Source: Bacteroidota bacterium
Lineage (GTDB): Bacteria > Bacteroidota > Ignavibacteria > Ignavibacteriales > Melioribacteraceae
Assembly: GCA_018829205.1 (NCBI GenBank)
Contig: JAHJUE010000035.1
Location: forward strand, 62,001 to 126,000
DNA length: 64,000 nucleotides
Direction: 5' to 3'
Shown: positions 1 through 64,000 of the stretch, piece by piece
Layout: each line of letters starts with the position of its first letter
How positions within the stretch are numbered: position 1 is the first letter of the stretch
Position numbers and translations under genes: made by a program
The notes under the pieces: generated by a model
The model's input: the letters and a program-made list of their open reading frames with translations, nothing else
Databases searched by the model: none
Told to the model about the DNA's origin: nothing

Positions 1-737
1 ATATCGGCGGCGATAAAGTACTTCCGTTTGACGTTAAAGAGCCAAATCCTTTTTTAGGCTGGCGGGGAATCAGATTCCTTCTCGATAACAAAAAATTATT
101 CGTATCTCAAATTAGAGCGATACTGCGGGCAAGCGTTAATAAAAATATCAAGTTTCTAATTCCAATGATAACTTCTATGAAGGAGATTAGAACATTTAAA
201 AGTATAATAGAAGATTGCAAAAATGATCTTTTAAAAAATGATATTGCTTTTGATAATGATATGAAAATCGGCATTATGATTGAAGTTCCTTCAGCCGCTG
301 TTTTAGCGGGTGAATTCGCCGAGGAGGTAGATTTTTTAAGTATCGGCACAAACGATTTAATTCAATATCTTCTTGCGGTTGATAGAGGCAATGATATTGT
401 ATCTGAAAGTTATCAGGAATTTCATCCGGCAGTCGTACGTACAATATCCCACATTATCATACATGGTAAAAACGCAGGCGCGGAAGTTAGTCTTTGCGGT
501 GAAATGGCCGCTGATATACTCGCCGTACCTTTATTAGTAGGACTTGGTTTGGATTCTATTTCAGTATCGGCTTCAGCTATACCTTACGCTAAAAAAATTA
601 TTAGAGGCATATTATACAGTGAAGTAAAAGAAATTGCCGAAAAATGCCTTAAAATGAAAACGGAAAATGAAATCAGCTTATTACTAAAAAGCTTTTTGGA
701 AACTCATCTTAAAACCGAATCGCAAAATTTATTCTGA
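1..737 (+). CDS. ptsI: PTS enzyme I (PEP-protein phosphotransferase), C-terminal part
   Basis: The gene runs in from the left edge, and the frame is open from base 3. It encodes the PEP-binding TIM-barrel end of enzyme I, which autophosphorylates from phosphoenolpyruvate and passes phosphate to HPr in the cytoplasm. Seen directly: an IGGDK start, the family block NPFLGWRGIRF, then IGTNDLIQYLLAVDRGND, and the active-site cysteine block CGEMAAD near the C-terminus. The N-terminal HPr-binding and phospho-His domains lie outside the window. HPr kinase is also in this window, but no HPr or sugar-specific EII was seen, so the role may be regulatory rather than sugar uptake. Confidence 0.93.
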   Translation, partial: IGGDKVLPFDVKEPNPFLGWRGIRFLLDNKKLFVSQIRAILRASVNKNIKFLIPMITSMKEIRTFKSIIEDCKNDLLKNDIAFDNDMKIGIMIEVPSAAVLAGEFAEEVDFLSIGTNDLIQYLLAVDRGNDIVSESYQEFHPAVVRTISHIIIHGKNAGAEVSLCGEMAADILAVPLLVGLGLDSISVSASAIPYAKKIIRGILYSEVKEIAEKCLKMKTENEISLLLKSFLETHLKTESQNLF

Positions 738-879
738 TAGATATTTATATTTCAGAATTAATTTATAAAAAGAATATCTGTAGAATAATTTTTACATTGT
801 TTAAGAAAATGCATTTGTTAATTTGAACGCGAAATAAACTAAACTTTGTAAATTCTCTTAACCAGAATAAAAGAATATC

Positions 880-3693
880 TTGCTTATAAAATTCTTAAAA
901 TATATATCCGCTATTCTTATTTTAGCTTCAACTATTGTTCAAGCTCAATTCTATTTTTTCGGCCGTAATAAAGTTCAGTATGAAAAATTTGATTGGAAGG
1001 TTTTAAAGACTGAGCATTTTAATATTTATTATTACGGCGATTTCGAAGAAATAGCTGAAATAGGTGCTAAATATGCCGAAGAAGCATATGAAGAACACAA
1101 AGTTAAATTTAACAATGTAGTTACCCGAACAATTCCTCTTATATTTTATAATACACATACACATTTTCAGCAGACAAACACAATATCTGGTTTTATTCCC
1201 GAAGGCGTAGGAGGTTTTTTTGAGTTTATTAAAGGACGTGTTGTTATACCGTTTTTCGGTTCTCTGAATCAATTCAGGCATGTTATAAGGCACGAACTTG
1301 TTCATGTATTTATGACTAACAAGGTTTATAATGTACTTAGGGACAGGCGTTTCCAGACAGCTCAATTGCCTCATCTATGGTTTACGGAAGGACTTGCGGA
1401 ATATTGGTCGACGGATTGGGATACGCAGGCAGAAATGGTTTTGCGCGACGCAGTTTTAAATAATGTATTAGTACCGCTTGAACATCTTTATCTGTTGGGC
1501 GGATTTTTAATGTATAAAGAAGGGCAGAAATTTCTTGAGTTTGTATCGCAGGAATACGGTGAAGAGAAAATATTATTAATACTCGAAAATATTTGGCGCT
1601 ATACCGATTTTTATAAAGTAATTGAATTTACTCTTGGCGAGAGTATTGAAAGAATCAGCGCAAAGTGGACGCATAAATTAAAACAGGAATATTATCCTTT
1701 AATGCAGGATAAAATACCTTATGATATCGTAACTCAAAAAATTACGGAAGACGGATTTAATTTTTCTCCCAGGTATTATAAAAACGATGATAAGAATGAA
1801 ATATATTATCTGGCTAACTTGGACGGTTATACATCAATATACAAATTAGAAATTGACAGTTTATTTAAACCGCTCGGCTCGCCAGATTTGATATTAAAGG
1901 GAGAAAAGGATGAGGAGTTCGAGACATTTCACCTGCTTGAGAATTCTATTGACGTAAATGATGATAAACTTGTTTTTGTATCTAAGTCGGGAAAATCAGA
2001 CGCTGTGCATATCTATTCTATTTCGGAAGACGAAATTATAAAAAGCTATCAATGGGATGAACTTATTACTATTGAAGCTACTAAGTTTTCCGGAAAAGGG
2101 AATAAAGTAGTTTTTTCCGCAGTTGATAGAAAAGGATTCAGTGATTTATATATTCTTAACCTTTCGGATGATTCATTACTAAGAATTACAAATGATTATT
2201 ATGAAGACATAGACCCCGTATTTAATCAGGATGAATCTTTTATAATATTTTCTTCTGACCGGACATCGGGAATATTTAACGAAAATTATAATCTGTTCAA
2301 AATAGATTTATCAACCATGAAAATAGATTATATAACTTATTCTTCGTCAAATATTACAAATCCGAGATTTACTCCCGATTATAATGAACTATATGTTAGA
2401 AGCGATAAAGACGGTACTTTTAATATTTGGAAAATTAAGATTGATGAAAATCTATTTGCTTCGGAAATGCAGCAAAACACAAAATTTGTTACTAGTTTTT
2501 TTGATTATACTTTCGCCGGAAACGATAAAATGATAGTCGCGGGTTTTGAGAAATTTTCTTTCCATTTATACGGACTGGAAAATCTTGAAGTTAAAGATTC
2601 AATTAAGAATTATGAGAAATTTGATTTTAATAATACCGGCGAAAAATGGGTTGCCGCAAAAGTAAAACTGGATCCTAAAACGGATAAAATTAATTATGAG
2701 AATAAATATAATTTGGATTACGCTTTTACACAGCTCGCGACAGACCCTGTATTCGGTCCCAGGGGAGGAGCACTTGTTTCAATTAGTGACATGTTAAGCG
2801 ACGACAAATATATTTTTCTGCTTTATAATACAGCCGAAACACAAAGTGAATTATTAAAAAGTTTTAATGTTGCAATATCAAGAGTAAATCAAAAATATAG
2901 AACTAATTACGGCTACGGTGTATTTAACCTCAGCGGACGGCGTTATGATATACGAGAATCTGACGCTTATTACGAAGAACGCAGCTTCGGCGGTTACTTC
3001 AGTTTGATTTATCCTTTTTCTAAATTTCAAAGACTCGAATCATCCGTTACTGTAGCCAACAGCGATAAACAAAGAGATAATGAAATACTGCCCATTAAAT
3101 CTCTTTTAATTTCGAATTCCATTTCCTTTATTCATGATAATTCTCTTTGGGGTCCGACAGGTCCAATAGACGGTTCGCGCTTTCGCCTATTGGCAGGATT
3201 TACAAGCGATGTTAAATTCAGCAATGTTAACTATTATTCGTTTATTGTTGATTATAGAAAATATTTTAGAATTAGCCAGAGATTTGCTTTAGCTACTAGG
3301 GCATCGGTATTTTACAATCACGGTAAAGAAGCCAGAAGATATATTGCCGGAGGAAGCTGGGATTTAAGAGGATGGAATAGATGGTCTGTAAGAGGTGAAA
3401 AACTTTGGCTCTCGTCAATCGAATTAAGATACCCGTTTATTGATCAGCTTTACATACGCTTTCCGTTTTTCGGATTAGGATTTACATCAATACGCGGCGC
3501 TTTGTATTTTGACGCCGGCGGTGCCTGGGATGATAAATATAAAGAAACTCTCGGAAGTGTCGGCGCGGGAATTAGAATTAATTTTTTAAACGCAATTTCT
3601 TTCAGGTATGATATCGGTAAAAAAATTGAGGATAATTTCGGACGTTTTCAGCCGAAATTATTCTATCAGTTTTATTTCGGATGGGATTTTTAA
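880..3693 (+). CDS. Secreted peptidase-MA / TolB-like propeller / Omp85-like barrel fusion
   Basis: A 937-residue outer-membrane protein. A TTG start gives a good signal peptide ending near VQAQ at residue 23. Residues about 30-250 resemble a gluzincin (peptidase MA) domain: HELVH at 138-142 supplies the zinc histidines and TEG with Glu170 the likely third ligand. About 295-560 contains repeats of the type DPVFNQDESFIIFSSD, as in TolB/PD40 beta-propellers. About 620-937 looks like a BamA/Omp85 surface-antigen barrel, with GGSWDLRGW near 820 and a terminal Phe typical of BAM substrates. The three-part architecture is seen in the sequence; proteolysis and any assembly role are inferred. No clear Shine-Dalgarno precedes the TTG. 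It forms an operon with the next two genes. Confidence 0.8.
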   Translation: MLIKFLKYISAILILASTIVQAQFYFFGRNKVQYEKFDWKVLKTEHFNIYYYGDFEEIAEIGAKYAEEAYEEHKVKFNNVVTRTIPLIFYNTHTHFQQTNTISGFIPEGVGGFFEFIKGRVVIPFFGSLNQFRHVIRHELVHVFMTNKVYNVLRDRRFQTAQLPHLWFTEGLAEYWSTDWDTQAEMVLRDAVLNNVLVPLEHLYLLGGFLMYKEGQKFLEFVSQEYGEEKILLILENIWRYTDFYKVIEFTLGESIERISAKWTHKLKQEYYPLMQDKIPYDIVTQKITEDGFNFSPRYYKNDDKNEIYYLANLDGYTSIYKLEIDSLFKPLGSPDLILKGEKDEEFETFHLLENSIDVNDDKLVFVSKSGKSDAVHIYSISEDEIIKSYQWDELITIEATKFSGKGNKVVFSAVDRKGFSDLYILNLSDDSLLRITNDYYEDIDPVFNQDESFIIFSSDRTSGIFNENYNLFKIDLSTMKIDYITYSSSNITNPRFTPDYNELYVRSDKDGTFNIWKIKIDENLFASEMQQNTKFVTSFFDYTFAGNDKMIVAGFEKFSFHLYGLENLEVKDSIKNYEKFDFNNTGEKWVAAKVKLDPKTDKINYENKYNLDYAFTQLATDPVFGPRGGALVSISDMLSDDKYIFLLYNTAETQSELLKSFNVAISRVNQKYRTNYGYGVFNLSGRRYDIRESDAYYEERSFGGYFSLIYPFSKFQRLESSVTVANSDKQRDNEILPIKSLLISNSISFIHDNSLWGPTGPIDGSRFRLLAGFTSDVKFSNVNYYSFIVDYRKYFRISQRFALATRASVFYNHGKEARRYIAGGSWDLRGWNRWSVRGEKLWLSSIELRYPFIDQLYIRFPFFGLGFTSIRGALYFDAGGAWDDKYKETLGSVGAGIRINFLNAISFRYDIGKKIEDNFGRFQPKLFYQFYFGWDF

Positions 3694-3695
3694 CT

Positions 3696-4844
3696 ATGAC
3701 TTTAAGAATAAAGATATTAGTCATTTTACCGGTGTTATTAATAATTTCATGCACAAAGCCAATAAGTTTAAAAAGAATTAAGCTTGATGCTCAAGGTGTA
3801 ACTTCATTCGGAAATTCACCTGAAAGAAATTTCTTTGTTGATCTATCAATAGGCGATTCGTTAGCACTTAAATGGACAGCTGAAATTAACGGCAGTTTTG
3901 ATAATACTACTGTTTCAGTCTTTAATGATTATGTCTTTGTCCCGGATTTATCAGGTAGAATTTATGTGCTCGATAAAGCCGACGGATTAATTAATGGCTA
4001 TGAAATATTTAAAGGCGAAATACCTTCGGCAATTGTGATTGAATTAAATAAATGCATGTTTGTTCATAATGAACAGAAAGAAGATTATTTTTCTCTTTAT
4101 TATTTCAATTTTACATTAGGTAAGGTGCATGAACGGATTTTAATAAAGGGTAAATGCGTTACTGAATTATTGAAATTAAACAACGGAATAATATTATTAA
4201 CAGAAGAAGGAAATCTTTATAAATTTGATTTTATCGGGAACAAAATATGGAAGTATGAATCTGGTGAGTATTCTTTATCTTCTCCAGCTTCCGACGGTAA
4301 AATTGTTATGTGGGGAAATACAAAAGGAGAGATTATTGCAGTTGATGCCGAATCCGGGAATATTTTATATAAAAACAAAGTTACCGATAGATTTGAATCA
4401 GATATTACTATTTCAGGTAATGAGTCATTTATAGGCGATTCAAAAGGAAACCTTTTTTCAATAAATAATAACAACGGCAGTGTAAATTGGAAATTCAAAA
4501 CTTCCGAAAAAATTAAATCACTTCCCGTATTAAACTCGAATACTGTTTTTATAAACAACCTGCAGGGGAGTGTATATTCTATAAATTTATCTGACGGGAA
4601 ATTAAACTGGGAATTAAAAACCGGCGGATTAATGAACGCGGCTCCGTTATTATTTAACGACTATTTGCTGCAGCCGGATGTTGATCAGAAAATTTATTTA
4701 ATTGACGTAAATAAAGGCATTATCCGTAAACAGCTAAACTTTGATGAAAGAGTGAAACTTTCTCCAGTATATTTTGACAGTACAATTTATATCGGCACTG
4801 ACAGAGGAATTATTTACGCTTACGAAACTCCGAAATTAAAATGA
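3696..4844 (+). CDS. PQQ-like beta-propeller lipoprotein (BamB-like)
   Basis: A lipoprotein of 382 residues. I chose the ATG just after the upstream stop rather than an in-frame ATG inside the upstream gene, because GGATGGGA sits about 10 bases before it. The N-terminus is a signal peptide with lipobox IISC. The rest shows repeated PQQ-propeller strands such as SGRIYVLDKADG, KGEIIAVDAESGNILY, GSVYSINLSDGKLNWELKTGG and GIIYAYE. The fold is that of BamB, the propeller lipoprotein of the outer-membrane assembly complex. Placement directly after a gene with an Omp85-like barrel makes a partner role plausible, but this is inference. Its stop overlaps the next start (ATGA). Confidence 0.72.
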   Translation: MTLRIKILVILPVLLIISCTKPISLKRIKLDAQGVTSFGNSPERNFFVDLSIGDSLALKWTAEINGSFDNTTVSVFNDYVFVPDLSGRIYVLDKADGLINGYEIFKGEIPSAIVIELNKCMFVHNEQKEDYFSLYYFNFTLGKVHERILIKGKCVTELLKLNNGIILLTEEGNLYKFDFIGNKIWKYESGEYSLSSPASDGKIVMWGNTKGEIIAVDAESGNILYKNKVTDRFESDITISGNESFIGDSKGNLFSINNNNGSVNWKFKTSEKIKSLPVLNSNTVFINNLQGSVYSINLSDGKLNWELKTGGLMNAAPLLFNDYLLQPDVDQKIYLIDVNKGIIRKQLNFDERVKLSPVYFDSTIYIGTDRGIIYAYETPKLK

Positions 4845-5566
4845 ATAAAATTAAATCGGCATTATTTATAATATTATTTTTACCGCAGATTATATCTGCC
4901 CAGGATTGTAAATCATACGTTACTATTGAATCGGACAATAGTGATCTTCTGATATTTGTTAATGATATTTATGAAGGAAACGGCAAGGTTGAATTAGAAC
5001 TTTTTGTCGGTAAGTATATTATAAAAATAAAAGAACCAGGATTCCGTTGGGATGCTCGATCCATTGAAAAAGAAATTTCTGTTGATGAATGCGGAAGTAA
5101 TTACGACTTTAAAATTAATTTGGGAAAAGAATATATACTAAATACAAACCCGTCCGACGCTTCCGTATTTAATTCCGATTCGCTAATAGGTTATACGCCT
5201 ATATATATTCCCGACGATATAAAAACTATATTAATAAAAAAAGATAATTTCAAACCGAGAAGAATAAATATTACCGAGCTTCCTTCATTAAAACCTGTTA
5301 GCCTTGATTTCACAGGTGAAATTAAAAATAAAAGTTTTGCCGAATCGCCGTATTTTGAAATATTAGTCGGGACTGCTTTGGGAATAGGAGCTGTAGCGGC
5401 ATATTATAAAATTCAAGCGGATCAAAGTTTTGACCAATATGAAAAAACAAAAGATCAGAAATATTTGGATGAAACAAACCGCTACGATAATTACAGCGGT
5501 ATAGCTTTCGCCGCGCTTCAAATAAACTTCGGTACATTAATTTACTTCTTACTTAGCGATCAATGA
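4841..5566 (+). CDS. PEGA-like exported protein
   Basis: 241 residues with a signal peptide ending near IISAQ. Residues about 20-95 and 100-150 look like two PEGA-type beta domains; the second has the typical NPSDASVFNSDSLIGYTP pattern, in which a short loop is followed by Gly-x-Thr-Pro. PEGA domains are found on envelope proteins, but their ligands are generally unknown. The C-terminal 70 residues hold two hydrophobic stretches (around GTALGIGAVAAYY and FAALQINFGTLIYFLL) that may be membrane anchors. It starts at an ATGA overlap with the propeller lipoprotein and ends by overlapping convergent polA by 7 bases. The exact function is not recognised. Confidence 0.65.
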   Translation: MNKIKSALFIILFLPQIISAQDCKSYVTIESDNSDLLIFVNDIYEGNGKVELELFVGKYIIKIKEPGFRWDARSIEKEISVDECGSNYDFKINLGKEYILNTNPSDASVFNSDSLIGYTPIYIPDDIKTILIKKDNFKPRRINITELPSLKPVSLDFTGEIKNKSFAESPYFEILVGTALGIGAVAAYYKIQADQSFDQYEKTKDQKYLDETNRYDNYSGIAFAALQINFGTLIYFLLSDQ

Positions 5567-8337
5567 GCGTCCAGCCAATTATCTCCAATACCGCAGTCAA
5601 CTTTTACCGGAACCGCAAGAGGCATTGCTTCTTCCATTAATTTTACGATTATCGGTTTCACTTCTTCGGCCTCTTCTTTTGGCGTGTCAAATAAAAGCTC
5701 ATCATGCACCTGAAGAACCATCTTGGTTTTGAATTTATTCTTATTTAATTCCCTGTATATATTAATCATCGCTAATTTTATCATATCGGCCGCGGTGCCT
5801 TGGATAGGCATATTGATTGCGACTCTTTCTTCAAACTGTCTTACAACCCTGTTGCTGCTGTTTATATTTTTTAAGAATCTGCGTCTTCCGAAAATTGTTT
5901 CCGCATATCCTTTTTCTCTGGCTTTGGTTACGGAATCGTCCATAAAGTTTTTAACTTTTTTAAATGTGTTAAAGTATGTATCAATAATTTCTTTTGCGTG
6001 ATTCTGAGTTATTCCAAGCCTTGTTTTTAAACCGAATGGACCAATGCCGTATAGAATTCCGAAATTAACTTCTTTAGCTTTTCTTCTCATATCTGCAGTT
6101 ACATCTTTTGGGTCAACCATAAATACAAGAGCCGCTGTGCTCCTATGAATATCTTCACCGTTTTTAAATGATTTTACCAATCCTTCATCGCCGCAAATAC
6201 TAGCCATAATTCTTAATTCTATTTGACTGTAATCGGCGCTTAATATCAGGTGATTTTTATCCCTTGCCACAAATGCTTTTCTAATTTCTTTCCCAAGTTC
6301 GGTACGAATAGGTATGTTCTGTAAATTAGGAGATATGCTTGATAATCTGCCGGTAGCCGCCACAGTTTGATTAAATGTTGTATGAATTCGTCCTGTATCA
6401 GGATTTATAAGTTTGGGTAATGAATCAGCGTAAGTTGATTTTAATTTTGTAATTTGACGGTATTCCAGAAGCTCGTCAACAATTTTGTGTTTGCCCTGAA
6501 GCGACTCCAATGACCTTGCGTCGGTTGAATATCCAGTTTTAGTTTTTTTTGTGCTTGGAAGTTCTAGTTTATCAAATAGTATTTTTTGAAGCTGCTGTGT
6601 TGAATTAATATTAAACTCCTCGCCGGCGGATTCAAAAATAGATTTTGTCAATCTTTCAATAGTTTTCTGCAGTTCAATACTTAGCACTTTTAAAATTTTC
6701 TTATCAACTGTTATTCCTTCACGTTCCATATCTTCAAGAACAGGAACAAGAGGGAACTCAATTTCATATGCTACTTTCTCAAGACCTTCTTCTTGGATTT
6801 TCTTTTTTAAAATTTTATAAAGTTTATAAGTAATATCTGCGTCTTCACTTGAATAATCGGAAAGTTTTTCCGCCTCAATTTCAAATATTTTTTCCGGAGT
6901 TTTTTTCGAACCTATTAAATCAATTATAGGAATTGGTTTGTAGTTTAAATATTTTTCCGAAAGATCATCCATTCCGTGTTTGTCATCAGGATCAATCACA
7001 TAGCTTGCTAGCATTGTATCAAAGAAAAAGTTTTTTACTTCAATACCGTAAGTTCTAAGCACCGCTATATCATATTTGCCGTTCTGGCATATCTTTTTAA
7101 TATTTTCATTCTCGAATACAGATCTAAATACATCAATAAATTCATCAACGCTCATTCTATCGGATAAATCATTTGCGAATAAATCATTCGACTTTTTATA
7201 AGGGTTTGTCGCCACAAAATATGCTTCATTTTCTTTTATTGAAAAAGCGCAGCCGGCCAAATTAATATTTAGCACATCAAGTCCGTCGGTTTCAGTATCA
7301 AATACAAATTCTTCAACTTCGGAAAGCAGGGCGGTAAGTTTTTCAGCTTCTTTTTTATTTGTAATTAAACTGTAGTTTACTTTTTTATTATCAAAAGAAA
7401 TTGTCTCATTATCTTTTATCTCTTCAAATTTATCTTCGAGATTAGAAGTTGTTTCAAATAACTTCTGCACCTTGGCTGCAAAGGTTTTAAATTCAAGTTC
7501 GGCGAAAATCCCGATAAGTTTTTCAATATCAGGTTTCTTAAAAATTGTTTCTTCTATGTTAAAATCAAAAGGCACATCCTTTACAATTGTAGCTAATTCT
7601 TTAGATAAAATTGCGTTCTCTTTTCCTTCAATAAGTTTATTTTTTAATCCGGCTTTTTCAATTTCATCGATATGTTCATATATTCCTTCTACTGTTTTAT
7701 ATTTTTGAATAAGCGGCGTAGCTGTTTTAGGTCCGATACCTGCAACGCCCGGAATATCGTCCGATGAATCACCTATTAAAGCCAAATAATCGATCATTTG
7801 AATCGGCTCGAATTCATATTTTTCTCTTACTTTATTAATATCTAATATTTCAATTTCATCTGTCGACTTGCCTGGTTTAACAATTTTAATATTTTCGGTA
7901 ACAAGTTGAACATAATCTTTATCGGGTGTAATTGCGTATGCTTCAAGCCCTTCCTTTTCGGCTAACTGCACAGCCGTTCCAATCAGATCGTCTGCTTCAT
8001 AACCGTCTTTGATATAAATAGGCATTTTAAAAGCTTCAATAATTTCTTTCAGGCGTTTTAATTGCGGTATCATGTCTTCAGGCATTTTAGCTCTTGAGGA
8101 TTTATATTTGTCGTAAATATCGTGCCTGAAAGTCTTAGCCTTTGAATCGAATGCTACAGCAATGTAGTCAGGTTTTGTATCCTCAATTATTTTAAATAGC
8201 TGATTTAAAAATCCGAATACCGCAGAAGTCGGTTCGCCTTTGGAATTTGAAAGCGGGCGGTTTATAAACGCGAAGTATCCTTTATAGGCAAGAGCCATTG
8301 CGTCTATTATTATAATTCTTTTTTTTGGTTTACTCAT
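5560..8337 (-). CDS. polA: DNA polymerase I
   Basis: 925 residues, the normal full-length three-domain enzyme for repair and Okazaki-fragment processing. The N-terminal ~290 residues are the 5'-3' nuclease (YEADDLIGT, DSSDDIPGVAGIGPKTA). The middle proofreading domain appears active: DTETDG, CQNGKYD and YSSEDAD carry the expected acidic and Tyr residues. The polymerase domain has motif A SADYSQIELR, motif B RRKAKEVNFGILYG (Phe in the O-helix, as in E. coli, so dideoxy-discriminating) and motif C QVHDELLFD. It is transcribed alone, divergent from the next gene. There is no Shine-Dalgarno stronger than GGAA-like. Confidence 0.97.
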   Translation of the reverse strand: MSKPKKRIIIIDAMALAYKGYFAFINRPLSNSKGEPTSAVFGFLNQLFKIIEDTKPDYIAVAFDSKAKTFRHDIYDKYKSSRAKMPEDMIPQLKRLKEIIEAFKMPIYIKDGYEADDLIGTAVQLAEKEGLEAYAITPDKDYVQLVTENIKIVKPGKSTDEIEILDINKVREKYEFEPIQMIDYLALIGDSSDDIPGVAGIGPKTATPLIQKYKTVEGIYEHIDEIEKAGLKNKLIEGKENAILSKELATIVKDVPFDFNIEETIFKKPDIEKLIGIFAELEFKTFAAKVQKLFETTSNLEDKFEEIKDNETISFDNKKVNYSLITNKKEAEKLTALLSEVEEFVFDTETDGLDVLNINLAGCAFSIKENEAYFVATNPYKKSNDLFANDLSDRMSVDEFIDVFRSVFENENIKKICQNGKYDIAVLRTYGIEVKNFFFDTMLASYVIDPDDKHGMDDLSEKYLNYKPIPIIDLIGSKKTPEKIFEIEAEKLSDYSSEDADITYKLYKILKKKIQEEGLEKVAYEIEFPLVPVLEDMEREGITVDKKILKVLSIELQKTIERLTKSIFESAGEEFNINSTQQLQKILFDKLELPSTKKTKTGYSTDARSLESLQGKHKIVDELLEYRQITKLKSTYADSLPKLINPDTGRIHTTFNQTVAATGRLSSISPNLQNIPIRTELGKEIRKAFVARDKNHLILSADYSQIELRIMASICGDEGLVKSFKNGEDIHRSTAALVFMVDPKDVTADMRRKAKEVNFGILYGIGPFGLKTRLGITQNHAKEIIDTYFNTFKKVKNFMDDSVTKAREKGYAETIFGRRRFLKNINSSNRVVRQFEERVAINMPIQGTAADMIKLAMINIYRELNKNKFKTKMVLQVHDELLFDTPKEEAEEVKPIIVKLMEEAMPLAVPVKVDCGIGDNWLDAH

Positions 8338-8462
8338 ATTTTTCTGGAAGTTTGTTGAAAGATTAATGAAAAAATAATACGATATATTTTTTTAATTTCC
8401 TATTTTAAGATAAGAATCAAAGCGATTTTTCAAAACCATGGATAACAAAATTTAAGAGATTT

Positions 8463-9509
8463 ATGAAAAAAATAGTTTTGCTGGCCGTTTCTGTTTTTAG
8501 CCAGTTTGTATTTGTAAAATGCAGCGCTGAAAATAATACATCTAATTATATTAATCTTGATACGATCTATATCGCAACATGGAATGTTGAAAACTTGTTT
8601 GATACAATAGACGATCCGAATACAAATGACGAAGAATATACCCCGGGAGGAGAGAGGAATTGGGATGAAGAAAGATTAAATCAAAAATTAAAAAATCTTT
8701 CAAAAACTATTAAATATATGAACAACGGAAAAGGCCCCGATCTTTTAGCCGTACAGGAAGTTGAACATCAATCATTGCTCGAAAAATTGAATACTGAATA
8801 TCTGTCTGAAAAAAAATATGGAATTATTTACGGCGAGTCCTTGGATAAAAGGGGAATAGACAACGGTTTATTTTATAACTCATCTTTATTTGAAAAAATT
8901 TCATTTGATACTTTAAGAGTTGATTTACCCGACGGTTGGCTTACAAGATATATATTATACGCACAACTAAGACTTAAAGGAACAGATAATATATTGCATG
9001 TTTTTGTAAATCATTGGCCGTCAAGAACAGGAGGAAAAGAAAAATCCGAAAAGAACAGAATTGCCGCTGCGAACGTTTTAAAAAATTTTACCGGTCAAAT
9101 ATTTTCCGAAAATAAAAAATCAAATGTTATAATAATGGGTGATTTTAACGATGAACCAACGGACACCTCGGTATATGAGGTATTGAAAGCAGAAGAATTG
9201 TTTTGCACAGGTACTAACAACGGATTATTGTATAATACATCCATTACAGCTTTTAAGAATGGAACTGGCAGTTATTTTTATAGAGGCACCTGGAATATGC
9301 TTGACCAAATTATAATTTCTAAAGCATTGGTTGAAGAAAATAAGTTTAATTATGTATGCAATTCGTTTGAAATTGTAAAACCGGATTTTATGATTAACAA
9401 GGAAGGAAATTATGCCGGATCCTCAATTAGAACATTTGGGGGTAAACAATATATTGGCGGATACAGCGATCATTTTCCCGCGGCTGCAAAATTAACATAT
9501 GTAAAATAA
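8463..9509 (+). CDS. Exported endonuclease/exonuclease/phosphatase-family protein
   Basis: 348 residues of the Mg-dependent EEP fold, whose members hydrolyse phosphodiester bonds in nucleic acids or phospholipids. The family signature blocks are present in order: TWNVENLF, QEVEH, NHWPSR, MGDFNDEP and SDHFP, which together supply the catalytic Asn, Glu, His, Asp-x-Asn and Asp-His. A hydrophobic N-terminus points to export. A Cys follows (FVKCSAE), but Lys before it is a poor lipobox, so lipidation is doubtful. Substrate cannot be told from sequence; a secreted nuclease for nutrient phosphate or DNA scavenging is a reasonable guess. Confidence 0.85.
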   Translation: MKKIVLLAVSVFSQFVFVKCSAENNTSNYINLDTIYIATWNVENLFDTIDDPNTNDEEYTPGGERNWDEERLNQKLKNLSKTIKYMNNGKGPDLLAVQEVEHQSLLEKLNTEYLSEKKYGIIYGESLDKRGIDNGLFYNSSLFEKISFDTLRVDLPDGWLTRYILYAQLRLKGTDNILHVFVNHWPSRTGGKEKSEKNRIAAANVLKNFTGQIFSENKKSNVIIMGDFNDEPTDTSVYEVLKAEELFCTGTNNGLLYNTSITAFKNGTGSYFYRGTWNMLDQIIISKALVEENKFNYVCNSFEIVKPDFMINKEGNYAGSSIRTFGGKQYIGGYSDHFPAAAKLTYVK

Positions 9510-9537
9510 TGGTTGCAATTGTTAATTAAATTGTTAG

Positions 9538-9576
9538 AACATGTTGTATTAGTCCAAATACCTAATAAAACATGTT
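9538..9576. repeat. 15-bp inverted repeat ahead of exbB
   Basis: AACATGTTGTATTAG is followed after 9 bases by CTAATAAAACATGTT; the arms match at 14 of 15 positions. No T-run follows on either side, so it is a poor intrinsic terminator. It may be an operator or a structured element between the EEP gene and the exbB promoter. Confidence 0.55.
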
Positions 9577-9604
9577 AAACAGGATGCGGATATAAATTTA
9601 TTTA

Positions 9605-9633
9605 TTGACTTTTTTTGGGTAAATCCTTAATGT
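9605..9633 (+). promoter_or_regulatory. Possible sigma-70-type promoter for exbB operon
   Basis: TTGACT (5 of 6 to the -35 consensus) is followed after 17 bases by TAATGT, a weak -10 (3 of 6). It lies about 75 bases before the exbB start and just after the inverted repeat. The -35 is good and the -10 poor, so this is tentative. Confidence 0.3.
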
Positions 9634-9707
9634 TACTTCACTTAATTGTAAACATAATAACAACGTAGAAATATCATTAAATTAAATAACTTTGGAGGTT
9701 ATCTCTT

Positions 9708-10403
9708 ATGCAACTTACAGAAATAGTGGGATTTGTTTCCTATATTATAGCTCAAGTAGAAGACACTGGTATACTTAATTACCTTCAACAAAAGTTTGTT
9801 GCCGGCGGCGGATTCATGTGGCCAATACTTGCAAGTTTGGTTATCGGTTTAGGTTTTTGTTTTGAAAGAATGTGGACTCTTTCAAGAGCCAGCATGAACA
9901 CAAGAAAATTTATTGTTAAAGTTAAAGATGCTTTAACTACCGGCGGTGTTGAAGAAGCAATGAAAGTTTGCGAAAATACCAGGGGTTCTATTGCTTCTGT
10001 ATTTCACGCAGGTTTATTAAGAGCCGACGAAGGTATCGAAGCGGCTGAAAAAGCTATTATGGCTTACGGTGCAATTGAAATGGGCTTTTTGGAAAGAGGA
10101 TTAATCTGGATTTCTACATTTATTACTATTGCTCCTATGCTTGGTTTTACCGGTACGGTTCAAGGTATGATTGAAGCTTTTGACGCTATCGCAGAAGCTG
10201 CTCAAATTTCACCTGGTGTGGTTGCCGGCGGTATTTCGGTTGCCTTGTTGACAACACTTTTCGGGTTGGTAACAGCTATGATTCTTCAAGTATTTTATAA
10301 CTTTTTTGTAGCTAGAATTGATAAACTAGTTGCTGATATGGAAGAAAGTTCAATTGAATTGATTGACGCTTTATATGAAATAAAGAAAAGTAATAAAAAC
10401 TAA
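9708..10403 (+). CDS. exbB: MotA/TolQ/ExbB proton channel protein
   Basis: 231 residues of the inner-membrane proton channel that energises TonB- or Tol-type transport. Three hydrophobic segments are visible (around GFMWPILASLVIGLGFCFE, IWISTFITIAPMLGFTGTVQGMI and VAGGISVALLTTLFGLVTAMI). The conserved TM2-TM3 core with GFTGTVQGMI and the LLTTLFGL block is typical. A strong GGAGGT sits 9 bases before ATG. Two ExbD genes follow, so this is a complete ExbB-ExbD-ExbD energising module without an adjacent TonB gene. It could serve the TonB receptor elsewhere in the window, or a Tol-like system. Confidence 0.92.
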   Translation: MQLTEIVGFVSYIIAQVEDTGILNYLQQKFVAGGGFMWPILASLVIGLGFCFERMWTLSRASMNTRKFIVKVKDALTTGGVEEAMKVCENTRGSIASVFHAGLLRADEGIEAAEKAIMAYGAIEMGFLERGLIWISTFITIAPMLGFTGTVQGMIEAFDAIAEAAQISPGVVAGGISVALLTTLFGLVTAMILQVFYNFFVARIDKLVADMEESSIELIDALYEIKKSNKN

Positions 10404-10422
10404 AAATTGAGATAATAATAAA

Positions 10423-10959
10423 ATGGTTCGAATTAAAAAGAAAAAAAATAGTGGCGCCGAAATTCCAACAGGTTCAATGGCGGATATCGCCTTCCTGCTG
10501 CTTCTGTTCTTTCTTGTCGCAACTGTAATTGATGTTGATACAGGTATAGGTTTAACTTTACCGGAATACCAGGAAACTCAAACAGACGTTGTACCTCTTT
10601 CTAAAGACAGACTTGCCGCAGTACTTGTTAACGAAAACGGTGATGTGCTTATTAATAAGGAAATAATAGCTATTCCTCAGATAAAAGGTTATTTAACTGA
10701 TAGAATTAGAAGTAAAATTACTCTTCCGAGTAATAAAAAGCTCGTTGTTTCTGTTAAAGTAGATAGAAAAACAAATTATAATTTATATATTCAGACTCTC
10801 GATCAGGTTAGAGGCGCATTTAATGAAGTTAGAGAAGAATATTCTGCTACAACTTACGGTACTAATAAATTTGAGGAATTAAACGAAGAACAGCTTAAAG
10901 ATGTCCGTGAGAAAATTCCGATTATTATATCAATTGCCGAACCTGAACAAATTAAATAA
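10423..10959 (+). CDS. exbD: Biopolymer transport protein ExbD/TolR (first copy)
   Basis: 178 residues. A basic cytoplasmic N-terminus (RIKKKKNSGAEIPTGSMADIAFLLLLFFLVAT) leads into one transmembrane helix; the Asp in ADIAFLLLLFF is the conserved proton-path residue. The rest is periplasmic and longer than the second copy by about 40 residues. Partner of ExbB in converting proton flow to work on TonB-like proteins. It is 19 bases after exbB with no clear Shine-Dalgarno, suggesting coupled translation. Confidence 0.9.
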   Translation: MVRIKKKKNSGAEIPTGSMADIAFLLLLFFLVATVIDVDTGIGLTLPEYQETQTDVVPLSKDRLAAVLVNENGDVLINKEIIAIPQIKGYLTDRIRSKITLPSNKKLVVSVKVDRKTNYNLYIQTLDQVRGAFNEVREEYSATTYGTNKFEELNEEQLKDVREKIPIIISIAEPEQIK

Positions 10960-10974
10960 AGTTGGGGATTTATA

Positions 10975-11388
10975 ATGAAATTTGAAAAGAAAAGAGCTTC
11001 TACTAAACAGGAAATACCAACGTCTTCTATGCCTGATATTGTATTTATGCTTCTTCTTTTCTTTATGGTTACTACAACATTAAGAGAAGTTGACGTTATG
11101 GTGCAATTCAAACTTCCTGAAGCGGAAGCTATTGAAAAAATTGAAAACAAAAGATTAGTTTCATACATTTGGGTTGGCAACGATGAGAGAATTCAGCTTA
11201 ATGATAATATCATCAAATTAGATGACGTTCAAAAGCTGATGTATCAGAAAAGAGTTGAAATGCCGAATGTAATTGTTTCGTTAAGAGTCGATAAAAACTC
11301 TAACATGGGCATTGTAACCGATATTCAGCAAGAGCTTAGAAAAGCAGATGCGCGCAGAATAAACTATTCAACAATGCTCAAACAGTAA
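10975..11388 (+). CDS. exbD: Biopolymer transport protein ExbD/TolR (second copy)
   Basis: 137 residues with the same layout as the preceding gene: basic N-terminus, then TSSMPDIVFMLLLFFMVTTT, with the critical Asp in PDIVFMLLLFF, and a short periplasmic domain. Paired unequal ExbD subunits after one ExbB are common in the Bacteroidota-Chlorobi group. A GGGGA ribosome site lies before ATG, and a terminator follows the gene, closing the operon. Confidence 0.9.
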   Translation: MKFEKKRASTKQEIPTSSMPDIVFMLLLFFMVTTTLREVDVMVQFKLPEAEAIEKIENKRLVSYIWVGNDERIQLNDNIIKLDDVQKLMYQKRVEMPNVIVSLRVDKNSNMGIVTDIQQELRKADARRINYSTMLKQ

Positions 11389-11410
11389 AATAATTTTTTT
11401 ACTAAATTTA

Positions 11411-11447
11411 GGCAGGTTATATTATTTTATAATCTGCCTTTTTTTTT
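11411..11447 (+). terminator. Rho-independent terminator after exbD
   Basis: GGCAGGTTATA and TATAATCTGCC form an 11-bp stem with one G-T wobble, followed by nine T residues. It ends the exbB-exbD-exbD operon. The GGAG just after the T-run is the ribosome site of the next gene. Confidence 0.85.
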
Positions 11448-11456
11448 GGAGCTAAT

Positions 11457-11909
11457 ATGAATTTAAAAGACAAAATTAATGAAGACTTAAAGACCGCTAT
11501 GAAAGAAAAAGACGCGGTAAAACTTCAAACCATCCGTTCAATCCGGGCGCTGATTCTTGAATTCGAAAAAAGCGGAACAGATAAAGAATTAACACCTGAA
11601 GATGAAATTAAAATGCTCAGTCAAGCAGCTAAAAAAAGACAGGAGTCCATTGAACAGTTTAGGAATGCCGGCAGAAATGAATTAGCTGATAAAGAAGAAG
11701 CCGAGTTAAAAATTATTCAGGTTTATTTGCCTAAACAGCTTACAATTGAAGAAATTGAAGCGGAAGTTAAACGCATTGCCGCTGATGTTGGAGCAGTATC
11801 AAAGGCCGATTTCGCAAAAGTAATGCCGGTAGCAGCTAAAGAAATGAAAGGCAAGGCCGACGGAAAAACAATTAAAACTATAGTTGAAAAAGTACTGGGA
11901 AATAATTGA
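11457..11909 (+). CDS. GatB/YqeY family protein
   Basis: 150 residues matching the YqeY family, which resembles the tRNA-binding tail of GatB. Seen: an N-terminal DLKTAMKEKDAVKLQTIRSIRALI helix pair, the central KRQESIEQFRNAGRNELADKEEAEL and the C-terminal KADFAKVMPVAAKEMKGKADGK block. The molecular role of free YqeY is not settled; a link to tRNA or translation is assumed from homology. Shine-Dalgarno GGAG is 5 bases before ATG. The stop overlaps the TTG start of the next gene. Confidence 0.9.
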   Translation: MNLKDKINEDLKTAMKEKDAVKLQTIRSIRALILEFEKSGTDKELTPEDEIKMLSQAAKKRQESIEQFRNAGRNELADKEEAELKIIQVYLPKQLTIEEIEAEVKRIAADVGAVSKADFAKVMPVAAKEMKGKADGKTIKTIVEKVLGNN

Positions 11910-12472
11910 TTTATATTGATTACATTATTGCTCTTGTTATACTTATAGGCTTCCTTCTTGGATTTAAAGACGGACTTGTTAGAAAAATTATTGGATTAGC
12001 AGGTTTAGCCTTAGGTGTGCTTTTCGCAATTGAGTTTTCAGATGAGCTTGGCAGGTTTCTTTCGCCTGTCTTTAATGATGAAATATATTTCTCAAATACT
12101 GTATCTGGATTTATAATATTTTTCCTGACAATTTTAATCACTTCAATTATAAAAAGAATTGTTCATCCGCTTGATAAAGTAAACCGCTTTGTAAATCAAT
12201 TTTTGGGAGGACTTACAGGTTCAATTCAAATTATCTTCTTCATTAGCGGCTTTTTACTTTTTCTTAACATTTTTAATATTCCGTCTAACGATACAAGAAA
12301 AGATTCATTATTATATAACGGAATTTCAAGCCTTGTCCCTAATACAATAGATTTTATTTTGGGCGATAATTCTAAAACAAAGGATATTTTTAAAGAGTAT
12401 ATTGAAGAAGGTGAACTCCCGCCTGTAAATGTAGAATTACCGGATTCAATTGGAGTTAAAATTACGGAATGA
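11906..12472 (+). CDS. CvpA family membrane protein
   Basis: 188 residues with four predicted membrane helices and the CvpA pattern near the start (DYIIALVILIGFLLGFKDGLVRKIIGLAG). CvpA proteins are linked to envelope homeostasis and, in some species, colicin V production. The TTG start overlaps the previous stop and the end overlaps the mutS2 ATG, so all three are translationally coupled. The charged C-terminal tail is probably cytoplasmic. Confidence 0.8.
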   Translation: MIYIDYIIALVILIGFLLGFKDGLVRKIIGLAGLALGVLFAIEFSDELGRFLSPVFNDEIYFSNTVSGFIIFFLTILITSIIKRIVHPLDKVNRFVNQFLGGLTGSIQIIFFISGFLLFLNIFNIPSNDTRKDSLLYNGISSLVPNTIDFILGDNSKTKDIFKEYIEEGELPPVNVELPDSIGVKITE

Positions 12473-14820
12473 TAAGCAAACAAATTTTAGAAAAACTCGA
12501 ATTTATTAAGGTGCTGGAATATATTACCGTTTATTCTTATACGGAAAACGGGAAAAACATTGTACTAAATAAACGTCCTTACAACAGTATTGAAGAAATT
12601 CTTAAATACGGCAGTTATGTAACAGAAGCTAAAGAAATCCTTATTAACAATGATTTTCCGCCTTTAAGTTATATACCCGACTTAAATAACCAAATATCGA
12701 CCGCAAAAATTGAAGACGCAGTACTTAATCTTCAAAATATAAAAGACATTCTTTCTCTAGCCGAAACTTCGCGTAAAATGTACCAATTCTTAAAATTAAA
12801 CGACGAAGCGTTAAACATTTCTCAAGATTTTTTGCATAGCCTATTTGTAGATAAAGTATTCGAACATCATATCAGCCGTATATTTGACGAAAGCGGAGAG
12901 ATAAGCGACAATGCGAGTCCCAAACTAAAAGAAATAAGACTTGAAATAAAAAACAAAGCCGATCAGCTTAGAAAAGTAGTTAACAAATTGTTAAGGCAAT
13001 TAAGCGAATCTTATCTTGTGCAGGAAGATTATATGACCCAGCGCGACGGTAGAATCGTTCTGCCTATCAAATCCGAACATAAAAGACATGTACGGGGTTT
13101 TATACATTCCGAATCATCAACCGGACAGACTGTTTATATTGAGCCGGAAGAAACACTTGAATTAAATAACGATATACTCTCTCTATCATTTGCCGAGAAG
13201 AGAGAAATTGAAAGAATATTAAAACAAGTAACAAAAAAAATCGGGGAAGTCAGCGATCAGTTAAAAACTGCTCTTAGATCCATTTCGGAAATTGACGCTA
13301 TATTTTCTTTCGCTAAATATTCTATCGAAACAATTGGCGCATTCCCTTCATTCGATGAAGAAAAACCATTTTATCTTTACAATGCAAGGCATCCAGTATT
13401 AATTAAAAAAATAGGATTAAACAAAACCGTTGCGCTGAATCTTGAAATTAAAAATCAGAATGTAATTTTAATTACAGGACCGAATGCGGGCGGAAAAACT
13501 GTAGTCCTAAAAACAACCGGATTGCTCACTATAATGGCGCTATCGGGTCTGCATATTCCCGCTCATAGCGATTCTAATTTGCGGTACATCGATAATGTAC
13601 TGGTTGATATTGGAGATCAGCAGTCAATTGAGGACGACCTCAGCACATTCAGTTCTCATTTATCCAATATTAAAAATATTCTTCTTCAGGCCGATTCAAA
13701 ATCGCTTGTACTGTTGGATGAAATAGGTACTGGCACAGATCCGGCGGAAGGTTCGGCTCTTGCTACTGCAATTTTAATTTCCTTAAGAGATAAAAAATCG
13801 ATAGTCCTGGCTTCAACTCATCATGGTAATCTTAAAATTATTGCAAACGATACGGACGGCTTTCAAAACGCGTCAATGGAATTTGATTCAAAGTTATTAA
13901 AACCTACATATTATTTTAAACAAGGAACACCCGGATCAAGCTACGCTTTTGAAGTTGCATCCAGAATCGGATTAGACAATGAATTTATTTCCCTCGCAAA
14001 GGATTATCTTGACACCGATAAAACAAAACTTGAAGATTTTCTTGTGAAACTTGAGGAGAATTCTACCAACCTTGAAAAAAAATTGAGAGAATCGGAAATA
14101 GAAAACTCAAGATTAAAAGGTTTGACAAATTTATATAAAAATAAAATTGATGAGCTTGAAGAAAAAAAGAAAAAAATATTATACGACACAAAAGAAAAAG
14201 CGGATGAGTATTTAAAAGATATTAATAAAAAAGTTGAATCAGCTATAAAAAATATTCGCGAGCAGAATGCGGGAAAAGATGTAATAAAGCTGGAAAAGCA
14301 GAATATAGCTAAAGTAGTTGAAGAAGCTAATAAACTTGTTAAACATGAAGAAAAAATTATAAGTGTTTCAGATCAAAAAATTACAGTAGGTGATTACGCG
14401 GTAATTAAAGGCACGCAGACTTACGGAATTGTTGAGGAAATTAACGAAAGCAAAAATAAAGCCATACTTATTGCCGGAAGTATTAAATTACAGGTAAAAC
14501 TTACGCAGCTTCAATACGCCAAAAAGAAAGAAGCAGTTGATACTACGGTTTATCAGAAAAGCTTTACTCCGGAAATCGGAAGTTTAAGACTTGATATAAG
14601 AGGCAAAAGACCCGAAGAAACTGAATATGAAATAGTAAGGTTTATAGATGATTCTTATGCTGCCGGCGTCGGACAGATAGAAATTGTTCACGGTAAAGGA
14701 ACCGGAGTGCTTAAAAAGTTTGTACATGAATTACTAAATAAAAATATTGCAGTTAAAAAATATTACTTCGCAAATATAGAATTCGGCGGCGAGGGTATTA
14801 CAATTGTTGAATTGAAATAA
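12469..14820 (+). CDS. mutS2: Endonuclease MutS2
   Basis: 783 residues, normal length. It has the MutS-type ATPase core: Walker A GPNAGGKTVVLK, Walker B LVLLDEIGTGTDPAEG and ASTHH. A long coiled coil spans about 510-620, and the C-terminal Smr nuclease domain has LDIRGKRPEE and HGKGTGVLKKF. There is no N-terminal mismatch-recognition domain, as expected for MutS2. Family members suppress recombination or rescue collided ribosomes; which applies here is unknown. CvpA followed by MutS2 is a common gene pair. Confidence 0.96.
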   Translation: MISKQILEKLEFIKVLEYITVYSYTENGKNIVLNKRPYNSIEEILKYGSYVTEAKEILINNDFPPLSYIPDLNNQISTAKIEDAVLNLQNIKDILSLAETSRKMYQFLKLNDEALNISQDFLHSLFVDKVFEHHISRIFDESGEISDNASPKLKEIRLEIKNKADQLRKVVNKLLRQLSESYLVQEDYMTQRDGRIVLPIKSEHKRHVRGFIHSESSTGQTVYIEPEETLELNNDILSLSFAEKREIERILKQVTKKIGEVSDQLKTALRSISEIDAIFSFAKYSIETIGAFPSFDEEKPFYLYNARHPVLIKKIGLNKTVALNLEIKNQNVILITGPNAGGKTVVLKTTGLLTIMALSGLHIPAHSDSNLRYIDNVLVDIGDQQSIEDDLSTFSSHLSNIKNILLQADSKSLVLLDEIGTGTDPAEGSALATAILISLRDKKSIVLASTHHGNLKIIANDTDGFQNASMEFDSKLLKPTYYFKQGTPGSSYAFEVASRIGLDNEFISLAKDYLDTDKTKLEDFLVKLEENSTNLEKKLRESEIENSRLKGLTNLYKNKIDELEEKKKKILYDTKEKADEYLKDINKKVESAIKNIREQNAGKDVIKLEKQNIAKVVEEANKLVKHEEKIISVSDQKITVGDYAVIKGTQTYGIVEEINESKNKAILIAGSIKLQVKLTQLQYAKKKEAVDTTVYQKSFTPEIGSLRLDIRGKRPEETEYEIVRFIDDSYAAGVGQIEIVHGKGTGVLKKFVHELLNKNIAVKKYYFANIEFGGEGITIVELK

Positions 14821-14827
14821 TGATTTT

Positions 14828-16324
14828 ATGTTTAAAAAAATATTAATTGCAAACCGCGGTGAAATTGCGGTTAGAGTTATTAAGGCCTGCCGTGAACTTG
14901 GCATTATATCAGCCGCGGTTTACTCCGAGATTGATAAAAATTCTCTTCACGTTAGAGCAGCCGAGGAAGCTTATTTTATTGGCGCATCAAACGCGTCGGA
15001 ATCTTACCTTAACTACAATAAAATTATAGAACTCGCTAAAGAAATTAATGCCGATGCTATTCATCCCGGGTACGGTTTCCTTTCTGAAAATCATAATTTT
15101 ATAAAATTAATTGAAGAACAGGGAATAAAATTTATTGGTCCTTCATGGCAATCCGTTGTGCTGATGGGAGAAAAAACATCTGCCAGGAAATTAATGAAAG
15201 AACACGGCGTGCCTATTGTCCCGGGTACCGTTGAACCTATATCCGATATTAAAGAAGCAAAAAAAATATGCGGTGAAATAGGTTACCCGATTATGCTTAA
15301 AGCTTCCGCGGGAGGCGGCGGCAAAGGAATGCATAAAATACATTCGCATGAAGAGTTTGAAAACGCGTTCGAAAAAGCGGGGCGCGAATCTAAAAACGCT
15401 TTCGGAAATTCCGACATTTATATTGAAAAATTTATTGAAGATCCTAAACATATTGAAGTGCAAATATTAGCGGATAGTTACGGAAACTATGTGCATCTTT
15501 TTGAAAGAGAATGTTCTGTTCAGCGTAGACATCAGAAAGTAATTGAAGAAGCGCCCTCGGTATCGGTTGATGAAATTACAAGAAAGAAAATTACCTTGGC
15601 TGCCGTAAACGCTGCTAAAGCGTGCAATTACGAAAATGCCGGCACAATTGAATTCTTAATGGATAAAGATAAAAATGTATATTTCCTTGAAATGAATACA
15701 AGACTTCAAGTTGAACATCCGGTTACCGAACTTATTACAGGAATTGATATTGTTAAAGAACAGATAAGAATTGCATCAGGCAAAAAATTGTCATTTACTC
15801 AGGAGCAATTATTAAAACGAGGACATGCGCTTGAATGCAGAATTTATGCGGAAGATGTTGAAAACAATTTCGCTCCTTCTACCGGACAAATTATTCATCA
15901 CAGACTTCCCTCAGGTCCAGGTGTTAGGGTTGATAGAGGAATAGATTTAAAATCGGAAGTATCTGTCTATTATGATCCAATCCTTTCAAAAATAATTACA
16001 TACGGAACGGATAGGGAAGAGGCGATTGAAAGAATGAAACGCGCGCTGGGTGAATACCAGATTGCAGGCGTAATAACTAATATACCGGCATGCAGATGGG
16101 TATTAAATCAAAAAGAATTTTTAGATGGAACATTTACGATTAATTTTGTTGATAATGTTTTTATTCCGCTGCTCCCGGATGCATGGAAATCGCAAAACAA
16201 TGACGACTATGAAATTGCGGTTTCAATACTAGGCGCGCTGCTTCAGAAAAAAGAACATGATTTAAAACCAGGGCGTATTAAAAATAATTCATCAAATAAA
16301 TGGAATGATACATCTGATGAATAA
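14828..16324 (+). CDS. accC: Biotin carboxylase subunit
   Basis: 498 residues of the ATP-grasp enzyme that carboxylates biotin. Motifs: FKKILIANRGEIAVRVIKACRELG at the start, the glycine loop KASAGGGGKGMHK, and EMNTRLQVEHPVTE containing catalytic residues. Length is about 50 residues more than E. coli AccC because of a C-terminal extension. The next gene encodes its biotin carrier. The pairing with a carrier of AMKMEN type, rather than AccB, fits an acetyl/propionyl-CoA carboxylase or related decarboxylase complex; no carboxyltransferase gene is nearby. Confidence 0.93.
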   Translation: MFKKILIANRGEIAVRVIKACRELGIISAAVYSEIDKNSLHVRAAEEAYFIGASNASESYLNYNKIIELAKEINADAIHPGYGFLSENHNFIKLIEEQGIKFIGPSWQSVVLMGEKTSARKLMKEHGVPIVPGTVEPISDIKEAKKICGEIGYPIMLKASAGGGGKGMHKIHSHEEFENAFEKAGRESKNAFGNSDIYIEKFIEDPKHIEVQILADSYGNYVHLFERECSVQRRHQKVIEEAPSVSVDEITRKKITLAAVNAAKACNYENAGTIEFLMDKDKNVYFLEMNTRLQVEHPVTELITGIDIVKEQIRIASGKKLSFTQEQLLKRGHALECRIYAEDVENNFAPSTGQIIHHRLPSGPGVRVDRGIDLKSEVSVYYDPILSKIITYGTDREEAIERMKRALGEYQIAGVITNIPACRWVLNQKEFLDGTFTINFVDNVFIPLLPDAWKSQNNDDYEIAVSILGALLQKKEHDLKPGRIKNNSSNKWNDTSDE

Positions 16325-16817
16325 TTTTATTGTATCATTAAATAATAAAAAAAGAATTATCACAATACTTAACAGCAATAATGTCTGTATTGACAATTTT
16401 ACTTTTGACGTTGATTTGGCTAAAGTAAATGAATATCTCTACCTGTTAAAAGTTAATAATAAAGTATATGAGATAACGACAACAAAATTAAAAAATGAAA
16501 AATATAATTTTTTATTGGACGGAAATAATTTTGAAACTACTGTAAGAACAGCTCTTAAAGAAAAGGCAGTCGAGTACCTGAAAAATAAAGAGAGTCTTGT
16601 TCACCATGACGAAGTTGTTGCGCCAATGCCCGGATTAATAATAAGTTTTAAAAAGAAAGTAGGCGACAAGGTTAAAATTGGCGACTCGTTATTAACCTTG
16701 GAAGCAATGAAAATGGAAAATGATTTGCGTTCTCCTGCATCTGGAATAATAAAATCAGTTCATTTTAACGAAGGGCAAAATGTCGAAAAAGGAGCTGTTA
16801 TCCTAATTATAGGCTGA
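16305..16817 (+). CDS. Biotin/lipoyl carrier protein (biotin carboxyl carrier)
   Basis: 170 residues. The C-terminal ~75 residues are a biotinyl domain with the biotin lysine in LEAMKMEND and preceding VVAPMPGLIISFKKKVGDKVKIGD. The N-terminal ~95 residues are less conserved and probably bind the carboxylase. The gene overlaps accC by 20 bases; a second in-frame ATG 12 bases later overlaps the accC stop closely and could be the real start. It carries CO2 from the biotin carboxylase to a carboxyltransferase encoded elsewhere. Confidence 0.88.
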   Translation: MIHLMNNFIVSLNNKKRIITILNSNNVCIDNFTFDVDLAKVNEYLYLLKVNNKVYEITTTKLKNEKYNFLLDGNNFETTVRTALKEKAVEYLKNKESLVHHDEVVAPMPGLIISFKKKVGDKVKIGDSLLTLEAMKMENDLRSPASGIIKSVHFNEGQNVEKGAVILIIG

Positions 16818-16899
16818 TTTCTTTTTGCTTTTTTAAAATACAAATACTTATATTCATTCGTTATTATTCAAAATACTTCAACTTAAACTCGGAGGACGT

Positions 16900-18216
16900 G
16901 TGGTAAAAAAACTTACTTTAATCATTATGCTTGCATTGTTATTAAATGGAAATTCATTCGCTAGCGGTTTCCAAATAAATGAACACGGTGCAAAAGCAAT
17001 GTCGTTGGCTGGAGCTTTTACTGCTTTGGCAAATGATGCCTCGGCCGTACAATTTAATCCGGCCGCGTTAGTTTATTTATCCGGCACAAAAATAAGTCTT
17101 GGTACAACATATATCAGACCAAGCGGTTCTTTTGAAGGACCGGACGGACCCTTAAGTACAAAATCAGATTTAAAGAACAGATTTTTCACTCCAATTAATT
17201 TTTATATAACACACAAAATTAACGAAAAGATGGCCGTCGGTTTTGGAGTAAATAATCCTTACGGGTTAGGCACCGAATGGGAAGATAATTGGGTAGGCCG
17301 TTATAACGCTGTAAAAACTGAAATTAGAGTTTTTAATTTTACTCCGGTTTTTTCATATAAAGTATCTGATCAGTTTTCAATTGGTTTAGGCGCAAACATA
17401 GCTTATGCTGATGTTGAAATTACAAGAGCGCTTCCTGCCGCTTTAACACCACCGCTTTCACCGACGGTTGTTGTATTGCCAGATGGTAAAATTGATCTTT
17501 CAGGTGATGATCTTGCTTATGGTTTTAATGTATCATTTTTATTCAGACCAAATGACCAATGGTCTTTCGGTGCTTCATATAAACATGAATTAGCATTCGA
17601 TTTCGAAGGTGACATAACAACAACAATTCCAAATGTATCTGGTTATGTTCCTCCTGCATTAGTTCCAACTGTTGAAGCGGCATTAAAAGCAGCTTATCCT
17701 AAAGGAACCGCTACCGCTCCTTTAACTGCGCCTAGTGTATTTACAGCCGGAACTGCTTACAAAGCAAATGATAATTTTACTGTAAGCGCCGATTTTCAAT
17801 ATACTATGTGGTCAAGCTACGATAAATTGACACTTAATTTTGAGGACGGTACTTCTTCATCTTCTATCAGAGATTATGAAAATTCATTTATTATCAGATT
17901 AGGAGCCGAATATATTCTAAGCGATAAATTCGCTTTAAGAGGCGGATTCTTATTCGATAAAAATCCTATTAAAGATGAAAGAGTTGATTTTACGTTGCCT
18001 GATAATGACAGATATGGTTTCAACCTAGGTTTCGGTTATAAGTTTAATGAAACTATTTCTCTAGACGTTGCTTATATGCTTTTGGTATTCCCTGAAAGAA
18101 CTATTACAAATTCAAAAGAATATATTTCAAACCCTTTTATTGCTCCAACTCCGCTTAACGGTACATACAATCCATCGGCGAATTTAATAGGCGCAAATGT
18201 ATCTTTTAATTTATAA
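16900..18216 (+). CDS. FadL/TodX-like outer-membrane transport protein
   Basis: 438 residues with GTG start and a strong GGAGGA ribosome site. After a signal peptide ending at SFASG comes the family's N-terminal hatch pattern (GFQINEHGAKAMSLAGAFTALANDASAVQFNPAALVYL), which includes the NPA motif. The rest alternates beta strands, and the last residues (IGANVSFNL) suit a 14-strand barrel. FadL proteins let long-chain fatty acids or hydrocarbons cross the outer membrane; substrate here is not known. The neighbouring biotin carboxylase and, further on, thiolase/Hbd genes fit lipid use. Confidence 0.88.
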   Translation: MVKKLTLIIMLALLLNGNSFASGFQINEHGAKAMSLAGAFTALANDASAVQFNPAALVYLSGTKISLGTTYIRPSGSFEGPDGPLSTKSDLKNRFFTPINFYITHKINEKMAVGFGVNNPYGLGTEWEDNWVGRYNAVKTEIRVFNFTPVFSYKVSDQFSIGLGANIAYADVEITRALPAALTPPLSPTVVVLPDGKIDLSGDDLAYGFNVSFLFRPNDQWSFGASYKHELAFDFEGDITTTIPNVSGYVPPALVPTVEAALKAAYPKGTATAPLTAPSVFTAGTAYKANDNFTVSADFQYTMWSSYDKLTLNFEDGTSSSSIRDYENSFIIRLGAEYILSDKFALRGGFLFDKNPIKDERVDFTLPDNDRYGFNLGFGYKFNETISLDVAYMLLVFPERTITNSKEYISNPFIAPTPLNGTYNPSANLIGANVSFNL

Positions 18217-18232
18217 CATTAAATAATTATTT

Positions 18233-18257
18233 GAGGGATGATTTATTTTCATCCCTC
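18233..18257 (+). terminator. Stem-loop terminator after FadL-like gene
   Basis: GAGGGATGA and TCATCCCTC form a perfect 9-bp stem with a 7-base loop, then ATTTTAAAA. The T-run is short. It lies between the FadL-like and SPOR genes and overlaps a spurious upstream start of the latter. Confidence 0.7.
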
Positions 18258-18272
18258 ATTTTAAAATATCAA

Positions 18273-18746
18273 ATGAAAACATACATAAAAATATTAGTCT
18301 CCGCATTTATTTTCTTTTTTGCCGCATGCACTTCATCTCAGGAATCCGTTAACAATGATGAAATTAAAAAAGAAGAAATTTATATTTTTGATGATTCAGA
18401 AATTGATGTCCTGGCTAAAACCGATTCATTAAATACAGATGAAATCTCAAAAGATACATCAAACTTTATAAGAGAAGATTTCCCGGCACTTGAAGCAGAT
18501 GTTAAAAAGGAAGTATTATATACGGTTCAAGTGGGAGCTTTTTCAACCAGGGATAAAGCTGAATTATTTGTTAGTGAAAACCGAAACAAGATTGATTTTA
18601 CAATGGAAGTAAATTATAGTGAAAAAGTAAATTTATTTGTAGTTTGGATTCCAAAATTCAAATCAAGAGAAGAAGCAGAAAATGTAAGAAATAATCTTTG
18701 GAAAATTGAAAAATTTAAAGACGCTTTTATCGTCATTTTAGAATAA
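18273..18746 (+). CDS. SPOR-domain lipoprotein
   Basis: 157 residues. I use the ATG that gives MKTYIKILVSAFIFFFAACTSS, since an earlier in-frame TTG lies inside the terminator hairpin. The lipobox is FAAC. An acidic, disordered stretch leads to a C-terminal SPOR domain (YTVQVGAFSTRDKAELFV ... FKSREEAENVRNNL), which binds denuded glycan strands of peptidoglycan at division sites. This suggests an outer-membrane lipoprotein with a division or cell-wall role. Confidence 0.82.
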   Translation: MKTYIKILVSAFIFFFAACTSSQESVNNDEIKKEEIYIFDDSEIDVLAKTDSLNTDEISKDTSNFIREDFPALEADVKKEVLYTVQVGAFSTRDKAELFVSENRNKIDFTMEVNYSEKVNLFVVWIPKFKSREEAENVRNNLWKIEKFKDAFIVILE

Positions 18747-18953
18747 ACCTCAAATATAAAGAACCATCCAATAAATAATTTAAAAATTAATAATTTTAAT
18801 GCATTTATTAATTCATTAATTATAATTATATTGTTTCAACTTCAATCATTATTTAATAATTCTTTTCTTAAATTAAATTTTGAAAGAAGCTTAATTTATT
18901 ATAAATTTTATTTCATAAAATTTACCTGTTGAAAGACAGGGAGGAGGTACAAA

Positions 18954-19379
18954 TTGGCTTTTTCATTAAATAAAATTATGTTAATTGGAAACCTTGGGCA
19001 GGACGCCGAAAACAGGTTTACAACTAATAATCTATCTGTAACCTCTTTTTCAATTGCAACTACTAACAGTTATAAAGGAAAAGACGGAAACTGGGTAGAA
19101 GAAACAACCTGGCATAATGTAGTATGCTTTAATTTATCCGATTATTTTAAGGATAACCTTAAAAAAGGCAGAAAGTTTTATGTTGAAGGTCGTTTATCTA
19201 AAAGAGATTACACGGATAAAGAAGGCATAAAAAGATATGTTACTGAGGTTGTATCTGAAAAACTAATTCCATTGGATTCAAGCGGCGGCAGTTCAAAAGT
19301 ATCCGACAATAATTCATCCTACGAAATGGGAGCTGCTCCTGTTGATTCTTCTTCAGAAGATGACGATCTTCCGTTTTAA
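18954..19379 (+). CDS. ssb: Single-stranded DNA-binding protein
   Basis: 141 residues. A TTG start follows the very strong ribosome site GAGGAGGT. The OB fold has the usual N-terminus (LNKIMLIGNLGQDAENRF) and WHNVVCFN, and the tail ends in the acidic DDDLPF tip that docks replication and repair proteins. A small CCTGT/ACAGG hairpin sits just before the ribosome site and may affect translation. The ~200 bases upstream are AT-rich and hold no gene. Confidence 0.96.
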   Translation: MAFSLNKIMLIGNLGQDAENRFTTNNLSVTSFSIATTNSYKGKDGNWVEETTWHNVVCFNLSDYFKDNLKKGRKFYVEGRLSKRDYTDKEGIKRYVTEVVSEKLIPLDSSGGSSKVSDNNSSYEMGAAPVDSSSEDDDLPF

Positions 19380-19414
19380 TTATCATGTTCCACAATCGGA
19401 GTTAAATTACATTT

Positions 19415-20710
19415 TTGGAAGTTGACTGGTACTATCGTTTAATTCTTTTATTTATTCTTTTAATTTTATCAGCTTTTTTTTCAGGATCGGAAGTTGCTCT
19501 TTTTTCATTAGACAAAAATAAAATTAAAGAATTAAAAAAGACTCCCGGAATATTGGCCAAGTATATTACAAGCCTTCTTGAAACACCAAGAAGGCTGCTT
19601 GTAACAATCCTTCTGGGTAATACCCTTGTTAATGTTGCTGCGTCAATTTTAGCTGTTACTATTGCTTTGGACGCGGCTCCGTTTTTTAATATTTCAAACG
19701 ATGTCGCACTTATTATTCAAATTGTTCTGCTTACTATACTTATTCTAATTGCAGGCGAAATTCTTCCTAAGGTTTTTGCAAGTAAAAATCCTCTTACTTT
19801 TTCAAAGGTTATATGCATTCCTCTTTATTGGGCAAGCGTATTTATTTTCCCTATTTCTAAAATATTAACCGATCTAATAAAATTTTTCAGCTCTAAACTT
19901 ACAATTGACAGATCAAAAACAGCGCTTCTTTCCTCGGACTTAACAGAACTTGCAAATCTAGGAATTGAGTCCGGAACAATTGAAGAAGAGGAGCACGAAT
20001 TAATTCACGGTCTGGTTTCATTTAAAAGCGTAAGCGTGCGAGAAGTTATGACTCCCCGCGTTGATATTACAGCCGTTTCGCTTGATACAAATTTTAAAGA
20101 ATTAATGGAAATTATTACTACATCAGGGCATAGCCGTATTCCCTTATATAATAATAATTTAGATGATGTAATCGGTATTATATACGCTAAAGATTTACTT
20201 CCTTTTTTAGCAGATGAGGAATTAAAAGAAAAATTATCGCTTAAAACCATTGCCCGGCCGGCAATGTTTGTACCCGAATCAAAATTAATAAGCGATCTTC
20301 TGCACGAGTTCCAGGAAAAAAATATGCATATGGGAATTGTTGTGGATGAATACGGCGGTACAGCCGGATTAATTTCTCTTGAAGATATTCTTGAAGAAAT
20401 AGTCGGTGAAATTAGAGATGAATATGATAATGAAGAAAATGAAATAACCAAAATTGACGAGAACTCATACCTTGTTTTGGGTAAATACCTAATTGATGAA
20501 TTAAATGATTTGATAGGTGAGGATTTCTCATCGGAAAATGATGACTACGATACTGTCGGCGGTTTTATATTAAATCATATTGGAACAATTCCCGATGAAG
20601 GCGTAAGCTTCGAATACGGCAATTACAAGTTTACGGTTAAAGAAATAGATAATAAAAGAATTAACAAAGTATTAATTGAAAAGATCAAATCCGGTACTTC
20701 AGTAGAATGA
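19415..20710 (+). CDS. CNNM/CorC (hemolysin C) family transporter-type protein
   Basis: 431 residues. The N-terminal ~190 residues are the DUF21/CNNM membrane domain (LILSAFFSGSEVALFSLDKNKI, then LLGNTLVNVAAS). A pair of CBS domains follows (REVMTPRVDITAV at ~207 and EKNMHMGIVVDEYGGTAGLISLEDILEEIVGEI), then a CorC_HlyC domain at the C-terminus (YDTVGGFILNHIGTIP). Family members move or sense Mg2+ or other divalent cations. TTG start with CGGAG ahead. It overlaps the next gene by four bases. Confidence 0.9.
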   Translation: MEVDWYYRLILLFILLILSAFFSGSEVALFSLDKNKIKELKKTPGILAKYITSLLETPRRLLVTILLGNTLVNVAASILAVTIALDAAPFFNISNDVALIIQIVLLTILILIAGEILPKVFASKNPLTFSKVICIPLYWASVFIFPISKILTDLIKFFSSKLTIDRSKTALLSSDLTELANLGIESGTIEEEEHELIHGLVSFKSVSVREVMTPRVDITAVSLDTNFKELMEIITTSGHSRIPLYNNNLDDVIGIIYAKDLLPFLADEELKEKLSLKTIARPAMFVPESKLISDLLHEFQEKNMHMGIVVDEYGGTAGLISLEDILEEIVGEIRDEYDNEENEITKIDENSYLVLGKYLIDELNDLIGEDFSSENDDYDTVGGFILNHIGTIPDEGVSFEYGNYKFTVKEIDNKRINKVLIEKIKSGTSVE

Positions 20711-21069
20711 AAAAATCAGGTTGTTTTTTTACATCTATAATTTTAATTACTATTATAATCGGAATTATATTCTACATCGGTAAAAATTATGGTCCCCAAC
20801 TTTGGGAAGCTGGAAAAGAAAAACTATTTTCTTTTGCCGAAAAAGATATAAAAGAAAAACTTGATAATCTTAAAAGTAATGAGTATAAAGATTCTTTAAT
20901 AGTTCTCGTAAATTCCCAATTGAAATATATGAAAGACCTAAACTTTGAAGAAGTTAAAAACGATTCTTTCCATTTTTTCGAAAAAATTGAAGAGTTTATA
21001 AATGACAAAGTGATTGATTCCGACGAACTTGCTAAACTAACGGAAATTTATAAAAAATATGAAAGATAG
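20707..21069 (+). CDS. Small membrane-anchored protein of unknown function
   Basis: 120 residues: one N-terminal membrane helix (CFFTSIILITIIIGIIFYI) then about 85 charged residues predicted to be helical, ending in KYER. No family recognised. It overlaps the genes on both sides (ATGA upstream, 11 bases downstream), so it is made together with the CorC-type protein and the MlaD-type protein and probably acts at the membrane. Confidence 0.75.
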   Translation: MKKSGCFFTSIILITIIIGIIFYIGKNYGPQLWEAGKEKLFSFAEKDIKEKLDNLKSNEYKDSLIVLVNSQLKYMKDLNFEEVKNDSFHFFEKIEEFINDKVIDSDELAKLTEIYKKYER

Positions 21070-21967
21070 CAGAAAGACTGAAATTAAAGTCGGTATAACT
21101 GTTCTTGCCGGACTACTAATACTTGTATGGATATTAGGCTGGGCGAAAAACTATAATCTGGTTTCTTCGCAAAAAGAACTGCTTATTAGATTTGATAATA
21201 TTGCCGGACTGGAAATCGGTGATAGAGTTACAATTAATGGAATTAGAAAGGGAACAGTCGAAAACTTTTTTAATGAAAACAATTATGTAATAGTTAAAAC
21301 TCTCATTGACGCTGATTCTGATATAAGGGAAGACGCTAAATTCACGATATTAATGCTTGATTTAATGGGCGGGAAAAAAATAGAAATTATTCCCGGTATT
21401 TCAGCAAACAAAATAGATTTTAAGGAAATTCAAAACGGTTATTTCTCCGGGGATATTTCAACTGCAATGGCAATGCTAAGTTCTGTTCAGAATGACCTTG
21501 TTGACGTAATTAAAGAAGTGAAAATTTCTTTAAATAATTTAAATGAAATATTTGCCGATAAAGAATTTTCCGGAAATGTTAAAACTTCTTTTGAAAATAT
21601 TACAACTCTTTCCGGTCAGTTAAGTGAATTGATCACGGCCAACAGAAAGGATATTTCTTCTCTTATAAACTCTTCAATAAATTTAACCGAATCGGCTAAC
21701 AGCCTGATAACAGATAACAAAGAGCAGGTTTCGGAATCATTAAAGAGATTGAACGAATTTATTAATAACTCGAATAACCTGGTTTCAAAAATTGATAAAT
21801 CCATTGAAGAAATTAAGAATAAGGAAAATAATATCGGGAAAATTATTTATGATGAAAATTTTCTTAAAGGTCTTACCGAAACATTAGATCAGGTAAAAGA
21901 ACTTACAAAACTGCTAAAGGAACAATTGGAAGGAGACGGCGTTAATGTTGACGCGAATATTTTCTAA
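21059..21967 (+). CDS. MlaD/MCE family lipid-transport protein
   Basis: 302 residues. One N-terminal membrane helix (KVGITVLAGLLILVWILGWA) is followed by an MCE domain (IRFDNIAGLEIGDRVTINGIRKGTV, KFTILMLDLMGGKKIEI), and then by a long helical region likely to form a coiled coil. MlaD proteins form hexameric rings that ferry phospholipids between inner and outer membranes with an MlaE permease and MlaF ATPase, neither of which is adjacent. The end overlaps the ggt start. Confidence 0.88.
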   Translation: MKDSRKTEIKVGITVLAGLLILVWILGWAKNYNLVSSQKELLIRFDNIAGLEIGDRVTINGIRKGTVENFFNENNYVIVKTLIDADSDIREDAKFTILMLDLMGGKKIEIIPGISANKIDFKEIQNGYFSGDISTAMAMLSSVQNDLVDVIKEVKISLNNLNEIFADKEFSGNVKTSFENITTLSGQLSELITANRKDISSLINSSINLTESANSLITDNKEQVSESLKRLNEFINNSNNLVSKIDKSIEEIKNKENNIGKIIYDENFLKGLTETLDQVKELTKLLKEQLEGDGVNVDANIF

Positions 21968-23648
21968 TTTTCTTTTATTTGTATTACTTTCCGCATGTAC
22001 ATCTTCAGTAATTCATAAAACACCTCCGGAGCTGCAGCTAAACCGCGCTAAAAACGCTATGGTTGTTAGCGAAAGTTCCTATGCTTCGGAAGCAGGTATC
22101 CAAATTTTGAAAAATGGCGGAAATGCGGTCGACGCCGCGGTTGCCGTTGGTTTCGCGCTTGCGGTAACTTATCCGGAGGCCGGGAATATCGGCGGCGGCG
22201 GATTTATGGTTATTCATATTGCCGGCGGGAAAAATACTACAATAGATTTCCGTGAAACAGCACCTCAAAATTCTAACCGTAATATGTTTTTAAACAATGA
22301 AAGCAATTTTGATCTATCCTTAAGTACTGAAGGATGGACCTCTTCAGGAATTCCAGGTACTGTAGCCGGACTTATATACGCGCTTGAACAATACGGTTCT
22401 TTAAGTTTAGATCAAGTTATTCAGCCTGCTATTGATTTAGCGGAAAATGGTTTTATTGTTGAATATAAGATAGCCGATAGAATGGCAAATTATACCGAAA
22501 GGTTTAACAAATATAGTACAACAAAAAAAATATTTACCGATAATGGAAATCCTATAAAAGAAGGCACACTGCTGAAACAAAATGATCTTGCTAAAACATT
22601 AAGATTAATAAAAGAATTCGGAAAAGACGGTTTTTATAAAGGAGAAACTGCAAAACTTATTGTTGAACAATCTGATAAAAACGGCGGTTATATTACATAT
22701 GATGATTTGAGTAATTATACTCCTTTAGAAAAACCTCCTATTACCGGAAGTTATAAAGGGATTGAAATTATATCTATGCCTCCTTCATCGTCGGGCGGAA
22801 TTGCTTTTGTTCAATCGCTTAACATATTGGAAAATTTTATTTTCAAACAAGATGAATGGAACGCAAGCCGTTATGTGCATACTTTAAGCGAAACATTTAA
22901 ACATGTTTATGCAGATAGGTCTAAACATTTAGGAGACTCAAAATATTATGATGTGCCTGTTGAACATCTAATCTCAAAAAATTACGCAAGCAAAATAGCC
23001 GGCAGCATAAAAGATAGCGCCACTTCAAGTATTAAAATATTGCCGTCCGATATTTCCGGCACAGAAAGCGATGCAACAACCCACTATAATGTTATTGATT
23101 CAAAAGGCGATGCCGTAAGCGTAACTTATACAATTAACGGATTATTCGGGAATAAGATTGTTGTTGATGGCGCCGGTTTTTTTATGAATAATGAGATGGA
23201 TGATTTCAGTTCGCAGCCCGGTATCCCGAACCAGTTCGGATTAATTGGCGGAGAAGCAAATTCAATAGAACCGGACAAAAGAATGTTAAGTTCAATGACG
23301 CCTGTAATAGCATTAAAAAATGATAAACCTTTTTTGCTTTTAGGAGGAAGAGGGGGAAGTAAAATTATTACGGCCGTACTTCAGACTTTTTTAAATGTTG
23401 TAGATTTTAGAATGGAATTGGAACGTGCAATACAAGTTCCGCGTTTTCATCACCAATGGCTTCCTGATGTTATTAATTTTGAACATTATGCTTTTACATC
23501 CGACGTTAAGGAAAATTTAGCATCAAAGGGTCATAAATTAATTGAAACAGGAAATCTCGCAAAAGTATTAGGCATTATGATAGATGACAACGGTACAATT
23601 TGGGGTTCTTTTGATCCCCGGGGTGAAGGATTAGCTATAGGATATTAA
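21945..23648 (+). CDS. ggt: Gamma-glutamyltransferase (lipoprotein)
   Basis: 567 residues, normal length. The enzyme cleaves glutathione and other gamma-glutamyl compounds in the periplasm after self-cleavage. The N-terminal signal has lipobox LSAC. Visible blocks: MVVSESSYASEAGIQILKNGGNAVDAAVA, the cleavage-site DATTHYNVID with the first Thr of TTH as nucleophile, and GGRGGSKIITAVLQ. The gene overlaps the MlaD-type gene by 23 bases and is one base from acpS. Confidence 0.94.
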   Translation: MLTRIFSNFLLFVLLSACTSSVIHKTPPELQLNRAKNAMVVSESSYASEAGIQILKNGGNAVDAAVAVGFALAVTYPEAGNIGGGGFMVIHIAGGKNTTIDFRETAPQNSNRNMFLNNESNFDLSLSTEGWTSSGIPGTVAGLIYALEQYGSLSLDQVIQPAIDLAENGFIVEYKIADRMANYTERFNKYSTTKKIFTDNGNPIKEGTLLKQNDLAKTLRLIKEFGKDGFYKGETAKLIVEQSDKNGGYITYDDLSNYTPLEKPPITGSYKGIEIISMPPSSSGGIAFVQSLNILENFIFKQDEWNASRYVHTLSETFKHVYADRSKHLGDSKYYDVPVEHLISKNYASKIAGSIKDSATSSIKILPSDISGTESDATTHYNVIDSKGDAVSVTYTINGLFGNKIVVDGAGFFMNNEMDDFSSQPGIPNQFGLIGGEANSIEPDKRMLSSMTPVIALKNDKPFLLLGGRGGSKIITAVLQTFLNVVDFRMELERAIQVPRFHHQWLPDVINFEHYAFTSDVKENLASKGHKLIETGNLAKVLGIMIDDNGTIWGSFDPRGEGLAIGY

Positions 23649-23649
23649 T

Positions 23650-24024
23650 ATGATACTCGGAATTGGGATTGACATAATAGAAATCGAAAGAATTAAAGAC
23701 AGCGTTGAAAGGTTCGGAGACGCTTTCCTGAATAAAATATTTACGAAGACAGAATTAGATTATTCTCTTTCTAAAAAAAATAAATACCAGCATCTGGCCG
23801 CCAGATTTGCTGCCAAAGAAGCAATAGCAAAAGCCCTTTATTCAGTAGGCGATGAAGGTTTTGAATGGAAGAATGTTGAAATATACAACGAGCTAAACGG
23901 ATTGCCGAAAGCTAAACTTTTCGGTAAACTCAAGGAGTTAGTTGCGGAAGGAAATGAATTAAAAATTACAATGAGTCACTCCAATCATTACGTTACTTGT
24001 TTTGCTATTCTTTATAAAAAATAA
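23650..24024 (+). CDS. acpS: Holo-[acyl-carrier-protein] synthase
   Basis: 124 residues. It transfers 4'-phosphopantetheine from CoA to ACP. The Mg-binding GIGIDIIEIERIK and the RFAAKEAIAKAL motif are both present, plus the usual ITMSHSNHYVTCFAI C-terminus. It follows ggt directly. The next gene converges on it. Confidence 0.95.
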   Translation: MILGIGIDIIEIERIKDSVERFGDAFLNKIFTKTELDYSLSKKNKYQHLAARFAAKEAIAKALYSVGDEGFEWKNVEIYNELNGLPKAKLFGKLKELVAEGNELKITMSHSNHYVTCFAILYKK

Positions 24025-24055
24025 TTATTTAACAAAACATTTTTATAAAATATTT

Positions 24056-24610
24056 TTACTTCCATTTAATATTGCAGCCGATACTTGGTTTCTGATTTAT
24101 GCTTACTTCTTTTCCCGCAAGAATATTATCAAGCGCGTTTCGTATATCATTGCCGGTAACCGGGATATCATTTTTAGGGCGCGACTCGTCAAATTGCCCG
24201 CGGTATACAAGTTTTAATTCTTTGTCATAAATGTAAAAATCGGGCGTACATGCGGCGTTATAAGCTTTTGCGATCTCCTGAGATTCATCATATAAATATG
24301 GGAAAGGGTATCCTAATTCAATTGCGTATTCTTTCATTTTATCGGGACCGTCTTCCGGATAATTAACGGCATCATTTGAACTTATAGCAACAAATGATAT
24401 TCCTTTTAACTGATATTCGGAAGCAACATTTACAAGCTTATTGTTGATATGTTTAACATATGGACAATGGTTGCATATAAACATTATTACCGTAGCTAAA
24501 TCTGAAGATACATCCGTCAGTTTAATTTTATTACCGCTAATAGTATCTGTTAATAAAAAATCCGGTGCTGTTGTTCCTAATTCAATCATTGTCGATGGAG
24601 TCTGTGACAT
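24056..24610 (-). CDS. Thioredoxin-like/peroxiredoxin-like protein
   Basis: 184 residues with an AhpC/TSA-type thioredoxin fold: ELGTTAPDFLLTDTISGNKIKLTD, then the redox motif FICNHCPYVKHINN (Cys-x-x-Cys), and AYNAACTPDFYIYD with the cis-Pro. This CNHCPYV subgroup is widespread and little characterised. No signal peptide, so it is cytoplasmic. It probably acts as a disulfide reductase or peroxide-linked protein. Converges on acpS with a 31-base gap. Confidence 0.82.
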   Translation of the reverse strand: MSQTPSTMIELGTTAPDFLLTDTISGNKIKLTDVSSDLATVIMFICNHCPYVKHINNKLVNVASEYQLKGISFVAISSNDAVNYPEDGPDKMKEYAIELGYPFPYLYDESQEIAKAYNAACTPDFYIYDKELKLVYRGQFDESRPKNDIPVTGNDIRNALDNILAGKEVSINQKPSIGCNIKWK

Positions 24611-24922
24611 TTTAACCTCTTTACAAATATTTTATATTAAACCTTAATTAAAAAAACTAATTCTCAATATTCAGCTAATTTTAACATCTTTGCACAAAAT
24701 ATAAAAAAAAGATATAATTAAAAATTCTTTGAGAAAGAAAGTTTTATAATTAACTTGTTTTTGAATAAAGACAACATTTCTGCGATTATCAAAACCGGCT
24801 TTTCTTTTAGCCTCTTATTCTGCTTTTGTAGATTATTAATTTTTCAGATAAACTCGGAGAAACTTTTTTATTATTAAATATTAATATTATTCAATAAAAA
24901 TTTGGAAAAACAAGGAGTAACC
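24611..24922. other. Divergent intergenic region, no gene seen
   Basis: 312 AT-rich bases between two divergent genes, so it must hold both promoters. I see no convincing ORF, RNA gene or strong palindrome. The long leader of the RRM gene could carry a cold-responsive structure, but nothing in the sequence proves this. Confidence 0.5.
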
Positions 24923-25195
24923 ATGAATATTTTTTGCGGAAATTTAACAGGGGATGTATCAGAAACAGATTTGCAGGAAACGTTTGAAAAGTATGGAAAA
25001 GTATCTTCGGTAAAATTAATTAAAGATATGTTTTCAGGAGTTTCTAAAGGTTTCGGATTTGTGGAAATGCCCAGTAAGGTTGAAGCCGAGACAGCAATAA
25101 AAGAATTAAACGTAAGCGATATGAAGGGAAAACCTATGACAGTTAATGAAGCTCGTCCGCCCCGCAATACTAAAGGTAAAGGAAGAAGATATTAA
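24923..25195 (+). CDS. RRM-domain RNA-binding protein
   Basis: 90 residues, a single RNA-recognition motif. RNP-2 is IFCGNL at the start and RNP-1 is KGFGFVEM near residue 40; a short basic tail (KGKGRRY) follows. I choose the ATG five bases after AAGGAG, not the in-frame TTG 21 bases earlier. Such single-RRM proteins in cyanobacteria, Bacteroidota and Chlorobi are often cold-induced and bind mRNA. It is monocistronic with a hairpin terminator just after it. Confidence 0.92.
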   Translation: MNIFCGNLTGDVSETDLQETFEKYGKVSSVKLIKDMFSGVSKGFGFVEMPSKVEAETAIKELNVSDMKGKPMTVNEARPPRNTKGKGRRY

Positions 25196-25230
25196 TATAT
25201 AATATTTTATATCGGTTACAAATATTTTGA

Positions 25231-25254
25231 CAAACTCCGTTTAAGCGGAGTTTG
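25231..25254 (+). terminator. Stem-loop terminator after RRM gene
   Basis: CAAACTCCG and CGGAGTTTG form a perfect 9-bp stem with a 6-base loop, 35 bases after the stop. The following tract is CCATTTTAAAA, only partly T-rich. It also faces the convergent small gene downstream. Confidence 0.7.
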
Positions 25255-25283
25255 CCATTTTAAAAACTGCTTGTTTATCTTAC

Positions 25284-25493
25284 TTATTGATTTGGATTGT
25301 GATGTTCTTTATAATGTTTTAATAAATGAAAATGTTTGAAAGATACTTTTAACCTAACTCCTTCATCATTTTTTATATACACAAACGCATCGCCAATTGT
25401 ATCAAGCACTCCGACAAATTTTACGTTATCAGTATTAGAGGGATTCGGATATACATAAGATATTTTATCGCCTATTTTAAAATCCAGGTCCAT
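25284..25493 (-). CDS. Small SH3-like protein, tandem paralogue A
   Basis: 69 residues. I use the ATG seven bases after AGGAG rather than an in-frame start upstream. The core (FKIGDKISYVYPNPSNTDN, VRLKVSFKHFHLLKHYKE) is clearly paralogous to the next gene on the same strand, with about 34 identities in 60 aligned positions and no gaps. The short beta-rich pattern suggests an SH3- or Tudor-like barrel, but I do not recognise a named family. Two copies beside an RNA-binding protein may hint at a nucleic-acid role; that is speculation. Confidence 0.72.
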   Translation of the reverse strand: MDLDFKIGDKISYVYPNPSNTDNVKFVGVLDTIGDAFVYIKNDEGVRLKVSFKHFHLLKHYKEHHNPNQ

Positions 25494-25619
25494 ACTTTCT
25501 CCTAATAAATACAAAAGAATATACATAAAATATTTTTATATAAGGTTTATTTCGTATTTAATAAAGAGTATGAAAAGATTATAAATTTTACGGCAAGTTT
25601 GAATATTACTAAAGAATAA

Positions 25620-25838
25620 TTACCCAAAATAGTTTTCACTTTTTATATCGAACAGCTGGTTTTCTTTGTATAATTCGAGTAAATCAAAATTCTTAAATGA
25701 TACTTTTAAACGAATTCCTTCTTCATTACGGATGTAAATGTGTGTATCGGAAATAATTTCAAGAATACCGATAAATTTATCATTATTTGAATTAAGGGGA
25801 TTGGGAAAGTTGTATACTACTTTGTCGCCTATTTCCAT
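25620..25838 (-). CDS. Small SH3-like protein, tandem paralogue B
   Basis: 72 residues with CGGAG before the ATG. It shares IGDK, PNP, KF-G-L, Y-I-N-E-G, RLKVSFK-F-LL and YKE with its neighbour paralogue. Conservation concentrates in the middle and in the RLKVSFK block, while the C-terminal tails differ. The spacing between the two genes is 126 bases, so each may have its own promoter. Function unknown. Confidence 0.72.
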   Translation of the reverse strand: MEIGDKVVYNFPNPLNSNNDKFIGILEIISDTHIYIRNEEGIRLKVSFKNFDLLELYKENQLFDIKSENYFG

Positions 25839-25943
25839 ATTGAACTCCGATTTTTACTTGCGTAAAGATAGAATTCAAATGTTAACTGAGTTTAACCAAA
25901 GTATTAATTTAATGTTATTTTGCTTTTATTATCCGGACAAAAA

Positions 25944-26150
25944 TTAATGAGGAAATGAGAATTCTTCGTCTTCTGATTTTTTCAAAGCATCATTTTTAAT
26001 ATTAGTAAAAAATATTATTATCGGGGCAATGAACCAGAAGATCAACCCAAGAGTAAACCAGTTTTCTGCGTGCATATTTTTCTTTTTTGCGTACAAAGAG
26101 GAAATTATTCCGAATACTATTCCTATAATTAAATACCATATATCTAACAT
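25944..26150 (-). CDS. Small membrane protein of unknown function
   Basis: 68 residues with two hydrophobic helices (IWYLIIGIVFGIISSLYA and WFTLGLIFWFIAPIIIFF) joined by a short basic loop (KKKNMHAEN), and an acidic tail. Ribosome site GGAG lies seven bases before ATG. Loop charge suggests the loop faces the cytoplasm. No family recognised. It is the third small gene on this strand in a row. Confidence 0.6.
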   Translation of the reverse strand: MLDIWYLIIGIVFGIISSLYAKKKNMHAENWFTLGLIFWFIAPIIIFFTNIKNDALKKSEDEEFSFPH

Positions 26151-26337
26151 ATTATCTCCAAATTTATGATTTATAATAATTATCTAATATTAACTGATAA
26201 TTACCGAATTATTAATTTTTTGTTAATTATTATCTATAGAAAAAGTTTGTTCTCCATGAAATAGCAAAATCTTAACAAATTACTTATATTTGACAATCAA
26301 AAACGATAGAATATCTAAATATCAGAAAGGATTTGTT

Positions 26338-27438
26338 TTGAACGAAAATAGAGTGATTGTTGCAATGAGCGGCGGGGTTGATTCTTCTGTGGCTGCGGCT
26401 ATTTTGCATGAACAAGGATTTGAAGTAATTGGCGTTACAATGAAAACATGGGGATTTATGGAGGTAGGAGGCGCTCCAAAACATGAATCCGGCTGCTGTT
26501 CGCTTGATGCTATTTATGACGCAAAAAACGTAGCTACAAAATTAGGTGCTCCTCATTATACTGTAGATTTTACAAAACCATTTGAAAACGCGGTTATTGA
26601 TAATTTTGTTGAAGAATACTTAAACGGCAGAACTCCGAATCCATGTGTTGTCTGCAATAGAAAAATTAAATGGGAAGAACTTCTGAAAAAAGCAGATGCT
26701 TTGGACGCAAAATTTGTTGCAACCGGGCATTATGCTATTGTTGAACATAATAATGAACTTAACAGATATTGTTTACGAAACGGAATTGACGCGCGCAAGG
26801 ATCAAAGTTATGCTTTATGGGGATTAACTCAGGAAAGTTTAAGCAGAACAATTTTTCCGTTGGGAAAATTTACCAAAACTGAAATCAGGGAATTGGCTGT
26901 AAATTATGATCTTAAAACTGCTAATAAACCTGACAGTCAGGAAATTTGTTTTGTTGCCGACAATAATTATGAAAGATTCTTACGCGAAAGAATTCCAGAT
27001 GTTATTGATAATGTTAAAAAAGGTGAAATGATTTATAAAGGGGAAAAGGTCGGTGATCATAAAGGTATTCCTTTTTATACAATAGGCCAGCGTAAGGGGC
27101 TTGGAATTGCAATGGGGAAACCTGTTTATGTAAAAAAAATTGATCATGAAGCCAATACAATTGAAATCGGAGATAAAGAAGATTTAATGCAGGATGTACT
27201 GGAAGCTGAAGATGTTAATTATGTAAGTATGGATAAACTTAATCCCGGCGATGTTATAATATGTAAAATCAGATATAACGATAAAGGCGCTCCGGCACAG
27301 GTACTGGAATCCGGTGAAAATACATTTAAAGTAAAATTTCTTCAGCCAGCAAGCGCAATTACACCTGGCCAATCAGCTGTAATTTATGATGAAATGGGAT
27401 ACGTTTTAGCCGGCGGAATAATTAAATCCGGGCAATAA
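26338..27438 (+). CDS. mnmA: tRNA 2-thiouridine(34) synthase MnmA
   Basis: 366 residues when started at TTG seven bases after AAAGGA; the frame stays open further upstream but without a ribosome site. The enzyme thiolates U34 of Lys, Glu and Gln tRNAs. ATP-pyrophosphatase loop SGGVDSS is at the start. The two catalytic cysteines are in NPCVVCN and EICFVADN, and GQRKGLGIAMGKP is present. It also has the extra AMSGGVDSSVAAAILHEQG block. The start choice is the only uncertainty. Confidence 0.95.
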   Translation: MNENRVIVAMSGGVDSSVAAAILHEQGFEVIGVTMKTWGFMEVGGAPKHESGCCSLDAIYDAKNVATKLGAPHYTVDFTKPFENAVIDNFVEEYLNGRTPNPCVVCNRKIKWEELLKKADALDAKFVATGHYAIVEHNNELNRYCLRNGIDARKDQSYALWGLTQESLSRTIFPLGKFTKTEIRELAVNYDLKTANKPDSQEICFVADNNYERFLRERIPDVIDNVKKGEMIYKGEKVGDHKGIPFYTIGQRKGLGIAMGKPVYVKKIDHEANTIEIGDKEDLMQDVLEAEDVNYVSMDKLNPGDVIICKIRYNDKGAPAQVLESGENTFKVKFLQPASAITPGQSAVIYDEMGYVLAGGIIKSGQ

Positions 27439-27487
27439 TATTTATAAACATAAAACCAATTCTATAATATTTCATATGAGGGGGAAA

Positions 27488-28240
27488 ATGAAATATATTA
27501 TTGATCTAACCGCGGTATTTATTTTATTATTATTTGTTTCTCTTTCTGCACAGACACAGGAAGAAATTATTATAAATAATAATTTGAAGATTATCCCGAT
27601 TACAGAAAATACATACCGCCATGTTTCAAATCTTAACTTTAACGGCTACATTGTTCCATGTAACGGATTATTATTTATTGATAATAACGAATGCCTTGTT
27701 GTTGATACTCCGCCTGATGACAGTTTAACGATTAATTTGATAGGCTGGATTAAAAAAAACAAAAAAGTGAAAATAATAGGTATTGTAGCGACTCATTGGC
27801 ACAATGACTGCGCCGGCGGGCTTCAGGCTTTTCATAGTGAAAATGTTCCCTCTTACTCTTTGAAATTTACAAGAGACACTTTAATGATTCAAAACTTGCC
27901 AGCACCAGAAAATATATTTACTGATTCGATGAAAATTAAAGTAGGCGGTAAATTTGCGGAATTGTATTATCCCGGACCTGGGCATGCAAAAGATAATATA
28001 GTTGTATGGCTCGAAGATGAAAAAATATTATTCGGTGGATGCCTTGTAAAAGAATTCAAATCGAAGTCCATAGGCTATATAGGAGATGCTGATTTAAATC
28101 TTTGGGACAAATCTTTGGAAAAAGTAAAAAACAAATTTAATGATGCTAAAACCATTATACCCGGACACGGGGATACCGGAAACCTTGAGCTGATTGACAA
28201 ATCTATAAAAATAGTTTTAAACTATAAAAACAAAAAATGA
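27488..28240 (+). CDS. Subclass B1 metallo-beta-lactamase
   Basis: 250 residues with a signal peptide ending near SLSAQ. I use the second ATG, with GAGGGGG just before it. The full B1 zinc set can be seen: ATHWHNDCAGG (two His, and Asp one residue before Cys), GPGHAKDN (His), FGGCLVK (Cys plus the substrate-binding Lys) and IPGHG (His). Thus both zinc sites look intact. B1 enzymes hydrolyse penicillins, cephalosporins and carbapenems in the periplasm. A chromosomal, non-mobile context next to mnmA suggests an old resident gene; activity is inferred. Confidence 0.88.
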   Translation: MKYIIDLTAVFILLLFVSLSAQTQEEIIINNNLKIIPITENTYRHVSNLNFNGYIVPCNGLLFIDNNECLVVDTPPDDSLTINLIGWIKKNKKVKIIGIVATHWHNDCAGGLQAFHSENVPSYSLKFTRDTLMIQNLPAPENIFTDSMKIKVGGKFAELYYPGPGHAKDNIVVWLEDEKILFGGCLVKEFKSKSIGYIGDADLNLWDKSLEKVKNKFNDAKTIIPGHGDTGNLELIDKSIKIVLNYKNKK

Positions 28241-28357
28241 CCGCTTAACTTATAATTAAGAAAGAGATTAAATTTTAATTAATTCGAAAAAGTGTTTTAT
28301 TAAGCACTACACTTTTAAAGAAAAATATTTTAATTTATTCTACATTAAAAATTATCC

Positions 28358-28909
28358 ATGTTAAAGGAGGCCAAGTTCGAGCGCTACGGAATTGAAAACG
28401 GTGCATTAAATGCAAAAGTACTCCTTCTGAATCAAAGTTATGAGCCGCTGACTATTTGTAATGTAAAAAAAGCAATTATACTTATGGTTCTTGGTAAAGC
28501 AGAAATGGTAGTCGATAAAAAGGATAAGGTTATTAGATCAGTAACTGAAAATTTCCCATGGCCGAGTATTATCAAACTTAATACGTATAGAAAAGTACCT
28601 TATAAAAAAATCATTCTAACTCGAAAAAATATTTTAAGAAGAGACGGGCACAAATGCGCTTACTGCGGACGCGGTGATTTGACTTTAACAATTGACCATA
28701 TAATTCCCAAAGCAAGAGGGGGAGAAGACACCTGGGAAAACCTCGTGGCAGCTTGCCTTAAATGCAATAATAAAAAGGGGAATAAAACTCCGGAAGACGC
28801 TGGTTTAAGTTTAAGGTTAAAACCGTATACTCCAAATCATATTATGTTTATTAGAAACTCCCTCGGAAGAATGGATGAAACTTGGAAATCTTATCTTTTT
28901 CAATCATAA
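28358..28909 (+). CDS. HNH endonuclease family protein
   Basis: 183 residues. The N-terminal ~90 residues contain VLLLNQSYEPLTICNVKKAIILMVLGKAEMV, typical of a conserved HNH family in Bacteroidota, Chlorobi and Cyanobacteria. The nuclease has two Cys pairs (CAYCG and CLKCN) and the catalytic TIDHIIPKARGGEDTWENLV. Odd start: the only standard start codon, ATG, is followed at once by an AAAGGAGG Shine-Dalgarno-like run inside the coding sequence, so the true start may lie slightly downstream at a non-standard codon. Function as host nuclease is unproven. Confidence 0.85.
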   Translation: MLKEAKFERYGIENGALNAKVLLLNQSYEPLTICNVKKAIILMVLGKAEMVVDKKDKVIRSVTENFPWPSIIKLNTYRKVPYKKIILTRKNILRRDGHKCAYCGRGDLTLTIDHIIPKARGGEDTWENLVAACLKCNNKKGNKTPEDAGLSLRLKPYTPNHIMFIRNSLGRMDETWKSYLFQS

Positions 28910-29022
28910 TTTATCCCATATTCCTCTAAAAGTAATAATGTTTAATTCCGAAAATTCATTTTTTTCATTATCTTTAATGTTGTTTTATTGATATTAAGCA
29001 TTTCAATTAGGGATCGTCGTTT

Positions 29023-29766
29023 TTGTATAAAATCAAATTAAACCATTTTGAAGGTCCTTTAGATCTTCTTTTGTTTTTTATCCGCCGCGATGAATTGGAT
29101 ATTTATGATATTCCAATTTCATACATTACAAGCGAATTCATTAAATACATGGAATTTATTGAACAGCTTGATCTTGAAACCGCGGGAGATTTTATTCTGA
29201 TGGCTTCTACTTTAATGCAGATTAAAGCGCGCATGCTTCTGCCAAGAAAAATTGATGAAAAGGGGGAAGAAATAGATCCGCGCGCTGATCTCGTAAAAGC
29301 GCTGCTTGAGTTTAAAAGATATAAAGAAATGTCCGAAGAACTTTCTTATTACGAATCAAATCAAAGAAAAGTAAATTATAGAGGCAACTTTTCAGCGGAT
29401 TATAGAGAATCAATGCCCGAATATTCAACCTTATTAAAGAATATTACAATATACGATCTTATAAAAGCATTTAAACAGGCTATGATGGAAAAACCGCCCG
29501 AGCCTGTTCATAATATCAAAAAATTAAATGTAACTATAGACGAACAAATAGTTTATATATTAAACAGGTTAAAATTAGAAAAAAGCTTTTCCTTTGTTTC
29601 CCTGCTAAAAGATTTTAAGGAAAAAATAAGAATAGTCGTTACGTTTATCGCGCTTCTTGAATTAGTGAAAATGGGGAGAATAGGATTAAGAGAATCGGAA
29701 GAATTTAACCAATTTGAATTATACGGAATTGAAGAAAATGGAGAAAATCTACAACTCAATAATTGA
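29023..29766 (+). CDS. scpA: Segregation and condensation protein A
   Basis: 247 residues, TTG start. The kleisin subunit of the Smc-ScpAB complex that organises chromosomes. Starts with KLNHFEGPLDLLLFFIRRDELDIYDIPI, a textbook ScpA N-terminus, and has ETAGDFILMASTLMQIKARMLLP. The C-terminal winged helix is present (FVSLLKDF ... VVTFIALLELVKMG). It overlaps scpB and is followed by rluB, the usual gene order. Confidence 0.95.
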   Translation: MYKIKLNHFEGPLDLLLFFIRRDELDIYDIPISYITSEFIKYMEFIEQLDLETAGDFILMASTLMQIKARMLLPRKIDEKGEEIDPRADLVKALLEFKRYKEMSEELSYYESNQRKVNYRGNFSADYRESMPEYSTLLKNITIYDLIKAFKQAMMEKPPEPVHNIKKLNVTIDEQIVYILNRLKLEKSFSFVSLLKDFKEKIRIVVTFIALLELVKMGRIGLRESEEFNQFELYGIEENGENLQLNN

Positions 29767-30391
29767 GGCTTTGATATTTGCGTCCGATGAATCTATTCAC
29801 GCCTCTGAAATTATAAATGCTATTAAAGAAATTGACGGCGATGATACTGAAATTAATGCAAAAGACGTTGACGCTGCGGTTGATGAAATAAATAAATATT
29901 TTGAAGATAATGACAGGTCGTTTCAGATTGTTAGAATCGCAAACGGTTATACCTTTGCCACTAAACTTGAATACGCAAAATATGTAGGCTTCTTATCCTC
30001 AGAAAAAAGTAAAAGAAGATTAAGCCAGGCGGCGCTTGAAACACTAGCTATTATTGCTTATAAACAGCCAATAACCAAACCCGAACTTGAGCAGATACGA
30101 GGCGTTAATACCGATTATATGATTAATACACTGCTTGAAAAAAATCTTATTACAATTAAAGGAAGAGCTGAAACTATTGGCCGGCCTCTTTTATATTCCA
30201 CCACGGATGAGTTTCTTAAGTATTTCGGTTTGAATACAATTGCCGATTTGCCCAAACCCCGCGAGATTGAAGAGATAATGCAGGATGAGGATTTTCTGGA
30301 ACAGAAAAGAAAAATTATGATGAATGAAATAGAAGAAATTATTGAAAACGAAACAGATATGAGCGGGGAGGAAAATGACTCGATTGAATAA
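29738..30391 (+). CDS. scpB: Segregation and condensation protein B
   Basis: 217 residues when started at the ATG giving MEKIYNSIIEALIFASDESI; an earlier in-frame TTG would extend it by 8 residues. It has two winged-helix domains, with LSQAALETLAIIAYKQPITKPELEQIRGVN and LLEKNLITIKGRAETIGRP. The acidic tail overlaps the rluB start. It partners with ScpA. Confidence 0.95.
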   Translation: MEKIYNSIIEALIFASDESIHASEIINAIKEIDGDDTEINAKDVDAAVDEINKYFEDNDRSFQIVRIANGYTFATKLEYAKYVGFLSSEKSKRRLSQAALETLAIIAYKQPITKPELEQIRGVNTDYMINTLLEKNLITIKGRAETIGRPLLYSTTDEFLKYFGLNTIADLPKPREIEEIMQDEDFLEQKRKIMMNEIEEIIENETDMSGEENDSIE

Positions 30392-31082
30392 ATATTTATC
30401 CGAATGCGGAATCGCATCTCGAAGAAAATCCGAAGAACTAATTCTGCAGGGCAGGGTCAGCGTTAACGGATATCCCGTAATTGATTTGGCTACTCAAATT
30501 GATCCTGATAAAGATATTGTACAGCTCGACGGTGAAAAAATTAAATCGGCAAAAAAACTATATTTCCTGCTGCATAAACCCAAAGGCGTAATTACATCAA
30601 CAATGGATGAGAAAAACAGGAAAACGGTTGTCGATCTTATAAATACAAGAGAAAAAATATTTCCGGTTGGAAGATTGGATTATAATACTACGGGAGTTCT
30701 TCTTCTAACAAACGACGGCGAGTTCACAAATTTTATTACTCATCCCCGCAATAAAATTCCGCGCGAATATTACGCTACGTTGAACAAACCTTTGGAAGAA
30801 GACGATAAAAATCAGCTGTTAAAAGCGATTTATCTGGACGGGAAAAAAGGTAAGTTTAATGAGCTTACTTTTACTTCAACTTCAAATCATAAACATGTAA
30901 GGGTTGTTACCGTTGAAGGAAGAAATCATTTCGTGAAAAATATGTTCTCGGCGTTAGGGTATTTCGTTTCTAAATTGGAAAGAAAAAGTTTCGGACCTTT
31001 TGATGTTAAAGATATTCCTGCAGGAGCATATAGGCCATTAACTGAAAAAGAAATTAAAAGTTTTTATAAAAAATATGCGTAA
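30375..31082 (+). CDS. rluB: 23S rRNA pseudouridine synthase RluB-type
   Basis: 235 residues. S4 RNA-binding domain at the start (RLNKYLSECGIASRRKSEELILQGRVSVNG), then catalytic block GRLDYNTTGVLLLTNDG with the active-site Asp. RsuA/RluB enzymes change one uridine of rRNA to pseudouridine. The gene overlaps scpB and the following peptidase gene, so the whole scpA-scpB-rluB-PBP4 row is one transcript. Confidence 0.92.
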   Translation: MTRLNKYLSECGIASRRKSEELILQGRVSVNGYPVIDLATQIDPDKDIVQLDGEKIKSAKKLYFLLHKPKGVITSTMDEKNRKTVVDLINTREKIFPVGRLDYNTTGVLLLTNDGEFTNFITHPRNKIPREYYATLNKPLEEDDKNQLLKAIYLDGKKGKFNELTFTSTSNHKHVRVVTVEGRNHFVKNMFSALGYFVSKLERKSFGPFDVKDIPAGAYRPLTEKEIKSFYKKYA

Positions 31083-32583
31083 TTGTCTACTCTACATATT
31101 CTTATTTACCATAATTATATCTGCTCAAATAAGCGCTCAGAAAGACTCTGTTAAAATTAAATCCCAGTCCTCAGGATTTTTTTCTTTAAATGAATTAAGA
31201 AATCAATTGGACGATACCTTTGCAGATCCGAATTTTAACAATGCGGTTTGGGGTGTATTTGTTAAATCGCTTAAAACAGGCGATGTTATTTATAAAAAGA
31301 ATCAGGATAAATTATTTATACCGGCCTCATTAATGAAATTGTTTACTTCGGCTTCTTCATTACTTCTTCTTGGTTCCGATTTTTCCTATCAAACCGATAT
31401 TTACAGCGACGGTGTAATTGAAAACGGGATATTAAAAGGTAATCTTATAATCCGAGGCTCAGGCGATCCTACAATTTCAGGACGTTTTACTGAAAAAGAA
31501 AATGAGCAGATATTTAATGACTGGGCAGATACACTTCTAAACAAAGGTATTAAGATTATTGAAGGGAATATTATAGGTGATGATAACATTTTTGATGATC
31601 TCGGTCTGGGTAACGGCTGGTCGTGGGATCTTCAGAATAAATGGTTTGCGGCACCTTCCGGAGCGCTTTCGTTTAACGAAAACCTAATTGAAATTACTGT
31701 TGCGCCTTCAAAAATAAATTTTCCCGCCGATTTAAGTTTTTCTCCATCAACCAGACTTTTTTCATTCGCTAATAAAATTATTACGGTTGAAGACGGATAT
31801 AACGAAGATATTGAAATTTATAAAAAACCGGGATCAGAAATATTTACTTTAGTCGGTACGATTAAAGAAAACTCAAATCCTGTAAAAGTTTTTGCGCCTG
31901 TTGATAATCCAACGCAGTTTTCAGTTTCGGTGTTTAAAGATATACTTGAATCAAAAGGAATTGTTTTAGACGGGTATCCGGCTGACATTGATGAAATAAA
32001 TATTGAACTAAATTATAGGGAATATGAATTACTTTTTTCACATATCTCTTATTCAATGAAAGATATAATTTATGAACTAAATAAAAAAAGCAATAATTTT
32101 TATGCCGAGCAGCTCTTAAAAACTTTGGGGCATGAAATTTATAATTACGGTACAACTGAAAACGGAGTAAAAGCATGTAAGGAATTATTTAAAGTAATGG
32201 GAATAAATCCGGAAAATATGGTTTATGCCGATGCCTCAGGTTTATCACGCTTAAATTTAATTACACCGAAACAAGTTGTAAACCTGCTTGAATACATGTA
32301 TAAAAGCGATGAGTTTAATTCGTTTTATGAATCGCTTCCAATTGCGGGAATGGACGGAACACTAGCAGCAAGAATGAAAAAAACAAAAGCCGAAGGCAAG
32401 GTAAGAGCGAAACCTGGATTGCTGAGCGGAGTTAGGGCTTTAGCAGGATATTTAAAAACTGCGGATAATGAACCTTTCGCGTTTTCTATTATTGTAAATA
32501 ATTATTTGGTGCCTTCTAATTTGGCAAATTATATTCAAGATTTAGTATGTTTGAAACTCGTAAATTTTTCAAGAAGTCAATAA
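31075..32583 (+). CDS. dacB: PBP4-type D-alanyl-D-alanine carboxypeptidase/endopeptidase
   Basis: 502 residues with signal peptide ending near SAQISAQ. Penicillin-binding class C protein that trims peptidoglycan peptides. Active-site SxxK is ASLMK at about residue 88 and SxN is SNN in NKKSNNFY. The third motif, normally KTG, reads KPG (V443 R A K P G L L S G V R A L A G). The proline is unusual and worth checking. The remainder, including GVRALAGYLKT, is typical. The large inserted domains between SxxK and SxN are present. Confidence 0.9.
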   Translation: MRNCLLYIFLFTIIISAQISAQKDSVKIKSQSSGFFSLNELRNQLDDTFADPNFNNAVWGVFVKSLKTGDVIYKKNQDKLFIPASLMKLFTSASSLLLLGSDFSYQTDIYSDGVIENGILKGNLIIRGSGDPTISGRFTEKENEQIFNDWADTLLNKGIKIIEGNIIGDDNIFDDLGLGNGWSWDLQNKWFAAPSGALSFNENLIEITVAPSKINFPADLSFSPSTRLFSFANKIITVEDGYNEDIEIYKKPGSEIFTLVGTIKENSNPVKVFAPVDNPTQFSVSVFKDILESKGIVLDGYPADIDEINIELNYREYELLFSHISYSMKDIIYELNKKSNNFYAEQLLKTLGHEIYNYGTTENGVKACKELFKVMGINPENMVYADASGLSRLNLITPKQVVNLLEYMYKSDEFNSFYESLPIAGMDGTLAARMKKTKAEGKVRAKPGLLSGVRALAGYLKTADNEPFAFSIIVNNYLVPSNLANYIQDLVCLKLVNFSRSQ

Positions 32584-32601
32584 GTTTAACAAGGAGGAAT
32601 T

Positions 32602-34110
32602 TTGGAAAGCAATATTCAGCAGGATATGAATGCGTTGATTAAAAGACGGCATGAGGAATTGCAGGAACTTAAAAATGGAAATCATGAAACCTATGCCTAC
32701 AGTTATGATGTAGATAATTATTCGAAAAATATAAAAGATAATTATGAGTCGCTGGAAGCAAAAGATGTTTCTATTGCGGGCAGAATTATGGCAATTAGAA
32801 GAATGGGTAAAGCTTCATTTACTCACATTCAGGATAAAGAAGGCAGGATTCAAATATATTTAAAGAAAGATGAAATTGGTGATGAAGCGTATGATGTATT
32901 TAAACTCCTAGACATAGGCGATATTATCGGCGTAACAGGATATGTATTCAAAACAAAAACCGGCGAGACTTCGGTTCATGTTAAATCAATGAAACTATTG
33001 GCTAAATCAATTAGACCAATACCTATCGCTAAAGAAACTACGGACGAACAGGGTAACAAAATTATTCACGACCAATTTACTGATAAAGAACTTCGCTATC
33101 GTCAAAGGTACGTTGACTTAATTGTAAATCCCGAAGTAAAAGAAGTTTTTATTCTGCGCTCCAAAATTGTAACGTCGCTTAGAAAATTTTTGGACGGAAA
33201 AGGATATTTTGAAGTTGAAACGCCTGTTCTTCAAACATTATACGGCGGTGCTGCCGCGCGTCCTTTTGTTACTCATCATAACGCGCTTGATATGAAATTA
33301 TATATGCGAATTGCCGATGAATTATATCTTAAAAGATTAATTGTCGGCGGCTTCGATGGTGTTTATGAAATCTCGAAAGATTTTAGAAATGAAGGAATTG
33401 ATAAAACTCATAATCCTGAATTTACCATGCTCGAACTTTATGTGGCATATAAAGATTATGAATGGATGATGGATTTTGTTGAATCTATGGTTCGTTATGT
33501 TTCAATGGAAGTATTCGGAACAACTAAATTTTTAATTGAAGGAAATGAAGTTGATTTCGGACCAAGATGGCAGAGAATATCAATGACAGACGAGCTAAAA
33601 AAAGTTACAGGTATTGATGTACTTGAAGATACAACCGAAGAAATCAAAAAAATGCTGAAAAGCAAAGGTGTTACCGTTACAGGTAAAGAAAGCAAGGGAA
33701 AACTTATCGACGAACTTTTTGAAGTTACAATTCAGGATAGTCTAATTCAGCCCGCATTTATTGTTGATTACCCCGTTGAATTATCGCCTTTGGCGAAACA
33801 GCATAGATCGAAACCAGGACTCGTAGAAAGATTCGAAGGATTTGTTCTGGGCAGGGAAATATGCAACGCATTCAGCGAACTGAATGATCCAATTGATCAG
33901 ATGAATAGATTTATGGATCAGAATAAAATGCGCGATGAAGGTGACGACGAGGCGCATCAGATTGACGAAGATTATGTTAAAGCGCTTGAATATGGAATGC
34001 CGCCTACGGCAGGGTTGGGTATTGGAATCGATAGACTTGTTATGCTACTTACAAATCAGCCCTCAATTAGAGATGTAATTTTATTCCCTCATATGAGACC
34101 GAATAAATAA
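32602..34110 (+). CDS. lysS: Lysyl-tRNA synthetase, class II
   Basis: 502 residues. TTG start after a strong AAGGAGG. The N-terminal OB anticodon-binding domain spans residues ~55-170. Class II motifs: motif 2 in RNEGIDKTHNPEFTMLE and motif 3 GLGIGIDRLVM. It charges tRNA-Lys. The gene is downstream of the PBP4 gene with an 18-base gap. Confidence 0.97.
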   Translation: MESNIQQDMNALIKRRHEELQELKNGNHETYAYSYDVDNYSKNIKDNYESLEAKDVSIAGRIMAIRRMGKASFTHIQDKEGRIQIYLKKDEIGDEAYDVFKLLDIGDIIGVTGYVFKTKTGETSVHVKSMKLLAKSIRPIPIAKETTDEQGNKIIHDQFTDKELRYRQRYVDLIVNPEVKEVFILRSKIVTSLRKFLDGKGYFEVETPVLQTLYGGAAARPFVTHHNALDMKLYMRIADELYLKRLIVGGFDGVYEISKDFRNEGIDKTHNPEFTMLELYVAYKDYEWMMDFVESMVRYVSMEVFGTTKFLIEGNEVDFGPRWQRISMTDELKKVTGIDVLEDTTEEIKKMLKSKGVTVTGKESKGKLIDELFEVTIQDSLIQPAFIVDYPVELSPLAKQHRSKPGLVERFEGFVLGREICNAFSELNDPIDQMNRFMDQNKMRDEGDDEAHQIDEDYVKALEYGMPPTAGLGIGIDRLVMLLTNQPSIRDVILFPHMRPNK

Positions 34111-34130
34111 ATGATTAGCCGAAATGTTTG

Positions 34131-35018
34131 ATGAAATTATTCAGAGTAATTATATCATTTTTTTTTATAATAGTTTTTTCAAATGTTTCGGCTCAATTAT
34201 TACCGAATGACAGTCTTAAAATAAATTTAAGAAATATTAATTTACCGCATCCCGAAACTAATTACCTGTCATTATCAATACTAGCCGCTTCTTCAATTAC
34301 TTCAGGATTATTGCTTCATAATTATCAATACAATTCATGGTGGTCAAATAATACAAATAATTTTAAGATTATTAATTCGTTAAATAGAAATAATTGGATC
34401 AATAAAGCGGGAAAGTTTTATTCAACGAATTTAATAGCTCATTTTTATTCGGCTTCTCTTGAATACTCAGGCATTGAATATGAAAAAGCTACTATCTATT
34501 CTGCCGTTATTGCTTTTGCTTATGGGTTGTACATAGAATCTTACGACGGATTTGCGCCTTCTTACGGGTTTAATGCATCGGAAATAGTGTTTAATGCTTT
34601 TGGCGCAGGCTATGTTTTAGGACAATATTATATTCCTGAATTAAAAAATTTTCAGCCTAGAATTAGTTATTATCCTTCCAACGCTTATTCAAATAACAGT
34701 ATTAAAAATAAAAATATATTTTCTGATTTCGGCGGGCAAAAGTACTGGATGGGAATAAGAGTTGAAAATTATTTACCGGATAAAATTGCCGATTACTGGC
34801 CTTCATTCTTAATGGTCTCAGTCGGCATGGGTACAAATAATTACGACGCTAATAATTCTGGATATGATTTATTTGTAGCTCTTGATATTGACGCTGAAGC
34901 AATTCCACTTTACGGAAGTTTCTGGCAATTTCTGAAAAACACTCTGAACTACCTGCATTTTCCTATGCCAGGAATTAGAATTACACCAAATACAGCGGCA
35001 TTTTTATTATGCTACTGA
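34131..35018 (+). CDS. DUF2279-like exported/periplasmic protein
   Basis: 295 residues using the second codon of the track (ATG after TTTG). Signal peptide ends near NVSAQ. The pattern with WINKAGKFYSTNLIAHFYS, the Glu/Asp-rich ESYDGFAPSYGFNASEIVFNAFGAGYVLGQY and internal hydrophobic helices resembles DUF2279 (YfiM-like) proteins of unknown function. No enzymatic motif is recognised. A cell-envelope location is likely. Confidence 0.6.
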   Translation: MKLFRVIISFFFIIVFSNVSAQLLPNDSLKINLRNINLPHPETNYLSLSILAASSITSGLLLHNYQYNSWWSNNTNNFKIINSLNRNNWINKAGKFYSTNLIAHFYSASLEYSGIEYEKATIYSAVIAFAYGLYIESYDGFAPSYGFNASEIVFNAFGAGYVLGQYYIPELKNFQPRISYYPSNAYSNNSIKNKNIFSDFGGQKYWMGIRVENYLPDKIADYWPSFLMVSVGMGTNNYDANNSGYDLFVALDIDAEAIPLYGSFWQFLKNTLNYLHFPMPGIRITPNTAAFLLCY

Positions 35019-35083
35019 GTATTCACTCTTGAAGTATTAGGTTTTTATCCCTACTTTTGCCTTAGTTTAATCAAGGATATTTA

Positions 35084-36688
35084 ATGAAAAAAAATAAAAT
35101 TGGATATACATTCGTATTTGTGATACTTATTATCGGCATAACCTTGGGAATGCAGATACAGAATCTTTTCTCAAGCGATAATTTAAGAGAAAACCTGCTT
35201 AAGTTTAATGATGTATTAACGTTCGCCTCAAAATATTATTATCAAGATGTTGATTCACAGAAAATGGTTGAATCGGCAATTAACGGAATGCTCGAAGACC
35301 TTGACCCGCACAGCGTTTATCTTCCGCCTGTAAAACAAGAAGAAGCTGAAGAAGATTTTAGAGGCAGCTTTGTAGGAATCGGTATTGAATTTCAAATTAT
35401 TAATGATACAATTACAGTTGTCTCTCCGATTACAGGCGGACCAAGTGAAATGGTTGGCATTATGGCAGGAGATAGATTAGTACAAATTGACGGTGAAAGC
35501 TGTATTGGTTTTAAAAATAAAGATGTGTTCAAAAGTCTTCGCGGTGAAATTAATACAATGGTAAAAGTTGCCGTATTCAGACCTTCTAATTATAAAATTA
35601 TTGATTTTAATATTAGGCGTGATAAAATCCCTCTTTATTCCGTTGATGCTTCTTTGATGTATGACGGCACTACTGGTTATATAAGTATTTCCAAATTCGC
35701 TGAAACAACTACATCTGAATTATATAAAGCGCTTGTGGATTTGACCAGCAAAGGGATGAAAAAACTTGTTCTTGATTTAAGAAATAATCCTGGCGGACTT
35801 TTAGGTCAGGCTCAGCAGGTAGCGGATTTATTTATTGGCGGCGATAAAATGATTGTTTATACAGAAGGACGCTATGATAAATTTAATGAACAGCTTTACG
35901 CTTCTAATAATTATCCTTTCGAGAATATTCCATTAATTGTTCTTGTAAACAGAGGTAGTGCTTCTGCAAGTGAAATTGTATCCGGCGCGGTTCAGGATTG
36001 GGACAGAGGTCTAATTATTGGTGAGACAACCTTTGGCAAAGGCCTTGTGCAAAGAGTATTTAAATTGCCGGATAATTCAGCTGTTAGAATAACCATATCG
36101 AAATATTTCACACCTTCTGGAAGAGCCATTCAAAGAGATTATGAAAATAAAGAAGAATATTATTCCGAAATTTATCACCGTGAGGAAAAAGAAGGCGAAA
36201 ATATTGATCATACTGCCGAAGCGGATTCAACCAAACCTGTCTTTAAAACAAAAGGCGGAAGAACGGTATTCGGCGGTGGCGGAATCACGCCTGATGTTTT
36301 GGTTTCTTCGGGTAAGATTTCCGATTTCTCAATTGAACTAAGAAGAAGCAACATTTTTTATCAGTTTATAAGAAACTATATGGACTTAAATGGGGAGAGA
36401 ATTAAAAGCGTTTATTTAGACGACCTTTATAAATTTAAAAATGATTTTGTAGTTGATGAAAAATTACTCGAAGATTTTATTGCATTTGCAAAAAATCTTG
36501 GTGTAGAATATAAAGAATCTGATTATAATGAAGATAAAGATTTTATCAGCTCTAGAATTAAAGCATATATTGCCAGGGACATTTGGAAAAACGCCGGCTG
36601 GTATTATGTTTTACTTGACGATGATAAACAATTTCAAAAAGCAATGATTTCATTCGGCGAAGCAGAATCAATGGCCGGCTTAAAATAA
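35084..36688 (+). CDS. ctpA: C-terminal processing peptidase (S41)
   Basis: 534 residues with an N-terminal anchor (YTFVFVILIIGITLGMQI). PDZ domain around residues 90-170, then the S41 protease core: LDLRNNPGGLLGQA, the catalytic Ser in NRGSASASEIVSGAVQDW and the Lys in GETTFGKGLVQ. These periplasmic enzymes cut C-termini of envelope proteins. A long C-terminal helical domain follows after residue ~420. No accessory genes are adjacent. Confidence 0.93.
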   Translation: MKKNKIGYTFVFVILIIGITLGMQIQNLFSSDNLRENLLKFNDVLTFASKYYYQDVDSQKMVESAINGMLEDLDPHSVYLPPVKQEEAEEDFRGSFVGIGIEFQIINDTITVVSPITGGPSEMVGIMAGDRLVQIDGESCIGFKNKDVFKSLRGEINTMVKVAVFRPSNYKIIDFNIRRDKIPLYSVDASLMYDGTTGYISISKFAETTTSELYKALVDLTSKGMKKLVLDLRNNPGGLLGQAQQVADLFIGGDKMIVYTEGRYDKFNEQLYASNNYPFENIPLIVLVNRGSASASEIVSGAVQDWDRGLIIGETTFGKGLVQRVFKLPDNSAVRITISKYFTPSGRAIQRDYENKEEYYSEIYHREEKEGENIDHTAEADSTKPVFKTKGGRTVFGGGGITPDVLVSSGKISDFSIELRRSNIFYQFIRNYMDLNGERIKSVYLDDLYKFKNDFVVDEKLLEDFIAFAKNLGVEYKESDYNEDKDFISSRIKAYIARDIWKNAGWYYVLLDDDKQFQKAMISFGEAESMAGLK

Positions 36689-36743
36689 TTGTGATATTTG
36701 GCATGAACTTTAATTAAAAATAATATTATTATTAAAAAACACA

Positions 36744-37301
36744 ATGACAGAAGATAAATTATTCCCGTATTTGGATACTTTCCCTAAAATTGATGATAGT
36801 GTATTTTTAGCATCAGGCGTAAAAATTATCGGGGACGTGGATATCGCAGAAAACTCCAGCGTTTGGTACAATACGGTAATCCGCGGCGACGTGCATTACG
36901 TTAAAATTGGCGAAAGAACTAATATTCAGGACTGTTCAATGCTTCATGTAACCAACGGTAAATATCCTTTAAATATTGGAAATAAAGTTACCGTAGGACA
37001 TAGCGCGGTTTTGCACGGCTGCACAATAGAAGACCTGACGTTAATTGGAATGAACGCGACCGTACTTGACGGCGCAGTTGTGCAAACAAAGTCCATGGTG
37101 GCTGCCGGAGCCGTAATTAGACCGCATTTTATTGTGCCTACCGGTAAACTTGCAGCAGGCGTGCCCGCCAAAATTGTAAGAGATTTAACAAAAGAGGAAA
37201 TGGAGGAATTCGAGAAATCTGCAGACAGATATTTAGAATATACCCGGCTTACGATTAAATCGCTTAATACTAAACAAATAAAAAAAGTTAATGAGAATTA
37301 A
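36744..37301 (+). CDS. Gamma-carbonic anhydrase family protein
   Basis: 185 residues of left-handed beta-helix hexapeptide repeats (IAENSSVWYNTVIRGDVHYVKIG, TNIQDCSMLHV, VTVGHSAVLHGCTIEDLTLIGMNATVLDGAVV). The three zinc histidines are present in LHV, VGH and LHG. Family members include true carbonic anhydrases and acyltransferase-like proteins with unclear activity. The end overlaps the next gene by 11 bases. Confidence 0.9.
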   Translation: MTEDKLFPYLDTFPKIDDSVFLASGVKIIGDVDIAENSSVWYNTVIRGDVHYVKIGERTNIQDCSMLHVTNGKYPLNIGNKVTVGHSAVLHGCTIEDLTLIGMNATVLDGAVVQTKSMVAAGAVIRPHFIVPTGKLAAGVPAKIVRDLTKEEMEEFEKSADRYLEYTRLTIKSLNTKQIKKVNEN

Positions 37302-38160
37302 ATTCTGGGGTACGCGGGGTTCAATTCCCGTACCCGGTAAAAATACTTTAAAGTACGGCGGAAATACTCCGTGTATAGAAATTTATAACGGCGGAGATGA
37401 AATTACTATAATTGATGCCGGCTCTGGAATCAGGGAACTCGGAATCGAAATCATAAAAAATCCTTTAATAAAAAAAATAAACATACTCATTTCTCATTTC
37501 CATTGGGATCATATTCAAGGTCTCCCTTTTTTTACTCCCATTTACAATAAAGATTATGAAATTAACTTTTATTCAAGCAGAAAAAAAATTGTACCGAATG
37601 AAAATATTTTTGATGTGTTAATGCAGCCATTGTTTTTTCCGGTTACAAAAAAAGTACTTAACGCCAAAATTAATTTTCACGGAATAAAAGAAGGGGAAAG
37701 TTTTAATATTAACGGATTTGAAATCAGCACTGTTAAAACACATCACTCGCTTGGTACTGTTTCTTTTAAATTATCAAATGATAAGGTGAAATTTGTATAT
37801 CTAACCGACAGTGAAATATTTTACGACGCGGATAATAATGATCCGGATATTAATCTTATAAAGAAACATAATTCGGATATTATTGATTTCTGTCGCGGAT
37901 GCAATTACCTGGTTCACGATACAATGTATTCAATTAAAGATTTTAAAGAAAAAGTAGGCTGGGGACATTCGAATAATATTTCGGCCGCCATTCTTGCCGC
38001 GGCATCTGATTCTGAAAACCTAATGCTTTTTCATTATGAACCCAGGTACACGGATAAAATGATTGATTCGCTTCTTTCGGAAACTAAAAAGTTTATAAAA
38101 AAAATGAATTATAATTTTAAATGTGCTGCCGCCAAAGATTATATGGAAATTAAAATATAA
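37291..38160 (+). CDS. MBL-fold metallohydrolase
   Basis: 289 residues. It begins with KFWGTRGSIPVPGKNTLKYGGNTPCIEI, the signature of a cAMP-phosphodiesterase/PhnP-like group, and has the metal motif SHFHWDHIQG. A second His appears in KTHHSLG and an Asp in LTDSE. The exact substrate (cyclic nucleotide, phosphonate or tRNA precursor) is unclear. Cytoplasmic. Confidence 0.85.
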   Translation: MRIKFWGTRGSIPVPGKNTLKYGGNTPCIEIYNGGDEITIIDAGSGIRELGIEIIKNPLIKKINILISHFHWDHIQGLPFFTPIYNKDYEINFYSSRKKIVPNENIFDVLMQPLFFPVTKKVLNAKINFHGIKEGESFNINGFEISTVKTHHSLGTVSFKLSNDKVKFVYLTDSEIFYDADNNDPDINLIKKHNSDIIDFCRGCNYLVHDTMYSIKDFKEKVGWGHSNNISAAILAAASDSENLMLFHYEPRYTDKMIDSLLSETKKFIKKMNYNFKCAAAKDYMEIKI

Positions 38161-38196
38161 TTTGTGATTTTTTTCACCTGCAAATGTTGAAAATAT

Positions 38197-38652
38197 ATGA
38201 TTAAAAATTTATCAGTATACTCATCAAAAGGAATTCGTCTTAATAAAACAGCAATTCATAAAATTGTATCTTTATTGAAAGATGATTTGAAATTTTGTGT
38301 AGAATCGCTTCAGTTTAACTTTGTTCTTGGTGAAGAGATTCATAAAATCAACAAAAAGTATTTGAAGCATGATTTTACAACCGATATTATTACCTTTAAT
38401 TATTCAGGCAAATTTGATAACTTAGACGGTGAAATATTTATTTCTGTTGACGACGCTCTGCGGAACTCTAAAAAATATGAGATTACTCTCGATAATGAAA
38501 TAACGCGGCTTGTTATTCATGGAATTTTACATATGTTAGGTTATGACGATATTAAACCTGCAGATAAGAGAAAAATGAAAATTGAAGAGGATAGACTTGT
38601 AAATCTGTTCTCAAAAAAATTAAAAGAAAGTATTGCCCTATATGCCAACTAA
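38197..38652 (+). CDS. ybeY: Endoribonuclease YbeY
   Basis: 151 residues, rRNA-maturation and quality-control nuclease. The metal motif, normally H-G-x-L-H-x-x-G-Y-D-H, reads HGILHMLGYDD, so the third His is Asp. This variant is common in Bacteroidota and probably still binds metal. Also present: LKHDFTTDIITFNY. The end overlaps smg. Confidence 0.92.
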   Translation: MIKNLSVYSSKGIRLNKTAIHKIVSLLKDDLKFCVESLQFNFVLGEEIHKINKKYLKHDFTTDIITFNYSGKFDNLDGEIFISVDDALRNSKKYEITLDNEITRLVIHGILHMLGYDDIKPADKRKMKIEEDRLVNLFSKKLKESIALYAN

Positions 38653-39097
38653 AATTGTAGAAGTTTTAGCAAAAATACTTGACGGTTTGAATAAAAACTT
38701 CACTCTTGAAGAAGTAAATTTATCACTGGTTAAAAATAAAGAATTCGACCAGCAGACAGTAGGAGTTGCATTCAGTCTTGTTTACGACAAAGTTTTAAGC
38801 AATAAATTAAATCCTAAAAAAAGAAAAAAAATCTCCAACAATTTCAGAATATTAAGCGAAGAAGAAAAAGACTCTCTGGGATTGGAAAATTACAACTACC
38901 TAATGCATCTTTATAACGTCGGATTACTTACATCTACAGATGTTGAGACAATTCTTGAACAGGTCGGGCTTTTCCCCGACAACACCGTTACAAAAGAAGA
39001 TATTAACTGGATTATCCTTATTTCTTTGATTGATTTTAATTCGGAAATTCCTCCGGGCAGCAGAATATTATTATATTCTTCTGATACAATTAATTAA
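38642..39097 (+). CDS. smg: Smg/DUF494 family protein
   Basis: 151 residues. It shows similarity to E. coli Smg in the C-terminal half (RILSEEEKDSLGLENYNYLMHLYNVGLLTSTDVETILEQ and KEDINWIILISLID). Smg is of unknown function and is often placed near DNA-processing or topoisomerase genes; here it precedes the Xer recombinase. I choose the ATG over the TTG three codons before it. It overlaps ybeY by 11 bases. Confidence 0.7.
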   Translation: MPTKIVEVLAKILDGLNKNFTLEEVNLSLVKNKEFDQQTVGVAFSLVYDKVLSNKLNPKKRKKISNNFRILSEEEKDSLGLENYNYLMHLYNVGLLTSTDVETILEQVGLFPDNTVTKEDINWIILISLIDFNSEIPPGSRILLYSSDTIN

Positions 39098-39153
39098 ATA
39101 TCTTTAAATTTTATTTCCTTAATATTTTTTATAATTGGAAGAATTAAATATTT

Positions 39154-40038
39154 ATGATTGATAATATAATTGATTCTTTTCTTCTTGAACTTTCCGGCGT
39201 AAAAAGATCTTCCGATAAAACTATTCAAGCTTATTCAAATGATTTGCACCAATTTCAAAAGTTTTTAAAAGAAAAAAACATAAATGATTTAAAGTCGATA
39301 TCCGAAAGAGTAGTCCGCTTATATTTAATGAAGATGAACGGTGATGAATTAGCGAAAACTTCAATTTCAAGAAAGCTTTCTGCATTACGTAAATTTCTGG
39401 ATTATTGCGTGCGTGAAAAATATATTGATCTCAATCCTGCAAAACAAATCTCTAATCCTAAGACAAAAAGAAGCCTGCCCGAAACTATAAGTCTTGACTC
39501 TTTTAAGGAAATTATTAAATTGAATTTCAAAGGTGAAAATGACTTTAAGAAACTGTTGACTGTATTAATCTTTGAATTATTATACGGATGTGCATTGCGT
39601 GTGTCAGAACTTTGCGGATTAAATGTGGGAGATATTGATTTCAACAGAGAATCAATTAGAATTCTGGGAAAAGGATCAAAAGAAAGAATCATTCCTGTTA
39701 GTAGAAAATCAATAATGGTATTAAAAGAATATAATAAGCTTAGACAATCGTTTGCTTTCGGCGATCCTTTGCTGGTAAACGAAAAAGGAGATAGAATAAA
39801 TGCCCGTCTTGTGCAAAGACAGGTAAAAAAGTATATTTCCGAAGTTTCAGATATTCTTAAAAAAAGTCCTCACGTTTTAAGACATTCAGCCGCAACGCAT
39901 ATGCTTGATGAAGGTGCCGATCTTCTTGCCGTTAAAGAAATACTCGGTCATGAAAATTTATCTACAACGCAAATCTATACTCATGTTAGTATAGAAAGAT
40001 TAAAAAAAACACATAAATCAGCTCACCCAAAATCATAA
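39154..40038 (+). CDS. xerD: Tyrosine recombinase XerC/XerD
   Basis: 294 residues, normal for Xer. The catalytic set is seen in order: Arg in GCALRVSELCGL, Lys in GKGSKERIIP, HxxR in HVLRHSAATHML, His in LGHENLSTTQ and Tyr in IYTHV. Xer resolves chromosome dimers at dif with FtsK. XerC and XerD cannot be told apart from one copy alone. Followed by hpf. Confidence 0.92.
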   Translation: MIDNIIDSFLLELSGVKRSSDKTIQAYSNDLHQFQKFLKEKNINDLKSISERVVRLYLMKMNGDELAKTSISRKLSALRKFLDYCVREKYIDLNPAKQISNPKTKRSLPETISLDSFKEIIKLNFKGENDFKKLLTVLIFELLYGCALRVSELCGLNVGDIDFNRESIRILGKGSKERIIPVSRKSIMVLKEYNKLRQSFAFGDPLLVNEKGDRINARLVQRQVKKYISEVSDILKKSPHVLRHSAATHMLDEGADLLAVKEILGHENLSTTQIYTHVSIERLKKTHKSAHPKS

Positions 40039-40047
40039 GGAGTTGTT

Positions 40048-40350
40048 ATGAACATTCAAATAACATCAAGAAAGTTCAGAGCAAAAGATTCTCTAAAACT
40101 ATTTATAAGCGATGAAGTAAAATCTCTTGAGCGATTTAACGATCAAATTAGGGAGGCAAATGTTATTCTTAGTTTTATGCATCAGAAAGACAGCGTAAAA
40201 ACTGCGGAAATAAATTTAAAGCTGCCTGGAAAATCTATTACTGTTAATGAAACATCCGATGACTTTTATAAATCTATTAATTCCGCAACAGGTAAATTGG
40301 CTCGTCAATTAAAGAAAATTAAAACTAAGAATATCTCCAAAAAAAGATAA
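40048..40350 (+). CDS. hpf: Ribosome hibernation-promoting factor, short form
   Basis: 100 residues, the size of short HPF/YfiA. It has ITSRKFRAKDSLKLFISDEVKSLERF, and NLKLPGKSITVNETSDDFYKSINSATGKLARQLKKIK. It binds ribosomes to make inactive 100S or 70S particles in stationary phase. It starts ten bases after the xer stop (AGGAGT site) and abuts hprK with zero gap. Confidence 0.93.
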   Translation: MNIQITSRKFRAKDSLKLFISDEVKSLERFNDQIREANVILSFMHQKDSVKTAEINLKLPGKSITVNETSDDFYKSINSATGKLARQLKKIKTKNISKKR

Positions 40351-41366
40351 TGAAGGTCAACGAAAAAAATATTACCCGTAAAGAGAGCTTATCTGTTGAA
40401 TTATTTTACGCTAAAACTAAGGACAGATTTAAACTAAAACTGATTACTCCTAAGTGGGGGTTCGATAGAACCATAGTTGATCAAAATTTACACAGACCCG
40501 GTTTAGCATTAGCCGGGTTTGTTGATTTATTCAGTTATAATAGAATCCAGATTTTTGGTAATACAGAAATGCGTTATCTTGATAAACTGTCGAACGGTGA
40601 CAGGCTGACGGCATTGGAAAGATTGTTTAAATTCGATCTTCCTTGTTTTATAATTACCGACAAAAATAAACCTCATTCTGAAATGCTTGAACTGGCCGAG
40701 AAATATCAAGTTTCAATTTTCTGTACGGAAGATTCTACAACCAAACTTGTTTACCTTGTTTCGGATTTACTTGATGATCATTTTGCCCCTCAGCTGGTTC
40801 TTCACGGGTCATTTGTCGATGTATACGGAATCGGGATGCTGTTTGTTGGTAAATCAGGAATAGGAAAGAGTGAAGTCGCGCTCGACCTAGTAGAGAGAGG
40901 ACACCGATTAGTTGCCGACGATGTAGTAATTTTCACTAAAAAAGGGGAAGGAATATTAATGGGTTCCGGAACCGAATTAGCAAAACATTTTATGGAAGTA
41001 AGAGGAATAGGAATTATCGACGTCAAAAGCATGTTCGGCGTGCGTGCAATTCGATACCAGAAAAGACTTGAAGTCGTAATTGAACTTGAATTATGGGACG
41101 ATAAATCGGAATATACAAGAACCGGGCTCGACAATAAAAATGTAAATTTAATGGGAGTAGAAATTCTTAATATAAAACTTCCTATATTGCCGGGAAAAAA
41201 TATTACGGTTATTTCTGAAGTAATAGCGTTAAATTATCTTCTTAAACATTACGGTTATGACGCCGCAAAAGTATTCCAGGATAACCTCACGGAAAAAATT
41301 AATAATAAAACAAAAGGAAAAAATCCGGATAGAATGGTGGACTATTTTGAACATGATTTTGAATAA
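40350..41366 (+). CDS. hprK: HPr kinase/phosphorylase
   Basis: 338 residues, normal length. Walker A GKSGIGKSEVALDLVERGH, then VADDVVIF and the signature MEVRGIGIIDVKSMFG. It phosphorylates HPr at serine in Gram-positives; in many Gram-negatives it controls a regulatory PTS. Enzyme I is at the window's left edge, 40 kb away, supporting a regulatory PTS without sugar transport. Confidence 0.95.
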   Translation: MKVNEKNITRKESLSVELFYAKTKDRFKLKLITPKWGFDRTIVDQNLHRPGLALAGFVDLFSYNRIQIFGNTEMRYLDKLSNGDRLTALERLFKFDLPCFIITDKNKPHSEMLELAEKYQVSIFCTEDSTTKLVYLVSDLLDDHFAPQLVLHGSFVDVYGIGMLFVGKSGIGKSEVALDLVERGHRLVADDVVIFTKKGEGILMGSGTELAKHFMEVRGIGIIDVKSMFGVRAIRYQKRLEVVIELELWDDKSEYTRTGLDNKNVNLMGVEILNIKLPILPGKNITVISEVIALNYLLKHYGYDAAKVFQDNLTEKINNKTKGKNPDRMVDYFEHDFE

Positions 41367-41432
41367 ATTTTATTTTAATAGAATAACCTTGACTTATAAA
41401 AGTCCATTTATTATCTTCGCAACCGAATTCAT

Positions 41433-42377
41433 ATGAAAAATTTTTATTATTTCTCAAATACAAAGCTTAAATTCGTCGAAATACACAATTTTTATAAAAA
41501 ATTTGTATTTCTGATCGTTTTCTTTTCATTTGTTTCCTCTTTTTTAATTTTCGGAGTCTATTTTGTTGCAAAACAAATTATAAACCCGAATGCTGAAAAT
41601 GCGGAACTTCAAGCTGAAAATTTAATTCTTAAAAAGAAACTTGACGAGTATGTTTCAAGTTTTAATGAATTTGATAAAAAGCTGAACAACATCTCTGAAA
41701 AGAATAATGAACTGCGATTGATTACAAACCTTCAGCCAATCTCAAATGAGGAGAGGAAGTTGGGTTCGGGCGGTTCAATATTTGAAAATTTTAATCCTTC
41801 AACAAATAACGACTTAAAATCTCTTTTGGAAACACTTGACTCGTATTCTGAAAAACTATCGTTAAAAATGGATTTTGAATTAAACAATTACGGCGAAATT
41901 AAAAGAAAACTTGATAATAATATCAAATTGTTTGACGCAATTCCTGCTATAAATCCTACAACAGGCCCTATAGGCGACAGGTTCGGAATGAGAATGCATC
42001 CTATCTTAAAAATCAAAAGAATGCACAGCGGACTTGATATAGTCGCAAACACCGGTACAAAGGTTTACGCTCCCGGAAGCGGAATGGTTGATTTCGTTGG
42101 ATATAGAGGCGGTTACGGCTTAACCGTTGAAATTGACCATGGATTCGGTTATAGAACTATCTATGCGCATTTAAAAAAAGCATTAATCAAAAAAGGTGTT
42201 AAGGTTAAACGAGGTGACGAAATTGCGCTTTCCGGACAATCCGGTCAGCTTGCTACCGGCCCTCATCTGCATTATGAAGTACGCCATAACGGCATAGCAT
42301 TAAATCCTAGAAATTTTATATATGACGATGTAAATCTTTTCGATATTGTTGAAGCTGAAAACGAAACCGAAAAGTAA
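41433..42377 (+). CDS. M23 (LytM) peptidase-domain protein
   Basis: 314 residues. A membrane helix near the N-terminus (FVFLIVFFSFVSSFLIFGVYFVA), a coiled coil (AENAELQAENLILKKKLDEY), then an M23 peptidase domain: HPILKIKRMHSGLDIVAN with zinc His and Asp, and GPHLHYEVRHNG with the second His. All metal and catalytic His are present, so it looks active on peptidoglycan cross-links. Anchored to the inner membrane, facing the periplasm. Confidence 0.9.
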   Translation: MKNFYYFSNTKLKFVEIHNFYKKFVFLIVFFSFVSSFLIFGVYFVAKQIINPNAENAELQAENLILKKKLDEYVSSFNEFDKKLNNISEKNNELRLITNLQPISNEERKLGSGGSIFENFNPSTNNDLKSLLETLDSYSEKLSLKMDFELNNYGEIKRKLDNNIKLFDAIPAINPTTGPIGDRFGMRMHPILKIKRMHSGLDIVANTGTKVYAPGSGMVDFVGYRGGYGLTVEIDHGFGYRTIYAHLKKALIKKGVKVKRGDEIALSGQSGQLATGPHLHYEVRHNGIALNPRNFIYDDVNLFDIVEAENETEK

Positions 42378-42398
42378 TTTATTCTGGAGTAAAACCAC

Positions 42399-42626
42399 AT
42401 GATTTGGACAGTAGAATTAGCATCATATTTAGATGATGCGCCCTGGCCGGCAACTAAAGATGAACTTATTGATTATGCCGATAGGATCGGGGCACCGCTT
42501 GAAGTCCTCGAAAATTTAAAAGAATTAGAAGATACTGAAGAACCCTACGAAACTATAGAAGATATATGGCCGGATTACCCGAGCGATGAAGATTTCTTCT
42601 ACAATGACGACGACGATTATAGTTAA
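42399..42626 (+). CDS. DUF2795-like small acidic protein
   Basis: 75 residues, very acidic at the end (EDFFYNDDDDYS). The N-terminal pattern (LASYLDDAPWPATKDELIDYADRIGAPLEVLENLKEL) matches DUF2795 proteins, small proteins of unknown function. It is well placed between the M23 peptidase and holB, with GGAG 11 bases before ATG. Confidence 0.7.
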   Translation: MIWTVELASYLDDAPWPATKDELIDYADRIGAPLEVLENLKELEDTEEPYETIEDIWPDYPSDEDFFYNDDDDYS

Positions 42627-42643
42627 CTTCTTTTGGTATAAGT

Positions 42644-43756
42644 ATGAATAATTTTGGCGAAGAAATTTACGGCCAGACGAAAGCTATTGAAAATCTTCGC
42701 AGAATATACGAATCCCGAAAGATTCCTCATGCTTTATTATTTTATGGAAATGAAGGCGTTGGAAAACATTTTACGGCAGTTGAGTTTTTAAAACTGCTTA
42801 ATATTGACGTATCCAGGAATAAAAATGCAGAGTCGTTAATTAAAATCTCTAAACTTTATGAACCTTATGTAAAGTATGTTTTTCCATTGCCTAGAGGCAA
42901 AGGGGAGACAAATGAACATACAGCGACTGAAAAACTTCCTCCCGAAATAATTGAACAAATTAGCTCTGAGATTTTAAAAAAATCAAAAAATCCTTATTAC
43001 AATTTTACTATTGAAAAAGCCAACAATATAAAAATCAGCAGTATAAGAGATATAAGAAAGTTTGTTTCTTATAATTTTGATGATGTAAATTATAGAGCAA
43101 TTCTTATTTCGGATGCGCATAAAATGAACACGGAAGCGCAGAACGCTCTTCTAAAAAACCTTGAAGAACCTCCGCCGGGAATAATTTTTATTTTAATGAC
43201 ACCTTATAAAGATCAATTGCTTCCAACAATTGTCTCTCGCTGCTGGCAGATAAATTTTAGTCCGCTTATCCCCGAAACTATTGAAAATATTTTACTTAAA
43301 TATTTTGAAATGAATAAGTTCGAGGCAAAAAAGGTTTCCAATTTTTCAAACGGATCAGTCACTGAAGCTGTAAGATTACTTGAAAAAGATTTTGACGAAC
43401 TGCTAAATAAAACCATAACAATACTGCGTTATTCTTTCGGGAAAAGGTACAACACTGCTATAACCGCATTAAATGAAATTTCATCAGGTAAATCACCGGA
43501 ATCGTTTAACCAAATATTATTTCTTATTAGCAACTGGTTTAATGATGTTAATAAAAACCGATACGGCAAAGATGAAAATTATCCGGCTGAATATATTGAA
43601 ACGCTATCAAAATTTAATGAAAAATTCAGCGATTTAGACCTGACAGATATTATCCGCAAATTAAATTTTTTAGAAAGTTCAACGGACAAGAATGTCAACT
43701 TGAATCTTATATCTCTTAATATTATATTGGAACTAGCGTCTATTGCAAAGAGGTAA
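42644..43756 (+). CDS. holB: DNA polymerase III delta-prime subunit-like protein
   Basis: 370 residues of the clamp-loader AAA+ fold: IPHALLFYGNEGVGKHFTAVEFL, with a Walker A of GNEGVGKH, then ILISDAHKMNTEAQNALLKNLEEPPPG. The delta-prime sensor block PPPGIIFILMT is present and then LPTIVSRC. Delta-prime usually lacks ATPase activity. The next gene, ricT, follows by 3 bases; holB-ricT is a conserved order also seen in Firmicutes. Confidence 0.9.
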   Translation: MNNFGEEIYGQTKAIENLRRIYESRKIPHALLFYGNEGVGKHFTAVEFLKLLNIDVSRNKNAESLIKISKLYEPYVKYVFPLPRGKGETNEHTATEKLPPEIIEQISSEILKKSKNPYYNFTIEKANNIKISSIRDIRKFVSYNFDDVNYRAILISDAHKMNTEAQNALLKNLEEPPPGIIFILMTPYKDQLLPTIVSRCWQINFSPLIPETIENILLKYFEMNKFEAKKVSNFSNGSVTEAVRLLEKDFDELLNKTITILRYSFGKRYNTAITALNEISSGKSPESFNQILFLISNWFNDVNKNRYGKDENYPAEYIETLSKFNEKFSDLDLTDIIRKLNFLESSTDKNVNLNLISLNIILELASIAKR

Positions 43757-43759
43757 TTA

Positions 43760-44593
43760 GTGTATCATCTCGATCTAACATTTTTAAAAGGTGAAAATAT
43801 CACCGTTGATCCGAAAGAAACTGAAAATAAGTTTAAAAATATGATTGCGGATGAAATGTGCTGCAATTATCATAATATAAGCGGATGTCTAGCCTGTAGC
43901 GTTGATCATACCTTTGAACCCCCTTTTGACGAAAGAAAAATTGTTGAAGCCGAATCAAAAGGACTTCTTGGCCATCACTTCTGTGAATTAACTGAAAATG
44001 ATAATAATATTTATTCTATTGGCGATATGGTAATTGTCGATATTGAAGGTTTTTCGGAAATTGCGCGTATTGTTGAAACAGGTGAAATTGTTAAGGTAAA
44101 AAGACAAAAATTCGGGTTCTATGGTGAAGATTTGCCTAAAGTTCTTAGGAAAAGCAGCGACCAGGACATGGATATATATAGAGAAAACCTGATTGCGGAA
44201 TCAAAAGCCCGCCCGATTTTCAGAAACAACGTGGAAAAATACTCTTTGAATATGAAACTGGTTGATGTACATTTCCAATTCGATAAAAAGAAATTGTATT
44301 TTTTCTATACTTCTGACGGCAGAGTCGATTTTAGAGAATTAGCAAAATCATTGGCGTCTGAGTTTAAAACAAGAATAGAATTAAGACAGATGGGCGTTAG
44401 AGATGAAGCAAAACGGATCGGCGGACTTGGTACATGCGGCCGTGAGTATTGCTGCTCGTCGTTTATGAATAATTTTAAAAAAATAACGACTCAAGTTGCC
44501 AATCAGCAGAATACGTCGGCAAACATATCAAAACTAAGCGGTCCATGTAGTAAATTAAAATGCTGCCTTTGTTTTGAAGTTGACGAAAATTAA
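43760..44593 (+). CDS. ricT: RicT/PSP1 (YaaT) domain protein
   Basis: 277 residues, GTG start. The PSP1 core contains RELAKSLASEFKTRIELRQMGVRDEAKRIGGLGTCGREYCCSSF and ends with a second Cys set (GPCSKLKCCLCFE). In B. subtilis RicT joins a complex that binds iron-sulfur clusters and governs RNA processing. An extra Cys-rich start (CCNYHNISGCLACS) may add to cluster binding. It is operonic with holB. Confidence 0.9.
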   Translation: MYHLDLTFLKGENITVDPKETENKFKNMIADEMCCNYHNISGCLACSVDHTFEPPFDERKIVEAESKGLLGHHFCELTENDNNIYSIGDMVIVDIEGFSEIARIVETGEIVKVKRQKFGFYGEDLPKVLRKSSDQDMDIYRENLIAESKARPIFRNNVEKYSLNMKLVDVHFQFDKKKLYFFYTSDGRVDFRELAKSLASEFKTRIELRQMGVRDEAKRIGGLGTCGREYCCSSFMNNFKKITTQVANQQNTSANISKLSGPCSKLKCCLCFEVDEN

Positions 44594-44676
44594 ATCCCGC
44601 AGTAAACATGTCTCAGTATTTTTAGATATTATTATCTAACTTCAATTATTATTTTAAAATCGAAATTGAGGGTATA

Positions 44677-45858
44677 ATGAAAAAAGTAGTTATTGTTTCA
44701 GCTAAAAGAACCGCAGTCGGAGCTTTTCAAGGCGCATTGTCATCAATTAATGCAACAAAACTTGGTTCTATTGCTGTCAGCTCTGTTTTAAATGAATCTG
44801 GAATTGATAAAAATATTATAAACGAAGTAATAATGGGAAATGTGCTTTCAGCTGGTACAGGGCAGGCTCCGGCAAGACAGGCGGCTATTTATTCTGGTTT
44901 GCCAGAAAGTGTCGAATGTTTAACGATAAATAAAATGTGCGGAAGCGGGCTTAAAGCCGTAATGCTTGCAGAGCAGTCAATTAAATGCGGTGATGCTGAA
45001 ATTGTTATTGCGGGAGGAATGGAAAGCATGTCTAATGCTCCATATCTAATTCCAAAAGCTAGAAACGGATTTAGATTAGGTCACGGCGAAATAATTGATT
45101 CAATGATTAAGGACGGTCTTTGGGATGTTTATAATGACTTTCATATGGGAAACTGCGCCGAATCATGCGCGCGTGATTTTAAATTTACACGGGAGCACGT
45201 TGATGAATTTGCCGTTAATTCCTATAAAAAAGCTCTAAAAGCTCTGGAAGATAATGTATTTGTGGATGAAATAGTCAAGGTTACAATACCTGGTAAAAAA
45301 GGAGACATAATTGTTGATAAAGATGAAGAGCCTGGAAATGTCCGCTTTGATAAGATTTCGTCATTAAGACCTGTATTTGAAAAAGACGGAATTGTTACCG
45401 CCGCAAATGCTTCAAGTATTAATGACGGTTCAGCTGCACTTTTAATTATGTCCGAAGAAAAAGCTCTTGAATTAGGGTTGAAACCCCTTGTAGAAATCGT
45501 TGCTCAAGCATCAGCGGCAAAAGCTCCAATTGAATTTACGACTGCTCCTGCAGATGCGATTATCAAGGTGCTTAAAAAAGCAAATTTAACAAAGGACGAT
45601 ATTGATTTATTTGAGATAAACGAAGCATTTGCTGTTGTGTCTTTAGCAGTAAATAAAATCCTTGATCTAGATAATTCAAAAATTAATGTGAACGGCGGCG
45701 CAATTGCAATCGGACATCCTATTGGAGCAAGCGGAGCACGAATACTCGTAACATTAATTCATGAAATGAAAAGAAGAAATTCTAATTATGGACTTGCATC
45801 TCTTTGTATTGGCGGCGGCGAAGCCTCTGCTGTTATTGTAAAAAATTATAATAATTAA
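44677..45858 (+). CDS. Acetyl-CoA C-acetyltransferase (thiolase)
   Basis: 393 residues. The enzyme joins or splits acyl-CoAs. Active-site Cys in INKMCGSGLKAV, His in GGAIAIGHPIGASG and second Cys in LCIGGGEAS. The N-terminus begins VVIVSAKRTAVGAFQG, typical of biosynthetic or acetoacetyl-CoA thiolases. The next gene encodes 3-hydroxyacyl-CoA dehydrogenase, so the pair converts acetyl-CoA to 3-hydroxybutyryl-CoA or runs in reverse. Confidence 0.94.
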   Translation: MKKVVIVSAKRTAVGAFQGALSSINATKLGSIAVSSVLNESGIDKNIINEVIMGNVLSAGTGQAPARQAAIYSGLPESVECLTINKMCGSGLKAVMLAEQSIKCGDAEIVIAGGMESMSNAPYLIPKARNGFRLGHGEIIDSMIKDGLWDVYNDFHMGNCAESCARDFKFTREHVDEFAVNSYKKALKALEDNVFVDEIVKVTIPGKKGDIIVDKDEEPGNVRFDKISSLRPVFEKDGIVTAANASSINDGSAALLIMSEEKALELGLKPLVEIVAQASAAKAPIEFTTAPADAIIKVLKKANLTKDDIDLFEINEAFAVVSLAVNKILDLDNSKINVNGGAIAIGHPIGASGARILVTLIHEMKRRNSNYGLASLCIGGGEASAVIVKNYNN

Positions 45859-45869
45859 AGAGGGTAGAG

Positions 45870-46721
45870 ATGGATATTAAAAATATTGCCGTAATTGGCG
45901 GCGGTACAATGGGAAACGGAATTGCGCATGTATTCGCTGCTAATAATTTTCAAGTCTCCTTGGTTGATGTGAAACAAGAATACTTGGATAAGGCTATTTT
46001 AACTATTACTAAGAATTTAGATAGACAAGTAAAAAAAGAAGCTATAACTGAAAACGATAAACTTAATGCATTAAATAACTTAAATCCGGTACTAGGAATA
46101 AATAATTTAAGTCCTTCTACAGATTTAGTAATTGAAGCTGTTATTGAGAACAAGGAGCTTAAACAAACAATTTTTAAGGAGTTAGAATCTATCATTTCAA
46201 AGAATTCTATTTTTGCTTCAAATACATCATCTATTTCAATAACAGAACTTGCATCTGTATGCCGTCCGGATAAATTTATCGGTATGCATTTTATGAATCC
46301 GGTACCGGTTATGAAATTAGTTGAAATTATACGGGGATATTCGACAAGCGATGAAACTTACAATATTATTAAGGATTTATCGTTGAAGCTTGGCAAAACA
46401 CCGGTTGAGGTAAATGATTATCCCGGATTTATATCGAACAGAATATTAATGCCTATGATTAACGAAGCCATATTTTCTTTATACGAAGGCGTAGCAAACG
46501 CGGAAGATATTGATACGGTGATGAAACTTGGTATGGCTCATCCGATGGGACCTTTAACGCTTGCAGATTTTATTGGTCTGGATGTATGCCTATCTATCAT
46601 GGAAGTTTTATATAACGGTTTTAACGATTCAAAGTACAGAGCATGTCCTTTATTAAAAAATATGGTTGCCGCGGGAAAACTCGGCAGAAAATCAGGTGAA
46701 GGATTTTTCAAATACAATTAA
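45870..46721 (+). CDS. hbd: 3-hydroxybutyryl-CoA dehydrogenase
   Basis: 283 residues. It starts with NAD-binding GGGTMGNGIAHVFA and has the catalytic His-Glu region in FIGMHFMNPVPVMKLVEII. Single-function length, with no enoyl-CoA hydratase domain. Probably used for fatty-acid or C4 metabolism together with thiolase. Confidence 0.94.
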   Translation: MDIKNIAVIGGGTMGNGIAHVFAANNFQVSLVDVKQEYLDKAILTITKNLDRQVKKEAITENDKLNALNNLNPVLGINNLSPSTDLVIEAVIENKELKQTIFKELESIISKNSIFASNTSSISITELASVCRPDKFIGMHFMNPVPVMKLVEIIRGYSTSDETYNIIKDLSLKLGKTPVEVNDYPGFISNRILMPMINEAIFSLYEGVANAEDIDTVMKLGMAHPMGPLTLADFIGLDVCLSIMEVLYNGFNDSKYRACPLLKNMVAAGKLGRKSGEGFFKYN

Positions 46722-46736
46722 TTACGTTTAACAAAC

Positions 46737-46767
46737 AAAAAGGTCGAAATGCTAATATCGGCCTTTT
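46737..46767 (+). terminator. Bidirectional terminator after hbd
   Basis: AAAAGGTCGA and TCGGCCTTTT form a stem of about 10 bp with one mismatch; an 11-base loop lies between. A-run before and T-run after serve both strands, ending the thiolase-hbd row and the minus-strand gene row beyond it. Confidence 0.75.
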
Positions 46768-46819
46768 AATAACAAATAATATGTCGCATAATGTATATTA
46801 TGTAAACTAATAATATCAC

Positions 46820-47029
46820 CTATTCAAGGTACCCGCCGAATTTCAAATAAAAATAAACTACAATCGCAATAAAAATAAGCCAGATTATCGGCGACCTGGT
46901 TTTAGTTTTATGTTTTCTCGCGTAACGGAATTTTAATCTTTTCTTCCTCTTTTCTTCAGTATCATCTTCAGGTTTATAAAACCTGGGTGTATAATCAAAT
47001 ATCCTATGACGAGGTTTTTTCATCAACAT
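46820..47029 (-). CDS. Small C-tail-anchored protein of unknown function
   Basis: 69 residues: a basic soluble part (HRIFDYTPRFYKPEDDTEEKRKKRLKFRYARKHK) and one C-terminal membrane helix (PIIWLIFIAIVVYFYLKFGGYL). The DYTPRFYKPE motif with a tail anchor is shared by small proteins of the Bacteroidota-Chlorobi group, some labelled (incorrectly, I believe) as riboflavin synthase subunits. Function unknown. The start may be the second Met. Confidence 0.7.
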   Translation of the reverse strand: MLMKKPRHRIFDYTPRFYKPEDDTEEKRKKRLKFRYARKHKTKTRSPIIWLIFIAIVVYFYLKFGGYLE

Positions 47030-47042
47030 TTTATTTTTTATT

Positions 47043-47960
47043 TTAATTCCGGGTGTTGTTTATAAATTTTAATTTATCGTTTAATACTTTTACTGAAATT
47101 TTATCGGCTGATATTAGAGATGCTTCGCCGTCTGTGTGTATATAAAAATCACCGTTTAAACTTATATCAGCTTTTTCAGCCTTGTACATTTTAGCTTCTT
47201 TTACGGTTTCCATTTTATTTATTAGTGCCATAGGAAGCTTTTGGAGCAGCTTAAATCTGCTGATAAATTCAATAGTAGTTATATCGAGCAGATTATCATT
47301 TATTTTAGCATTAGGCGTTAAATAAAAACCTCCGCCCGAAGAAGTGCCGTTTCCGAATGTTAATAATAACTTTTCCCCTATAATCCTCTCATCCTCAAAA
47401 CTTAAAGTATAATTAATCGACTTATATTTCATTAAAGCACGTAACACGGCAATTATATATGACGTGATCCCGCTTCCTATTTTTTTATGCTGATTTATAT
47501 AAGCAACCTGCGCGTCAAATCCTAAACCAAAATTATTGATAAATCTTTTTTTTGTTGAATTAATTTTTCCGTTGCTGTATTCCAGTTCGCATACGTCGCA
47601 CAAAATATGATTTTCATTTCTAAAGATTATATCAAGACTTTCTTCAATATTTTTAGACATTAACAGATTAAAGGCAAAATCATTTCCAGATCCGATTGGT
47701 ATTACACCGAGGATTGTTTTTGAACCGGGATCAATGCCGTTTATAATTTCGTTTAAGGTACCGTCGCCGCCGACAGAAACAATCACATCGAATAAATTTT
47801 GACGCTCATTTGCGATTAGCGTGGCATGCCCCGGTTTCTCAGTTATAATAATTTCATGAGAAATAGACATCTTATCAAGATAATCTTTAATCTCGGGAAG
47901 ATGTTTTCTTCCTCTTCCCTTTCCTGAAACGGGATTTATAATAAATAGGTACTTTTTCAA
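47043..47960 (-). CDS. YegS/diacylglycerol kinase-family lipid kinase
   Basis: 305 residues. The N-terminal catalytic fold has NPVSGKGRGRK, GGDGTLNEIINGI and PIGSGNDFA, the standard nucleotide-binding motifs. DagK/YegS enzymes phosphorylate diacylglycerol or related lipids. The C-terminal part (TDGEASLISADKISVKV) is the usual lipid-kinase C-domain. Cytoplasmic, membrane-associated. Confidence 0.92.
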   Translation of the reverse strand: MKKYLFIINPVSGKGRGRKHLPEIKDYLDKMSISHEIIITEKPGHATLIANERQNLFDVIVSVGGDGTLNEIINGIDPGSKTILGVIPIGSGNDFAFNLLMSKNIEESLDIIFRNENHILCDVCELEYSNGKINSTKKRFINNFGLGFDAQVAYINQHKKIGSGITSYIIAVLRALMKYKSINYTLSFEDERIIGEKLLLTFGNGTSSGGGFYLTPNAKINDNLLDITTIEFISRFKLLQKLPMALINKMETVKEAKMYKAEKADISLNGDFYIHTDGEASLISADKISVKVLNDKLKFINNTRN

Positions 47961-48042
47961 GGGTTAGAGCTATTATATTGTTTGTAATTAATAGTATAAA
48001 ATCTTGTTATAGAACTAGATAAACATCTGTAGATAGATTTAA

Positions 48043-48984
48043 TTATATCTCAAAAAGAGCTTCAACATAACTTTTTGAATCAAATGTTTGAAGATTATCA
48101 ATTCCTTCACCGACACCGATATATTTAACCGGAACTTTCTGCTCCGTACAAACCTGAAAAATAACGCCGCCTTTTGCCGTTCCGTCAAGTTTTGTAATTA
48201 TAAGGCCTGTCAAATCGGCATATTTTGAAAATTCTTTAGCCTGAATAATTGCGTTTTGGCCAGTATTTCCATCTAATACTAAATATACTTCGTTGGGAGC
48301 ATAATCCAAGACCTTATTCAGAACCTTGTTGATTTTTCTTAATTCTTCCATCAAGTTATTTTTTGTATGAAGTCTGCCCGCTGTATCAATTAAAACTATA
48401 TCGGCATTATTTTTTTTAGCTATGTTTACCGTATCATAAGCAACAGAAGAAGGATCTGCTCCGTGTTCTTTTTGTACTAATGTGACTCCGGCTCTATCAG
48501 CCCATATTTCAAGCTGCTCATTTGCTGCGGCTCTAAATGTGTCGGCAGATCCGATTACGACATTTAAACCGGCCTGTTTATAGTTATATGCTAGTTTTCC
48601 AATTGTAGTCGTTTTACCGGCACCGTTCACTCCTATTATTAAAATCACATACGGCTTAAATTTTTCTATCTTTTCGGATTCACTAATTTCATCGTCATAT
48701 TTACTTAATACTTCCGACAATTCTTTTTTAATTAGTTCGACTATATTTATTTTTGATCTGTCTTTTTCACTCCGGAGCATCTCTTTGGCTTTTTCAATTA
48801 TTTTCATTGAAGTCTCAACACCAATATCTGAAGATATTAAAATCTCCTCAATTTCCTCCAGTGTAGCATCGTCAATTTTTGCTTTTCCGCTTACAACTTC
48901 AGTTATACTGTTTACAAGTTTTTGTCTTGTTTTTGTCAGTCCGCTTTTCAGTTTTTCAAAATTTATATTCTTAAACAGCTTCAT
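48043..48984 (-). CDS. ftsY: Signal recognition particle receptor FtsY
   Basis: 313 residues, the short form with no long acidic A-domain. It is the GTPase that receives SRP-ribosome complexes at the membrane. The NG domain is complete: GVNGAGKTTTIGKLA, DTFRAAANEQLE, DTAGRLHTKNNLMEEL and TKLDGTAKGG. The start overlaps the pgsA stop by 14 bases. Confidence 0.96.
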   Translation of the reverse strand: MKLFKNINFEKLKSGLTKTRQKLVNSITEVVSGKAKIDDATLEEIEEILISSDIGVETSMKIIEKAKEMLRSEKDRSKINIVELIKKELSEVLSKYDDEISESEKIEKFKPYVILIIGVNGAGKTTTIGKLAYNYKQAGLNVVIGSADTFRAAANEQLEIWADRAGVTLVQKEHGADPSSVAYDTVNIAKKNNADIVLIDTAGRLHTKNNLMEELRKINKVLNKVLDYAPNEVYLVLDGNTGQNAIIQAKEFSKYADLTGLIITKLDGTAKGGVIFQVCTEQKVPVKYIGVGEGIDNLQTFDSKSYVEALFEI

Positions 48985-49558
48985 TTCTTTTTTTCCATTT
49001 TATAGATTCATAACCTCTTATACCGTAACCGATTACTGAAATAAAGCTCATAAATAGACTTAAATTATATAAAAAGCTATACAAGCCCGGAGCAGCCTCA
49101 GAAGCATTTAATGTAAGCGCAATTAAAAAGAATCCGATAGTTAATACGGTTATTTTTCCTAAAAGATTTGAAGGGAGCACTTTCCCTATTATTTTGCTTA
49201 TTATAATACCGCCGATAAATATTATAATATCTCTTAAAATAATAACCCAAAAATAAAATTCAGGAATTTCTCCGATTAAATAAAGTTTTATTACAACGAC
49301 TCCTATTGCTATTTTATCTGCAAGCGGATCAATTATTTTTCCAAATTCGGTTATTTCATTATATTTTCGGGCTATCCATCCGTCGGCTAAATCTGTTAAT
49401 AATCCAAATATCATCAAACCGAAAATTATTATACGATACGAAAAATCATCATTTATATGGTCTAAAAGGAAATACAACGGAACAGCAAGAAATAATCTTA
49501 GGAGACTAATATAATTTGATTTTGTATTTATTTCTTTAAAATTAATTTTCATAGACAT
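48971..49558 (-). CDS. pgsA: CDP-alcohol phosphatidyltransferase (PgsA-type)
   Basis: 195 residues, an inner-membrane enzyme with multiple helices. The CDP-alcohol motif is complete: DLADGWIARKYNEITEFGKIIDPLADK, with four acidic metal ligands in D-G-x2-A-R-x8-G-x3-D-x3-D. It most likely makes phosphatidylglycerophosphate from CDP-diacylglycerol and glycerol-3-phosphate, though other acceptors cannot be ruled out. It precedes ftsY on the same strand. Confidence 0.9.
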   Translation of the reverse strand: MSMKINFKEINTKSNYISLLRLFLAVPLYFLLDHINDDFSYRIIIFGLMIFGLLTDLADGWIARKYNEITEFGKIIDPLADKIAIGVVVIKLYLIGEIPEFYFWVIILRDIIIFIGGIIISKIIGKVLPSNLLGKITVLTIGFFLIALTLNASEAAPGLYSFLYNLSLFMSFISVIGYGIRGYESIKWKKRNEAV

Positions 49559-49597
49559 TAATGCTTAAAAATGACATTAGTTATTATTTGTAAATTA

Positions 49598-49633
49598 TTA
49601 TTATTTATAATGAAAACTGCTTATAAATAATAA
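49598..49633. repeat. AT-only 13-bp perfect inverted repeat after purF
   Basis: TTATTATTTATAA and TTATAAATAATAA match perfectly, separated by 10 bases. It lies a few bases past the purF stop. The stem has no G-C pairs and no T-run, so it is at best a weak terminator. Confidence 0.45.
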
Positions 49634-49638
49634 AATAC

Positions 49639-51111
49639 CTAGTTCATATCATACTCTTCTTTTTTGAAATTTACATCAATATTTGTGGGATAAATTCCCG
49701 AAAAACAGGCTGCGCAAAATTGGTCGGGTTCGTGATCCACCATTGCTTCCTTCATTTCGTCAATTGTCATATATTCAAGACTATCCACGCCAAGGTGCTT
49801 TCCTATATCTTCAATATTTCCTTTAAACTTATTAGCAACAAGTTCGCTTTTATGAGGAAAATCCATTCCATAATAACAAGGGCTCAAAATGGGAGCAGAC
49901 GATATTCGAAAATGTATTGATTTTGGTTTGGCTTCACGAATAAGACTTATTAATTGTTTTGAAGTTGTTCCCCTTACAATTGAGTCATCAATTAAAACAA
50001 CAGTACGGCCTTCCAGAACTCCTTTTACAGTATTAAATTTGACCTTAACGCCAATTTCTCTTTGAGATTGCCCCGGCTGAATAAAGGTTCTTCCTATATA
50101 ATGACTTCTAATCAAACCGATTTCAAGTTTAGATTCGATACCGAGTTTTTCGAGCTGATTCTGATAACCAATTGCTGCCGTATTTGAACTATCAGGAACG
50201 CTTATCACAATTACTTTTTCGCCGTCTGGATCAACAACAGGATGATTATTCGCTAATACCTTGCCTAACTTCCTTCTGATTTTATCCACATTTGTACCGA
50301 ATATGCGGCTGTCGGGACGTGAAAAGTAAATATATTCAAAAATACAATGTTTCTTATCCTGCTCCGGGTGAATTCTATAAGATTTTACTTCATTAGAATT
50401 TCTTGAAATAACAACAAGTTCGCCGGGTTCAATATCTCTTATATATTCGGCGCTGTTTATATCAAGAGCGCATGTTTCCGAAGTGGTTATATAAGACCCG
50501 TTTAATTTTCCTATACACATTGGACGGAATCCGTTGGGATCACGCGCTGCGATTAATTTGTCATCTGTTAATATAACAAAACAATATGCTCCTTCAACCT
50601 TTCTTAAAGCATCCAGAATTTGATCAGTCTGATCATCGAGTCTGCTTCGCGCGATTAAATGAAGCATTACTTCGGTATCGGAAGAAGTCTGAAATATTGC
50701 CCCTTCGTTAACCAGTATGTCTCTAATTTGTTTTGCGTTGGTTAAATTACCGTTATGAGCAATTGCAAGGTTACCCATTCTGTAATTAACAACAAAAGGC
50801 TGAATATTTTTTCTGGATTCAGATGCTCCGGTTGTCGAATATCTGTTGTGCCCTATAGCGGCATAACCTTTTAAAATGTCTGTTATAATTGTAGGGTTTT
50901 TAAATACTTCCGAAACAAGTCCGATATCTTTGTGTATGTTAAAAATCGGCCGTTTATCTGCGTTATGCGACGCAGTTACAATACCTGCGGCCTCCTGTCC
51001 CCTGTGCTGAAGTGAATGTAGTCCATAATAAGTTGTTACGGCGGCGTTATCCGAACCCATTATTCCAAAAATACCGCAATTACACGTTGGTTTGTCGGTG
51101 CTGCAATCCAA
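49639..51111 (-). CDS. purF: Amidophosphoribosyltransferase
   Basis: 490 residues, first step of purine synthesis. An 11-residue propeptide precedes the nucleophile Cys12 in NCGIFGIMG, as in the B. subtilis type. Four iron-sulfur ligand cysteines are visible in HCIFEYIYFSRPDS, SPCYYGMDFP and FCAACFSG, marking the [4Fe-4S] class that is oxygen-sensitive. PRPP site: VVLIDDSIVRGTTSKQL. It stands alone, no other purine gene adjacent. Confidence 0.96.
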   Translation of the reverse strand: MDCSTDKPTCNCGIFGIMGSDNAAVTTYYGLHSLQHRGQEAAGIVTASHNADKRPIFNIHKDIGLVSEVFKNPTIITDILKGYAAIGHNRYSTTGASESRKNIQPFVVNYRMGNLAIAHNGNLTNAKQIRDILVNEGAIFQTSSDTEVMLHLIARSRLDDQTDQILDALRKVEGAYCFVILTDDKLIAARDPNGFRPMCIGKLNGSYITTSETCALDINSAEYIRDIEPGELVVISRNSNEVKSYRIHPEQDKKHCIFEYIYFSRPDSRIFGTNVDKIRRKLGKVLANNHPVVDPDGEKVIVISVPDSSNTAAIGYQNQLEKLGIESKLEIGLIRSHYIGRTFIQPGQSQREIGVKVKFNTVKGVLEGRTVVLIDDSIVRGTTSKQLISLIREAKPKSIHFRISSAPILSPCYYGMDFPHKSELVANKFKGNIEDIGKHLGVDSLEYMTIDEMKEAMVDHEPDQFCAACFSGIYPTNIDVNFKKEEYDMN

Positions 51112-51455
51112 ATTTATCTCTCACATTTATTATTTTTTTGTGTGTAATAATAAAATAAATATCGGTGGGTTGCAATTCGCATGTTTATATAAATTTGAAA
51201 ATAGCCGGCGACTCCAGAAAAAGTAAGATATGTTATAAGTTTATTTATATAATTGATTTCGCATTATCTTTAACTGTTCCGTAAATTCTTTCGGTTTTTC
51301 ATTGATTATTTCATGATAGGTAGAATCAATTAATAACAAATATTCTTGTCGGCGCTTTGAGTGTATTGCAGTCGGAATAATATATAAACGTGTCAATTCC
51401 TTCTTAAAAAATATTCTTGGACTGGATGAAAAAAGCAATGAAATACTCGAATATA
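51112..51455 (-). other. Intergenic stretch with a doubtful 65-aa reading frame
   Basis: About 340 bases between purF and the receiver gene. A TTG-initiated frame of 65 codons (51241-51438) could encode a basic peptide (FKKELTRLYIIPTAIHSKRRQEYLLLID) with no recognised family and no Shine-Dalgarno. It could be a remnant of a larger gene. The rest shows no gene or strong palindrome. Confidence 0.25.
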
Positions 51456-52199
51456 TTATAGCTTATTTATATTTAATACCTTGCTAATTTTTGATGAAAA
51501 GTCGGATATGTTTACTGGTTTTAGTATATAATCCAGAACTTTATGCTGGGCCATCAACTTTACGGTTTCTTTGTCATTGACACTTGTAAGCATTATTATA
51601 GGAATATCTATATCGCTGTATTCGCCGCGAAGTTTCTGAAGGAATTCAATTCCTGTCATTTCAGGCATATTAATATCAAGCAGAATTAAATCGGGTCTGT
51701 GTTCAATTACCTGATTTATACCTTCATTCCCGTCCCCCGCTGTTAAAAAATCAACCGAACTGAATCTTGTTAAAATTATTTTCTCAATAAATAATTTGAA
51801 AGCGGAATTATCGTCAATCATTAATAATTTTTTTCTTACCGAGATGCTGCTATTAATTTTATTTATTAAGTCATTAGCCTGAAAAGGTTTTAGGACATAA
51901 TTGGTTACGTCAAGGTTTAAATACCTTGATACCGTTTGACTGTCGTTTGAAGCCGTTAAAACAATTACGGGAAGTTTTTTAAGATTTAGAACAGAACGCA
52001 CCTTACCTAAAAATTCATAGCCGTTCATTACAGGCATATCATTATCAAGAATTACTAAATCGCATTTCTCTTTCTTAAGATAATCTAAACCTTCATTTCC
52101 GTTTTCGGCATGAAATATTTCGGCTTTTATTTTTTTTAATATTATTTCGGAAGCTAAATTTCTTATTTTAGAATCGTCGTCAACCAGAAGTATTTTCAT
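51456..52199 (-). CDS. Tandem receiver-domain response regulator, no output domain
   Basis: 247 residues made of two complete CheY-like domains. Domain one: DDDSKIR, phospho-Asp in VILDNDMPVMNG and Lys in LKPF. Domain two: DDNSAFK, LLDINMPEMTG and LKPV. Both keep the acidic pocket, phospho-Asp, Thr and Lys. There is no DNA-binding or enzymatic output, so it probably acts by protein contact or phospho-transfer. No histidine kinase gene is nearby. Confidence 0.9.
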   Translation of the reverse strand: MKILLVDDDSKIRNLASEIILKKIKAEIFHAENGNEGLDYLKKEKCDLVILDNDMPVMNGYEFLGKVRSVLNLKKLPVIVLTASNDSQTVSRYLNLDVTNYVLKPFQANDLINKINSSISVRKKLLMIDDNSAFKLFIEKIILTRFSSVDFLTAGDGNEGINQVIEHRPDLILLDINMPEMTGIEFLQKLRGEYSDIDIPIIMLTSVNDKETVKLMAQHKVLDYILKPVNISDFSSKISKVLNINKL

Positions 52200-52431
52200 C
52201 TATATGTCACATTCAATTTATTTTTCAATATAAATATAATTAAGTATGTTTCAATTCGGGGAAATAAATTTATTATTTTTTTAATGATTTTAAATTGAAA
52301 TGAATTTGAAAAATTAAAAAGGTTCATAATAAAACATTCAGTTTTTCTTAAGTCGATTTCTATAATTTTAAGCGGCGCTGTAATGGGATACATATTTTAT
52401 TTAATTCATTAATCTTGAGTAATAGAAATTT

Positions 52432-53001
52432 ATGAAAATACGGGAAAGCGGAATGCCGCTTGAAGAATCGTGGAATACTTTTTTTAACGTTGAATTGATA
52501 CTTGAAAAACTTCAAATTAACGGAACCATACAAGATGTTGTTGAATTCGGTTCCGGTTACGGTACGTTTACAATTCCCGCTTCGTTAAAAATAAAAGGAA
52601 AAATCTTTGATTATGATATAGAGCCGGAAATGATTAAATGTCTGCAAGATAAAATCAACCAAAATAACTTATCAAATATCATTTTAATGAATAGAGATTT
52701 TTTAATAGACGGCACAGGCTTAGACGATAATTCCGTCGATTATGTAATGATGTTTAACATTCTTCATGCAGAAGAACCTTTGGAGCTTTTAAAAGAATCT
52801 TATAGAATTTTAAAGTACAACGGGAAAATTGGTATAATTCATTGGATATATTCAAAAGATACTCCCAGAGGACCTTCAATGGAAATAAGGCCTACTGAAA
52901 AGCAATGTATAGAATGGGCAAATATTTCTGGGTTTAATACTTATGGAGGGTCTTTTTCTTTGCCTCCCTATCATTATGGAATAATTGGAATTAAAAAATA
53001 A
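52432..53001 (+). CDS. Class I SAM-dependent methyltransferase
   Basis: 189 residues. SAM-binding motif I VVEFGSGYGTFT, then acidic motif II IFDYDIEP, motif IV-like YVMMFNILHAEEPLELLKESYRILKYNGKIGIIHW. Substrate unknown. It sits beside the ars operon but lacks the conserved Cys set of arsenite methyltransferase ArsM (only two Cys, spread apart), so it should not be called ArsM. Followed by a DsrE gene. Confidence 0.8.
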   Translation: MKIRESGMPLEESWNTFFNVELILEKLQINGTIQDVVEFGSGYGTFTIPASLKIKGKIFDYDIEPEMIKCLQDKINQNNLSNIILMNRDFLIDGTGLDDNSVDYVMMFNILHAEEPLELLKESYRILKYNGKIGIIHWIYSKDTPRGPSMEIRPTEKQCIEWANISGFNTYGGSFSLPPYHYGIIGIKK

Positions 53002-53025
53002 ATAATAAATTACAGGAGAATTATA

Positions 53026-53379
53026 ATGAAAATATTATTAATTATTAATGACGCCCCCTACGGTACAGAAAAAGCGTATAACGCACTTAGACTAGCGATG
53101 AATATTCAAAAAGAAAGTCCGGATACAGAAGTTGCTCTTTTTTTAATGGCCGATGCTGTCGGCTGCGGTATACCTAATCAGGTTACTCCTTCAGGCTATT
53201 ATAATATAGAAAGAATGATAAAATCTGTGGTTTCTAGAGGATCGAAAGTTAAGGCGTGCGGTACTTGTATGGACACAAGAGGTTTTGCGGAAATTAAATT
53301 GATAGACGGTGTTGAAAGAAGCAATATGAAAGAACTTACTGATTTAACTTTAGAGTCGGATAAAGTTATAACATTTTAA
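53026..53379 (+). CDS. DsrE-family protein
   Basis: 117 residues of DsrE/DsrF-like fold: KILLIINDAPYGTEKAYNALRLAMNI at the start and a conserved Cys pair in KACGTCMDTRGF, near the position of the active Cys of DsrE/TusD. Such proteins move sulfur or act in thiol chemistry. AGGAG sits 8 bases before ATG. It converges on arsC, and its sulfur-type chemistry fits a thiol-based arsenic island, though a link is inferred. Confidence 0.82.
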   Translation: MKILLIINDAPYGTEKAYNALRLAMNIQKESPDTEVALFLMADAVGCGIPNQVTPSGYYNIERMIKSVVSRGSKVKACGTCMDTRGFAEIKLIDGVERSNMKELTDLTLESDKVITF

Positions 53380-53464
53380 AATATATTGGAATAATTATTA
53401 TTTATATCTAATGTCAGCTCGCGGAAAAACAGCAGAATGCTTATACTTTTACTTAAATTATAGA

Positions 53465-54088
53465 CTACTTTTTTATTTTAGAAAAAACAAAAAGCATCTC
53501 TCTTGCGATCTGCTCAACGCGTTCGTCATATTTTTCTTCTTCCTGATTTGTACCGTCAAATACTTTGGGATCTTCGTACCGGATCGGGAATCTTTTATCG
53601 GCGCCGAAAACTACTGGACAATTTTCATCCGCGTCGGAGCATGTCATAACTGCGGCGAAATCTTTTTGAGGATTAAACAGGTCATTATAAGTTTTTGAAA
53701 AGCACTTTAACGGCTCCGAGTTTTCGGAATAATAAACAAGATATACTGGATTATCGGAATTATCTTTTTGTTCTATTTTAAATCCTGCTTTTTGCATCGC
53801 ATTTACAGCACGCGTATTAAAAGCAGTGGCTTCTGTGCCTCCAGAATAACATTTAACATTCTTAATCCCAAAATATTCAGCAGCAGCCTGAGCCCAAATT
53901 TGACTAATGTGACTCCTTCGTGAATTGTGAGTGCAAATGAATGTTAAATTTATTTTCTTATCTTCTTTTAATTTTCCTGATATATATTCTGCAAAAGAAA
54001 TTAATAGTTCCTTTCTATCGGGATCTATTCGGTTAAACTGTTTTTTTAGTTCATCAGTTTTATTTTGAATAGTTTTTAATACCGCCAT
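53465..54088 (-). CDS. arsC: Thioredoxin-type arsenate reductase (LMW phosphatase family)
   Basis: 207 residues. P-loop CTHNSRRSHISQ supplies the first Cys of a C-x5-R low-molecular-weight phosphatase, and CSDADENC gives two Cys spaced as the B. subtilis ArsC pair that pass the disulfide to thioredoxin. Thus arsenate is reduced to arsenite. The N-terminal ~45 residues (LKTIQNKTDELKKQFNRIDPDRK) extend beyond the usual size. Last gene of the ars operon. Confidence 0.88.
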   Translation of the reverse strand: MAVLKTIQNKTDELKKQFNRIDPDRKELLISFAEYISGKLKEDKKINLTFICTHNSRRSHISQIWAQAAAEYFGIKNVKCYSGGTEATAFNTRAVNAMQKAGFKIEQKDNSDNPVYLVYYSENSEPLKCFSKTYNDLFNPQKDFAAVMTCSDADENCPVVFGADKRFPIRYEDPKVFDGTNQEEEKYDERVEQIAREMLFVFSKIKK

Positions 54089-54108
54089 TTATATTTCCCT
54101 TTTAATTA

Positions 54109-54810
54109 TTAAAATGTAGTAAGGATTAAATATACTCCCCCAAACAAGACAAGAATTCCGCAAATTCTTTTAATCCAAATAATGGTTTTTGATCCTTCAC
54201 TCCAGTTCAAATATTTCTGAATCTTGCCGGCAAGTGTTCCGGCTCCGACAATTACCGCGCAGTGACCTAAACCGAAAGCCAATAGAAACATAACCGAAAG
54301 TAAATAGTTTGTTTGGGCAGTTTGAAAAACTACTCCAAGCACAGGAGCCATATAAGCGAAAGTACACGGACCGAGAGCAATTCCGAATAATAAACCAAGT
54401 ATTAACGCTGCTAGGAGTCCTTTAGTTTTTGTATGCCGAAATCCGGCGGAATTCCAATCAAGTTTTATTATGTCGAGTAAATAAAGTCCGACCAAAAAGA
54501 AAATGCCTGCTACAAAATAATTACCGTAAACGCCCACATCCCCCATCAATCTGCCGAGCGACGCTGTGATTAATCCTATCAAAGCAATAGTAATTAAAAT
54601 CCCAATTGAAAAAATCAGAGATATATTAAAAGTTCTGCCAACAGATATTTTCCCTTGCAAGCTTATAAAGCCTACAACAAGGGGTATGCTTGAAAGATGG
54701 CATGGCGAAAGTAATATTGATAATATTCCCCAAGCAAATGAAGCAAGTAATGCAATCCAAATTGCGCCGGTCATTGCTTCGTATAATGATGTAAACAAAC
54801 CTTCAAACAT
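54109..54810 (-). CDS. ccdA: CcdA-type thiol-disulfide membrane transporter
   Basis: 233 residues, six membrane helices. Two conserved Cys are in LSPCHLSSIPLVVGF and LGPCTFAYMAPVLG; these form the electron-relay pair of CcdA/DsbD proteins that move reducing power from cytoplasmic thioredoxin to the periplasm. Its place inside the ars operon, next to an exported thioredoxin, suggests a relay for arsenic-related thiols; the link is inferred. Confidence 0.9.
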   Translation of the reverse strand: MFEGLFTSLYEAMTGAIWIALLASFAWGILSILLSPCHLSSIPLVVGFISLQGKISVGRTFNISLIFSIGILITIALIGLITASLGRLMGDVGVYGNYFVAGIFFLVGLYLLDIIKLDWNSAGFRHTKTKGLLAALILGLLFGIALGPCTFAYMAPVLGVVFQTAQTNYLLSVMFLLAFGLGHCAVIVGAGTLAGKIQKYLNWSEGSKTIIWIKRICGILVLFGGVYLILTTF

Positions 54811-54865
54811 TTCTATCCTTTTAAAGTTTAATTGAAATTAAGTACTATTGCAAAAGTCAGTTGTG

Positions 54866-54961
54866 GTCATTAAGTCATTCATTGTCATCTAATCGTTAAA
54901 ATTTTAGCTCAATTTAATTCCCAATAATAAATGACTATTTAATGACGCGAAGTAAAATGAC
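54866..54961. repeat. gtcatt-rich imperfect inverted repeat
   Basis: A stretch rich in GTCATT/AATGAC: GGTCATTAAGTCATTCATTGTCAT on the left and ATGACTATTTAATGAC, then AAAATGAC, on the right. It forms an imperfect dyad between the exported thioredoxin gene and ccdA. Such short-word repeats are often intergenic repeat elements. Confidence 0.35.
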
Positions 54962-54993
54962 AAAATTGAACCACAGATAAAATATAGTAACAT

Positions 54994-55416
54994 TTATCCC
55001 TTCGCTTTTAATCCTTTACCTTGCAGTACTTTATCAATTTCCGCTTCAGGATAAAATCCTTCATGCCTGTGAAATTCTTTCCCGTTTTCATCAAGAAAAA
55101 CTTGAGTTGGAATTAATCTGATACCGTATTCTTGACCGTATTTTTTTTGATCTTCTTTCCAAACATCATAAAAAACAACTTTAATCTGTTCACCGTACTT
55201 TTCTTCAATAGCTTTCATTACAGGCTGCATTTGTTTGCAGGGAATACAATTAACTGAACCGAGTTCTACAAATGTAACTTTCGCTTTTACAATTTCTTTT
55301 GTTTCTTTAATTTCTTTACCGCTTTGCGCTTCACATCCGTTTGATAAAAACACTAAAATCAATACTGCCGTTAACAATTTTTGAATGATTGAATAAGTTT
55401 TTACTTCTACTGTCAT
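54994..55416 (-). CDS. Exported thioredoxin-like protein (CIPC)
   Basis: 140 residues. A signal peptide or anchor ends near SNGCEAQS (a weak lipobox-like LSNGC is possible). The thioredoxin domain has the redox motif NCIPCKQM and cis-Pro in LIPTQVFLDENGKEFHRHEGF. It would act outside the cytoplasm and accept electrons from the CcdA protein encoded next. It begins one base after the small thioredoxin gene before it. Confidence 0.85.
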   Translation of the reverse strand: MTVEVKTYSIIQKLLTAVLILVFLSNGCEAQSGKEIKETKEIVKAKVTFVELGSVNCIPCKQMQPVMKAIEEKYGEQIKVVFYDVWKEDQKKYGQEYGIRLIPTQVFLDENGKEFHRHEGFYPEAEIDKVLQGKGLKAKG

Positions 55417-55417
55417 T

Positions 55418-55657
55418 TTATTCTCCGATTAACCAATTTAAAATTTGTTCGTCCTTAGGAATTACGCCAACACTTTTAACTTTTTCATTTATTACAAGAC
55501 CGGGAGTCATCATAATACCGTATGTCATCATTTCATTAATGTCTGTTATTTTTTCAACGTTTGCATCTACGTTATTTCCAGTCACAATATCTCTTACTTT
55601 CTGTTCAAGTGTCTGACATTTTTTGCAGCCTGTTCCAAGTATTTTTACCGATATCAT
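55418..55657 (-). CDS. Small glutaredoxin-like thioredoxin (CKKC)
   Basis: 79 residues, cytoplasmic. Redox motif GTGCKKCQTLEQ, with MMTPGLVINEKVKSVGVIP including the cis-Pro. This matches the 'small redox-active disulfide protein 2' family, often found beside ArsP/DUF318 permeases and arsenic genes. It is the second of two such genes in the operon. Confidence 0.9.
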   Translation of the reverse strand: MISVKILGTGCKKCQTLEQKVRDIVTGNNVDANVEKITDINEMMTYGIMMTPGLVINEKVKSVGVIPKDEQILNWLIGE

Positions 55658-55701
55658 TTTTCCCTCAATTTATTTATTACATTTCTATTTAGATATTCAT
55701 T

Positions 55702-56787
55702 TTACGGACATACATCCGGCGCTTCCACATTGCCTCTTTCAACGTCACCTTTAAAATATTTTTTCTGAAGCCATAAGGCCACATTAACTAAAGCTATTAA
55801 AACCGGGACTTCAACCAGAGGTCCGATTACCGCGGCAAACGCTTCGCCGCTATTAATTCCGAACACTGCAATGGCAACCGCAATAGCTAATTCAAAATTA
55901 TTGCTGGCGGCTGTGAATGATAGTGTAGCGGTTTTGGAATAATCGGCGCCGACTTTCTTTCCCATATAAAAAGAGACAAAAAACATTATCACAAAATAGA
56001 ATACTAACGGAATAGCAATTCTAACAACATCAAACGGAATTTTTACAATGTACTCGCCTTTAAGCGAAAACATTACAATAATTGTAAATAGCAGGGCTAT
56101 TAATGTTATCGGACTGATACGCGGTATAAATTTCTTTTCGTACCATTCTTTTGATTTTACTTTTAGCGCAGCATATCGTGTTATCATTCCTGCAAAAAAC
56201 GGAATACCAAGATAAATAAAAACGCTTTCAGCTATTTGACCGATTGTTATATCAACCGCGAAAGTCTGAAGTCCGAGCCATGACGGAAGTACTGTTAAAA
56301 ACACATAAGCGTAAACTGAAAAAAATAATACTTGAAATATAGAGTTAAACGCGACTAATCCGGCGGCGTATTCCGTATCCCCTTTCGCTAATTCATTCCA
56401 GACAATTACCATCGCGATACATCTTGCTAGTCCAATCATTATCAGTCCAGCCATGTATTCAGGATAATCCTGCAGGAATATTACCGCGAGAACAAACATC
56501 AGCACCGGACCGATAAGCCAATTCTGAATTAACGAAAGAGAAAGTATTTTAACATTTTTAAATACATCGGGGAGTTCTTCATATTTCACTTTAGCAAGCG
56601 GTGGATACATCATTAATATTAATCCGATTGCTATTGGAATATTGGTAGTGCCCGATTGAAATGAATTCCAGAAATCTACAACACCGGGAAACATGTAACC
56701 GGAAAAAACTCCTATAAACATTGCGAGAAAAATCCATAGTGTTAAATATCTATCTAAAAAAGAAAGTTTTTTTGTAAGTCTACTCAT
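55702..56787 (-). CDS. acr3: Arsenite efflux transporter ACR3
   Basis: 361 residues, ten membrane helices. Conserved transport Cys in [19 protein letters not shown] and Glu in [15 protein letters not shown], the two key residues of ACR3. It exports As(OH)3 in exchange for protons. It is flanked on both sides by small thioredoxin genes in an operon with arsC and arsR. Confidence 0.95.
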
Positions 56788-56854
56788 TTAATTCCCATAT
56801 TATTTTGAAATATAAAAATCGTTTTGTCTCACTTCTTCGGAATAATGTTTGAGA

Positions 56855-57094
56855 TCAAGATTCCATAAGCCAATGCATTAACGTTGATTTTGTAGGAATC
56901 TTTCCCTGACTAAGAATTTTATTATTTACTATCAGTCCCGGAGTAATCATTATCCCCAAATCAGCGAACTTGTTTATATCAATTACTTTTTCAATTACCG
57001 CGTCAATATTATTTTCACTTATCACTTCTTTGCACAAAGCTTCCAGCTTCAAACAATTCGGACATCCGCTGCCAATAACTTTAATGTTTTTCAT
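56855..57094 (-). CDS. Small glutaredoxin-like thioredoxin (CPNC)
   Basis: 79 residues, paralogue of the CKKC protein. The redox motif is GSGCPNCLKLE, and the cis-Pro in MITPGLIVNNKILSQGKIP. Two paralogues with different active-site dipeptides and thus perhaps different redox potentials lie on either side of acr3. This copy is 60 bases downstream of the permease gene. Confidence 0.9.
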   Translation of the reverse strand: MKNIKVIGSGCPNCLKLEALCKEVISENNIDAVIEKVIDINKFADLGIMITPGLIVNNKILSQGKIPTKSTLMHWLMES

Positions 57095-57154
57095 TTTATT
57101 ATCCCATGAAACTTTGTAACTGATTTTATTAGGTTGAACCGGATATTATTATAA

Positions 57155-58456
57155 TTAGAATAAATTTCCGTAAATCAATCCTGTTATTGTTGACATAGCA
57201 ATCACTAATGAAACAAAAACTACTGTTTTCTGCGTACCTATCACACTTCTTATAACGAGCATATTAGGAAGTGATAATGCGGGTCCCGCGAGCAGCAATG
57301 CTAAAGCCGGCCCTTTTCCCATTCCGTTATTAATTAATCCTTGTAGGATCGGTATTTCGGTTAAAGTCGCGAAATACATAAACGCTCCCGCAACCGACGC
57401 GAATAAATTTGAGAATAATGAATTACCTCCAACTAATGCGGCTATCCATTCATTCGGAATAATTCCTCCGCTGCCTTCTGCAGAACCTAATAAAAATCCC
57501 GCGACAAGAACTCCGGCGCCGAGTAAAGGCATAATCTGTTTAGTGAATCCCCATGTTTCACCCAGCCATTGATTTGGCTCGCCTTCGGAAAATGTTAAAA
57601 CAATTGTCGTGGCAGCGACTGCGACAACAAAAGGAATTAAAGGGTTTGAATAGAAAATCACTGCAGCGATAATAACCGCGGCGGTTCCAATTAATACAAA
57701 AAGTTTTTTTGCTTTGACAATGAATATCATTGACAGCGCAAAGCCGAATCCAAACAAACCTGTAATAAACCATTTGTTGACAAACATAAAATTCCAGAAT
57801 CCCTCTTGCGTATCCGGTTTTCCCCAATTAACAAAAACAAGAATTGCCACAAGAATAAAAAAATGAAGCGCCGTTTGCCAAATTGGCCGCGGTTCCTCAA
57901 CTTCTGGCATCGCAAGCTGCGCGTCGGCTCTTTCTTTTTCTTCCTTGCGATAAATGAATGACATAATTAAACCAATCAATACACTGAATGTCACGGCTCC
58001 TATAACTCTCGCGATTCCAAGTTCAAATCCGAGTATTCTCGCTGTAAGAATAATTGCTAATATATTAATTGCCGGGCCTGAATATAGAAACGCTATTGCC
58101 GGACCCAAGCCTGCTCCCCTTTTATGTATGCTTGAAAATAAAGGCAGAACTGTGCATGAACAAACAGCCAGTATAGTTCCTGATACCGAAGCAACAAGAT
58201 AAGCAACCCATTTTTTAGCCTTGCCGCCAAAATATTTTATAACAGATGCCTGACTTACAAATACCGCAATAACGCCTGCTATAAAAAACGCGGGAATTAA
58301 ACAAAGCAAAACGTGTTCCTGAGCGTACCATTTAGCTAGATTAAAAGCATCAATAACAGCGTTCTTAAATATTTCGGATTCAATCGGCATAAAGTACGCG
58401 AAAAGAAAAAATCCCGATATCCACAAAAAACTTTTATACTCTTCTTTCCAATTCAT
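57155..58456 (-). CDS. ArsP/DUF318-family permease
   Basis: 433 residues with about eight to ten membrane helices. The family core CSCTVLPLFSSIHKRGAGLGPAIAFLYSGPAINILAI is clear, and a second copy of the pattern (MGKGPALALLLAGPALSLPNML) occurs in the C-terminal half. Some members (ArsP) export trivalent organoarsenicals; others are uncharacterised. The CSC motif in helix 3 is the likely metalloid-binding site. Just upstream lies a candidate ArsR operator. Confidence 0.88.
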   Translation of the reverse strand: MNWKEEYKSFLWISGFFLFAYFMPIESEIFKNAVIDAFNLAKWYAQEHVLLCLIPAFFIAGVIAVFVSQASVIKYFGGKAKKWVAYLVASVSGTILAVCSCTVLPLFSSIHKRGAGLGPAIAFLYSGPAINILAIILTARILGFELGIARVIGAVTFSVLIGLIMSFIYRKEEKERADAQLAMPEVEEPRPIWQTALHFFILVAILVFVNWGKPDTQEGFWNFMFVNKWFITGLFGFGFALSMIFIVKAKKLFVLIGTAAVIIAAVIFYSNPLIPFVVAVAATTIVLTFSEGEPNQWLGETWGFTKQIMPLLGAGVLVAGFLLGSAEGSGGIIPNEWIAALVGGNSLFSNLFASVAGAFMYFATLTEIPILQGLINNGMGKGPALALLLAGPALSLPNMLVIRSVIGTQKTVVFVSLVIAMSTITGLIYGNLF

Positions 58457-58468
58457 AATATCTCTTAA

Positions 58469-58490
58469 TAATTCGTTATACGACGAAATG
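58469..58490 (-). promoter_or_regulatory. Second ArsR-operator-like palindrome (before permease)
   Basis: On the minus strand: CATTTCGT, six bases, ACGAATTA. The left half is identical to that of the site before arsR, with the same 6-base spacing. It lies just upstream of the permease start, between it and the end of arsR, so it could give an internal control point. Confidence 0.55.
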
Positions 58491-58505
58491 TCTTATAAAA
58501 ATATT

Positions 58506-58850
58506 TTAAATACCGCAAAGTTTATTTCTATCCAATTTTTGTACTTTAATTTTGTCGTTGATAATTGTTTGTTCATCATTAATCCAAAAATCAAGAGAGG
58601 TTAAAATTGTGTTTATCCTTGGATCGGATGGATGCTGATTAATTAAATAATTCACCCACTTTCCTTCCTTCTGTTCAACTATAAAACCCGATTCTTTTAA
58701 TATTTTAAGATGCTGCGAGACTGTAGAATTTGCAAGATCTAGAAGTTCTCTAATTTCACATACACATAAAACCCTTGTCTGAAGAGCTTTTAAGATTCTT
58801 AATCGGTTGGGATCCGATAATGCCTTAAATATTTTTGTTTTGTCTAACAT
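58506..58850 (-). CDS. arsR: ArsR/SmtB-family metalloid-responsive repressor
   Basis: 114 residues with a winged helix-turn-helix (DPNRLRILKAL, ANSTVSQHLKILKESGFI). The metalloid motif VLCVCEI in helix 3 holds two Cys spaced as in the ELCVCDL arsenite site of classical ArsR; a Cys near the end (LCGI) may add a third ligand. It represses its own operon until arsenite binds. First gene of the operon. Confidence 0.93.
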   Translation of the reverse strand: MLDKTKIFKALSDPNRLRILKALQTRVLCVCEIRELLDLANSTVSQHLKILKESGFIVEQKEGKWVNYLINQHPSDPRINTILTSLDFWINDEQTIINDKIKVQKLDRNKLCGI

Positions 58851-58865
58851 AGTCTAAAATAGTCT

Positions 58866-58887
58866 CATTTCGTTTACTCACGAAATG
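58866..58887 (-). promoter_or_regulatory. Candidate ArsR operator at the arsR promoter
   Basis: CATTTCGT, 6 bases, ACGAAATG: a perfect 8-bp inverted repeat. It overlaps the -10 element of the arsR promoter, ideal for a repressor. A related site lies before the permease gene. Confidence 0.65.
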
Positions 58888-58912
58888 TATGGTTAATTAT
58901 TTATTATGTCAA
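58884..58912 (-). promoter_or_regulatory. arsR operon promoter
   Basis: On the minus strand TTGACA (perfect -35, bases 58907-58912), 17-base spacer, TACATT (-10, 4 of 6, bases 58884-58889). The operator palindrome overlaps the -10. The arsR start is about 34 bases downstream. Confidence 0.65.
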
Positions 58913-59073
58913 ATAAAAAATAATTTTACGGCAGTGCTTTCTTTATAATGCGGTGTATCGGGATCTTTCAGAACTTATTCGAGGAAATTCCACCATTTTA
59001 TGAAAATCGAACTAACTTTTAATTTTCATAAAAATATTATCCAATTTGGTATTGTGATTTTATATATTTGTGC

Positions 59074-59373
59074 ATGAAAAAAATGCTTTTAATTATTTTG
59101 ATTCTCGTTGTTTATCATCAGATTGCAATAGGAAATGAAAATATCGATTTTACGTATAATCCTGTATTTGAAGTTTTAGATTGCTGCGATAGCGAAAACG
59201 ATAAAAAATGCTGTGAAAATATCTGTACATGTTTTTGCTGTACAAATTTACCGGCCGATTTTAATATAATTACTATTAATATCAATTCTAACAGTGAAAT
59301 TTCAATCCTAAATTTTAATCAGAAATTTAATTCCAACCATTTCCAGAATCATTGGCAGCCTCCGAAATATTAA
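59074..59373 (+). CDS. Cysteine-rich exported small protein
   Basis: 99 residues from ATG (an in-frame TTG is two codons earlier). Signal peptide MKKMLLIILILVVYHQIAIG. Residues about 36-60 carry eight Cys (VLDCCDSENDKKCCENICTCFCC), then a beta-like tail ending in HWQPPKY. It resembles short exported proteins with CxCxCC clusters and a W-x-PP ending that sit just before TonB receptors in Bacteroidota, possibly metal-binding. Function is unproven. It lies 57 bases before the receptor gene and divergent from arsR. Confidence 0.7.
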   Translation: MKKMLLIILILVVYHQIAIGNENIDFTYNPVFEVLDCCDSENDKKCCENICTCFCCTNLPADFNIITININSNSEISILNFNQKFNSNHFQNHWQPPKY

Positions 59374-59429
59374 AATTACAGCTACTTACCTACATTCAAA
59401 ATATTCTAAATTTTAATCGGAGATTTATA

Positions 59430-61595
59430 ATGATTCGTAAACTCATTCTATTAATTTATCTGTTATTTAATACATATATTATCGCACAAAACAGTATATC
59501 GGGAAAAGTGCTGGATCACCATTCAGGTGAACCGATTCTTGGCGTTAACGTAATTTTTTTAGATACAAATATCGGAACCGCCACCGATGATGAAGGCGCG
59601 TTTTTTCTTACCAATATCCCGGAAGGAAAATATATACTTAGATTCTCGCACATCAGCTACGATGAATACGAAGTGCAAATAACTATCCCTTTTACAGGTG
59701 AAAATCTTGTTGTTGAACTTGATTCGGAATCCGAAGAACTTGAGGAAGTTTATGTTAACGCTACCCGTTCTTCCAGAACAATTGAAAATGAGCCGACGCG
59801 CGTTGAGGTAATTGCCGGTGAAGAAATAGAAGAAAAAATAAATATGGACCCTTCCAATATTTCTATGGTGCTTAACGAAAGTACAGGAATTCAAGTTCAG
59901 CAGACATCGGCGGCAAGCGCGAACAGTACATTCAGAATTCAAGGTCTCGACGGCAGATATACACAATTATTAAAAGACGGGTTCCCATTGTTCGCCGGTT
60001 TTTCAGGGAGTCTTAGTATTATGCAGGTCCCCCCTCTTGATTTAAGTCAAATAGAAATTATAAAAGGAAGTTCATCCACCCTTTACGGCGGCGGAGCAAT
60101 AGCAGGACTTGTAAATTTAATTTCAAAACAGCCCGGAGAAAAAAGAGAATTATCATTTTTAATTAATGGAACTTCGGCGTTAGGACTTGATCTAAGCGCA
60201 TATTATTCCCGCAGAAATGATAAATACGGTTTTAAAGTTTTAGCATCCAGAAATACGCAAAAAATATACGATAATAATGATGATAATTTTTCCGACCTGC
60301 CTCAAGTGGAAAGATATAGCCTTAATCCTGATTTTTATTTTTATTTTGGAGAAAAAAGTACACTTAGAGTCGGCGGTATTTTTTCTTTTGAGGAAAGAAT
60401 CGGCGGGCATGTTGATGCGGTCGGCGGTAATAATAACAGCAATAATTTTTATGCTGAAAAGAATAATAGCGGCAGATTCGCATCGCAAGTTCAATATACC
60501 TATTCGGGAGTAAATAATTCATTTACGTTTAAGAACAGCATCTCGGTATTTAACAGGAAGTTATCACTCCAAAATTATACATTTGAGGGGAAACAGTTTT
60601 CAACATTTACCGAAGCGGTTTATAAAATTATAAAGGGAAATTATGATTGGCTATTCGGCGTTAATTTATACACTGAGGATTTTAATGACGAAAGCGATGT
60701 AATTTTAAATAGAAGTTATACGGATATTACATACGGCGCCTTTGTTAATAATATTTTTGATATCAATAAAACTCTTTCATTAGAAAGCGGATTACGTTTT
60801 GATTATAACAATGATTTCGGCTTTCTTCCACTTCCAAGGATTAATCTTTTAATTAAATGGAATGAAAAATTAAGCAGCAGGATAGGCGGCGGATTCGGCT
60901 ACAAAATTCCTACTATATTTACCGAAAAATCGGACGAACTTTCTTTTAGAAATATTATTCCGGTTAACACAAAAAATACAGAAGCCGAAAAGTCATTAGG
61001 GTTTAATCTTGATCTAAATTATAACACTATCATATTTGATAAATTTACTTTTTCCGTTAACAATCTTTTCTTTTACACAAGAATTAATAATCCGCTGTTT
61101 CTTAATTTCAACAATTCGAATAACTATTATGAATTCTTAAGTTATGACGGTTATTTTGATACAAAAGGATTAGAGACAAATTTAAAATTAACATATGGTT
61201 ATTATAAATTATTCGCCGGTTATACTTTTACCGATGTAAAAAGCCATTCCGGAGGTGTAACATCCGGATTTCCGCTTACACCCAAACATAAATTAGGATT
61301 AGTATTAATGTATGAAGTACATGGAAATTTACGTATAGGTGTTGAAGCATATTACACTGGGAAACAGAGTTTAGAAGACGGTACAGCTACTACCGATTAT
61401 TGGATGAATGGATTAATGATAGAAAAAAGATTCGGCAATTTTTCATTGTTTATTAATTTTGAAAATTTCCTCGATACAAGGCAGTCGAAATTCGGCCCGA
61501 TGTATTCAGGTTCTTTTGAATCTCCAAAATTCGCGGAACTTTATGCCCCGACCGATGGCAGAATTATAAATGGCGGAATTAAAATAAATCTTTAA
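59430..61595 (+). CDS. TonB-dependent outer-membrane receptor
   Basis: 721 residues from the ATG with CGGAG ahead. Signal peptide ends near YIIAQ. Residues ~20-105 form a carboxypeptidase-regulatory-like domain (SGKVLDHHSGEPILGVNVIFLDTNIGTATDDEGAF), then a TonB plug (VEVIAGEEIEEKI, GIQVQQTS, FRIQGLDGRYTQLLKDG, GSSSTLYGGGAIAGLVNL) and a beta barrel. No TonB box is certain. Substrate is not clear from sequence; neighbours (Cys-rich exported protein, ars genes) suggest metal or cofactor uptake. Confidence 0.9.
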   Translation: MIRKLILLIYLLFNTYIIAQNSISGKVLDHHSGEPILGVNVIFLDTNIGTATDDEGAFFLTNIPEGKYILRFSHISYDEYEVQITIPFTGENLVVELDSESEELEEVYVNATRSSRTIENEPTRVEVIAGEEIEEKINMDPSNISMVLNESTGIQVQQTSAASANSTFRIQGLDGRYTQLLKDGFPLFAGFSGSLSIMQVPPLDLSQIEIIKGSSSTLYGGGAIAGLVNLISKQPGEKRELSFLINGTSALGLDLSAYYSRRNDKYGFKVLASRNTQKIYDNNDDNFSDLPQVERYSLNPDFYFYFGEKSTLRVGGIFSFEERIGGHVDAVGGNNNSNNFYAEKNNSGRFASQVQYTYSGVNNSFTFKNSISVFNRKLSLQNYTFEGKQFSTFTEAVYKIIKGNYDWLFGVNLYTEDFNDESDVILNRSYTDITYGAFVNNIFDINKTLSLESGLRFDYNNDFGFLPLPRINLLIKWNEKLSSRIGGGFGYKIPTIFTEKSDELSFRNIIPVNTKNTEAEKSLGFNLDLNYNTIIFDKFTFSVNNLFFYTRINNPLFLNFNNSNNYYEFLSYDGYFDTKGLETNLKLTYGYYKLFAGYTFTDVKSHSGGVTSGFPLTPKHKLGLVLMYEVHGNLRIGVEAYYTGKQSLEDGTATTDYWMNGLMIEKRFGNFSLFINFENFLDTRQSKFGPMYSGSFESPKFAELYAPTDGRIINGGIKINL

Positions 61596-61625
61596 AAAAG
61601 AATTCGGAATTTAAATCTATTAATG

Positions 61626-61704
61626 GAACGCGGATTTTTATGATTTATTAAGATCGATTAAGATTATCATAAAAAATCATAAGCAATCATAAGAATCTGC
61701 GTTC
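61626..61704. repeat. 79-bp imperfect inverted repeat element
   Basis: Terminal arms GAACGCGGATTTTTATGATT and AATCATAAGAATCTGCGTTC match at 18 of 20 positions when folded. The inside is made of short words (AAGAT, ATCATAA). It sits just after the TonB receptor gene. It looks like a short interspersed palindrome, perhaps a non-autonomous mobile element. Only this copy is in the window. Confidence 0.65.
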
Positions 61705-61785
61705 TATTCTTTTGGCTAATTATTTTATTATTATATTTTCAGTCACTTTATTGCCAAAACATAAGTTTGTTTTTCATAAAACTAG

Positions 61786-62102
61786 CTAATTCTCATTTTT
61801 TACAATTTGTGCAATATCTTTCAGAACTCTATCCGTATCATAAAGTATTTCATTATTTTCAAAACGTATTACATTTAGTCCAATACTTTCTAAATAATGT
61901 GTTCTTTTTTTATCGTATTCTATACCCTTTTTTTCGAAATGCGGCTGACCGTCAAGTTCAATAACTAATTTCTTTTCATAACAGAATAAATCCACGATGT
62001 AATTTCCGATACTGTTTTGTCTGCGGAATTTACAATTTGCTAATTGTGAATGTTTGAATATCGCCATAAATGTTTTTCGGCTTTTGTAGGATTATTGCGG
62101 AA
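61786..62102 (-). pseudogene. DUF559 endonuclease-like gene, frameshifted
   Basis: A ~105-residue DUF559 (Vsr-like nuclease fold) reading frame broken near base 62057. The N-terminal piece reads FRNNPTKAEKHLWRY, as expected for the family, and the C-terminal piece CKFRRQNSIGNYIVDLFCYEKKLVIELDGQPHF. One added T in the TATTC run restores a single frame through LWRYFKHSQLANCKF. No start codon precedes the first piece: a TAG stop lies directly before it. Either a true decay or a sequencing error in a T-run. Confidence 0.7.
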
Positions 62103-62397
62103 CTATAGCTTTTCCATCTTTTAAAATCGCTCCGTCGGCTTTTTTAGAATCAGTTTCGTTTTTAAATTCCGTTGTGAGGTTATAATCTTTATCGGGATTA
62201 ATTTTGTAGCCGAGCACATCAACAAATATTTCACGGAGAAAACCTTCCTGGTAATTCTCCTCTTTAAGAAGTCTTATGTTTTCTATTCTTTCTGCTTCAC
62301 CGTAAAACTTTTTGAACTTCTTAAATGCTATTTGAATTTCAATTTGGTCTAAGTTCTGAAGGTATTTGTTAATTACGGACTTTTGGAAAATTGACAT
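62092..62397 (-). pseudogene. N-terminal remnant of a type IIG-like restriction-modification gene
   Basis: 101 codons. The sequence (FQKSVINKYLQNLDQ, EENYQEGFLREIFVDVLGYKINPDKDYNLTTEFKN, KKADGAILKDGKAI) matches the N-terminal nuclease region of large Eco57I/type IIG restriction-methylase proteins of about 1000 residues. The frame stops right after GKAIVPQ, and the DUF559 fragment begins within the same 11 bases. The methyltransferase part is absent. It is therefore a truncated, probably inactive gene. Confidence 0.7.
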
Positions 62398-62624
62398 GAG
62401 GTTTCAAGAGTTTGTGAAAGTTGAATTGAATTTAACACAATCAAACTAAATAATAAAGATTCTAAATAAAATTATTGATTTTAGTTTTTTAATATGTTTT
62501 CTACCAGCTCTGTACTAAATTTTTGCATTTATTTTTCTCTTTAAATCGTTTATTATTTATCAAGTTAATTTTGTTATAAATTTAATTCCGTATATGTAGA
62601 ATAATTTATTATTGGGAGTATAAA

Positions 62625-63458
62625 ATGAAAATTCTAAAATCATTTCTGCTATTTGCTGTTTTTATTACTGTGTCATGCACAAATGATCCGGATATAAACA
62701 GTATCGGCAAATCTTCAATCCGTCTTGTAAAAGGAGTAAATGACTCAACAACCGTAACGTTAAAATACGGCGATGAGACTGTTATAAATGAAATTATTAA
62801 AATAAAATTTAAAGGCATTACGGAAGATTCCCGATGCCCTATGGACGCAATGTGTATTTGGGCAGGCAATGCCGCCGCCGAGCTGGAAATTTTAACACCG
62901 GATGAGAATCTGACTGAAGTTTTGAATTCTAATGTGCTTCCGCAATCAATTTGGGTCAGCGGGATTATGATAAAATTAATTCAAGTCTCGCCTTATCCAT
63001 CAACACAAATAAAAATAAACCCTGAAGATTATATTATTACATTAGATATAAAACTTGCCGATGAAGCTCCTCAGGTAAATTACGTTAAACTTCTTGATGA
63101 TAACAACTTGGAAGTAATAAACAAAGACCCGCTTCAATTTAACAGTGCAGTTGTTGACGGCGATAAATTATCTATTAATTTAAGTTACAGCGGAGGATGC
63201 AGAACACACCAAATACAGCCTTATGCATTAACTTCAATTGAAAAGAGTAATCCGGCGAGAGTATTAATAATGTTATCACACCACGCGGATAATGATATGT
63301 GCGAAGCATATATTACAAAAGATTATGAATTTGATTTAAGCGCGTTAAAAAATTTTGCTATAAATCGGCATAACATTACAGATAAAGTTGTGCTCGTTTT
63401 TTACGATCCGGAAGGAAATAAAATTGATAAAACTTGCGAGTATCAATTCCCGCAATAA
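62625..63458 (+). CDS. Lipoprotein of unknown function
   Basis: 277 residues. Signal peptide with lipobox TVSC. The first half has the pattern EDSRCPMDAMCIWAGNAAAELEI, seen in many secreted bacterial proteins of unknown role. The second half has a beta-rich region with GGCRTHQIQPYAL and a His pair (LSHHADNDMCE). Cys residues could form disulfides. A GGAG ribosome site lies 8 bases upstream of ATG. Ends with a good bidirectional terminator. Confidence 0.75.
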   Translation: MKILKSFLLFAVFITVSCTNDPDINSIGKSSIRLVKGVNDSTTVTLKYGDETVINEIIKIKFKGITEDSRCPMDAMCIWAGNAAAELEILTPDENLTEVLNSNVLPQSIWVSGIMIKLIQVSPYPSTQIKINPEDYIITLDIKLADEAPQVNYVKLLDDNNLEVINKDPLQFNSAVVDGDKLSINLSYSGGCRTHQIQPYALTSIEKSNPARVLIMLSHHADNDMCEAYITKDYEFDLSALKNFAINRHNITDKVVLVFYDPEGNKIDKTCEYQFPQ

Positions 63459-63494
63459 TTTTTTACCAATACTGTCTCAAATGAATTTAAAATC

Positions 63495-63527
63495 AAAAAG
63501 CCTCGTGAAAATCACCAGGCTTTTTTT
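63495..63527. terminator. Bidirectional terminator between lipoprotein gene and tRNA-Pro
   Basis: AAAAAGCCTCGTG and CACCAGGCTTTTT pair with one C-C mismatch and a 5-base loop, followed by T-run on the plus strand and A-run upstream for the minus strand. It serves the lipoprotein gene and the tRNA gene transcript. Confidence 0.8.
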
Positions 63528-63544
63528 GTTTTCGCTAAACTCTG

Positions 63545-63618
63545 TCGGAACGGCGGGATTTGAACCCGCGACCCCTTGAACCCCATTCAAGTACGCTACC
63601 GGACTGCGCCACGTTCCG
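63545..63618 (-). tRNA. tRNA-Pro (anticodon GGG)
   Basis: 74 bases fold as a full cloverleaf: 7-bp acceptor CGGAACG/CGTTCCG, D-arm GCGC/GCGT, anticodon stem CTTGA/TCAAG with loop ATGGGGT (anticodon GGG) and T-arm GCGGG-TTCAAAT-CCCGC. The discriminator is A. The 3' CCA is not encoded. Confidence 0.95.
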
Positions 63619-63639
63619 TTATCAAATTGTCATTCATGC

Positions 63640-63733
63640 AATCCGCCGTGGCGGAATATGCCGGAATCTCTAACTTGAAACTTGGAAAATTCCCGCCCGT
63701 CTGCCTCCGGGCAGACAAACAATATGCGGGAAT
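63640..63733. repeat. GC-rich nested palindromes beside tRNA-Pro
   Basis: TCCGCC-GT-GGCGGA, then a nested hairpin: outer ATTCCCGC/GCGGGAAT (8 bp) enclosing inner GTCTGCC-TCCG-GGCAGAC (7 bp). Much richer in G+C than the surrounding DNA. It resembles intergenic REP-type elements and could be a processing or terminator structure near the tRNA. Confidence 0.5.
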
Positions 63734-63746
63734 AGACAAATTAGTT

Positions 63747-64000
63747 CTATAATTTGGAATACAAATCTAATAAAAAACCCTTTACATCTTCAAGGTCTTT
63801 TTTCAGAGAGCGTACTTCTTCTTTTAATTGGTTTACTTTGGTAATGTTATTAGCGGTATTTACAGCCGCTGCTTCAGCGGAAATGGAGACCCCGTCATTT
63901 AAAATTCTTTTTGCTCCTTCAATTGTGTACTTTTCATCTCGAAGAAGTTTTTTAATTTTTAGAATAAGTTTTATATCTTTATTTGTGTATATCCTGTTGC
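63747..64000 (-). CDS. MerR-family transcriptional regulator, C-terminal part
   Basis: The frame enters from the right edge and ends with a stop at its left end; about 84 residues are visible. It begins with RIYTNKDIKLILKIKKLLRDEKYTIEGAKRIL, the second helix and wing region of MerR-type DNA-binding domains, then a coiled coil (ITKVNQLKEEVRSLKKDLEDVKGFLLDLYSKL). The recognition helix-turn-helix lies outside the window. Ligand cannot be judged. Confidence 0.75.
   Translation of the reverse strand, partial: NRIYTNKDIKLILKIKKLLRDEKYTIEGAKRILNDGVSISAEAAAVNTANNITKVNQLKEEVRSLKKDLEDVKGFLLDLYSKL

What the first reader, a model, noticed from the sequence alone, without database searches (positions are those of the whole stretch)
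58469..58912. Two matching ArsR operators and a clear promoter
Before arsR, TTGACA-17-TACATT is overlapped by CATTTCGT-N6-ACGAAATG. A second site with the same spacing and an identical half-site lies just before the permease gene. This gives a testable model with autoregulation plus an internal operator that could tune downstream genes.
Basis: seen in the sequence. Interest (0 to 1): 0.6.

Follow-up and report, generated by a model that had tools for sequence, protein, structure and literature searches.

The report
Second repressor site behind arsR
An arsenic-resistance operon carries a second, apparently promoter-less copy of its repressor's DNA site just behind the repressor gene, often preceded by a run of T; the same layout recurs in related bacteria and some distant ones, and probably stops RNA polymerase there until arsenic arrives.

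Summary
Both sites are real. Op1 (58866-58887) is a perfect dyad fused to the arsR -10 box and unique in the 4.59-Mb genome. Op2 (58469-58490), 15 bp after the arsR stop, is not significant from this window alone. Comparison makes it convincing: a profile trained on op1 finds op2 behind arsR in 50 of 63 loci (99% control threshold) and 35 of 40 hold-out loci, although the next gene differs. Op2 lacks op1's promoter: the -10 TA is kept in 10 of 82 loci, against 77 of 82 at op1. It lies a median 14 bp behind the stop. About half of the op2 loci have a T-run in between, ending 6-8 bp before op2 in 44 of 49. Some Bacillota arsR loci with other operators show the same order. Best reading: ArsR at op1 blocks initiation; ArsR at op2 roadblocks polymerases that leak through, so resistance genes pass two gates and arsR one. 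The T-run may aid stalling or release, as at Pol I terminators. An engineered second site is known; I found no report of a natural one. Binding and expression are untested.

The parts
58907..58912 (-). -35 box TTGACA of the arsR promoter
   Evidence: TTGACA-17-TACATT, 10 of 12
58884..58889 (-). -10 box TACATT, fused to the outer edge of op1
   Evidence: TA of the -10 kept at op1 in 77 of 82 loci
58866..58887 (-). op1, ArsR operator, perfect 8+8 dyad with 6-bp spacer
58506..58850 (-). arsR, 114 aa, ArsR/SmtB family regulator with Cys-Val-Cys and a C-terminal Cys
58491..58505 (-). 15-bp gap between arsR stop and op2; T5 run at 58497-58501 (A-run on the plus strand)
58469..58490 (-). op2, second ArsR operator, without an op1-type promoter; proposed roadblock
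57155..58456 (-). ArsP_1 family permease
   Evidence: 243.8 bits, cut-off 32.3
56855..57094 (-). MTH895/ArsE family thioredoxin-like protein
   Evidence: 81 bits, cut-off 62
55702..56787 (-). ACR3 arsenite efflux transporter
   Evidence: 465.8 bits, cut-off 282.8
55418..55657 (-). second MTH895/ArsE family thioredoxin-like protein
   Evidence: 101.2 bits, cut-off 62
54994..55416 (-). thioredoxin-domain protein
   Evidence: Thioredoxin_2, 55.1 bits, cut-off 27
54109..54810 (-). DsbD_TM membrane protein
   Evidence: 44.4 bits, cut-off 27.1
53465..54088 (-). ArsC-like protein with a low molecular weight phosphatase domain
   Evidence: LMWPc 27.1 bits, cut-off 23.2; arsC models match below their cut-offs

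Best explanation
One ArsR protein uses two operators that flank its own gene. At op1 ArsR covers the -10 box and blocks initiation (inferred from the overlap). Leak transcripts read through arsR and meet ArsR on op2, about 14 bp behind the stop codon, where RNA polymerase is stopped or released: a roadblock, not a second promoter. ArsR is therefore still made while the permease, ACR3 and reductase genes are not; arsenite takes ArsR off both sites. arsR passes one gate and the resistance genes two, which should give a lower background and a steeper response for efflux than for arsR. Shown by computation: the sites, their conservation, their position, the lack of an op1-type promoter at op2, the T-run. 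Inferred: ArsR binding, roadblocking, release by arsenite, and any role of the T-run in stalling or releasing polymerase.
For: Op2 in 50 of 63 discovery loci and 35 of 40 hold-out loci, behind arsR whatever the next gene is. No op1-type promoter at op2: TA of the -10 in 10 of 82 against 77 of 82; -35 with at least 5 of 6 in 0 of 82 against 24 of 82. Gap to the stop median 14 bp, quartiles 11-15, while the distance to the next start ranges from -35 to 203 bp. T-run of 5 or more before op2 in 49 of 96 loci, against 5 of 41 loci without op2 and 73 of 1002 other gene ends. Same order with other operator sequences in some Bacillota. An engineered second ArsR site downstream of arsR lowers background in E. 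coli (PMC3918153, passages), and E. coli ArsR is listed among roadblock proteins (PMC10310618, passages).
Against: No binding, expression or RNA-end data. Promoter-like pairs with the -10 near the stop codon occur before op2 in 14 of 82 loci, against 2.6% of windows inside arsR, and the window has one. 13 of 63 op1 loci have no detected op2, and about half of the op2 loci have no T-run of 5. Related loci are not independent.
Confidence: 0.62

Rival explanations
1. Op2 represses a second, internal promoter in the 3' end of arsR whose -10 overlaps the stop codon, so the resistance genes have their own ArsR-controlled promoter.
For: Promoter-like pairs (at least 9 of 12) in 14 of 82 loci before op2 against 2.6% of 492 windows inside arsR; the window has TAGAAA-16-TAAAAT at 58530-58503. 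Asp codon GAC at the conserved Asp-Arg is 30 of 67 against 171 of 576 elsewhere.
Against: The -10-like part is largely the stop codon and the -35-like part the conserved Asp-Arg codons; such hexamers (at least 5 of 6) are as common in loci without op2 (12 of 33) as with it (24 of 81). At op1 the same criterion finds 52 of 82. The promoter-like hit in the window is within chance for the region (4 found, shuffles 3.0 with sd 1.8).
Confidence: 0.17
2. The two operators are joined by a DNA loop (ArsR dimers bridging about 390 bp) that tightens repression of the one promoter.
For: Two operators on either side of a gene of fairly constant length; looping can strengthen roadblocks of other repressors (PMC10310618, passages).
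Against: The op1-op2 distance shows no helical phase (R 0.11, 0.07 and 0.05 at 10.0, 10.5 and 11.0 bp; P 0.51, 0.76, 0.88). It does not explain the tight gap to the stop codon or the T-run.
Confidence: 0.09
3. Op2 is a relic of an earlier promoter-operator left behind when genes behind arsR were exchanged.
For: Op2 is less symmetric than op1 (6.78 against 8.14 of 11 pairs), and next genes vary.
Against: Retention in 35 of 40 hold-out loci at a narrow distance from the stop is not what decay predicts.
Confidence: 0.06
4. Op2 acts as an RNA hairpin in the mRNA (processing, stability or attenuation) rather than as an operator.
For: An imperfect dyad in transcribed RNA; one of 10 op2 pairs is kept slightly above shuffles (P 0.04).
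Against: 9 of 10 op2 pairs show no pairing above shuffled partners; the sequence itself, not just its pairing, matches op1; no Rfam match at gathering scores in 57000-59500.
Confidence: 0.04

Closest known systems
Engineered arsenic biosensor with a second ArsR site downstream of arsR (Stocker 2003, as cited in Merulla 2013, PMC3918153, passages seen; [quoted passage not shown]
   Same: ArsR controls its own promoter, and a second ArsR site behind arsR lowers background of the downstream gene
   Different: Built by hand with E. coli parts; here natural, conserved in many loci, at a set distance from the stop codon and often with a T-run
Transcriptional roadblock repression (LacI, PurR, GalR, CcpA, CodY; review PMC10310618, passages seen)
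   Same: A repressor site downstream of the promoter, inside the transcribed region
   Different: Here the site stands behind the repressor's own gene, so the regulator itself escapes the block; blocking is not shown
Pol I termination by Reb1/Nsi1 with a T-rich element (PMC12366685, passages seen)
   Same: T-rich stretch on the non-template strand just before a roadblock protein's site
   Different: Eukaryotic polymerase; release there needs an RNA hairpin, which is not found here; here the block would be lifted by a ligand
CmtR of Mycobacterium tuberculosis with multiple operator sites (title seen in a reference list)
   Same: An ArsR/SmtB autorepressor with more than one operator
   Different: Not read; arrangement not compared

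Membership tests
ArsR/SmtB metalloregulators | ArsR-type winged helix-turn-helix | tested here: met
   NF033788 88.8 bits against cut-off 55; PF01022 61.8 against 22
ArsR/SmtB metalloregulators | Cysteines for As(III); Cys-x-Cys in helix 3 as in E. coli ArsR | tested here: met
   C29, C31 and C112 invariant in 28 of 28; Cys-x-Cys and a Cys in the last 12 residues in 82 of 82 two-operator loci. As(III) binding itself was not tested
ars operon | arsR followed by arsenite efflux and reductase genes | tested here: met
   ACR3 465.8 bits against 282.8; ArsP_1; ArsC-like protein below the arsC cut-offs
Transcriptional roadblock | Operator inside the transcribed unit, away from a promoter of its own | tested here: met
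   No op1-type promoter at op2; a weak internal promoter is not excluded
Transcriptional roadblock | Bound repressor stops elongating polymerase | not testable with these tools
   Needs in vitro transcription or RNA-end mapping
Pol I-type roadblock terminator | T-rich stretch just before the roadblock site | tested here: met
   T-run of 5 or more in 49 of 96 op2 loci, ending 6-8 bp before op2 in 44 of 49; absent in the other half
Pol I-type roadblock terminator | RNA hairpin before the T-rich stretch | tested here: not met
   30 nt before the T-run: median -2.3 kcal/mol, n 51, against -1.9 inside arsR, n 255; P 0.62
Intrinsic terminator | G+C-rich hairpin directly followed by a U-tract | tested here: not met
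   in the window the scan's one terminator-like hit is op1 itself, which overlaps the promoter

The most novel reading that the evidence does not exclude
The order stop codon, T-run, about 7 bp, operator is a ligand-gated terminator that needs no hairpin: the repressor halts polymerase with its active site in or near the T-run, as Reb1 does for Pol I, and arsenite lifts the block. It lets an autoregulator be transcribed in full while its operon is cut off. It occurs with at least three unlike operator sequences and in more than one phylum, so it would be a general module of ArsR-type operons.
Probability: 0.33. Interest if true: 0.8.

Novelty: new variant of a known kind. Interest (0 to 1): 0.6.

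Why it matters
Autoregulated resistance operons face a conflict: the repressor must leak to be made, while the costly genes should stay off. This layout would solve it with one extra operator, and engineers reached a similar design for arsenic biosensors. If the T-run matters, bacteria would have a repressor-gated terminator resembling Pol I termination, testable with ArsR, arsenite and a reporter. It also gives a sequence rule for finding more such operons.

Tried and rejected
Antisense promoter at op2: TA at the mirrored -10 in 24 of 82, -35 with at least 5 of 6 in 2 of 82; not convincing. T-run as part of the operator (DNA bending): no matching run on the other side (T-runs of 5 or more upstream 40, downstream 4 of 82; A-runs 16 and 17), and only 6 of 50 op1 sites have one upstream. 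Genome-wide regulon: the exact motif occurs in 2 of 296 phylum genomes (own and G022), both before arsR; the reversed control in 1 of 296. Looping, RNA hairpin, relic: see rivals. Viral contigs: one relative, not analysed. Solved structures: 17 distinct sequences of this family, none used in the argument.

Limits and dropped rows: of 110 arsR loci, 8 duplicates were dropped, leaving 102. Of 66 later loci, 26 were dropped as over 90% identical to an earlier one, leaving 40. One of the 64 op1-motif loci lacked downstream sequence. The hold-out comes from the window's own order, like much of the training set, and its loci are related. The op1-over-op2 profile score (47 of 50) is biased because the profile was trained on op1; the symmetry count is not. 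In one search, four further loci have only a diverged op2 and stand outside the 96 and the 41. The consensus for the diverged class was chosen after looking at those loci, so its rates are partly circular, and a few of its 37 loci (such as L020 and L050) belong to the main class. In the panel of other ArsR loci, L184 was noticed by eye before the panel test, and ten Bacillota or Listeria loci were picked as relatives of positives. 19 of the 27 panel loci score 14 or less of 20; one at 16 (L183) matches inside the next gene, so is not counted as a second site. For L202 the best match lies partly over the T-run.

Literature: ten searches of the held open library. A natural second operator behind arsR was looked for and not found in their listings; most subscription papers are missing. 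PMC1526738 (passages) holds two mentions of ArsR and was no help.

Full report
WHAT IS THERE. The finding's coordinates are right. On the minus strand TTGACA-17-TACATT precedes arsR, and a perfect dyad, CATTTCGT-N6-ACGAAATG (op1, 58866-58887), overlaps the -10 box. A second site (op2, 58469-58490), with the same spacing, one identical half and two mismatches in the other, lies between the arsR stop and the permease. arsR is an ArsR/SmtB protein; behind it come an ArsP_1 permease, a MTH895/ArsE-like thioredoxin, ACR3, a second such thioredoxin, a thioredoxin-domain protein, a DsbD-like membrane protein and an ArsC-like protein. Within the window op2 could be chance (12 of 100 shuffles have at least two such matches), and it is not even listed as an inverted repeat by itself. 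In the whole genome of 4.59 Mb the exact motif occurs once, and only op2 and one coding-region site match with two mismatches.

WHOSE GENOME. The contig has no name. Loci from genomes called 'same family' are identical in arsR to named Melioribacteraceae contigs (L008/L037, L009/L046, L031/L047), so the host is inferred to be in Melioribacteraceae, order Ignavibacteriales (lineage).

CONSERVATION. Among 29 orthologous loci of 59-75% identity from the same family and order, 28 have a site before arsR, and 27 of the 28 with enough sequence have one just behind its stop, although the next gene may be ArsP_1, ACR3, a thioredoxin, an ArsC-like or a methyltransferase-like protein (the last two names rest partly on recalled motifs). 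With 80 named loci added and 8 duplicates removed, 102 loci remained; 64 carry the op1 motif. A symmetric profile trained on op1 scored op2 above the 99% quantile of 5162 control windows in 50 of 63 loci and above 99.9% in 46 of 63. The same rule was then applied to 40 new loci no more than 90% identical to earlier ones: op1 in 37 of 39, op2 in 35 of 40.

WHAT DISTINGUISHES OP2. Over 82 loci with both sites, the TA of the -10 box is present at op1 in 77 and at op2 in 10; a -35 with at least 5 of 6 matches in 24 and 0. Op2 starts a median 14 bp after the stop (quartiles 11-15; 59 of 82 within 11-17), while the distance from op2 to the next start ranges from -35 to 203 bp. The op1-op2 distance shows no helical phase. 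Op2 is less symmetric than op1 (6.78 against 8.14 of 11 pairs), and RNA pairing at op2 exceeds shuffled partners in only one of 10 pairs (P 0.04).

THE T-RUN. Between stop and op2 there is often a run of T, for instance TAA-TTTTTTTATTGAT-op2 in L026 and TAA-AATATTTTTATAAGA-op2 in the window. Runs of five or more within 22 bp before op2 occur in 24 of 50 discovery loci (A-runs in 8), against 73 of 1002 other gene ends in the same loci, and in 16 of 33 hold-out loci (A-runs in 9). Pooled, 49 of 96 loci with op2 and 5 of 41 without op2 have one (Fisher P 1.8e-5); it ends 6-8 bp before op2 in 44 of 49. Shuffling the gaps of 10-20 bp, which keeps their 53% T, gives 19.2 of 74 on average (at most 28 in 5000 shuffles) against 45 observed. 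There is no hairpin in front of it beyond background, so it is not an ordinary intrinsic terminator.

BEYOND THE ORDER. Among 37 loci without the main op1 motif, many of them Desulfobacterota by record title, 12 have an op2-like site of a related but different sequence behind arsR, against 0.5% of control windows (partly circular, see limits), and several show T-runs. In a panel of 17 other ArsR/SmtB loci tested without any assumed motif, three repeat their own upstream dyad 10-16 bp behind the stop: Sporosarcina, Paenibacillus and Lactiplantibacillus. All three have T-runs of 5-7 just after the stop; none of the other 14 has a run of five within 22 bp. Ten more loci, chosen as relatives, add four with a repeat scoring 16 to 20 of 20 (Priestia twice, Bacillus arachidis, Cytobacillus). 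Two of these four have T-runs of 7 within 22 bp of the stop; in one Priestia the site lies 32 bp behind the stop with a T6 before it, and in B. arachidis 38 bp behind with no run of five. Operators of the ATTTCG, ATCAA and ATAGAC kinds thus share one order of parts. E. coli K-12, Acinetobacter, Staphylococcus aureus and others in the panel show no repeat of their upstream site.

MECHANISM. ArsR on op1 would exclude polymerase from the promoter. Polymerase that escapes transcribes arsR and would meet ArsR on op2. E. coli ArsR is listed among proteins that block elongation (passages of PMC10310618), and a second ArsR site inserted downstream of arsR in a biosensor reduces background (passages of PMC3918153). 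The narrow gap fits a stop just after the arsR reading frame is complete. In Pol I termination the roadblock pauses polymerase in a T-rich stretch 15 bp before its site, and the stretch promotes backtracking and reduces read-through (passages of PMC12366685); the T-run here lies in a similar place. In that system release also needs a hairpin, which is missing here, so the bacterial T-run may only strengthen the stop and leave release to Mfd or Rho. This part is inference.

RESULTS AGAINST. Promoter-like pairs with the -10 near the stop codon are commoner before op2 (14 of 82) than inside arsR (2.6% of 492 windows), and the window has one. They coincide with the conserved Asp-Arg codons and the stop, and -35-like hexamers there are as frequent without op2 (12 of 33) as with it (24 of 81), but an internal promoter in some loci is not excluded. 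About half of the op2 loci have no T-run of five, 13 of 63 op1 loci have no detected op2, and 19 of 27 panel loci show no sign of a second site.

KNOWN OR NEW. Roadblock repression is known, and a second ArsR site behind arsR is a known engineering device. I found no report of a natural, conserved one in the searches named in Tried and rejected; the library lacks most subscription papers. I rate it a new variant of a known kind; the ligand-gated terminator is the most novel reading not excluded.

Noticed in passing
58506-58850 (ArsR) and its orthologues: Besides Cys-Val-Cys in helix 3 the proteins have an invariant Cys near the C-terminus (C112; 28 of 28), a possible third As(III) ligand unlike the third helix-3 Cys recalled for E. 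coli ArsR.
   Followed up: partly
L020 -858, L147 -872, L086 -164 and -563 relative to the arsR start: Extra operator-like sites further upstream; L020 and L147 lack a detectable op1 directly before arsR, so arsR there may be read from a promoter before an upstream gene.
   Followed up: no
L187 (Pantoea plasmid), about 13 bp behind the arsR stop: A perfect palindrome CACATTCGATCTATCGAATGTG stands behind arsR although it does not repeat the upstream region; possibly an operator or a hairpin.
   Followed up: no
L021, upstream of arsR: The op1 promoter segment is duplicated in tandem: two identical sites 49 bp apart.
   Followed up: no
59068-59373 (+) and 59352-61595 (+): Divergent from arsR: a small Cys-rich protein without a Pfam or NCBIfam match and a TonB-dependent receptor.
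   Followed up: no
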